Origin: Deltaproteobacteria bacterium
GTDB lineage: Bacteria; Desulfobacterota; RBG-13-43-22
Reading direction: 5' to 3'
Assembly (NCBI GenBank): GCA_016219225.1
Contig: JACRBX010000180.1
Span: 1 to 32,736 of the forward strand
Length of the DNA stretch: 32,736 nucleotides
Below the pieces are notes generated by a model. It was not told where the DNA came from and ran no database searches. It worked only from the letters and a program-made list of their open reading frames with translations. Position 1 is the first letter of the stretch. Each line of letters opens with the position of its first letter. The translations under genes were made by a program, and so were the position numbers. Below, one piece after another: positions 1 through 32,736 of this stretch.

Positions 1-471
1 ATGAAAAAATGTTTTATGACCCTTATCGTGAATGGCGAAGCCTATGAGGTGACCACGGCGCCCAATCGGACCCTCCTGGAGGTGCTGCGCGATGACCTTC
101 ATTTCACCGGGGCCAAAGAGAGCTGCGGAGAAGGGGCCTGCGGGTCCTGCACCGTCCTCATAGACGGCCGGCCAACGCGTTCCTGCCTGACGCTGGCCGT
201 GGCGGTCGAAGGAAAGGCCATTACCACCATCGAAGGCCTGGCCCAGGGAGGCGAACTCCATCCGGTCCAGGAGGCCTTTGTGGCCCACCATGCCATCCAG
301 TGTGGATTCTGCAGCCCGGGGATGATCCTCACCGCTTATGCCCTGCTCAAAGAAAACCCCCGGCCCACGGAAGAAGAAATCCGCCGGGCCTTATCGGGCA
401 ATACCTGCCGCTGTACCGGGTATGCCAAGATCGTGGAAGCGGTCCGGTCTTTGGCCGGAGAAGGGAGGTAG
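1..471 (+). CDS. [2Fe-2S] small subunit of a xanthine-oxidase-family molybdenum hydroxylase
   Basis: Electron-transfer subunit carrying two [2Fe-2S] clusters, working with the molybdopterin subunit encoded next. The 156-residue protein has the full pattern: plant-ferredoxin-type cysteines C42, C47, C50 and C62 in an ESCGEGACGSC context, then the C-terminal helical cluster domain with C101, C104, C136 and C138 (CGFCSPG and CRCTG). This matches the roughly 150-165 residues usual for CoxS/HcrC-type subunits. The gene begins at the window's first base, so its upstream signals and any FAD subunit upstream cannot be seen; Met6 is an alternative start. Its stop lies 5 bases before the next start, implying co-translation. 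The family is certain; the substrate is not. Confidence 0.93.
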   Translation: MKKCFMTLIVNGEAYEVTTAPNRTLLEVLRDDLHFTGAKESCGEGACGSCTVLIDGRPTRSCLTLAVAVEGKAITTIEGLAQGGELHPVQEAFVAHHAIQCGFCSPGMILTAYALLKENPRPTEEEIRRALSGNTCRCTGYAKIVEAVRSLAGEGR

Positions 472-476
472 GGTTT

Positions 477-2750
477 ATGGAAAAATATGCCTATATCGGA
501 AAAGATATGAAGCGGGTCGATACGGGTCTCAAGGCCACCGGTGGGGCCCTCTTCGCCGCCGACCTTTCCTTGCCCCACATGCTGGTGGGCAAGATCCTCC
601 GGTCGCCCTACCCTCACGCCCGCATCCTCAACATCGATACCTTAAGGGCGGAAAAGCTTCCCGGGGTCAAGGCCGTGGTCACGGCTGGGGATACCTGCGG
701 CGATAAATGGGGGGTATTCCGCTATACCCAGGACCAGCAGTTCTTGCCCACGGAAAAGGTGCGCTATTGCGGTGAGGAGGTGGCGGCCGTGGCCGCCGTA
801 GACGAAGATACGGCCCTTCAGGCCTTGTCGCTCATCGAGGTGCAATACGAAGTGCTTCCGGCCGTTTTTACCATCGAGGAAGCCATGGCGCCCGAGGCCC
901 CTCAGCTCCACGAGGTCTATCCGGGCAATATCAACATCCATGTGCACATCGAAGTGGGAGACCTTGAAAAAGGCTTCAGTGAGTCGGTCCTGGTCCGGGA
1001 AGATACCTTCTCCGCCCCGGAAGACGCCTATTTCCAGGGCGAACCCTATGCCGTGGCCGCCCAGTTCGACCAGTCCGGCAATCTGGAAATATGGATGCCC
1101 AACGCCGGCCCCCATCTGAAGGCCAAGCCCCTTTCCAATGTGCTCAAGCTCCCCCTGAACAAGGTGCGGGTCAGAAAGATTGCCATCGGCGGCGCCTTCG
1201 GAGGCCGTTCGGAGATATCGCCGGCCGATGTGATCTGCGCCCTCCTGGCCAGGAAGGCCCATAGACCGGTCAAGATCGTCTATACCCGGGAAGAAAATAC
1301 CGTGGCCACCCGGCAGGCCCACTCCATGATCACCCGGATCAAGACCGGTGTGGACCGGGAGGGAAAGGTCCTGGCCAGGGATATCACCTGCCACATGGAT
1401 GGCGGGGCCTACAGCTCCACCGGCCCCATCGCCGTCTCCGTTCCCTTTCTCTGTATGGAACAGGCCTACCGTATGGATAACGTCCGTTTTAACGGCTACC
1501 GGGTCCTGACCAATAAACCGATCCGGGGCATGTTCCGCACCCACGGCCGGGCCTTTGCCTGCGGCATAGACTTGCAGCTCGACCGGCTGGGCCAGGAACT
1601 GGGCCTCGATCCCTTAACGATGCGCCTCCGGAACGCCCGTCAGACCGGGGACACGACACCGACCAAATCCTATGTGGCCAGTTGCGGGTTGACCGAAACG
1701 ATCGTCAAAACGGGCGAAAAATCTCGATGGAAAGAGAAGTGGGGCAAACTTCCTCCCTATCACGGCATCGGTATCGGCTGTAACTCGGTGCAGACCGGTT
1801 TCCCCATGGGCATCAGGGGCGGCTCCCAGGCCCTGATTAAATTGAATGAGGACGGCGGGGCCACGGTCATCACCGGGATCGTCGATAACGGTCAGGGCAA
1901 CGACCATATGATCGTCCAGATTGCCGCCGAGGAGTTGGGGATCACCCCCGATGACGTCCAACTGATCAATGCCGATACGGAAGTGACGCCCAGCGATCCC
2001 GGTTCCTATTCCATGTGCGAAACCTTTATCGGCGGTAATGCCGTCAAGCTGGCCGCCCAGGACGTGAAGAAGAAACTCTTCAAAATAGCGGCCGGGGCTT
2101 TGGGCGTGGGCGAAGAGGACCTTACCGCCCGGAACCGGAAGATCTTCGTGACCGATAACCCGGACCTGTCCATGAGTTTGGCCAAGGTGGTACGGATCGG
2201 TCTCAGCCGGAACGAATCCATCAGCGGGGAAGGGTCCTACTGGCCGAACGTGGATGCCAAGCGGGAATGGGTCAAGAATCCCTCCGGTCAGCTTTCGGAG
2301 ACCTTTTCCTTCGGTACGGTCATCTGCGAAGTGAAAGTCGACCCCGAGACGGGCCAGGTGGAGGTGCTGGAAGTGACGGCCGCCCAGGATGTCGGCTATG
2401 CCCTGAACCCGAAGATCATCGAAGGACAGTTTGAAGGCGGCGTCGCCATGGGCGGCCAGGGGGGGATGTTAAGTGAATTTCTTAAGTGGCATGAAGGCCG
2501 GGTGCTCAACCCCACCCAACTCGGGTACCTGGTGCCCCTGGCCGTGGATATGCCGAAAATCAATACGATTATCGTCGAAACCATGGACCCCAACGGTCCT
2601 TACGGGGCCAAGGAGGCCGGGATGTCCGTGGCCATGTCCGCGGCCCAGGCCTACTGCGGCGCCATCTGTAATGCCATCGGGATCTATATGAAGGAATTTC
2701 CCCTGACCCCGGACAAGATACTCGCGGCCATAGAGGGGAAGAATACATAA
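477..2750 (+). CDS. Molybdopterin-binding large subunit of a xanthine-oxidase-family hydroxylase
   Basis: Catalytic subunit (757 aa) that would hydroxylate or reductively dehydroxylate an aromatic, heterocyclic or aldehyde substrate at a Mo-pterin centre. The start is the ATG at 477, preceded by AAGGGAGG eight bases upstream; a longer reading from 300 overlaps the previous gene and is not used. An N-terminal aldehyde-oxidase a/b hammerhead domain (about residues 15-130) is followed by the Mo-cofactor domain with GGAFGGR near residue 240. The catalytic glutamate is E713 in GPYGAKEAGM, a context I associate with 4-hydroxybenzoyl-CoA reductase alpha subunits and related enzymes. The usual RGxGxP-like loop instead reads IRGMFRTHGRA, so substrate contacts probably differ. 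No FAD-binding medium subunit follows it. Confidence 0.92.
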   Translation: MEKYAYIGKDMKRVDTGLKATGGALFAADLSLPHMLVGKILRSPYPHARILNIDTLRAEKLPGVKAVVTAGDTCGDKWGVFRYTQDQQFLPTEKVRYCGEEVAAVAAVDEDTALQALSLIEVQYEVLPAVFTIEEAMAPEAPQLHEVYPGNINIHVHIEVGDLEKGFSESVLVREDTFSAPEDAYFQGEPYAVAAQFDQSGNLEIWMPNAGPHLKAKPLSNVLKLPLNKVRVRKIAIGGAFGGRSEISPADVICALLARKAHRPVKIVYTREENTVATRQAHSMITRIKTGVDREGKVLARDITCHMDGGAYSSTGPIAVSVPFLCMEQAYRMDNVRFNGYRVLTNKPIRGMFRTHGRAFACGIDLQLDRLGQELGLDPLTMRLRNARQTGDTTPTKSYVASCGLTETIVKTGEKSRWKEKWGKLPPYHGIGIGCNSVQTGFPMGIRGGSQALIKLNEDGGATVITGIVDNGQGNDHMIVQIAAEELGITPDDVQLINADTEVTPSDPGSYSMCETFIGGNAVKLAAQDVKKKLFKIAAGALGVGEEDLTARNRKIFVTDNPDLSMSLAKVVRIGLSRNESISGEGSYWPNVDAKREWVKNPSGQLSETFSFGTVICEVKVDPETGQVEVLEVTAAQDVGYALNPKIIEGQFEGGVAMGGQGGMLSEFLKWHEGRVLNPTQLGYLVPLAVDMPKINTIIVETMDPNGPYGAKEAGMSVAMSAAQAYCGAICNAIGIYMKEFPLTPDKILAAIEGKNT

Positions 2751-2768
2751 GGCACTCCGGGAGGCCCC

Positions 2769-3188
2769 ATGAAACTTGAAAAGATTGACCATATCTGTTT
2801 TGCAGTCAAAGATCTGGAAGAAACGAAAAAAGTCTACCAAGAAGATTTCGGATTGATGCCGACCTATGAGTATGTTGCCGAATCGGAAAAAATTAAAGTC
2901 GCCCGGTACTATATCGGTGAGGTAGCCGTGGAGTGCATGGAATCGACTGCACCGGACGGGCAGGTCGCCAGATTCATTGAAAAAAAAGGAGAGGGCGTTT
3001 TCCTTATCTCCTATAAAGTGGATAATCTTTTAAAAGCCATGGAGGAACTCAATCAAAAGGGCATCAAACTGATCGATAGCAAGCCGAGAGAGCTTTTCGG
3101 AAACCGGTATGCTTTTGTGCATCATCCCAATAAGCTGAACGGGGTGCTCACCGAGCTTTTAGAAGGGGATTTCGATATCAATAAATAA
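2769..3188 (+). CDS. VOC-superfamily protein, methylmalonyl-CoA-epimerase-like
   Basis: A 139-residue vicinal-oxygen-chelate protein made of two beta-alpha-beta-beta-beta modules. DHICFAVKDL near the N-terminus and ARFIEKKGEG in the middle closely recall methylmalonyl-CoA epimerase. Of the expected metal ligands, H8 and E129 (LTELLEG) are present, but the central histidine of the epimerase GIHHIA-type motif is replaced: the protein reads GEGVFLISYKV, with F78-L79 where HH is expected. It may therefore bind metal differently or act on another acyl-CoA or keto-acid. The gene starts 18 bases after the hydroxylase stop with GGGAGG just upstream, so it probably belongs to the same operon. Family is confident, exact reaction is not. 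Confidence 0.8.
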   Translation: MKLEKIDHICFAVKDLEETKKVYQEDFGLMPTYEYVAESEKIKVARYYIGEVAVECMESTAPDGQVARFIEKKGEGVFLISYKVDNLLKAMEELNQKGIKLIDSKPRELFGNRYAFVHHPNKLNGVLTELLEGDFDINK

Positions 3189-3201
3189 TCAAGGAGGGAT
3201 C

Positions 3202-4344
3202 ATGAAGGTATTAGTTGTCGGCGGGACGGGCGGTATGGGACAGGGGGCTGCCCGGGACCTCATTAAACAGGAGCAGATCAAGCAGGTCATTCTCGGGGAT
3301 ATCAATATAGACCCCATCCGGGTACAGGACAAGTTGAAGGCCAGCGACAAGATATCCCTGAGTAAAATCGATGTCAACGATCACCAGGGCCTGGTCGGCG
3401 TCATCCGGGAATGCGATGTGGTCGTCAACTGCGCCGGACCGTTTTACAAGACGGCCGTGGCCGTAGCCCGGGCCGCCGTGGAGGCGAAAGTCAATTATAT
3501 CGATATCTGTGACGACTATGAGGCCACGGAAATTCTTTTTGCCTCCGATATCGACCAGGCGGCCAGGGAAGCGGGGATCACCGTTTTGACCGGTATGGGC
3601 TCCGATCCGGGAACCAACAATGTCCTGGTCAAGTGGTATGCCGATCATTTGGACCGGGTGAATGAGATCTCATTATTCTGGGTGGTCAGTATCGCCGAGC
3701 TGGCCGGTGCGGCCTGGGATCACAGCCTGCACATGACCATCGGGAAAATTCCCCAATATCTGGACGGCCAGTTGGTCCATGTGGAAGGTGGCACCGGTGT
3801 GGAGACGGCCCAATTCCTGGAACCCCTGGGCACCTGTCAGGTGCGCTATGTGGGCCACCCCCAGCCGCTGACCATCCCGCGCTACATCAAAGGGCTGAAA
3901 AAGGTGGAGATCAAGGGTGCGCTCATTCCCTTGTGGGTGGACGAGCTGATCAAAGAACAGAAAGAAACCGGCTTCCTCAGCAAAGAGCCGGTGGAGGTTC
4001 ACGGGACCAGGGTCACCCCCTATGATCTGACCCTGCGGCTCTGGGACACCATCCCCCAAAACAGGGATAACGGCCCGGAGGCCTCCGGTTTGAAAGTGAT
4101 CGTCAAAGGGGAAAGAGACGGGAAGCGGGTGACTTACACGGCCGATATCGTGGGCCGCATGAGGCCGGGAACCGGGCTTCCGGCTTCTATTGCCGCCCTG
4201 ATGATGGAGGCCGGCGATGTGACGGTCAAAGGGGTCGTGGCCCCGGAAGGCTGCATCGATCCGGACAAATTCCTGGCCGCCTTACTGAAAAGGGGCGCTA
4301 AAATACATCAAACGGAAACCATAGGCTCGCTGTTTGCACTCTAA
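3202..4344 (+). CDS. Saccharopine-dehydrogenase-like NAD(P)-dependent oxidoreductase
   Basis: A 380-residue cytoplasmic oxidoreductase. The N-terminus is a Rossmann fold with the dinucleotide loop GGTGGMGQGAA at residues 7-17. NCAGPF and the segment around YIDICDDYEA are typical of the saccharopine dehydrogenase/lysine-ketoglutarate reductase-like family. The C-terminal region ending with GDVTVKGVVAPEGCIDPDKF is also characteristic. Members of this family act on imino or amino acid intermediates, which fits the aminotransferase that follows. AAGGAGGG precedes the ATG, and the gene sits 13 bases after the VOC gene, so it is likely in the same transcript. The specific substrate cannot be read from the sequence. 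Confidence 0.85.
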   Translation: MKVLVVGGTGGMGQGAARDLIKQEQIKQVILGDINIDPIRVQDKLKASDKISLSKIDVNDHQGLVGVIRECDVVVNCAGPFYKTAVAVARAAVEAKVNYIDICDDYEATEILFASDIDQAAREAGITVLTGMGSDPGTNNVLVKWYADHLDRVNEISLFWVVSIAELAGAAWDHSLHMTIGKIPQYLDGQLVHVEGGTGVETAQFLEPLGTCQVRYVGHPQPLTIPRYIKGLKKVEIKGALIPLWVDELIKEQKETGFLSKEPVEVHGTRVTPYDLTLRLWDTIPQNRDNGPEASGLKVIVKGERDGKRVTYTADIVGRMRPGTGLPASIAALMMEAGDVTVKGVVAPEGCIDPDKFLAALLKRGAKIHQTETIGSLFAL

Positions 4345-4486
4345 GCCCTCATGCCCCAGGGAGCGACACGAAGCATGAAAATGCGAATATCGAATATCGA
4401 ATAATGAATAATGAATGTCGAAGTAAGGTTGTTTTTGAACCCGTAACTCGTAACTCGTAACCCGCAACTCTATTTTCGAACTAAAG
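4342..4486 (+). repeat. Modular intergenic element, copy A (box plus two heptad arrays)
   Basis: Fills the gap between the oxidoreductase and aminotransferase genes. In order: TAAGC (4342-4346, overlapping the stop codon), TCATGC with a weak GCCCC/GAGC pairing, the box ACGAAGCATGAAAATG (4368-4383), six 7-bp units of CGAATAT type (4384-4425), a linker, four 7-bp units of CGTAACT type (4442-4469), and TATTTTCGAACTAAAG (4471-4486). It ends 10 bases before the next ATG and appears to supply its AAAGGA ribosome binding site. The 44-base stretch 4384-4427 matches the reverse complement of 25675-25718 with three differences. Any reading frame through it gives only low-complexity peptide. Confidence 0.75.
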
Positions 4487-4496
4487 GAAACTATCT

Positions 4497-5753
4497 ATGA
4501 AAAGCGCTGAAAAACTGAATATTGCCAGAAGTCAGGAACTGTTTAAAGAGGCCTTGGCCTTGGTCCCCGGCGGGGTCCTGGGTGCCAGAAAACCGGCTGA
4601 TTTTATCGAAGGCGAATACCCCATCTTTGTGGAAAGCGGCCGGGGCGGCCGGGTGGTCGATGTGGACGGAAATGAGTATATCGATTTCCTCTGCGGCTAT
4701 GGGCCGATTATTCTGGGCTATCGGGAAGAAGAAGTGGATGAAGCGGTTATCCGCCAGATCAGAGACAAAGGCTTCTGTTTCACCCTGACCCAGCGGTATC
4801 AGAATGAGCTGGCCAAAAAACTGAGTCAACTGGTCCCCTGTTCGGAAATGAGTATTTTTTTAAAGACCGGTTCCGATGCCACCACGGCCAGCATCCGTAT
4901 TGCCAGGGCCTTTACCAACCGGGTCAAGGTGATGCGCTGCGGCTACCACGGCTGGCATGACTGGTGCGTGGAGATGAAAGGGGGCGTCCCTGAAAAATTC
5001 TATGAAGATGTCTTTGAATTCCGCTACAACCGTCTCGATCAACTCGAGGACCTGATGGCCCAACACGGCGATCAGACCGCGGCCATCATTATGACCCCTT
5101 TCGGACACCACCTGCACATGAAGATGGAAGAGCCCAAATCCGGGTTCCTGGAAGGGGTCCGGGAAATCGCCACCCGGTACGGCGCTATCCTGGTTTTTGA
5201 TGAAGTCCGGACCGGGTTCCGGTTGGCCCTGGGAGGGGCCCAGGCCTATTACGGGGTCACCCCCGACCTGGTGGTCCTGGGAAAGGGGATGGCCAACGGC
5301 TATGCCATCAGCGTGGTGACCGGGAAAAAAGAGGTGATGATGGCCTCGGCCCAGAAGCTGTTCATCTCGTCCACCTTCTTCCCCAATAGTGACGGCTATG
5401 TGGCCGCTCTGAAAACCATTGAGATCCTCGAACGGGACAAGGTCATTGATAAGATCTGGGAAAAGGGGGCCCGTTTCTGGAAAAAAATCCAGGAAATCCT
5501 CGACCGCTACGATGTGGGCGCCGAGTTAAGCGGGGTGGCTCCCATGTTTTTCATCACCTTCAGGCCCGATGCAGCCAAGACCCACAGGGCCAAACGGGAT
5601 GATTTTTATACCCAGCTTATTCGCAAAGGGATCTTTTTAACCCCCCACCATCATGGGTATATCTGTTACCGCCACACCGACCAGGATCTGGAACTGGCGG
5701 CCCAGGCCATAGAGGAGTCCCTGGCCTACGTAAAAGAGAAACACGGCCGATAG
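4497..5753 (+). CDS. Class III PLP aminotransferase, glutamate-1-semialdehyde-aminomutase-like
   Basis: A 418-residue fold-type I PLP enzyme of the class III family. The PLP lysine is K263 in VVLGKGMANGY, the cofactor aspartate lies in LVFDEVRTGFR, and GSDATTASIRIAR binds the PLP phosphate; all read like HemL-type proteins. The N-terminal PGGVLGARKP segment also resembles glutamate-1-semialdehyde aminomutases. However, it sits among catabolic genes rather than tetrapyrrole genes, so an amino-acid or beta-amino-acid transaminase is as likely as HemL. AAAGGA precedes the ATG. It is separated from the upstream genes only by the repeat element at 4342-4486, so it may share their transcript. Confidence 0.87.
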   Translation: MKSAEKLNIARSQELFKEALALVPGGVLGARKPADFIEGEYPIFVESGRGGRVVDVDGNEYIDFLCGYGPIILGYREEEVDEAVIRQIRDKGFCFTLTQRYQNELAKKLSQLVPCSEMSIFLKTGSDATTASIRIARAFTNRVKVMRCGYHGWHDWCVEMKGGVPEKFYEDVFEFRYNRLDQLEDLMAQHGDQTAAIIMTPFGHHLHMKMEEPKSGFLEGVREIATRYGAILVFDEVRTGFRLALGGAQAYYGVTPDLVVLGKGMANGYAISVVTGKKEVMMASAQKLFISSTFFPNSDGYVAALKTIEILERDKVIDKIWEKGARFWKKIQEILDRYDVGAELSGVAPMFFITFRPDAAKTHRAKRDDFYTQLIRKGIFLTPHHHGYICYRHTDQDLELAAQAIEESLAYVKEKHGR

Positions 5754-5758
5754 GGCCT

Positions 5759-5815
5759 GATCACTCATTCGGTCACACAAGACCACCCAGACTGACCTAT
5801 GCAAGGTGAGTGATC
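5759..5815. other. 57-bp dyad after the aminotransferase gene
   Basis: GATCACTC (5759-5766) is repeated inverted as GAGTGATC (5808-5815). A nested GGTCA (5771-5775) pairs with TGACC (5793-5797). It begins six bases after the aminotransferase stop, so it could fold at the transcript's 3' end, but no T-run follows, so it is not a standard intrinsic terminator. It may also be the end of a decayed mobile element. Confidence 0.45.
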
Positions 5816-5868
5816 GGAAGCCATCCGTGGGGATATCATTCAAGAAAAATAATCAGGCTAACCTTTTA

Positions 5869-5900
5869 GGTTCTTCTCCCAATCCATTGGGAGAAGAACC
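5869..5900. other. Perfect 14-bp hairpin with TCCA loop
   Basis: GGTTCTTCTCCCAA (5869-5882) and its exact complement TTGGGAGAAGAACC (5887-5900) flank a 4-base loop. The surrounding 5820-6000 is AT-rich and has no supported gene. The stem is strong enough to stop or protect a transcript, but the downstream plus-strand bases are TCTTACCCC, so this is at best a terminator-like or repeat structure. Confidence 0.6.
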
Positions 5901-5999
5901 TCTTACCCCAATAGCATTCTCCTTATAGAAAAGACTATCCATAAATAGGATTGTATTCCTATTATCTATATGATATATTAGTAATGAATTCCTAATTTT

Positions 6000-6598
6000 T
6001 TGGAATACAAAGACAAGAAACTTTTTTATCTTACCCTGGAGCAGAACATCCACACAGCCCTGGAAAGTGACCTGATCGCCATTTTTCCATCTTTAAACGG
6101 CAACAGCATCAAGAAAATAAAAAAACTGTTAAGCATTATTGCCTCCTCGGTGCCTTTTACTCCGGACTTAAAGAGGTTAAAAACTTTATGGATATCGGTG
6201 ATGAACGGACCTTGAAAACCTATTTAAAATATCTGGAAGATGCCGGGGTTATCCTGACGGTTTCCAGAAGTGGAAAAGGGCTTAAGGTCCTGGAGAAACC
6301 CGAAAAAATTTACCTGAACAACCCGAATCTCATCCAGGCTATTGCGGCTCCGGTTTCGGCCAATAAGGGAAATATTCGAGAAACATTTTTTCTTAATATG
6401 CTTGGCACCCTTCATGAGGTCTCTATTCCCGCACAGGGTGATTTCCTGATCAATAACCGTCATCTCTTTGAAGTCGGAAGAAAAAACAAGACCTTTGCCC
6501 AAATCAAAAACATCGAGAAGTCCTTCCTGGCCATCGACAGTCTCGAGATAGGGGTAAAAAATAAAATCCCCTTGTGGGTCTTTGGGCTTTTATATTGA
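6000..6598 (+). pseudogene. Decayed DUF4143-type AAA ATPase, C-terminal remnant with frameshift
   Basis: Two overlapping frames together resemble the C-terminal half of the AAA/DUF4143 ATPases often carried in accessory DNA. The first frame (from TTG 6000) gives a helical segment ending PFTPDLKRLK. The second picks up at about 6170-6188 with MDIGDERTLKTYLKYLEDAGVI and continues through KPEKIYLNNPNLI, IRETFFLNML, FLINNRHLFEVG and the typical end IPLWVFGLLY. Losing one base near 6168-6178 (TTAAAGAGG) would explain the switch. The P-loop and Walker B half is missing altogether: nothing upstream encodes it. I infer a truncated, frameshifted, non-functional gene. AT-rich TTGTAT-N17-TATATT at 5951-5979 looks promoter-like but may be chance. 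Confidence 0.75.
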
Positions 6599-6613
6599 CC
6601 TCTTTCTGAAATG

Positions 6614-6641
6614 TTGATTTTTAATTTTGGTACTTTATACT
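6614..6641 (+). promoter_or_regulatory. Sigma70-like promoter for the acyltransferase gene
   Basis: TTGATT (6614-6619) and TATACT (6636-6641) are separated by 16 bases, in the gap between the ATPase remnant and the acyltransferase start about 90 bases downstream. Confidence 0.42.
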
Positions 6642-6731
6642 CTTTCCATCAAAAAGAAAGTTCTTATCAACGATTAGGATGGAGCCTGGACTGAGACAAA
6701 GTCAAAGTTGTTGGAATGGAGCCAGTCGCCA

Positions 6732-7931
6732 ATGACTGAGCAGATTACTGTGATTAAGCAGAAAGATCTTGAAGCATCTAAACCGGTCAAGCGGTTCGAA
6801 GCTCTGGATGGATTCAAGGGAATAGCTGTGTTGTGGATCGTCATCTTTCATCTTCTGCTGGCAAGTTCGACGGATTTGGGAAATTATGCGTTTGGGACGA
6901 CTATTTTTCTGGTCATAAGCGGATTTGCCATTACACACTCTGTAAGCCGCGTTTCGTGGGGGAAGAATGCGGCTATTTCTTTTGTGAAACGCAGGTTCTC
7001 GCGCATTTACGCGCCATATCTTCTTTCCCTCCTTTTTGGCGCCTTCCTGCTGCCAATCGCCTGCGCAGTGATACATGTTCTGAAGGGGCGCCCAGGCCCG
7101 GTTCAGTTTTATCCTTACACTTTTGGAGATTGGATACAGGTGATATCTCTGGTTAGAGTCTTTTCATCGAACAGTTGGGACCTGGGGATGGCCTTCCGCC
7201 CGTTATGGATAAACTGGTACCTTGCCGTCACTGTGCAAATCTACCTCATAATTGCTTTAGCAATTTTTATCAGAAGCCAGAAGTTTATTCTGTTTGTCAC
7301 GTTCCTGTCGGTACTGATCCTGTTCTCGTCCGTGAAGAAATTCGTCCCCTACGGGCTTTTCTTGCCGTTCTGGCTGCCCTTTTCGATAGGCATGGTCCTC
7401 TGGTATGTCATACGCAAGGGGTATGTATTTCAGATTGACTGGCAAAGAGATCGCACCTGGTACGTGGCCGGGATCTGCTCCTACGGTGCAGGGGCTGGTC
7501 TTCTGCTGTGGCTTTTCTATGCCTCGTATCTCTTTGCCTTGGCAGTAGGCTTTCTGCTGTGGCTTCTGTATCCCATTGACGGTAGGGTTGCAAGCTGGCT
7601 TCCATGTCGGGCCTTCAAAGTTATCGGGCTGATGTCCTACGGTCTGTACCTTGTTCATATCCCACTTTCGCTACTGGCTTTGGAGTTCATACCCCACCCT
7701 TCGCGATTCCCGACCCAGATTACGCGTCCATTCCTATGGGTGCCACTTACAATCTTCATGAGCTATCTCTGGTTCATTTTTTTCGAGCGGCCCGGCTCTT
7801 TCCGTGGCAGTCTGATTGCGGTCGTGAGGCCCCTGAAGGCTCTTAAGATTGCGTTCCGTGAAGATTGGCAAATTGTGTTCCCGTCAAGGCAGGGCTTTAA
7901 CTTCGAGAAGAAGAGCAAGATAATGTCGTAA
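6732..7931 (+). CDS. Acyltransferase 3 family membrane protein (OafA/YrhL type)
   Basis: Integral membrane O-acyltransferase of about 399 residues, expected to acylate a surface sugar, lipid or exopolysaccharide. The N-terminal RFEALDGFKGIAVLWIVIFH carries the family's active-site histidine in the first transmembrane helix. GTTIFLVISGFAIT follows, then the FVKRRFSRIYAPY arginine motif, about ten hydrophobic helices, and the late MSYGLYLVHIPL motif. I use ATG 6732, with GGAG about 11 bases before it; a TTG at 6708 would add eight residues and has no clear ribosome binding site. Codon use and base composition look more AT-rich than the flanking operons, and it stands alone next to a decayed ATPase, suggesting horizontally acquired DNA. 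Confidence 0.85.
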   Translation: MTEQITVIKQKDLEASKPVKRFEALDGFKGIAVLWIVIFHLLLASSTDLGNYAFGTTIFLVISGFAITHSVSRVSWGKNAAISFVKRRFSRIYAPYLLSLLFGAFLLPIACAVIHVLKGRPGPVQFYPYTFGDWIQVISLVRVFSSNSWDLGMAFRPLWINWYLAVTVQIYLIIALAIFIRSQKFILFVTFLSVLILFSSVKKFVPYGLFLPFWLPFSIGMVLWYVIRKGYVFQIDWQRDRTWYVAGICSYGAGAGLLLWLFYASYLFALAVGFLLWLLYPIDGRVASWLPCRAFKVIGLMSYGLYLVHIPLSLLALEFIPHPSRFPTQITRPFLWVPLTIFMSYLWFIFFERPGSFRGSLIAVVRPLKALKIAFREDWQIVFPSRQGFNFEKKSKIMS

Positions 7932-8252
7932 AAAATTCAACCGAAAAACAAAAGTCTTGAGCGGAAGATAATGATATCGCCATCCAGGAAGTCTGCCATT
8001 TACTTCGGTTAAGAAGTAGGCCAGGTACACCGGCGTAAAAGCCTACTAACGATTTATTTTCTTCCGTTCCAGAGACCCTTGGAATAAGTGTGTATTCCGA
8101 GTCAATCCGGCGGCCCTTCCCTACAGTATTCCTTGCAGAAAAATACAGGGATTCCCTTATTTATTTTTTGGGTTGTTTCTTAAATAATGACAAAATAAAA
8201 TCCTGAAAGTTGTTCGAAAGACCCAAAACCCGTTGTTACAAAGGAGTCAAGC
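7932..8252. other. Gene-free stretch with small dyads
   Basis: No supported gene. It contains a 7-bp inverted repeat AGTAGGC (8015-8021)/GCCTACT (8041-8047) and a 6-bp one GGAATA (8081-8086)/TATTCC (8093-8098). It may be the leader of the small gene at 8253, which has AAAGGAG just upstream. No known riboswitch was recognised. Confidence 0.35.
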
Positions 8253-8384
8253 ATGTTTTGGATCCTACTTGTGATTCTTTTAATTTTATGGGTTTTAGGA
8301 TGGGTAATCGACTGAGCCAAGTATGAATCCGTCCACGTACTGATGTTTACCGCTGTCGTTTTAATCCTGGTCTGGGCAATTTGA
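8253..8384 (+). pseudogene. DUF5670/lmo0937-like mini membrane protein interrupted by an in-frame TGA
   Basis: ATG 8253 follows AAAGGAG at a good distance and opens a 20-codon hydrophobic helix (MFWILLVILLILWVLGW, then VID) that stops at TGA 8313-8315. The same frame continues without interruption for 22 codons (AKYESVHVLMFTAVVLILVW, then AI) to a TGA at 8382. Read through, the product has two hydrophobic helices and about 43 residues. It resembles the lmo0937/DUF5670 family (an LWLLGLV-type first helix, then an IHxLLxxAVVVLI-type second helix), with the stop falling in the loop between them. The simplest reading is a nonsense mutation; a functional one-helix peptide or readthrough is possible. 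The family match is from memory of the pattern. Confidence 0.55.
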
Positions 8385-8447
8385 GGTCAAGGTTAGGACT
8401 ATGATGGCCTGCTATTTTTAAAAAAGGACGCGGCTGGGGTCAAAATT

Positions 8448-9812
8448 ATGAAAATTTATGATGTTGTTGTCGTCGGCGCGGGCGATGTCGGTTTAGGGAT
8501 AGCCTTCAAGGCCGCCTCGCAGGACTTAAAAGTGGCCCTGATCGACAAAGGGAAGGTGGGAGGGACCTGTCTTAATTACGGCTGTGTGCCTTCGAAAACG
8601 CTGATCTATACGGCCGACCGGGTCGTTGAGATCCGGGAAGCATCAAAATTAGGTATTCGGACTGAACGGATCGATATCGACTTCCCGGCCATCATGGCCC
8701 GGATGAGAAATACCGTCACCCGCGGCCGGGAGGGGATCAGAAGGGCCATAGGAGAATCGGAGAATCTGGACTTTATCGAGGGGGAGGGCACCTTCATCGG
8801 CGGACGAACCTTGACCGTGGGTGATCAGAAAATAAAGGGAAAGAAGATTTTCATTGCCTCCGGCGCCAGTCCCTCCATTCCTCCGGTGAAGGGACTGGAT
8901 AAAATCCCTTTCCTGACCAATGAGAATGTCCTGGATCTTGAAAAGAAGCCGGAAAGCCTGATCATTATCGGCGGCGGCTATGTGGGACTCGAATATGCCC
9001 ATTTTTTTGCCCGGATGGGGACCCAGGTCACCATGATCCATCGCCATTCAAATTTTCTACCCTTTGAAGAGCCGGAAATATCGGAATTGTTAAAGAAGAC
9101 TTTGGCAACCTATGCCGGGCTGGTTCTAGAGGTCCAAATCACTGAAGTCAAGCCAACCGGCAGCGGGGTAACCGCCCTGGTAAAAAATATCCGTACCGGC
9201 CAGGAGAAAGAGGTTATTGCAGAAAGGCTGTTCGTGGCCGCCGGCAGGAAATCCAACGCCGGTCTTTTGAAAACTGAGAAGGCCGGAATTGAAACCGACC
9301 AGAACCATTTCATTAAGGTCGATGACACCCTCCGGACAAACCAGAAACATATCTGGGCCGTCGGGGATTGCATCGGAAGGGCCATGTTCACCCATGCCGG
9401 GGACAAAGAGGCCGAACTGGCCTGGCACAATGCCACCCACCGGAAAAAAATCAGGATGGACTTCGCCTTTGTTCCCCATGCCGTTTTTACCCATCCCCAA
9501 ATCGCCTCGGTGGGCTTAACCGAGGAGCAGGCCCGGAAGGACCATGAAATCCTCGTCGGCCGGGCAAATTATTCCGATACGGTCATGGGAGAGGCCATGA
9601 TGGAGGAAGAAGGATTTGCCAAGGCCGTTGTCGAAAAAGGCACCGGAAGGATTCTGGGGTTTCATATCATCGGCCCCCAGGCGGCCATGCTTATCCAGGA
9701 AGTCGTAAACCCCGTGATCAACAGGCAGGACCTGAAATCGATCACCGACTGCATGCACATCTTCCCGGCCCTTTCCAACCTGATACCCGAGGTGTTGGGC
9801 AACCTTGAATAA
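8448..9812 (+). CDS. Dihydrolipoamide-dehydrogenase-like FAD disulfide oxidoreductase with altered C-terminal catalytic dyad
   Basis: A 454-residue class I pyridine-nucleotide disulfide oxidoreductase. FAD binds at the N-terminal GAGDVG loop and at the HIWAVGDC motif. The redox disulfide is C41/C46 in GGTCLNYGCVPSK, and the NAD(P) fold carries IIGGGYVGLEYA. The strand after it ends MIHRH rather than the acidic end typical of NAD-specific enzymes, hinting at NADPH use. The dimer-interface motif that is HPxLSE in true lipoamide dehydrogenases reads FPALSN here: the catalytic His is F439 and the Glu is N444. It is therefore probably not a standard E3 subunit, and no 2-oxoacid dehydrogenase genes lie nearby. 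A mercuric-reductase-like or other disulfide or metal reductase role is possible. Confidence 0.88.
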   Translation: MKIYDVVVVGAGDVGLGIAFKAASQDLKVALIDKGKVGGTCLNYGCVPSKTLIYTADRVVEIREASKLGIRTERIDIDFPAIMARMRNTVTRGREGIRRAIGESENLDFIEGEGTFIGGRTLTVGDQKIKGKKIFIASGASPSIPPVKGLDKIPFLTNENVLDLEKKPESLIIIGGGYVGLEYAHFFARMGTQVTMIHRHSNFLPFEEPEISELLKKTLATYAGLVLEVQITEVKPTGSGVTALVKNIRTGQEKEVIAERLFVAAGRKSNAGLLKTEKAGIETDQNHFIKVDDTLRTNQKHIWAVGDCIGRAMFTHAGDKEAELAWHNATHRKKIRMDFAFVPHAVFTHPQIASVGLTEEQARKDHEILVGRANYSDTVMGEAMMEEEGFAKAVVEKGTGRILGFHIIGPQAAMLIQEVVNPVINRQDLKSITDCMHIFPALSNLIPEVLGNLE

Positions 9813-9882
9813 CAGCCGGAGATCTTCGGCCGGAAAATAAACTTCCTGGAGGGCCGAATTTACCTTCTTCAACAGTATTTCT

Positions 9883-9911
9883 TTGAAAAAATACAAGAAA
9901 GGTCTTATTAT
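9883..9911 (+). promoter_or_regulatory. Sigma70-like promoter for the Spy-like/superoxide dismutase genes
   Basis: TTGAAA (9883-9888), 17 bases, then TATTAT (9906-9911), about 52 bases upstream of the ATG at 9964. The position suggests transcription of 9964-11179. Confidence 0.5.
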
Positions 9912-9963
9912 TATTTTTGTCCAATTTATTAAAATGGAGAAAACTTAAAGGAGGAGAGGCGCG

Positions 9964-10581
9964 ATGAAAAAGTTTGCAGTAACCATGGTGGCAGCAGCAG
10001 CTTCACTCTGGGTCTTGGCCCCTTTTGCCTTGGGCCAAACGAGCGGTCCGGCTATGGGACCAGGTATGATGATGGGGCCAAGCATGGCCGGTCCCGGTAT
10101 GATGACAGGGTCAGGCATGGGCTCTGGCATGATGATGGGACCCGGCATGGCCGGACATGGTCAGGCCGGTCACGGCCAGGAATCCGGAATGATGAGGCAC
10201 TGCGGCGGCATGATGGGCCGGATGATGGAGGGCGAACAACACCTGTCGAAATATCTGATGGGACTGAATCTTGACGAACAGCAGAAAAAAATGATCGGTG
10301 AAATCAAGAGTAAAATGATGAAAGAGACCATTCGGAAGATGGCCGATATACGCATCGGGCGGATCGAGATCAAAGACCTTCTTCACCAGGACCCCCTGGA
10401 TATGAAGGCGGTTGAAGCCAAGGTAAAACAGATAGGCCAGATGAGAACGGAAATGGCCCTGGCTCATATAATGGCCCTGGAGGAAATCAAGTCTAAACTG
10501 ACCCCCGAGCAGCGGAAAAAATTCGTAGAGATGATGAAGGCCCATCCCATGAGGGGGAGGATGGGCATGGGGCACGAATAA
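9964..10581 (+). CDS. Met/Gly-rich periplasmic Spy/CpxP-like protein
   Basis: A 205-residue exported protein. An N-terminal signal peptide (MKKFAVTMVAAAAS..., likely cut after FALG) is followed by a low-complexity stretch (about residues 28-80) made of MGPGMMMGPS-like units rich in Met, Gly and some His, including GMMRHCGGMM. This stretch could bind copper or other soft metals. Residues 85-205 are charged helices ending with LTPEQRKKF, the LTxxQ motif of the Spy/CpxP/ZraP superfamily of envelope-stress chaperones and metal sensors. AAAGGAGGAG precedes the ATG. It lies just upstream of superoxide dismutase, suggesting an envelope or metal/oxidative stress role. The Met-rich repeats probably expanded by slippage. 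Confidence 0.8.
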   Translation: MKKFAVTMVAAAASLWVLAPFALGQTSGPAMGPGMMMGPSMAGPGMMTGSGMGSGMMMGPGMAGHGQAGHGQESGMMRHCGGMMGRMMEGEQHLSKYLMGLNLDEQQKKMIGEIKSKMMKETIRKMADIRIGRIEIKDLLHQDPLDMKAVEAKVKQIGQMRTEMALAHIMALEEIKSKLTPEQRKKFVEMMKAHPMRGRMGMGHE

Positions 10582-10600
10582 AAGGAAAGGAGAAAAGGTC

Positions 10601-11179
10601 ATGGCTTATACAGCAAAAGATTACACCGGTCTCATCGGCATGGCCGGATTCAGCGAAGGACTCCTGAAGAACCATTTCACCCTCTACCAGGGCTATGTGG
10701 CCAATACCAACAAGGTGCTTGAAATACTCGATCAGATGCTGAAAGACGGAAATACCGCCACACCCGAATATGCCGAGTTGAAAAGGCGCCTCGGATGGGA
10801 GTTCAACGGCATGCGTCTCCACGAATTCTATTTTGACAATCTCGGCGGCAATAGTCCTTTCGATGCCGGCGGCCTGCTGGGGAAAAAGCTGGCCGGGGAC
10901 TTCGGCAGCATCGAAGCCTTTGAAAAGGATTTCAAAGCCACCGGGGCCATGCGCGGAATCGGCTGGACCGTCCTCTATCAGGACGCCGTTAACCGCCGTC
11001 TCATCAATTTTTGGATCAATGAACACGACGTCGCTCATCCGGCCGGCTGCCATCCCATCCTCATTATGGATGTCTTCGAGCATGCCTTTATGCTCGATTA
11101 CGGTCTGAAACGGGCCGATTACATCGAGGCCTTTTTCAAGAATATCGACTGGAGGGTGGCCGAGGGGAGGCTTAAATGA
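10601..11179 (+). CDS. Fe/Mn superoxide dismutase
   Basis: A 192-residue cytoplasmic enzyme converting superoxide to oxygen and hydrogen peroxide. All four metal ligands are visible: H25 (LLKNHFTLYQ), H74 (MRLHEFYF), D157 and H161 (MDVFEHAF). Family landmarks WEFNGMRLHE, NLGG, ATGAMRGIGWTVLY and WINEHDV are present. No signal peptide is seen. The metal (Fe, Mn or either) cannot be decided safely. It starts 19 bases after the Spy-like gene with AAAGGAG upstream, so the two are probably one transcript from the promoter at 9883. It implies occasional oxygen exposure in an otherwise anaerobic-looking genome. Confidence 0.93.
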   Translation: MAYTAKDYTGLIGMAGFSEGLLKNHFTLYQGYVANTNKVLEILDQMLKDGNTATPEYAELKRRLGWEFNGMRLHEFYFDNLGGNSPFDAGGLLGKKLAGDFGSIEAFEKDFKATGAMRGIGWTVLYQDAVNRRLINFWINEHDVAHPAGCHPILIMDVFEHAFMLDYGLKRADYIEAFFKNIDWRVAEGRLK

Positions 11180-11194
11180 ACCGATTTTCCGGTT

Positions 11195-11257
11195 TCGGAT
11201 TTTGGAATTCGGATTTTGGAATTTAAAAACCCCCATTTCATAGGGGCGTTGTGGGGG
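11195..11257. repeat. Duplicated 14-mer (four 7-bp units) plus G/C-run hairpin
   Basis: TCGGATTTTGGAAT occurs twice head to tail (11195-11208 and 11209-11222), i.e. four 7-bp units. After it, CCCCCA (11230-11235) can pair with TGGGGG (11252-11257). The array belongs to the same period-7 class as the other intergenic arrays but lacks the conserved box. The hairpin may end the superoxide dismutase transcript or form a leader for the next gene; there is no T-run. Confidence 0.55.
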
Positions 11258-11280
11258 CTTAAGCCGCCAAGGAGGCAAAA

Positions 11281-11763
11281 ATGGGGAAAATAATTTTTAA
11301 AATCTTCTGCTTATTTGTCATGCTCGGGTCGTTGATAACCATCGATAGGACAAAAGATGCCTGGGCAGACGTACAGGTCAACATCAACCTCGGTCCGCCA
11401 CCGATCGTGGTCGCCGAACCCCCGGAACTGGTCCTGATTCCCGGGTCCCAAATCTACTTCGTCCCTCACCCGGAGATCGACATCTTCTTTTATAACAATT
11501 ACTGGTGGTCTCCGCGAGGAAGTCGCTGGTACCGCGCACGGGCTTACAAAGGGCCGTGGGTGATCGTTACGCGGCGCTACATCCCCGCCCCGGTATACCG
11601 GGTCCCCAGGGAATATCGGGTAATCTATGAAAGGGAGCGCCGAATACCTTATGGGCAGTGGAAGAAAGAATTCAGGCACCGGGAGAGAGAAGAGCACCGG
11701 GAGTGGCGAGAAGATAGGAGGGAGCATAGGGAAAGACCGGGGCGTGGGCACGGAAGAGAATAA
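11281..11763 (+). CDS. Exported basic protein of unknown function (YWW/WYRA type)
   Basis: A 160-residue protein with an N-terminal signal peptide (hydrophobic core around residues 5-22, likely cut after the DAWA segment). The mature part begins with Pro/Val-rich sequence. It then has IYFVPHPEIDIFFYNNYWW, RGSRWYRARAYKGPWVIV and a tail RIPYGQWKKEFRHRER that becomes almost purely Arg/Glu/His (residues 125-160). I recognise this pattern from uncharacterised deltaproteobacterial exported proteins but know no function. AAGGAGG precedes the ATG. It sits among stress genes; its charged tail may bind polyanions or the envelope. Confidence 0.72.
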   Translation: MGKIIFKIFCLFVMLGSLITIDRTKDAWADVQVNINLGPPPIVVAEPPELVLIPGSQIYFVPHPEIDIFFYNNYWWSPRGSRWYRARAYKGPWVIVTRRYIPAPVYRVPREYRVIYERERRIPYGQWKKEFRHREREEHREWREDRREHRERPGRGHGRE

Positions 11764-11875
11764 ACCGAACCTCTGATAAAGGAATTTTTTCAAGCCGCTC
11801 AATAGAGACCTCTTTGAACCAATGGAGTGGAATGATTTTCATATTCAACAGGAAAGAAATAGAAAAGGAGACCTT

Positions 11876-12325
11876 ATGATTTCAAAAATTCTTGTGCCCA
11901 CGGACGGATCCAAGACATCTCTGAAGGCTGCCCGATATGCGGTTGACCTGGCAAAACAATTAAATGCCTCATTAATTATCCTATGCGTTATCGATAAGGG
12001 ATCATTTATAAGCCAGACCGTTCCCGCCGGGGAGACCGCCAGACAGGTCATTGAGCCAATCGAAGATTATCTGAAAGAGGCGGCCGAAGGGTATACGATT
12101 GCGATAAAAAAACTCTGCGAGAAAAATGGGGTACCCGCCAAGATGGTTATTACGAAGGGGCATCCTGTTGAGGAAATTATGAAAGAGGCTGAGAAGGCCA
12201 AGGCCAATCTCATTATTATGGGTTCTCATGGAAAGAGTGCTTTAGCCGCCGCGGTCCTTGGCAGCGTTACTTACGGCGTAATCCACAAAGATACCAAAAT
12301 TCCGGTACTCATTGTAAGGCGGTAA
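11876..12325 (+). CDS. Universal stress protein (UspA family)
   Basis: A 149-residue cytoplasmic single-domain Usp. The fold begins MISKILVPTDGSKTSLKAARYAVDLA. Near the C-terminus is GSHGKSALAAAVLGSVTYGV, the G-x2-G-x9-G-S/T nucleotide-binding motif, so this is an ATP-binding type. The start at 11876 follows AAAAGGAG by five bases; an upstream in-frame ATG at 11822 lacks such support and would add a non-homologous leader. It ends 13 bases before the convergent sensor-kinase gene. These proteins accumulate in starvation, energy stress and oxygen exposure, fitting the neighbouring superoxide dismutase. Confidence 0.9.
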   Translation: MISKILVPTDGSKTSLKAARYAVDLAKQLNASLIILCVIDKGSFISQTVPAGETARQVIEPIEDYLKEAAEGYTIAIKKLCEKNGVPAKMVITKGHPVEEIMKEAEKAKANLIIMGSHGKSALAAAVLGSVTYGVIHKDTKIPVLIVRR

Positions 12326-12338
12326 AGATCCAACCGGG

Positions 12339-13436
12339 TTATTCCTGGAGGAGCCTGGTTCGAATCTTACGTCGCCGGTCTTTCGGAAGGTTGATGCGCA
12401 CCTCGGTTCCTTCCTTAGGTGCACTGTCAATCTCAATATGTCCTTTATGGACTTGAACGATTCTCTTGGCCATGGTCAGCCCCAAGCCCAGGTAGTTAAA
12501 TTTAGTGGTAAAAAATGGATCGTAGATAAAAGGAAGGTGCTCCGGCAAAATCCCCTCTCCATTATCCTTAACCCTGATCAGAACTTCATTATCATTGATT
12601 TCGTCGGTTATCGTTACCTGATCCTTTTCGGGGCAGGCTTCCAGACTATTTTGCACGATGCCCTGAACGGCTTGGATGATAAGCGCCGGATCACCGAAAA
12701 GGGGCGTTACCGGTAGCGTCTCCGATTCGGGAAATTTGATTTTATAGGGATTTTTTTCCAAATCCGTCTGGAAGGCGTTCCTGACCCCATCAAAGATTTC
12801 AGAAAGGGTAAAGGCAATATAACGGTCCGAATGAACGTGGGCAAACTCCACCAATCGATCGATGATATGTTCCAATCGTCTTGATTCATTGTGAATGATT
12901 TGGGTATATTGGTGATACTCCTCCTGGGATATGCGATCCTTGGCCAATCGTAAGGCAAATCCCCCGATGGCGGCTATGGGATTTCTAATCTGATGGGAAA
13001 TTTGATCGGTCATCATCCCAAGGCCGATGAATCTTTCCGAATCCAGTTGCTCTTTTTCCATCTTTTTAAAATGTGTGATATCCTGGAGGGTAAAGATGAT
13101 GAATTCATAGCCCGTGGACTTTTCCGTATACAGGGCAGTGGAAAGGTAAACAAAAAAGAAACTCCCGTCCCTTTTAGACAAAAGGGCCTCGCCTTCAAAG
13201 GGTGTATTGTCCCGGGTTATTTTTAAGATGTTGGGCAGAAAAATCCGGGTATCTTCAGGGAGAAAAAAGATCTCAATCGGTTTTCCGTTCAAGAAATCTT
13301 TGGGATACCCCAGCAGCTCTGTTGCAAAGCGGTTGGTAAAACGGACCTCTCCCTGAGTATTCGTCAGGATAATTCCGGTCTTAACCACCTCGACCAGATT
13401 ATGGATCAGACCTTGCGACCAGGATATGGGATTCAT
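12339..13436 (-). CDS. Soluble PAS-domain sensor histidine kinase
   Basis: A 365-residue cytoplasmic kinase with no transmembrane segment. A PAS domain (about residues 10-125) is followed by a dimerisation/phosphoacceptor domain with H148 in DQISHQIRNPIAAIGG, then the ATP-binding domain: N box IVQNSLEACP, G1 VKDNGEGI, F box PFFTTKF, G2 LGLGLTMA. I choose the Met at 13436, preceded by AGGAGGAAAGGA; a start at 13496 would add 20 residues without clear support. No response regulator is adjacent, so it is an orphan, perhaps signalling to a regulator elsewhere. It converges on the universal stress protein gene and diverges from the hybrid kinase. Confidence 0.88.
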   Translation of the reverse strand: MNPISWSQGLIHNLVEVVKTGIILTNTQGEVRFTNRFATELLGYPKDFLNGKPIEIFFLPEDTRIFLPNILKITRDNTPFEGEALLSKRDGSFFFVYLSTALYTEKSTGYEFIIFTLQDITHFKKMEKEQLDSERFIGLGMMTDQISHQIRNPIAAIGGFALRLAKDRISQEEYHQYTQIIHNESRRLEHIIDRLVEFAHVHSDRYIAFTLSEIFDGVRNAFQTDLEKNPYKIKFPESETLPVTPLFGDPALIIQAVQGIVQNSLEACPEKDQVTITDEINDNEVLIRVKDNGEGILPEHLPFIYDPFFTTKFNYLGLGLTMAKRIVQVHKGHIEIDSAPKEGTEVRINLPKDRRRKIRTRLLQE

Positions 13437-13528
13437 TATTTTTTTCCTTTCCTCCTTTTGTTCAAAGCCGGACATGAGCAGAACCATTCGATCCACAGTC
13501 GATCTGTTGAAAGACCAGATGCTATCAT

Positions 13529-13558
13529 ACTATAATTCTTCGTTTTTATCACCAGCAA
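13529..13558 (-). promoter_or_regulatory. Possible sigma70 promoter for the soluble kinase
   Basis: On the minus strand, TTGCTG (13558-13553), 18 bases, TATAGT (13534-13529), about 90 bases upstream of the kinase start. The rest of 13437-13754, between the divergent kinases, shows no gene; GGAG lies just before the ATG at 13755. Confidence 0.33.
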
Positions 13559-13754
13559 TTTTTTGTGTAGCCTTGGATGGCCGGATCTTTCTAAAATCGA
13601 TTTTCCCAAGAACCCTTTTACATCCCCTTCCCAATCCTGTTTGGAAATTGCCCCTGCCTTTTTACCGGGTTAAAGTTCAGGGCCGATATTTACGATAAGA
13701 GATGTAGATACCCTTGAAATAATTATTGGATGGTCTTTTTCCTGGAGATATAAA

Positions 13755-16712
13755 ATGTCTTTAAAAGCAAAAGGTTACCAACGGCTGGTTTTATTTTTCA
13801 GACCCCCGGTTTTTAAGGGCGATGAAGAAAAAACCCATACCGCCAGGGTCTTGAATTATCTATTATTCAGCATTTTTATTATGATTTTGTTATTTGGACT
13901 GGTTGTAATACCCCTCTTCATCGAAAAGAAGATAGGGGGTTCGATATTCCTTTTGATCTTCTCCTCTGGCCTCTTGTTTTCGCGGTATCTTATGTATGGG
14001 GGGCGGGTTCAAGCCGCCAGCCGGTTTCTGATCGCCTCCTCCTGGGTTACCGTTGTAACGATGATCATTTTAGGTGCCGGCTTGAGGGACATGAATTTCG
14101 TTTTTCTGGTTTCAACCTCTGTTATCGCAGGCTTACTGCTTGGACGGCGATTTGTCACCTTGATTGTTATCAGCAATATGGTTTTCTGTCTGGCCTTGGT
14201 CTTAATGGAACGGTTGGGCACCCTGCCTATAGGTTATTTTCCAAACCCGCCCATGGTCAGATGGTTTGAACTATCGTTTTCCCTCATAACCGCGGCAACG
14301 GCTTTACACCTGGCCCTTCGCAGCCGTGAAGAATCTCTCACTGCGGCCCGGAATCAGCTTAATGAGCGCAAACAGGCAGAGCAGGCATTGCAGGAGAGCG
14401 ATAAGAGATACCGTCTAATAGCGGAAAACATTGCCGACATCTTCTGGACCATGGACTTAAATTATAGCTTCACATATGTCAGTCCCTCGGTTACCAGAAT
14501 GCGCGGCTTTACCGTACAGGAAGCCCTGTCGCAGAACTTCTCTGAAATTATGACCCCCCAATCACTCCAAGCTGCCCTTCAGGCCGTGCAGGAAGACCAG
14601 GAATTAAGACAACAAAACCCTGTGGATAAAGATCGCAAACTGACTATTGAACTGGAAGAATATCGGAAGGACGGTTCCACCGTCTGGACGGAAAATGAAA
14701 TTACCTACCTGCTGGGGGAAGATCAACAACCGATTGGTATCGTCGGAGTCACTCGGGATATTTCCGAACAAAAGCGGATTAAAGCGGCTTTGCGTGCAAG
14801 TGAAGAACGTTTTCGTTCGCTGATCCAGAGTTCATCGGATATCATTTTGATTATCGATGAAGACGGCGAGGTGACCTTTGAATCACCTTCCTTGGAACGG
14901 ACTCTCGGATACCCTTCGGGAACCTTTATCGGTCAATCCCCTTTATCGGTGATCCATCCGGATAATCTTGATCAAGTCCGCAACGACTTAAGTGAACTAT
15001 CCCAATCCGCCAATAATGGAATCCCAACTGAATTTCGGTGTCGGAAGGCAGACGGCTCCTGGGTTTACCTGGAGGCCGTTGGACACAATCTATTTAACAA
15101 CCCCAGCATCCACGGTATCGTCCTCAATATCCGAGATATAACCCGGCACAAGCTGGCCGAAAAGGCCCTAAGAGAGAGCGAGGCCCAATATCGGACACTG
15201 ATTGAAACGACGGGCACAGGCTTTGTGATCATCGACCCCGAGGGCCGGGTCCTGGATGCCAACGAGGAATACGTCCATCTGACCGGATACCACGACCTGA
15301 AGGAGATACTCAGCAGGAGTGTTATCGAATGGACTGCCGATTATGAAAAGATAAAAAATGAAGAGGCCGTTCAAGAGTGCCTCAGGGAAGGAAAGATCAG
15401 AAATCTGGAAATCGACTATTCTGATTTCGAGGGGAAGGTTACTCCCGTCGAGATCAATGCCACGGTCGTAAAAAGGGAGGGCAGGCGGCAAATTCTTTCC
15501 CTGTGCCGGGATATCACCGAGCGAAAGCTGGTTGAGAAGGAAAGGCAAAGGTTGGAGGAGCGCTTGCGCCACGCCGAAAAGATGGAGAGTCTGGGCAGAC
15601 TGGCCGGCGGAGTGGCCCACGATTTGAATAACGTTCTGGGGGTGCTGGTCGGTTATTCGGAGCTGCTTTTGATGGATATTCCACAGGGCGATCCATTGAG
15701 GAAGCATGTCTCCAATATCCTGCAATCCAGTCAAAGGGGAGCCGCTATCATTCAGGACCTTCTGACCCTGGCCAGGAGGGGCGTGGCCGTTTCAACGGTC
15801 GTAAATCTAAATAATATCATTTCCGGGTATTTCGAGACCCCCGAGTTTGGGAAGCTGAAAGAGTACCATTCCGGCATAATCTTCAAGTTCGATCCTGCGA
15901 TAGACCTGTTAAATATCAGAGGCTCATCCGTCCATTTGGGTAAAACGGTTATGAATCTGGTGTCCAATGCCGCCGAAGCCATCGCCGATCGGGGTGAGGT
16001 GCTGGTTCGTACGGAGAACCGTTATCTCGACAAACCCATTCAGGGTTACGACACCATGGAGGAAGGGGAATATGTGGTACTGACTGTTTCGGATAACGGG
16101 AATGGTATTCCGGTCAAAGATATAGGCAGGATTTTTGAGCCTTTCTACACCAAAAAGGTCATGGGCAGGAGTGGAACCGGCCTGGGTTTGGCCGTGGTCT
16201 GGGGGACGGTCAAGGATCATGGCGGGTTTATTGATGTGCAAAGCAGGGAGGGCGAAGGCAGCACGTTTACCCTTTACTTCCCGGTTATCCGGCAAGAATT
16301 GACCAGAGAAGAGGGGGTAGTTCCCCCGGAAGAATATGCGGGGCGGGGAGAATCAATCCTGGTGGTGGATGACGTCAAGGAACAACGCGAATTGGCCACG
16401 GCCATGCTGAGCAGGATGGGGTATAAGGTTGCCTCGGTGTCCAGCGGGGAAGAGGCCCTGTCTTTTCTTAAAACAAGTCATCCCGACCTCCTGGTCCTGG
16501 ACATGATCATGGACCCGGGAATGGACGGTCTGGAGACCTACCAAAGGATTTTGGAAATCAACCCCAAGCAGAAAGCGATTATCGTCAGCGGCTTTTCGGA
16601 AACCTCCCGGGTGAAAAAGACTCAAGAACTGGGCGCCGGGGCTTATGTGCGCAAGCCCTATATTTCGGAGAAGATCGGTCTGGCCGTCAGGAGAGAATTG
16701 GATAAGATCTAA
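13755..16712 (+). CDS. Membrane-bound hybrid histidine kinase (6 TM, three PAS, HisKA, ATPase, receiver)
   Basis: A 985-residue sensor. Residues about 30-190 hold roughly six hydrophobic helices with short loops, forming a membrane sensor domain. Three PAS domains follow (about 215-335, 345-465, 470-590), each ending in the DIT/DIS-type linker (e.g. VTRDISEQKR, NIRDITRHK, CRDITERK). The phosphoacceptor is H622 in AGGVAHDLNNVLGVL. The ATPase has LVSNAAEAI, SDNGNGIP, FYTKK and GTGLGLAVV. The C-terminal receiver has D916 in LLVLDMIMDPGMDG and the late lysine in YVRKPY. The VAHDLNN H-box is common in large sensors of Desulfobacterota. Signal and output partner are unknown; no regulator gene follows. 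Confidence 0.9.
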   Translation: MSLKAKGYQRLVLFFRPPVFKGDEEKTHTARVLNYLLFSIFIMILLFGLVVIPLFIEKKIGGSIFLLIFSSGLLFSRYLMYGGRVQAASRFLIASSWVTVVTMIILGAGLRDMNFVFLVSTSVIAGLLLGRRFVTLIVISNMVFCLALVLMERLGTLPIGYFPNPPMVRWFELSFSLITAATALHLALRSREESLTAARNQLNERKQAEQALQESDKRYRLIAENIADIFWTMDLNYSFTYVSPSVTRMRGFTVQEALSQNFSEIMTPQSLQAALQAVQEDQELRQQNPVDKDRKLTIELEEYRKDGSTVWTENEITYLLGEDQQPIGIVGVTRDISEQKRIKAALRASEERFRSLIQSSSDIILIIDEDGEVTFESPSLERTLGYPSGTFIGQSPLSVIHPDNLDQVRNDLSELSQSANNGIPTEFRCRKADGSWVYLEAVGHNLFNNPSIHGIVLNIRDITRHKLAEKALRESEAQYRTLIETTGTGFVIIDPEGRVLDANEEYVHLTGYHDLKEILSRSVIEWTADYEKIKNEEAVQECLREGKIRNLEIDYSDFEGKVTPVEINATVVKREGRRQILSLCRDITERKLVEKERQRLEERLRHAEKMESLGRLAGGVAHDLNNVLGVLVGYSELLLMDIPQGDPLRKHVSNILQSSQRGAAIIQDLLTLARRGVAVSTVVNLNNIISGYFETPEFGKLKEYHSGIIFKFDPAIDLLNIRGSSVHLGKTVMNLVSNAAEAIADRGEVLVRTENRYLDKPIQGYDTMEEGEYVVLTVSDNGNGIPVKDIGRIFEPFYTKKVMGRSGTGLGLAVVWGTVKDHGGFIDVQSREGEGSTFTLYFPVIRQELTREEGVVPPEEYAGRGESILVVDDVKEQRELATAMLSRMGYKVASVSSGEEALSFLKTSHPDLLVLDMIMDPGMDGLETYQRILEINPKQKAIIVSGFSETSRVKKTQELGAGAYVRKPYISEKIGLAVRRELDKI

Positions 16713-16792
16713 TGCTGATTAAATTTTTTGAATATTTTTTATTTAAAGTTGCCCAAAGTCTTGATAAAGTAGTCCAAAATTTCTTTTCTTAT

Positions 16793-16940
16793 TAAGCAGT
16801 CATGCTGGCCTCAGCCAGCACCACGAAGCATGAAAAAGGATTCAAGGGGTCCAGGGGCCAAGGGTTCAAGTGAAAGGCGTGGAATTTAAAACCCTGGAAT
16901 CCTGGAATCCTGGAATCCTATTTTTTAGAACTAACTATTT
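16793..16940 (+). repeat. Modular intergenic element, copy B (octad arrays)
   Basis: Same order as copy A. TAAGC (16793-16797) and CATGC lead into a perfect 7-bp hairpin TGCTGGC-CTCA-GCCAGCA (16803-16820). The box ACGAAGCATGAAAA follows (16823-16836), then four 8-bp units of TCAAGGGG type (16842-16873), a linker, three exact 8-bp units CCTGGAAT (16893-16916) and the end module TATTTTTTAGAACTAACTAT (from 16919). The end module runs to within four bases of the ATG at 16944 and resembles the end of copy A up to the start codon. The preceding 16713-16792 is AT-rich with no gene. Confidence 0.72.
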
Positions 16941-16943
16941 ATA

Positions 16944-17753
16944 ATGACTAACCTTATGCCCAAAGTGATAGAGATTAAAAACGCCACGGTATACCGCGGG
17001 AGGACCCGGGTTTTCGATCGGCTCTCCCTTAACATCATTCAGGGACAGAGTGTGGCCATCCTGGGACCTAACGGCTCCGGGAAATCCACCCTGCTCAAGC
17101 TGCTGAGCCGGGAAATTTATCCTGTCCAGCAGGAAGGCAGTTATTTAAAGGTACTGGGAGAAGATCTCTGGAATGTCTGGGAACTGCGGGCCCACCTCGG
17201 CATGGTCTCTCAGGAACTCCAGGAACACTATATGGGTAGTGTCCTTGGTCTGAATGTGCTTCTCTCCGGTATCTATTCCAGTATAAATATCTGGGCCCAC
17301 CAAACCTTCACCGACCAGGACCAATCCAGGGCTGAAGAGCTGATGAATAGACTCGGGATCGCCCATTGTCGTAATAAACGGTTCTCCGAGATGTCAACCG
17401 GCGAGCAGCGAAGACTTCTTCTGGGCCGGGCCTTGATCCATGATCCCCAGGTACTGGTCCTTGACGAGCCGACCAGCGGCCTGGATGTGAAAGCCTGTTT
17501 CCAGTATCTCGGGATCATCAGGGATCTCATGGTCGCAGGCAAGACGGTGTCTTTGGTAACCCATCACATCCATGAAATACCGCCTGAGATTTCGCGGGTG
17601 GTGTTGTTGAAGGCCGGTCAGGTCTTGGCTGACGGCAAAAAGGAGGAAATCCTGACCAGTCAAAATTTAACAAATCTCTTTGAAATTTCAGTAGAATTGG
17701 TCCAAATGAACGGTTTCTACCAGGTAATCCCCGGGAAAGCAGCCGATACCTGA
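16944..17753 (+). CDS. Orphan ABC transporter ATP-binding protein (ModF/YlmA-like)
   Basis: A 269-residue single-cassette ATPase: Walker A GPNGSGKST (about residue 40), Q-loop in LGMVSQELQE, a variant signature MSTGEQRRLLLGRAL in place of LSGGQ, Walker B VLVLDEPTSGLD and the H-loop histidine in VTHHIHE. The STGE signature recalls ModF/YlmA-type cassettes, often found without a permease. None is adjacent here, and the LIV operon that follows has its own ATPases and promoter. The ATG at 16944 lacks an obvious Shine-Dalgarno sequence because repeat copy B occupies the leader; ATG 16956 is an alternative. The substrate is unknown. Confidence 0.85.
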   Translation: MTNLMPKVIEIKNATVYRGRTRVFDRLSLNIIQGQSVAILGPNGSGKSTLLKLLSREIYPVQQEGSYLKVLGEDLWNVWELRAHLGMVSQELQEHYMGSVLGLNVLLSGIYSSINIWAHQTFTDQDQSRAEELMNRLGIAHCRNKRFSEMSTGEQRRLLLGRALIHDPQVLVLDEPTSGLDVKACFQYLGIIRDLMVAGKTVSLVTHHIHEIPPEISRVVLLKAGQVLADGKKEEILTSQNLTNLFEISVELVQMNGFYQVIPGKAADT

Positions 17754-17866
17754 AGCCGGACGTTACCTTTTGGACAAGCCTGAAAAAAGACCCCCGACCC
17801 TGACCAATCGGAGAAATTTTTAGACATGGGTCTGAAAGTGAAAGGGGGGCAAGATTGGAGTAATTC

Positions 17867-17895
17867 TTGACAATAAGAAGGACTGGGGGTATTAA
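17867..17895 (+). promoter_or_regulatory. Strong sigma70-type promoter of the LIV operon
   Basis: A consensus TTGACA (17867-17872), exactly 17 bases, then TATTAA (17890-17895), 38 bases upstream of the binding-protein ATG. It sits in the only long gap before the operon. Confidence 0.68.
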
Positions 17896-17933
17896 AAAAA
17901 AATCAATGATAAATTTATTTTCAGGAGGGTATT

Positions 17934-19055
17934 ATGGATAAAAGAATCCAAACCGGTTTTTTAATCTTTTTTTCCTTTCTTTTTCTGGGCCTTTCGGCGA
18001 CCATGACTCAAGCCGCGGCCGTTCCGGCTAAAATCGGGGTTATTTCCATCATTACCGGACCGGGAGCCGGCTACGGTGAAGCCATAACCAACGGTTTTAA
18101 ACTGGCCCGGGACGAAGTAAACGCCAAGGGGGAAGTCAAAATCGAGTTGATTTTTGAAGATTCCTCCGGAAAACAGGAGCAGGCCCTGGCCGCCGGACAG
18201 AAATTGATCAATTCCCAGCAGGTTGTAGCCATTTTGGGTCCCACCCTCAGTACGGAGATGAAGGTCGTCGGTCCCGAGGCCAACGCCAGCGGCGTACCGA
18301 TCATGGGCACCTCGACCACGGCTGTGGGGATCACCCAGATCGGAAAATATGTCTTTAGAAATTCCCTGCCGGAATCCCTGGCCATTCCGGCCTCGGTTAA
18401 AAAGGCCGTGGCTAAATACAACCTCAAACAGGTGGCCATGCTCTACGGGAATGACGATGTCTTTACCAAGTCCGGGTTCGACACCATGAAAAAGGTGGCT
18501 ACCGACCTGGGCCTGAAAATAACCACTATCGAAGAATTTCAAAAAGGACAGGCCGACTATAAGGCCCAGTTGACCAAGATCAAGGCCACCAAACCGGATG
18601 CCATTTTCTGTTCGGCCCTTTACGAAGAAGGGGCGGTGATATTGTCCCAGGCCCGGAAGATGGGGATCACGATCCCCTTTGTGGGCGGTAATGGCTTTAA
18701 TTCCCCAAAAGTGATCGAAATTGCTAAAGAAGCGGCCGAAGGGCTGATCGTCGCCACCCCCTGGTTCGGCGACAAACCCGACCCGAAGGTAAAGGCCTTT
18801 GTCCAGAAATATGAAAAGACTTTCGGCAAGAAGCCGGACCAATTCGCCGCCCAGGCCTATGACGCCCTTTATATCATGGCCGAGGCTTTGAAAAAGGCCG
18901 GGAAAGCCGACCGCGACAAATTGCGGGACGCCCTGGCCGGCATCCGGAACTTCAATGGCGTCTTAGGCAAATTCTCCTTTGACGCCGAACGGGACGTGGT
19001 CATGGAGCCCAATGTTTTAGTGATCAAGGGCGGCAAGTTTCAGCTTTTTAATTAA
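17934..19055 (+). CDS. LIV-type ABC transporter periplasmic binding protein
   Basis: A 373-residue solute-binding protein of the branched-chain amino acid (LivJ/LivK) class, type I periplasmic fold. The signal peptide runs to about residue 28 (FLFLGLSATMTQAAA). The mature part starts KIGVISIITGPGAGYGEAITNGFKLA and keeps family landmarks such as VVAILGPTLSTEMKVVGPEAN, PIMGTSTTAVG and FVGGNGFNSPKVIEIA. AGGAGGG lies five bases before the ATG. It opens an operon with two permeases and two ATPases. In this phylum such systems often import amino acids or aromatic acids; the ligand cannot be read from the sequence. Confidence 0.93.
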   Translation: MDKRIQTGFLIFFSFLFLGLSATMTQAAAVPAKIGVISIITGPGAGYGEAITNGFKLARDEVNAKGEVKIELIFEDSSGKQEQALAAGQKLINSQQVVAILGPTLSTEMKVVGPEANASGVPIMGTSTTAVGITQIGKYVFRNSLPESLAIPASVKKAVAKYNLKQVAMLYGNDDVFTKSGFDTMKKVATDLGLKITTIEEFQKGQADYKAQLTKIKATKPDAIFCSALYEEGAVILSQARKMGITIPFVGGNGFNSPKVIEIAKEAAEGLIVATPWFGDKPDPKVKAFVQKYEKTFGKKPDQFAAQAYDALYIMAEALKKAGKADRDKLRDALAGIRNFNGVLGKFSFDAERDVVMEPNVLVIKGGKFQLFN

Positions 19056-19092
19056 AATGGTATAGGATTTTCCTAATTAAAAGGTAACTTTT

Positions 19093-19977
19093 TTGTTTTT
19101 TGAACAACTGATCAACGGCATCACCCTGGGCAGTATCTACGCCATTGTGGCTTTGGGCTATACCCTGGTCTTCGGCGTTTTGGATATCATCAATATGGCC
19201 CATGGGGAGATCTTTATGTTCGGGGCCTTTGTGGGGATGCTTTTAATCACCCGGTTCCAGGCCCCTATGGTCGTGGCCTTTTTGGGGGCGATCCTGGCCA
19301 CAGCCGCCATGGGCTATCTTCTGGAACGTCTGGCCTTAAGACCCATCCGGGGCAGAAAAGGGGCTTCCCATCTGGCTTCCCTGATCAGCACTATCGGGAT
19401 TTCTATTTTTCTGGAAAACCTGGCCCACCACCTTTTCGGGGCCGGGAACAATCCCTTCCCGACCTCTTTCGGGGATATCAAATTTGAGGGCGGTTCGGTA
19501 ACCATCTACCTGGTACAGATCATTATTCTGGTAATCTCCCTCTTGTTGATGGCCGGCCTTTCCACCTGGCTGAAAAAGGCCAAGGCCGGCAAGGCCCTGC
19601 GGGCTACAGCCGAAAACCTGGAGACCGCCGGCCTGCTGGGTATCGACACCAAAAAAATCATTACCTCCACGGTAGTGGTGGCCTCTGCCATGGGAGGGAT
19701 TGCCGGTGTGCTGGTGGGCATGGCCTTCAATTACATCAACAACCAGATGGGACTGCCCATGGGCTTAAAAGGACTGGCTATTATTATCCTGGGCGGCATG
19801 GGCAGTGTCAACGGGGCCATGGCCGGGGGCCTGATCCTGGGCCTTTCCGAGACCCTGGTCGTGGCCTACGGCGACTCCGGATACCGGGATGCCATTGCCT
19901 TTGTGGCCATCATCGTAATCTTATTGATCAAGCCCCAGGGATTATTCGGGCAGGCCCTGCCCGAAGCCAAGGGATAA
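19093..19977 (+). CDS. livH: LIV-type ABC transporter permease (LivH)
   Basis: A 294-residue inner-membrane permease with about eight hydrophobic helices. It begins FEQLINGITLGSIYAIVALGYTLVFGVLDIIN, the hallmark opening of LivH. The late sequence GLKGLAIIILGGMGSVNGAMAGGLILG contains the cytoplasmic loop that contacts the ATPase. I accept the TTG start at 19093, after AAAAGGT, because homology begins right there and no in-frame ATG lies between the binding-protein stop and this point. It forms the channel with the LivM-like protein encoded next. Confidence 0.92.
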   Translation: MFFEQLINGITLGSIYAIVALGYTLVFGVLDIINMAHGEIFMFGAFVGMLLITRFQAPMVVAFLGAILATAAMGYLLERLALRPIRGRKGASHLASLISTIGISIFLENLAHHLFGAGNNPFPTSFGDIKFEGGSVTIYLVQIIILVISLLLMAGLSTWLKKAKAGKALRATAENLETAGLLGIDTKKIITSTVVVASAMGGIAGVLVGMAFNYINNQMGLPMGLKGLAIIILGGMGSVNGAMAGGLILGLSETLVVAYGDSGYRDAIAFVAIIVILLIKPQGLFGQALPEAKG

Positions 19978-19991
19978 GAAATGAGACCTTC

Positions 19992-20933
19992 TTGATTAAT
20001 CCCTATTACCTGCAAGTCGCCTCATTTATTTTAATAAACATCCTGCTCGGGTTGAGTATTTATATCACCCTGTCCACGGGACAGCTTTCCCTGGGCAATG
20101 CCGGGTTTATGAGCATCGGGGCCTATACCACTGCCCTTTTGACCTCCAAGCTGGGTCTGCCCATCCCCTTGGGCATTTTAGCCGGCTCTTTTTTGGCGGC
20201 CCTGATGGGTACCCTGATCGGGATACCGACCCTCAGGTTACATGGGGTCTACCTGGCTATCGCCACCCTCGGTTTCGGGGAAGTCGTTCGGGTGATCTTC
20301 ATCAATTGGGAATCCTTGACCAATGGGGCGGTCGGCGTAGCCGGGATTCCCCATCTGGGGCGGACCATCCTGGCCCAGGTACAAAAATACGGTTTTTCCC
20401 CGGAAAGCATAGGTCTCAAGAACAACGAATTCATCAGTCTGACGGTTTTTTCCATTCTGCTTTTCATCACCATCCTGGTGGTCTTTTTTTTCGGACGCTT
20501 AGATCGTTCCCGGGTCGGCCGGGCCTTTTCATCCATCCGGATGGATGAAAAGGCGGCCGAGGCCATGGGGATCAACACCACTTATTATAAAATCCTGACC
20601 TTCAGTCAGGGGGCACTGCTGGCCGGATTTGCCGGGGCCCTCTTCGCCCACGTGACCGGCTATATCAGCCCGGCGGATTTCACCTATCACCGGGCCGTGG
20701 AAATCCTGGTTTTTGCGGTCTTCGGCGGCAGTGAAATCCTCTGGGGCCCGATTTTCGGGGCCTCTTTTTTAACGGTTATGCCCGAGTTACTACGGTCCTT
20801 GAGTGAATACCGCTACATGATTTATGGGATCGTTCTGGTCTTGATGATGGTCTTCCGCCCCCAGGGGTTTATCGATGCCAACCTGATCGATTGGTTCAGA
20901 GGCCGGAAAAACAGGGGAAACGATGCTGCTTGA
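19992..20933 (+). CDS. livM: LIV-type ABC transporter permease (LivM)
   Basis: A 313-residue membrane permease, partner of LivH. Typical segments are [54 protein letters not shown] and the ATPase-contact loop with [21 protein letters not shown]. It ends [10 protein letters not shown] plus a short basic tail. The TTG at 19992 is the likely start; an ATG at 19981 is in another frame and closes at once. Its last 11 bases overlap the start of the next gene, showing translational coupling. Confidence 0.92.
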
Positions 20934-21699
20934 GCTTAAGGGAGTCAGCAAGGTTTTCGGGGGTTTGGCCGCCTTAAACGAGGTTTCCTTCGCTTTGGAG
21001 AAAGGGGAGATCCTGGGATTGATCGGTCCAAACGGGGCTGGAAAAACCACCCTGTTTAATGTGGTCACCTCTTTTCTCTATCCCACCTCCGGAGAAATAT
21101 TTTTTGCCGGAGAAAAGGTCAGCGGCCTGAAGTCCCATAAGATCACCCAGAGGGGCATCAGCCGGACCTTTCAAAACATACGGCTCTTCGATCAAATGTC
21201 GGTGGAGGAAAATGTTATGGTCGGCCGACATTGCCGAAGCCGGGCCGGCGTCTTAAGGGGTGTCCTGCGCACCCAGGGCCAGAAAAAGGAAGAAGAACAG
21301 ATCCGGGAAAAGACCGACAGTCTGCTCAAACTGGTTGGATTGACCGGCTATAATCACCTTCCGGCTATGAGTCTGCCTTACGGCCTGCAGCGGCGGGTGG
21401 AGATCGCCCGGGCTCTGGCCAGCGAACCGAAGCTGATTTTATTGGATGAACCGGTTGCCGGGATGAATGATCTGGAAACCGAGGAGATGGCCGGGTTGAT
21501 TAAAAAAATACTCGGCCTCGGCATAACAGTCCTGTTGATTGAACACGATATGTCCATGGTTATGACCGTTTGCGACCGGCTGGTGGTTTTAAATTTCGGA
21601 CAAAAGATTGCCGAGGGGACCCCTCAGGAGATCCAGCATAACCCGGAAGTCATTGAAGCCTACCTGGGCCGGGAAGAAGAAAACGAGATCGGAGTATAG
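20923..21699 (+). CDS. livG: LIV-type ABC transporter ATPase (LivG)
   Basis: A 258-residue ATPase. Walker [10 protein letters not shown], the LivG-type [21 protein letters not shown], signature [15 protein letters not shown] in place of LSGGQ, Walker [14 protein letters not shown] and the H-loop in LIEHDM are all present. The LPYG(Q) signature and PVAGMN are specific to LivG. It energises the LivHM channel together with LivF. The ATG lies inside the end of the livM frame. Confidence 0.93.
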
Positions 21700-21700
21700 G

Positions 21701-21763
21701 GTTCGGAGTTCGGAGTAAATCATTTTCATGCTTCATGGTGCCCCAGAGGGGCCCGAGGGTTTA
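21701..21763 (-). repeat. Modular intergenic element, copy C (short, reverse orientation)
   Basis: Read on the minus strand: lead-in CTAAACCCTCGGG, a 5-bp hairpin GCCCC-TCT-GGGGC (21752-21740), the box ATGAAGCATGAAAATG (21736-21721, one base from the consensus), then two 7-bp units (GTTCGGA on the plus strand, 21701-21714). The terminal TATTTTCG module is missing. It lies inside the LIV operon, between the livG stop and the AAGAGG ribosome binding site of livF. Confidence 0.65.
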
Positions 21764-21783
21764 GTTAGCCTTAAGAGGTATTC

Positions 21784-22494
21784 GTGTTAACCGTTGAAGG
21801 CATCGAGACGTATTACGGAAATATCAAGGCCCTGAAAGGGGTGGACCTGGAGGTGCCGGAAGGGGCCATTGTAACCATCCTCGGCGTAAACGGGGCCGGG
21901 AAAACCACTTTGCTCAAGACTATCGCCGGACTGCTGAAACCCAAATCCGGCCGGATCCGTTTTTTACAGGAAGATATAACGGCCTTAAAGCCCCATCAGT
22001 TTGTTAAAAAAGGGATCGCCCTGGTGCCGGAGGGCCGCGCCATTCTGGCCAAAATGACGGTTCTGGAAAATCTGGAGATGGGTGCTTATCATCGGAAAGA
22101 CCAGTCCGTAAAAGAAGACATCAAAAAGGAGATTGAACGGTTCCCCTGGTTAAAGGAAAGACAGAATCAGCCTGGTGGGTCCCTCTCCGGAGGCGAACAG
22201 CAGATGCTGGCCATTTCCAGAGCCTTGTTAGCCCGGCCCAAATTGCTCCTCCTGGATGAACCATCCCTGGGATTGGCGCCCCTGGTGGTGGCCGATATCT
22301 TCCGGACCATCAAAGGGATCAATAAAGGAGGGACTACGGTCCTGTTGGTGGAACAAAATGTCAAGCAGGCCCTGAAAGTCTCCCATTTTTCCTATGTCCT
22401 GGAAACAGGAAGGATAGTCCTCAAAGGGGAATCCAAGGAATTAATCAAAGAGGCCAAGATTAAAGAGGCCTTCCTGGGCCAGAAGACCCGTTAG
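21784..22494 (+). CDS. livF: LIV-type ABC transporter ATPase (LivF)
   Basis: A 236-residue ATPase. It opens MLTVEGIETYYGNIKALKGVDLEV, with Walker A GVNGAGKTT, ALVPEGRAILAKMTVLENLEMGA (the LivF-type PEGR motif), signature LSGGEQQMLAISRALL, Walker B LLLLDEPSLGLAP and a D/H-loop region ending LLVEQNVKQAL. The GTG start follows AAGAGG. It completes the LIV complex. The gap of 84 bases to livG is larger than elsewhere in the operon and is occupied by repeat copy C. Confidence 0.92.
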   Translation: MLTVEGIETYYGNIKALKGVDLEVPEGAIVTILGVNGAGKTTLLKTIAGLLKPKSGRIRFLQEDITALKPHQFVKKGIALVPEGRAILAKMTVLENLEMGAYHRKDQSVKEDIKKEIERFPWLKERQNQPGGSLSGGEQQMLAISRALLARPKLLLLDEPSLGLAPLVVADIFRTIKGINKGGTTVLLVEQNVKQALKVSHFSYVLETGRIVLKGESKELIKEAKIKEAFLGQKTR

Positions 22495-22551
22495 GCGATT
22501 AGTACCGATACAGAAAAATTTCAAATATCTTTGGTTAGAATCCTCCTCTTT

Positions 22552-23988
22552 TCAATCTGAATCCCCTTCCTTGGGTTTTTTCTTTATACGGTCCGATGAA
22601 ATGTGATGTTTCTTCAAGAGGGCGCAAAAATTGGATCTTTGCATGCCCACTTTTTCGGCAGCATGGGTGATATTACCGGAACAGTCCTGCAGGGCCTTCT
22701 GGAGAAAAGCCTTTAGAATCTGCCCGAAAACCACCTCCTGAAGGTGCTTCTTGGCGGCCTTAAGTTCTTCCAGGGTTTCCGGAATCGGATTATCCTTAAA
22801 GGAGCGTTTCATCTGGAGATGATCGAGTAGATAGAGCAGATCCAGGGTCTTATCCTCGGCCAGGATAACCAGACGCTCCACAACGTTTTTTAGTTGCCGG
22901 ACATTGCCCGGCCAGCGGTACTGTATCAGGGTCTCCAGGGCATCGTCGGAAAACCCTTCGATCCGTTTCCCGGTCTTTCGGCAAAAGTCTTTCAAAAAGT
23001 GATAGGCCAGCCTGGGGATGTCGCCCTTTCTCTCCCGAAGGGGGGGAATGTAGATGGGAAAACCATTCAAGCGGTAAAAAAGATCCTCCCGGAATCTTCC
23101 CTCCTCCACCAGACCTCTCAGATCCCGGTTGGTGGCGGCAATGATCCGGGCATCGGTTTTTTTAAAATGGCTGGCCCCCACCGGTTTATATTCCCCGGTC
23201 TCCAGGACCCGCAGAAGCTTGCCTTGAATTTCCATATCCAGATTGGTCACATCATCCATAAAGAGGGTCCCGCCGTGGGCCACTTCAAAGATGCCTTCCT
23301 TGTCCCGTATGGCCCCAGTGAAAGCCCCTTTGACATGCCCAAAAAGCTCACTTTCCAAAAGACTTGGAGAAAGGGTACTGCAGTCTACGGCTATAAACTG
23401 CCGGGAGGCCCTCCGGCTGTGGGCATGAATAGCCCCGGCGAACAGCTCTTTTCCGGTACCGCTCTCTCCGTAAAGAAGCACCGTGCTGTCTGTTGGAGCG
23501 ACTTTCTCAATCTCCTCAAAGATCCGAAGGATTCCCGGATCCTCCCCGACAATGTTTTCAAAACTGAAGCGGTTGAGGAGTTCCTTCCGGAGAGCAAGGT
23601 TTTCCTCTACCAGATTTTTTTTCTCAATAGCCCTGGTTACCACCATCAGGAGTTCATCCTCCGAGAAGGGCTTGGCCAGATAATCGAAGGCCCCTGATTT
23701 CATGGCTTCGACGGCATTGGGGACCGTGGAAAACCCGGTCATGACGATAAAGTAGATCTCGGGATGGTTTTTGTGGATGGATTTCAAGATATCCATCCCG
23801 TCCATATCCGGGAGTTTCAGGTCCAGCAGGACCACATCAAAGGAATTTTTTCTGATAGCCGAAAGGCCGGCCTGGCCGGTCAAGGCGGCATCCACTGAAT
23901 AACCCCGGCCGGAAAGGGCCAGGCGGCAGCCTTTGGATATCACCGGTTCGTCATCGATGATTAGAATGCTTACAGGTCTGATTCCCAT
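22552..23988 (-). CDS. NtrC-family sigma54-dependent response regulator
   Basis: A 478-residue activator. The receiver (residues 5-120) has D56 in VVLLDLKLPDMDG and the conserved K in YLAKPFSE. The AAA+ domain has Walker A GESGTGKE, the sigma54-contact loop GAFTGA, Walker B-like GGTLFMDDV, and YRWPGNVRQLKN. The C-terminus is a Fis-type helix-turn-helix around ITHAAEKVGMQRSNFCALLKKH. I use ATG 23988; upstream extension would run into the kinase gene and lacks homology. It lies 28 bases after the GAF-kinase stop, its presumed partner. A canonical sigma54 promoter at 25499-25513, just beyond the kinase, is a natural target. Confidence 0.93.
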   Translation of the reverse strand: MGIRPVSILIIDDEPVISKGCRLALSGRGYSVDAALTGQAGLSAIRKNSFDVVLLDLKLPDMDGMDILKSIHKNHPEIYFIVMTGFSTVPNAVEAMKSGAFDYLAKPFSEDELLMVVTRAIEKKNLVEENLALRKELLNRFSFENIVGEDPGILRIFEEIEKVAPTDSTVLLYGESGTGKELFAGAIHAHSRRASRQFIAVDCSTLSPSLLESELFGHVKGAFTGAIRDKEGIFEVAHGGTLFMDDVTNLDMEIQGKLLRVLETGEYKPVGASHFKKTDARIIAATNRDLRGLVEEGRFREDLFYRLNGFPIYIPPLRERKGDIPRLAYHFLKDFCRKTGKRIEGFSDDALETLIQYRWPGNVRQLKNVVERLVILAEDKTLDLLYLLDHLQMKRSFKDNPIPETLEELKAAKKHLQEVVFGQILKAFLQKALQDCSGNITHAAEKVGMQRSNFCALLKKHHISSDRIKKKPKEGDSD

Positions 23989-24016
23989 GGTCGATGGTTC
24001 CGTGAAAGAGCCCCTT

Positions 24017-25225
24017 TCAGGGTATTGGGAAATCCAAACTGAATACCGTTCCCTGTCCTTTTTTACTGGAAACATAAATATGGCCCTGATGTTTCCGGAC
24101 GATTCCATAGCTGACGGCCAGACCCAGACCGGTCCCTTTGGGCTTGGTGGAAAAGAAAGGTTCGAATATTTTTGCCAGATGCTCAGAAGGGATTCCGCAG
24201 CCGGTATCGGCGATTTCGCATTTTATACGCTCCCCGTCGGTCGTCATATAACTCCGGACAATAACTTCCCCTCGATCTTCAATGGCCTGCAGGGCATTAA
24301 ATAACAGGTTAATAAAAACCTGCTCCATCTGGTTTGGATCCAAAAGGAGGTCCGGCATCTCGTTCAAGAGCTGTTTTTCCACGCGAATATGACGAAGAAG
24401 GAATTCATTTTCCAGGATGCGCAGCGACTTTTCAATAATGGTATTGATATTGGTCATGGCCACCTTATGTTCACTGGCCCTGGAGAATTCGAGAAGTTCC
24501 TGGATAATGGTCTTACAGCGGATGGTTTCGTTGATGACGATCTCGAGACCTTCTTTGAAGGGACCTTCTTTAGGGACCTTTTTGAGCATGTTGGAACTGA
24601 AAAGAAGGATGCCGGCCAGGGGATTGTTGATCTCGTGGGCGATGCCGGCTGCCATCCGGCCCAGGGCCGACAACTTCTCGGTCTGAAGGGCCAACCGGTC
24701 ATACTGGGTCCTTTGTTTCTCGATCAGTTGGGCCTTTTGAATGGCAAAGGCCCCTTGTTCGGCAATGGGTATGATGAAATTCAGTTCTTCCTCTGAAAAT
24801 TCCCTGGATTCGGAGAAGTAGAACCGCAGGATGCCGATGACATCACCACCAAGGATAAGGGGGGCATCCATCATCATCCGGATCCCTTCGCCCCAGGTTT
24901 CTTTGGCATATTGAACCAGGGGATCATGGAGGATATCCCGTATGATGCGGATCTTTTTGCCGTGACAGAGATCGGCAATGAGTTTTTGGCTGGAGATAGG
25001 CCCCTTGGAAAGATATTCCTCCCTCAACCCATAAGCGGCAAACAAATCCAACTGGTGCGTCTGCAGATTCAGGATTCGAACGACAGCCCCTTTGGCGTAA
25101 ATCGCCTCAGCAGACTTCCTGACCACAATTTCCAAGACATCTTTGACCCGTGTCTCGGAATGCAGCGAGGCGCTGATGTCCTTTAAAACGCGGTAAAAAC
25201 GCTCAAAACTTATCTCCTGGACCAT
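24017..25225 (-). CDS. GAF-domain sensor histidine kinase, partner of the NtrC-type regulator
   Basis: A 402-residue cytoplasmic kinase. A GAF domain (about residues 20-165) is followed by a coiled linker and H197 in [19 protein letters not shown]. The ATPase has N box [12 protein letters not shown]1 [10 protein letters not shown] box FEPFFSTK and G2 [11 protein letters not shown]. The HEINNPL H-box is usual for NtrB-like partners of sigma54 activators. The GAF domain may sense a small molecule, redox state or formate-related signal; this is speculation. It is transcribed with the regulator and divergently from the response regulator/formate dehydrogenase genes. Confidence 0.92.
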
Positions 25226-25327
25226 GGCGGCCGCCTTTTCCCAGACAAAATAGGCTGCGAAAGCTTAGATCCTTTCCGGTGCCGGTTTCAGTCGATTCGA
25301 TGGGCTAAGTCTATTTCCGTATATTTC

Positions 25328-25355
25328 ATTATACACCTATAACTATTCAAAGCAA
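25328..25355 (-). promoter_or_regulatory. Sigma70-type promoter for the kinase/NtrC operon
   Basis: On the minus strand, TTGCTT (25355-25350), 16 bases, then a consensus TATAAT (25333-25328), about 100 bases upstream of the kinase start. Confidence 0.52.
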
Positions 25356-25498
25356 CTGATAGAATTTCAATTTGTCTCTTTTTCCCTATAAAATTTTATA
25401 CTTCTGAGGATTTTGCGATTTCTTTGAAGTATGGGCTCCATTAGATTAACCAATTGAAATTAATAAATAAATACTCAGATCCTGCTCCAGTAGGACAG

Positions 25499-25513
25499 TG
25501 GCACCCCTTTTGC
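25499..25513 (+). promoter_or_regulatory. Sigma54-type (-24/-12) promoter
   Basis: TGGCAC (25499-25504) and TTGC (25510-25513) are spaced so that the GG and GC pairs are separated by exactly 10 bases, matching the sigma54 consensus TGGCAC-N5-TTGC. It points right, toward the response regulator at 25842 and the formate dehydrogenase genes, and lies 270 bases from the divergent HK/NtrC operon. The imperfect dyad TCCT...AGGA just upstream (about 25480-25495) might bind protein but is close for an enhancer. Confidence 0.6.
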
Positions 25514-25614
25514 TTTAGTACGAAAATAACGTTCAGGGATCGGGGGTCAGGGATCGGGGGTCGGCGAAAGACATTTTCATTCTTCGTAGTGCCCGACCCG
25601 GGCATGAGCGCTTA
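25513..25614 (-). repeat. Modular intergenic element, copy D
   Basis: Read on the minus strand: TAAGCGCTCATGC (25614-25602), the 6-bp hairpin TGCCCG-GGT-CGGGCA (25604-25590), the box ACGAAGAATGAAAATG (25587-25572), a 7-bp array whose plus-strand units are TCAGGGA/TCGGGGG (25533-25567, five units), and the end module TATTTTCGTACTAAAG (25528-25513). The end module matches copy A at 15 of 16 positions. Its last bases overlap the -12 box of the sigma54-type promoter on the other strand. Confidence 0.75.
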
Positions 25615-25625
25615 ACACAAAGATA

Positions 25626-25754
25626 CGAATCTTGAATTTCGAACATCGAATTTCGAATTATGAAGTTTTTTCAGCTTACTTCGACATTCAGTATTCGTTA
25701 TTCGATATTCGACATTCGGTTTTTCATTCGTCGTTGCCCCCCCTTGCCCTCTCA
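25626..25754 (-). repeat. Modular intergenic element, copy F (two heptad arrays)
   Basis: Immediately beyond copy D. On the minus strand: a degenerate GC-rich lead-in with TGAGAGGGCAAGGGG, box ACGACGAATGAAAA (25734-25721), a 7-bp array (25718-25675) matching copy A's first array and its flank at 41 of 44 bases, a linker, and a second array of six CGAATTT-type units (25667-25626, read on the plus strand). No clear TATTTTCG end is seen. An in-frame extension of the next gene through this repeat is spurious. Confidence 0.7.
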
Positions 25755-25841
25755 TCGAGGAGGATGGTGAGGAAAGGGACCATGAGGGTTTGGTTCGAAA
25801 ATGCAGTTTTTAAATTTCAAGATTCAATAAAAGGTGAGACC

Positions 25842-26516
25842 ATGTATCCTATTCCGGAAACCGTAAACAAAGGGCAGGCCGAGCCTCCCCATGTCCTGGT
25901 TGTAGAGGATGAATCCAGCGTGGCTAAAGGGCTGGAACTCGTCATGCGTGAAGAGGGTTATAATGTGGAACTGGCCGATACCGGGCAAAAGGCCCTTGAG
26001 AAATTCGCTGCCATGGATTTTGACCTGGTGGTAGCCGACCTCCGGTTGCCCGACATCGATGGTCTGGAGGTCATCCAGCGGGTCAAGGAGAACCGGCCTG
26101 AAACCAAAATAATTATCATAACCGGCTATCCATCGGTGGCTTCTGCCGTCCAGGCGGTAAAGATGGGGGTGGCGGATTACCTCCGTAAGCCCTTTACCGA
26201 TGATGAAGTTATGGCCGTAGTGGGGAATGCCCTGAAAGCCAGGAAAAAGGATTCGATGGAATCCCTTATTATTGAAACCCAGGCGGAAAGGCTTATCCAG
26301 AGGGATGAGGTTATCCGGGTCCTGGATAAGGCCTCTCAAAATGAAAATTTTTGGCACAACCTGATGGAAGACGGGATGGAAGCGCTGAAGGAATACCAGC
26401 TTTCGGCAACCGCCAAAGCCGCCATACTGTCAGGAGATCTGGACTGGATCCGGAAGAATGTGGGGGATCTCTCCGAAGTGCAGCTTTTATCCCTTTACAA
26501 ACTTCTGGACCGTTAA
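25842..26516 (+). CDS. Response regulator with short helical C-terminal domain, next to formate dehydrogenase genes
   Basis: A 224-residue regulator. The receiver (residues 17-135) has acidic VVEDES, phosphoacceptor D66 in DLVVADLRLPDIDG, T in IITGYPS and K in YLRKPFTD. The remaining 90 residues are helical, ending LSATAKAAILSGDLDWIRKNVGDLSEVQLLSLYKLLDR; I see no DNA-binding helix-turn-helix, so it may act by protein contact. The ATG at 25842 follows AAAGGTGAG. ATG 25782, after GAGGAAAGGG, is a possible alternative that adds 20 residues. Longer extensions run through repeat copy F. It is the first gene downstream of the sigma54-type promoter and lies 273 bases before the dehydrogenase genes. 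Confidence 0.85.
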   Translation: MYPIPETVNKGQAEPPHVLVVEDESSVAKGLELVMREEGYNVELADTGQKALEKFAAMDFDLVVADLRLPDIDGLEVIQRVKENRPETKIIIITGYPSVASAVQAVKMGVADYLRKPFTDDEVMAVVGNALKARKKDSMESLIIETQAERLIQRDEVIRVLDKASQNENFWHNLMEDGMEALKEYQLSATAKAAILSGDLDWIRKNVGDLSEVQLLSLYKLLDR

Positions 26517-26577
26517 GATACTCAACCGGGCTTTAGGCAAAAGCCGAAAGGCGATTTTGATGAAACCGTAAAAAAGC

Positions 26578-26657
26578 CGTCATTCCCGCGCAGGCGGGAA
26601 TCCAGGCCAATCGAGATCAATTAAAAACACTGGATTCCGGCTTTCGCCGGAATGACG
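26578..26657. repeat. Composite inverted repeat (two dRS3-like hairpins), copy 1
   Basis: The ends CGTCATTCC (26578-26586) and GGAATGACG (26649-26657) enclose two hairpins: ATTCCCGC-GCAG-GCGGGAAT (26582-26601) and ATTCCGGC-TTTC-GCCGGAAT (26634-26653). Outer CGTAAAAAA (26567-26575) and TTTTTTACG (26676-26684) extend the symmetry. The ATTCCC-N8-GGGAAT core is the form called dRS3 in Neisseria and is common in proteobacterial intergenic DNA. It may act as a bidirectional terminator or REP-like element between the regulator and NuoE-like genes. Confidence 0.7.
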
Positions 26658-26703
26658 TAATGCGGGTTTCAGCGATTTTTTACGATTCAAACTATTTTAA
26701 TAG

Positions 26704-26725
26704 ATCAGGCAACATGTTGCCTGAT
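26704..26725. promoter_or_regulatory. Perfect 22-bp palindrome (candidate operator) before the formate dehydrogenase operon
   Basis: The half-site ATCAGGCAACA is followed directly by its exact reverse complement with no spacer. It lies 64 bases before the NuoE-like start, with TATAAA 12 bases further on (26737-26742). A -35 box for that -10 would fall inside the palindrome. No T-run follows, so an operator is more likely than a terminator. The cognate protein is unknown. Confidence 0.55.
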
Positions 26726-26789
26726 AATACGCGCTTTATAAATAGATTTTCCGACTTGTTCGGATTGAGGTACCGGAAGGGAAAAACCC

Positions 26790-27293
26790 ATGCACCTGGT
26801 CCATTTTGAGCAATCCCCTTTGCAGGGCCGATTGGATCCAGAGGCCCTCTTGGCCGAGATGCAGGTAAGGTTCGAAGGAAGGGCCGATGAACTTATCCCC
26901 ATGCTTCAGTGCGTTCAAAAGGCCCTGGGCTTTTTGCCTGAGCAGATCCTTCTGGAGATCGCCCGCCTGACCCGGTTGCCGGCCGCCAGGGTTTTCGGGA
27001 CGGCTACCTTTTATTCCCAGTTCCGTCTCCAGCCTGTAGGAAAATATATTATCCGGGTTTGCCGGGGGACCGCCTGTCATGTGAAAGGCTCCGGACGGAT
27101 TCTTGATGACATCCAGGGATACCTCCAGGTGGCCCCTGGCCGGACTACCCAAGACGGCCTTTTTACCCTTGAAACGGTAGCCTGTTTCGGGTCCTGTGCC
27201 CTGGCACCCATTTTAGTAATCAATGAAAGGGTTTATGGAAGCACCAATCGATCCAAGGCCTTAAGACTTCTTTCGGATATGCGGGGGGGTTAG
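26790..27293 (+). CDS. NAD-dependent formate dehydrogenase gamma subunit (NuoE-like)
   Basis: A 167-residue thioredoxin-like [2Fe-2S] protein. The four cluster cysteines are C91 and C96 (CRGTACHVKG) and C132 and C136 (CFGSCALAP). RVFGTATFYSQFRL and the N-terminal helical part (LIPMLQCVQKALGFLP) are standard for NuoE/HydC/FdsG. The next two genes encode NuoF-like and FdhA-like subunits, so this is the small electron-transfer subunit of a soluble NAD-linked formate dehydrogenase. GGAAGGG precedes the ATG. Confidence 0.92.
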   Translation: MHLVHFEQSPLQGRLDPEALLAEMQVRFEGRADELIPMLQCVQKALGFLPEQILLEIARLTRLPAARVFGTATFYSQFRLQPVGKYIIRVCRGTACHVKGSGRILDDIQGYLQVAPGRTTQDGLFTLETVACFGSCALAPILVINERVYGSTNRSKALRLLSDMRGG

Positions 27294-27296
27294 CAT

Positions 27297-27359
27297 TCGG
27301 GGGTCGGGGATCGGGGATCGGGGATCAGGGATCAGGAGATTAGGGGTCGGGGGTCGGGA
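27297..27359. repeat. Solo array of nine 7-bp units
   Basis: Tandem TCGGGGA-type heptads, with variants TCGGGGG, TCAGGGA and ATTAGGG, fill the gap between the NuoE-like and NuoF-like genes. The array starts three bases after the upstream stop. TACGAAAATA (27365-27374) follows; its reverse complement is the TATTTTCG-type end seen in copies A and D. The hairpin and box modules are absent. Confidence 0.75.
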
Positions 27360-27402
27360 TTTGATACGAAAATAAAGTGTCGAGGCATTAAATGGGAAAG
27401 AT

Positions 27403-29253
27403 ATGGATTTTAAAACTTTAAAGTCCGAAGCGGAAAGGGAATGGAAGGCCTTGCAGAATCTGCAGCAGCCCCTGATACAGATCGGACTGGGGACCTGTGG
27501 GAAGGCAGCCGGAGCGGAAGAGGTTTACTGCGCGGCCCAAAAAACGCTTCAACAAATAGGTCAGCCGGGCCGTTTCATGGAAGTGGGGTGTATCGGCATG
27601 TGTTACCTCGAACCCCTGCTGGCCGTGCGTAAGCCCCATGGACCATTTGTTTATTTTGGAAAACTTGACGCCGAAAAGACCGAGAAGATCCTTGTTTCCT
27701 TTCTCCGGGATGATGACCTCCTGAAAGAGTGGGCGGTTTGTACCCTGGGAGAAGAGACGATCGACGGGATTCCCCGTTTCGAGGAACTCCCGATGATCAA
27801 ACCCCAGATAAGAATTGCTTTACGCAATTGCGGTTTAATAGACCCGGAAGATATCAAACACTATATAGCTCGAGGCGGCTACGAAGGACTCCGGAAGGCC
27901 CTGGGCATGCACCCGGAAGAGGTGATTCGGGAGATCAAGGCTTCCGGCCTGCGCGGCCGCGGGGGAGCTGGATTTCCCACCGGTCTGAAGTGGGAGTTGG
28001 CCGGAAAAGCTCCGGACCCGACCAAGTATATCATCTGCAATGCCGATGAAGGAGATCCCGGGGCCTTTATGGACCGTTCCCTCCTGGAAGGAGACCCCCA
28101 TTCGGTTTTGGAAGGGATGCTGATCGGAGCCTACGCCATCGGCTGCCAGGAAGGCTACATCTATATCCGCGCTGAATATCCCCTGGCCATTAAAAGATTG
28201 GAGACGGCTATTAAGCAGATGAATCAATATGGCCTGTTGGGGCAAAATATCCTTGGAAGGCCTTTCCGGTTTCAGCTCCGGATTAAGGAAGGGGCCGGAG
28301 CCTTTGTCTGCGGTGAGGAGACGGCTCTCATGGCCTCCATAGAGGGGGGGCGGGGCATGCCGCGGCCCCGCCCGCCTTTCCCGGCCATCCAGGGGCTGTG
28401 GGGAAAACCGACCAATATCAATAACGTCGAAACCCTGGCCAATATCCCGGCCATTTTAACCCAGGGCGCCTCCTGGTTTGCCGGCTTCGGGACGGAGAAA
28501 AGCAAAGGCACCAAGACTTTTTCCCTGGCCGGGAAGGTCAAGCGAACCGGCCTCATTGAGGTCCCGCTGGGTATCCGCCTGGGGGAGATCATCAACCAAA
28601 TCGGGGGAGGGGTACCCAAAGGGAAGAAGCTTAAGGCCGTCCAGACCGGGGGACCTTCCGGAGGATGTATCCCCTTCGACCTTTTGGATCTTCCCGTAGA
28701 TTATGAGTCGTTGACCGCCGCCGGTTCCATTATGGGTTCCGGCGGCCTGGTGGTCATGGATGAAGATACCTGCATGGTGGACATCCCGCGATATTTTCTG
28801 ACTTTCACCTCAGAAGAGTCTTGCGGTAAGTGTTTGCCTTGTCGTCTCGGGACCCGTCAGATGCTGGACATCCTCAATGACATTTGTGCCGGGCAAGGAT
28901 ACCCGGAGGATATCGCCCTCCTGGAAAATATCAACGAGACCGTCCAGAAAGGCGCCCTGTGCGGACTGGGCCAGACCGCCCCTAACCCGGTCCGGACCAC
29001 CCTGCGCTACTTCCGTCCGGAATATGAGGCGCACATCGTTAACAAGAAGTGCCCGGCCGGTATCTGTAAGCCCCTGTTTCATTATGCAATCGATGTTGAG
29101 AAATGCAACGGCTGCGGGGTTTGTGCCCGTAAGTGCCCGGTCCGGGCGGTTAGGGGTGATAAAAAGAAACCCCATAGCATTGAACAGGACCAGTGCACCA
29201 AGTGCGCCACCTGCTACGAGGTGTGTAAATTCCAGGCCGTTTTGGTCTGTTAA
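27403..29253 (+). CDS. NAD-dependent formate dehydrogenase beta subunit (NuoF-like, with ferredoxin tail)
   Basis: A 616-residue flavo-iron-sulfur subunit that passes electrons to NAD. Residues 1-125 form a thioredoxin-like domain (GTCGKAAGAEEV and EVGCIGMC; only three cysteines are evident in these motifs). The FMN/NADH domain has GRGGAGFPTGLKWE, CNADEGDPGAFMDRSLLEGDPH and AFVCGEETALMASIEG. The SLBB part follows, then the N3-type [4Fe-4S] motif ESCGKCLPCRLGT. A C-terminal 2x[4Fe-4S] ferredoxin domain has CNGCGVCARKCP and CTKCATCYEVC. This extended form occurs in bifurcating hydrogenases (HydB/HndC) and formate dehydrogenases; the FdhA-like gene downstream favours the latter. The ferredoxin tail leaves ferredoxin involvement open. 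Confidence 0.92.
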   Translation: MDFKTLKSEAEREWKALQNLQQPLIQIGLGTCGKAAGAEEVYCAAQKTLQQIGQPGRFMEVGCIGMCYLEPLLAVRKPHGPFVYFGKLDAEKTEKILVSFLRDDDLLKEWAVCTLGEETIDGIPRFEELPMIKPQIRIALRNCGLIDPEDIKHYIARGGYEGLRKALGMHPEEVIREIKASGLRGRGGAGFPTGLKWELAGKAPDPTKYIICNADEGDPGAFMDRSLLEGDPHSVLEGMLIGAYAIGCQEGYIYIRAEYPLAIKRLETAIKQMNQYGLLGQNILGRPFRFQLRIKEGAGAFVCGEETALMASIEGGRGMPRPRPPFPAIQGLWGKPTNINNVETLANIPAILTQGASWFAGFGTEKSKGTKTFSLAGKVKRTGLIEVPLGIRLGEIINQIGGGVPKGKKLKAVQTGGPSGGCIPFDLLDLPVDYESLTAAGSIMGSGGLVVMDEDTCMVDIPRYFLTFTSEESCGKCLPCRLGTRQMLDILNDICAGQGYPEDIALLENINETVQKGALCGLGQTAPNPVRTTLRYFRPEYEAHIVNKKCPAGICKPLFHYAIDVEKCNGCGVCARKCPVRAVRGDKKKPHSIEQDQCTKCATCYEVCKFQAVLVC

Positions 29254-29267
29254 ACTGGATACTGGAG

Positions 29268-32198
29268 ATGGAAACCGTGAAGGAAATCAGCCTCATCGTT
29301 GAAGGGCGTAAAGTCAAGGTCCCTGAAGGGGCCAAAGTCCTGGAAGCGATTCAGAAAGCGGGGTATTATGTACCCACTCTGTGTCATGATCCGGCCCTCA
29401 AACCCTTCGGGGCCTGCCGGTTGTGTATCGTCCAGATCGAAGGGATGCGGGGGCTGCCCGCCTCCTGCACCACACCGGTACAGGACGGTATGGTGGTCCA
29501 TACCGAAACCGAAGAAATCCGGAGGGTGCGGCGGACCATCGTGGAAATGGCCATCGCCAACCATCCCCAAACCTGTCTGGTCTGTAATCGAAATCAGGCC
29601 TGTGCGCTTCTCCAGGTGGCCCGTTATGTGGGCGTCCAGCAAAGTTCGGTCGAGAGGTTGCGCCGGAGGAAATCGCCCCACCTGCCGGATCTCTCCAACC
29701 CGGCCTATGATTTTGATCCCGATAAATGCATCCTCTGCGGAAAATGTGTGCGGACCTGTGACGAAATCGTCGGGGTCGGGGCCATTGATTTTGCCTACCG
29801 GGGCTCCCGAACAGTGGTCAGTCCTTTTGGGGCCAAACCTTTGGCCCAGTCCGTCTGCCAGAGTTGCGGGGAGTGCGTGGAACATTGCCCCACCGGGGCC
29901 TTGACGGCCAAATCCGCCCTCCCTATGGAAAAGGAAGTCCGGACCATTTGTCCCTATTGTGGCGTAGGCTGTGCCGTCTATCTGGGGGTCCGGGGACAGA
30001 ATATCGTACAAGTAAGGGGGGATCCTCAGAGCCCGGTGAACCGGGGAGAACTTTGTGTCAAGGGCCGTTACGGAATAGACTATGTCCATCATCCCGATCG
30101 GTTAACCCGGCCTCTGATTCGTAAGGAGGAGATGCCCAAGACAATCTATACCGATAACCCCGGGAAGGTCTTTCGGGAGGCGGACTGGGACGAAGCACTG
30201 GACCTGGTGGCCCGGAAGCTAGCCTTGGTTCGTGCCCTTCACGGTCCTGAGGCCATCGGCGTCTTGAGTTCGGCCAAATGCACCAACGAGGACAATTATA
30301 TCCTGCAAAAATTTGCCAGGGCGGTGTTAGGGACCAACAACGTGGATCATTGCGCCCGCCTTTGCCATGCCTCCACGGTGGCCGCAGCTCTGGCGGCCTT
30401 CGGAGACGGGGCCATGAGTAATTCCATTTCCGATATCGATTACGCCGATGTCCTCCTGGTCATAGGCTCCAATACCACCGAATGCCATCCCATCATCGGC
30501 CGAAAAATTACCCGGGCTATCAAAAACAAGGGGACAAAATTGATCGTGGCCGACCCCCGGGCCATTGAACTGAGCGAACTGGCCGAAGTCTACCTGGCCC
30601 ATTTACCGGGCACGGATGTGGCCCTGCTGAATGGAATCATGCGGGAAATCGTTGAGGCCGGTCTCCTTGATCGGGCTTTCATAGCCGGCAGGTGTGAGGA
30701 ATTCGAGCCTTTCCTTCAGTCGCTGGACCCCTACGACCTGAAAACCGTGGAACGAATTACCGGTGTGTCCGGAGAAAAAATCAGCCAATGTGCCCGGCTT
30801 TTCGGCCAGGCCGACAGGGCCATGGTCCTTTATGGCATGGGGATTACCCAGCACACTACCGGCACTGACAATGTCAAGACCATCGCCAATCTGTTAATGC
30901 TTACCGGAAATCTGGGCCGCCCGGGAACCGGTTTTGCCCCCCTTCGGGGACAGAACAATGTCCAGGGCGCCTGCGATATGGGGGCCTTGCCGGTGGTTTA
31001 TCCGGGATACCAGCGGGTGGATAATCCGACGGTCCGGAAAAAATTTGAAAGGGCCTGGGGAAAGGCCTTAAACGAAAAACCGGGACTGACGGTGACGGAA
31101 ATGTTTCAGGCCGCCCATGATGGGGCGTTTAAAGCCCTTTACGTCATGGGAGAGAATCCCATGCTCAGTGAACCGGATCTGAATCAGGCCAAAGAAGCCC
31201 TGGCCAGGCTGGAGCTATTGGTCGTTCAAGACATCTTTTTAACCGAAACGGCCCAATTAGCCGATGTGGTCTTTCCCGCCGCCAGCTTTGCCGAAAAAGA
31301 CGGGACCTTCACCAACACGGAGCGGCGGGTGCAATTGGTCCACCGGGCCATTGATCCGCCGGGGGAAGCCCGAGAAGATTGGAAAATCCTGGCCGAGATC
31401 TCCGGGCGTCTGGGTTATCCCATGCACTATCCCTCCAGCGGTCAGATCATGGCAGAGATTGCCCGACTTACCCCGATCTATGGGGGGATTTATTACGACC
31501 GGCTTCCCGGTCCGGGCCTTCAATGGCCTTGCTGGGACGGGGAACACCCCGGCACACCCCTGCTGCATAAAGGGGAATTTACCAGGGGCCGTGGAAAATT
31601 TCATGTGGTCCATGACAGACCGCCGGCCGAATTACCCACCGCCGCCTATCCCCTGCTGCTGACTACCGGCCGGATCCTGGAGCATTGGCATACCGGAAGC
31701 ATGAGCCATCGCTCACGGGTTCTGGAAACCCTGGCCCCGGAAAGCCGGGTGGAGATCAATCCCCAGGATGCACTCCATTTGGGTATTGAAGAGGGAGACC
31801 TGATCTCCCTCTCCTCCCGCCGGGGTGAGATCCAGACCAGGGTCAGGAAAACCGACCGGGTCAGGCCGGGCCAGGCCTTTATGGCCTTTCATTGGAAGGA
31901 TGCCCCGGCCAACCGTTTGACCAACCCGGTCTTTGACCCCCAGGCCAAGATACCGGAATTCAAGGTATCTTCGGTAAAGGCCGTCCTGACCGTTTTAGAA
32001 AGGGCCGCTGAAGACAATAAATTTCTGACCGCCCTGGCTGAAAACCCGGTGGGGGTCCTGGCCTCTTATGATTTGACATCCGAACATCGACAGGCCCTGG
32101 TCGATGGCGACATGGCTTCTATTGAAAAATGGCTCGGTCCTTTGGAAGAAAGGCTTCAAGTCTGGCTAAAGGCCCGCCTTAAACAGGAAAATTTTTAG
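29268..32198 (+). CDS. fdhA: Formate dehydrogenase alpha subunit, cysteine type (NuoG-like N-terminus)
   Basis: A 976-residue catalytic subunit oxidising formate to CO2. The N-terminus carries a [2Fe-2S] ferredoxin domain (CHDPALKPFGACRLC), a His/Cys [4Fe-4S] motif (NHPQTCLVCNRNQAC) and two [4Fe-4S] motifs (CILCGKCVRTC, CQSCGECVEHC). The bis-MGD domain begins with ICPYCGVGC and ELCVKGRYG. The Mo ligand is C366 in DHCARLCHASTV, a cysteine where some formate dehydrogenases have selenocysteine, followed by the conserved His. The C-terminal molydopterin-dinucleotide domain has LLTTGRILEHWHTGSMSHRS. ATG 29268 is given; GTG 29277 has GGAG at a better distance and may be the true start. No FdhD is seen. 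Confidence 0.94.
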   Translation: METVKEISLIVEGRKVKVPEGAKVLEAIQKAGYYVPTLCHDPALKPFGACRLCIVQIEGMRGLPASCTTPVQDGMVVHTETEEIRRVRRTIVEMAIANHPQTCLVCNRNQACALLQVARYVGVQQSSVERLRRRKSPHLPDLSNPAYDFDPDKCILCGKCVRTCDEIVGVGAIDFAYRGSRTVVSPFGAKPLAQSVCQSCGECVEHCPTGALTAKSALPMEKEVRTICPYCGVGCAVYLGVRGQNIVQVRGDPQSPVNRGELCVKGRYGIDYVHHPDRLTRPLIRKEEMPKTIYTDNPGKVFREADWDEALDLVARKLALVRALHGPEAIGVLSSAKCTNEDNYILQKFARAVLGTNNVDHCARLCHASTVAAALAAFGDGAMSNSISDIDYADVLLVIGSNTTECHPIIGRKITRAIKNKGTKLIVADPRAIELSELAEVYLAHLPGTDVALLNGIMREIVEAGLLDRAFIAGRCEEFEPFLQSLDPYDLKTVERITGVSGEKISQCARLFGQADRAMVLYGMGITQHTTGTDNVKTIANLLMLTGNLGRPGTGFAPLRGQNNVQGACDMGALPVVYPGYQRVDNPTVRKKFERAWGKALNEKPGLTVTEMFQAAHDGAFKALYVMGENPMLSEPDLNQAKEALARLELLVVQDIFLTETAQLADVVFPAASFAEKDGTFTNTERRVQLVHRAIDPPGEAREDWKILAEISGRLGYPMHYPSSGQIMAEIARLTPIYGGIYYDRLPGPGLQWPCWDGEHPGTPLLHKGEFTRGRGKFHVVHDRPPAELPTAAYPLLLTTGRILEHWHTGSMSHRSRVLETLAPESRVEINPQDALHLGIEEGDLISLSSRRGEIQTRVRKTDRVRPGQAFMAFHWKDAPANRLTNPVFDPQAKIPEFKVSSVKAVLTVLERAAEDNKFLTALAENPVGVLASYDLTSEHRQALVDGDMASIEKWLGPLEERLQVWLKARLKQENF

Positions 32199-32270
32199 TG
32201 AGTTGTATCCAACCATAAAATGTGCTACATAATACTACAGCGAATTTTTTTACTAATGCACTCCGTTATC

Positions 32271-32367
32271 CGTCATTCCGGCATGTTTTAAGCCGGAATC
32301 CAGGGTCTTTGATTTTCTTATTTTCTTGAAAAAACTGGATTCCCGATAAAGACGTTCGGGAATGACG
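32271..32367. repeat. Composite inverted repeat, copy 2
   Basis: It has the same ends as copy 1 (CGTCATTCC 32271-32279; GGAATGACG 32359-32367). The internal hairpins are ATTCCGGC/GCCGGAAT (32275-32282 and 32292-32299) and ATTCCCGA/TCGGGAAT (32339-32346 and 32356-32363). As in copy 1, the left hairpin is followed by CCAG and the right is preceded by CTGG. It lies 72 bases past the formate dehydrogenase stop. The remainder of 32199-32500 shows no supported gene. Confidence 0.68.
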
Positions 32368-32500
32368 AAAAAAGTGGCGTTGTAGCGATAAGTTGCTATG
32401 TCTCTTCCGGGGTAACTCCCGGACGAGGCGTAGATTCTTCCAAAGTACACCTGAGGATTTATCTCTAACATTTTTAATAAGCGAGCTTGTTATGATGCCA

Positions 32501-32590
32501 GGAATCCAGAATTCAGAATAATGGAATATCTTTTATTGGGGTTGTTACTCATTCTGAATTCTGAATTCTGACTCCTGAATTCTGAATTCC
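32501..32590. repeat. Opposed 7-bp arrays forming an imperfect palindrome
   Basis: Left units of AGAATTC/AGAATAA type (32501-32527) are followed after about 23 bases by six ATTCTGA-type units (32551-32590). The two arrays are roughly reverse complements: 32501-32515 pairs with 32576-32590 at 14 of 15 positions. They could therefore extrude as a hairpin. Same period-7 class as the other arrays, without the conserved box. Confidence 0.6.
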
Positions 32591-32639
32591 AAAATTTCAA
32601 ATATCTTCGGATAGTCTTATCCAACAGAATAGCGAGGTC

Positions 32640-32736
32640 ATTGTTACCATTCACCAAAACCCACCATCTCTTTTCGGTGCTCTCGAACCCAATTATCCTC
32701 CCTCCTCACGGGCCTGGCTGGTCTGGGGCCTGGGAG
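32640..32736 (+). CDS. Possible N-terminus of an MFS transporter running off the window
   Basis: From about 32640 one frame reads IVTIHQNPPSLFGALEPN and then YPPSSRAWLVWGLG up to the window's edge. SRAWLVWGL at the start of a first hydrophobic helix recalls major facilitator superfamily transporters. The frame is open from 32586 but has no ATG, GTG or TTG before the edge. Translation would need an unusual codon such as ATT 32640 (AGCGAGG just upstream), or the true start differs, or the resemblance is chance. Only about 30 residues are visible. Confidence 0.35.
   Translation, partial: MVTIHQNPPSLFGALEPNYPPSSRAWLVWGLG

Follow-up and report, generated by a model that had tools for sequence, protein, structure and literature searches.

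The window, meaning the whole 32,736-nucleotide stretch analysed here (contig JACRBX010000180.1 of the Deltaproteobacteria bacterium assembly GCA_016219225.1), carries a short modular repeat in the gaps between its genes. An initial annotation, made from the letters alone, had claimed five intergenic copies, and all five places were confirmed in the sequence. Copy 1 (+) opens with a TAAG core at 4342-4345, the TAA of which doubles as the stop codon of the upstream open reading frame (3202-4344). Its left end (4346-4383) comprises CCCTCATG, a hairpin (P1), a link and an exact box, ACGAAGCATGAAAATG, at 4368-4383, and its head reads TAAGCCCTCATGCCC at 4342-4356 (+). The interior (4384-4470) holds two period-7 arrays, with units CGAATAT (4384-4422) and AACTCGT (4438-4470), and is closed by an exact right end, or tail, TATTTTCGAACTAAAG (4471-4486); the ATG of the next gene follows 11 nt further on, at 4497.

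Copy 2 (16793-16940, +) has all modules: a left end (16793-16838) with P1 arms TGCTGGC/GCCAGCA and a box bearing one mismatch (16823-16838), an interior of type F (16839-16918) and a degenerate right end, TATTTTTTAGAACTAAC (16919-16935; tail TATTTTTTAGAACTAA). The remaining copies lie on the minus strand. Copy 3 (21683-21763), between genes labelled LivG-like and LivF-like from their best NCBIfam matches, has the head TAAACCCTCGGGCCCC (21749-21763), a box with one mismatch (21721-21736), an array of TCCGAAC units and a truncated tail, shortened to GTTTTC. Copy 4 (25513-25614) has all modules—head at 25600-25614, box at 25572-25587, array at 25533-25562, tail at 25513-25528—with one mismatch each in box and tail. 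The degraded copy 5 (25615-25803) stands head-to-tail with copy 4; its box has four mismatches, its interior contains complementary array arms (25680-25718 and 25626-25659), and ahead of it stands a tail-like CATTTTCGAACCAAAC (25788-25803). Copies 1, 2 and 4 had been said to end in the same module; the tails of copies 1 and 4 are good, whereas that of copy 2 is weak. A sixth remnant (27297-27374, minus strand) has no box and places a tail-like TATTTTCGTATCAAAT (27359-27374) beside a period-7 array.

Short period-7 or period-14 arrays without the frame that surrounds these interiors also occur in the window, at 32551-32589 and 11194-11223, as do repeats of the form CGTCATTCCGGC...GCCGGAATCCAG, at 26556-26670 (+) and about 32270-32370 (+). 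Repeats of this latter type were seen, in addition, inside frame elements of the source genome and of genomes G002 and G139.

Abundance and architecture in the source genome

Across the whole 5.93-Mb genome, the box ACGAAGCATGAAAATG gave 356 matches at up to two mismatches and the reversed pattern one, which excludes chance as the source of the box and bears out the earlier prediction of hundreds of copies per genome. Modules were catalogued around 154 boxes in 1.41 Mb of the source genome, window included; this set consists mostly of contigs with known matches, so that densities within it are biased upward and only the 356-box count is genome-wide. A head was present upstream (within 250 nt) of 99 of the 154 boxes, at 15-45 nt in 93, and a same-strand tail lay downstream of 71, against one opposite-strand tail on each side. 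Module order and strand are therefore fixed. The order agrees with the initial annotation, and the outcome which that annotation had named as refuting, modules scattered independently of one another, did not occur. Complete copies measure 72-292 bp, too short for a transposase gene, and no recurrent flanking gene family of the transposase kind was found beside copies in the 1.41 Mb.

Copies are mainly intergenic (13 of 96 fall inside open reading frames, as called by a crude ORF caller) and often end 8-14 nt ahead of a start codon. Upstream genes take their stop codon from the copy's left TAA in three cases and from a right-end TAG in seven; stop codons and start regions of host operons can fall within inserted DNA. 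Orientation relative to co-directional flanking genes is neutral, with 29 copies in the same and 32 in the opposite direction. A weak C-rich strand bias (91 versus 56, p=0.005; 64 versus 43, p=0.053, where skew exceeds 0.02), in counts where neighbouring copies are not independent, could fit a replication-strand-dependent mechanism. Most copies are probably neutral passengers in intergenic gaps. One frame element (L267, G000:C20) adjoins rplC, named by eye from its translation, in a ribosomal protein region.

Within the frame, the period is constant and the sequence is not, since 7 is the best lag in 67 of 83 distinct interiors (lag-7 match 0.473, versus 0.263 ± 0.006 in shuffled sequence), yet 97 different cyclic heptamers act as the repeat unit. 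The initial annotation had described array sequence as differing completely between copies; sequences do vary, but beside the common period there are recurring types, namely TCCGAAC, CCCTGAT, CTTGAAA, CGAATAT with AACTCGT or CCGAAAT, GGCTATA, and the type F of copy 2. Subfamilies of copies have whole interiors in common, and some interiors hold inserted REP/MITE-like repeats. Period-7 arrays are weakly phase-locked to the right end, and many otherwise unexplained arrays of this period in the source genome are explained as cargo of the element. At L184:14019-14188, two complementary period-7 arrays stand alone, without a frame, and G002 has them at the same site. Six G002 loci (L219, L220, L225, L227, L235 and L236) carry a recurrent interior, ACAGGCGCCCTCGCCTGT...ACAGCCGGGGGCGGCTGTGCTAC, which is an unrelated inverted repeat within the frame.

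Hairpins, boundaries and target site

The source-genome consensus reads TAA(A/G)-CCCTCATG-(P1 hairpin)-CACC-ACGAAGC-ATGAAAATG-(interior)-TATTTTCGAACTAAA. P1 is mostly TGCCC/GGGCA, with variants TGCTGGC/GCCAGCA, TGTCCC/GGGACA and TGACCC/GGGTCA. Its inner pairs covary when compared with column shuffles (z of 2.6, 1.9, 4.9 and 3.7 for four successive pairs), and single pairs are disrupted in about 16-27% of copies according to anchored pair counts; these were used in place of an RNAalifold consensus fold of the copies, which returned no pairs because hairpin length varies. A second stem, P2, is formed by an arm, ATGAAAAT, complementary to the right-end ATTTTC(AT), with the interior enclosed between them. 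Within the source genome P2 is suggested but unproved, since it appears in the minimum free energy (MFE) folds of only 35 of 86 copies; across lineages its arms are supported, with a compensatory pair in G073 (GAAAAC with GTTTTC). Terminal inverted repeats are absent, as a comparison of the left CCCTCATG/CGGTCATG with the reverse complement of the right end, TTTAGTTCG/TTTATATG, makes plain.

Neighbouring units often abut. All nine resolved neighbouring pairs have the TAA in common at offset 0 and none of the nine has similar interiors, as local duplication would have produced. A tail stands directly upstream of 39 of 102 complete units. The left motif of the source genome, TATTAAR, is looser than the CTAA found in G139, and TAT occurs at 12 of 39 source-genome joints versus seven of 86 right ends.

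Boundaries are sharp in G139, where copies are younger and a 21-base pattern finds 311 of them (control, 0). CTAA lies immediately 5' of the head in 24 of 35 single copies, against a background of 0.14%. Of 30 right ends, 22 match CATATAAA exactly and 29 end in A; in joined copies the right-end TAAA replaces CTAA in 13 of 14, the joint reading TAAA followed by C. Direct repeats in the flanks of 11 single copies span 0 nt in seven and 1 nt in four, meaning that there is no target duplication. From these counts CTAA is most probably part of the target, the element spans CNN(C/T)CATG to TAAA, and the joints are right-end/left-end junctions. A reading of the TAA as a target duplication was ruled out, because right ends keep their last A where copies join. 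Several uncultured Desulfobacterota contain this repeat in hundreds of copies, and its boundaries are now set.

Orthologous sites and other hosts

Orthologous sites in related genomes (G001-G004) proved to be without the copy or to hold a different one. Between their LivG- and LivF-like genes, G003 and G004 are without the roughly 93 bp that carry window copy 3, the L040 copy of the source genome is absent from the orthologous site in G002, and six further orthologous gaps of G001 contain different sequence. At another G002 site, two extra units are stacked on an array-plus-tail that is also present in the source genome. Being made between species, these comparisons record presence or absence rather than single insertion events. 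Over 76 bases (window about 16819-16894; query 3820-3895), taking in the box side and most of the interior, copy 2 has a 99% identical counterpart in G004:C232, from another genus (G004 being the MAG NC_groundwater_1644, genome of L086), whereas orthologous genes of the source genome and the G004 genus are about 75-83% identical.

A survey across the phylum found the tight frame pattern in 25 of 297 genomes, and its spread is patchy: 56 matches in G139 against none in five other genomes of the same family, and 22 in G192 against at most one in any other listed genome of that family. The head and box of G008 resemble those of the source-genome element. The two ends are conserved across several families related to sulfate reducers, although sister genera may have no copy. 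Five other lineages carry the frame with boxes, tails and interiors of their own: G070/G175 (MAG CROMO_BS_46_3, genome of L062), G073 (a MAG labelled Desulfomonile tiedjei, genome of L065), G029, G139 and G192. The interiors seen in G139, G192 and G073 are not heptad arrays, while the frame is the same.

No match to the exact 21-base frame pattern was found in IMG/VR viral contigs, nor did one copy searched against plasmids and one searched against phages return any. No Rfam family matches the element; a sub-threshold WsnRNA46 match fell on the repeat at 26556-26670. No published description of the frame was found in the open-licence literature.

Interpretation and alternatives

We conclude that the element is new, widespread and modular, and PATE-like or BOX-like in kind. 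The best explanation, to which we give a probability of about 0.58, is one family of small non-autonomous elements, the ends of which are moved in trans by a Y1 (HUH) transposase and the interior of which is exchangeable. The initial annotation had offered a non-autonomous mobile element as one of three options, and site differences, patchy spread, common interiors, a target motif and the lack of target duplication all support it. Together with the target motif, the lack of duplication and the right-end/left-end junctions, subterminal hairpins (P1 and the suggested P2) without terminal inverted repeats form the signature of trans-mobilised Y1 elements of the PATE, IS200/IS605 and REP type, and point to single-strand chemistry. 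A copy would consist of a left end (CCNTCATG, P1, CACCACGAAGC), an arm ATGAAAAY, a free interior, an arm RTTTTC and a right end closing in TAAA. A trans-acting Y1 enzyme resembling IS200/IS605 TnpA or RAYT would recognise P1 and the interior-enclosing P2 in single-stranded form. On the left it would cut 3' of a target of the YTAA type, on the right after TAAA, and it would join the DNA without duplicating the target. The interior would be unconstrained because such an enzyme would need the ends only, and could collect period-7 arrays and other repeats. Joining of one copy's right end to another's left end would then give head-to-tail stacks. Circles of IS608 contain a right-end/left-end junction, the same in kind as the joints of the element. 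Counting against this explanation are the TAT excess at source-genome joints, which simple right-end insertion does not predict, the looser left motif there, a P2 stem predicted in a minority of folds, a strand bias that weakens as the skew threshold rises, and the finding that neither a frame-flanked Y1 gene (five genomes) nor a recurrent transposase gene beside copies (1.41 Mb) turned up.

PATEs, defined in Haloquadratum walsbyi and related to IS605-type elements, are likewise short, transposase-free and without terminal inverted repeats; they too are numerous, end in a conserved oligonucleotide, cause no target duplication, diverge in their interiors and have other repeats inserted in them (PMC3119063). 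PATEs also have palindromes near their ends, to which P1 clearly corresponds and P2 may correspond. The element differs from them in its bacterial phylum, in ends matched here to no IS200/IS605, in the period-7 interiors of the source genome and in end-to-end joining; it works like a PATE and is not filed as a member because no Y1 locus in the five genomes searched is framed by its ends. With IS200/IS605 elements such as IS608 it has in common that it inserts just 3' of a fixed short motif without duplication, as well as end hairpins (PMC7290912), but it has no tnpA or tnpB, its right hairpin has arms of only 6-8 bp around an arbitrary interior, and a linked enzyme was not found. Like REP/BIME sequences with their RAYT (PMC8266576), it exists in hundreds of intergenic copies with a hairpin and a presumed trans-acting Y1, in a genome with RAYT-like genes; unlike them it has no GTAG tag—its tag, YTAA, lies at least five bases away from the hairpin—and its units, about 72-292 bp long with ends that differ from each other, stack on the same strand, where REP/BIME forms inverted pairs, and none stands beside the Y1 genes of the five genomes searched. 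Taken literally, the earlier exclusion of REP, CRISPR and IS is right, but the element behaves like the PATE and REP relatives of IS200/IS605.

BOX of Streptococcus pneumoniae (PMC3049150) offers a parallel in its constant end modules, variable middle repeats, intergenic position, mobility and length, mostly below 300 bp; however, BOX has terminal inverted repeats, target duplications and a single middle repeat, whereas the element has neither of the first two and its middle is exchangeable. The TAACTGA arrays of Beggiatoaceae (PMC4679880) also have period 7, are intergenic and often lie right before start codons, but use one fixed heptamer and have no flanking modules described, in contrast to the many heptamers in a fixed frame reported here.

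Exact head-to-tail joints between unlike interiors resemble cassette arrays, source-genome joints mix left-type and right-type cores, and tyrosine recombinases are present, below the integron cut-off, all of which would suit integron-like site-specific recombination of circles. We nevertheless regard this route, or trans action by an IS110-like or DDE enzyme, as unlikely: no IntI exceeds the cut-off (TIGR02249, best 83 bits, cut-off 265), copies are dispersed rather than clustered, and the absence of both terminal inverted repeats and target duplication argues against a DDE enzyme. Because right ends keep their last A at joints, no core is common to both ends there. The absence of mobility altogether, with tandem-repeat expansion and intergenic decay producing ends alike by chance or local duplication, might be read from the many truncated copies and remnants; it is scarcely credible and already contradicted by the same ends recurring on hundreds of scattered copies, by the unlike interiors of neighbouring units, by a frame kept across several families and by the G139 boundaries.

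The two other options of the initial annotation fared poorly. P1 covariation, the compensatory change in P2 and the many copies between stop and start codons of neighbouring genes are what a structured RNA with a cellular role in mRNA processing, stability or termination might display, but gene orientation is random and the head stem is broken in roughly one copy in four or five, which disfavours RNA action on neighbouring genes; positions are also unconserved between species, most genomes of the phylum have no copy and Rfam offers no family, and we consider such a role very unlikely. For Beggiatoaceae, sites for regulators have been proposed to lie in heptamer arrays upstream of start codons (PMC4679880), and the near-universal period 7 of the source genome, with its phase-locking, might similarly be functional in protein-binding arrays that regulate genes or organise the chromosome. 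The 97 heptamers used as repeat unit speak against a sequence-specific array of this kind, as do period-7 arrays without the frame and frames without heptad arrays, making it highly improbable.

Returning to the trans-mobilised family, a broader version is a phylum-wide ‘empty-frame’ transposon that keeps its ends, exchanges its interiors and carries, amplifies and stacks unrelated small repeats (period-7 arrays in the source genome, REP/MITE-like sequences in others), the novelty residing in the identity of a single-strand enzyme or in the way ends are recognised; we hold this version to be doubtful. A search for an autonomous copy, enclosing a gene within its ends, was negative: the three long spans contain ordinary genes such as EF-Tu/rplC. 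Four Y1 genes were found in the source genome, G000 (one RAYT-like), and 28 matches in G002, G004, G139 and G192 (one gene counted twice), and none of the Y1 loci of these five genomes is framed by element ends. With its 311 copies and sharp junctions, G139 provides a clear test case for interior swapping and stacking without a transposase. At L131:868-1863 lies a RAYT-like REP-associated tyrosine transposase (E 4e-18, below the model cut-off), with frame elements absent nearby; its product is a possible candidate for the trans-acting enzyme.
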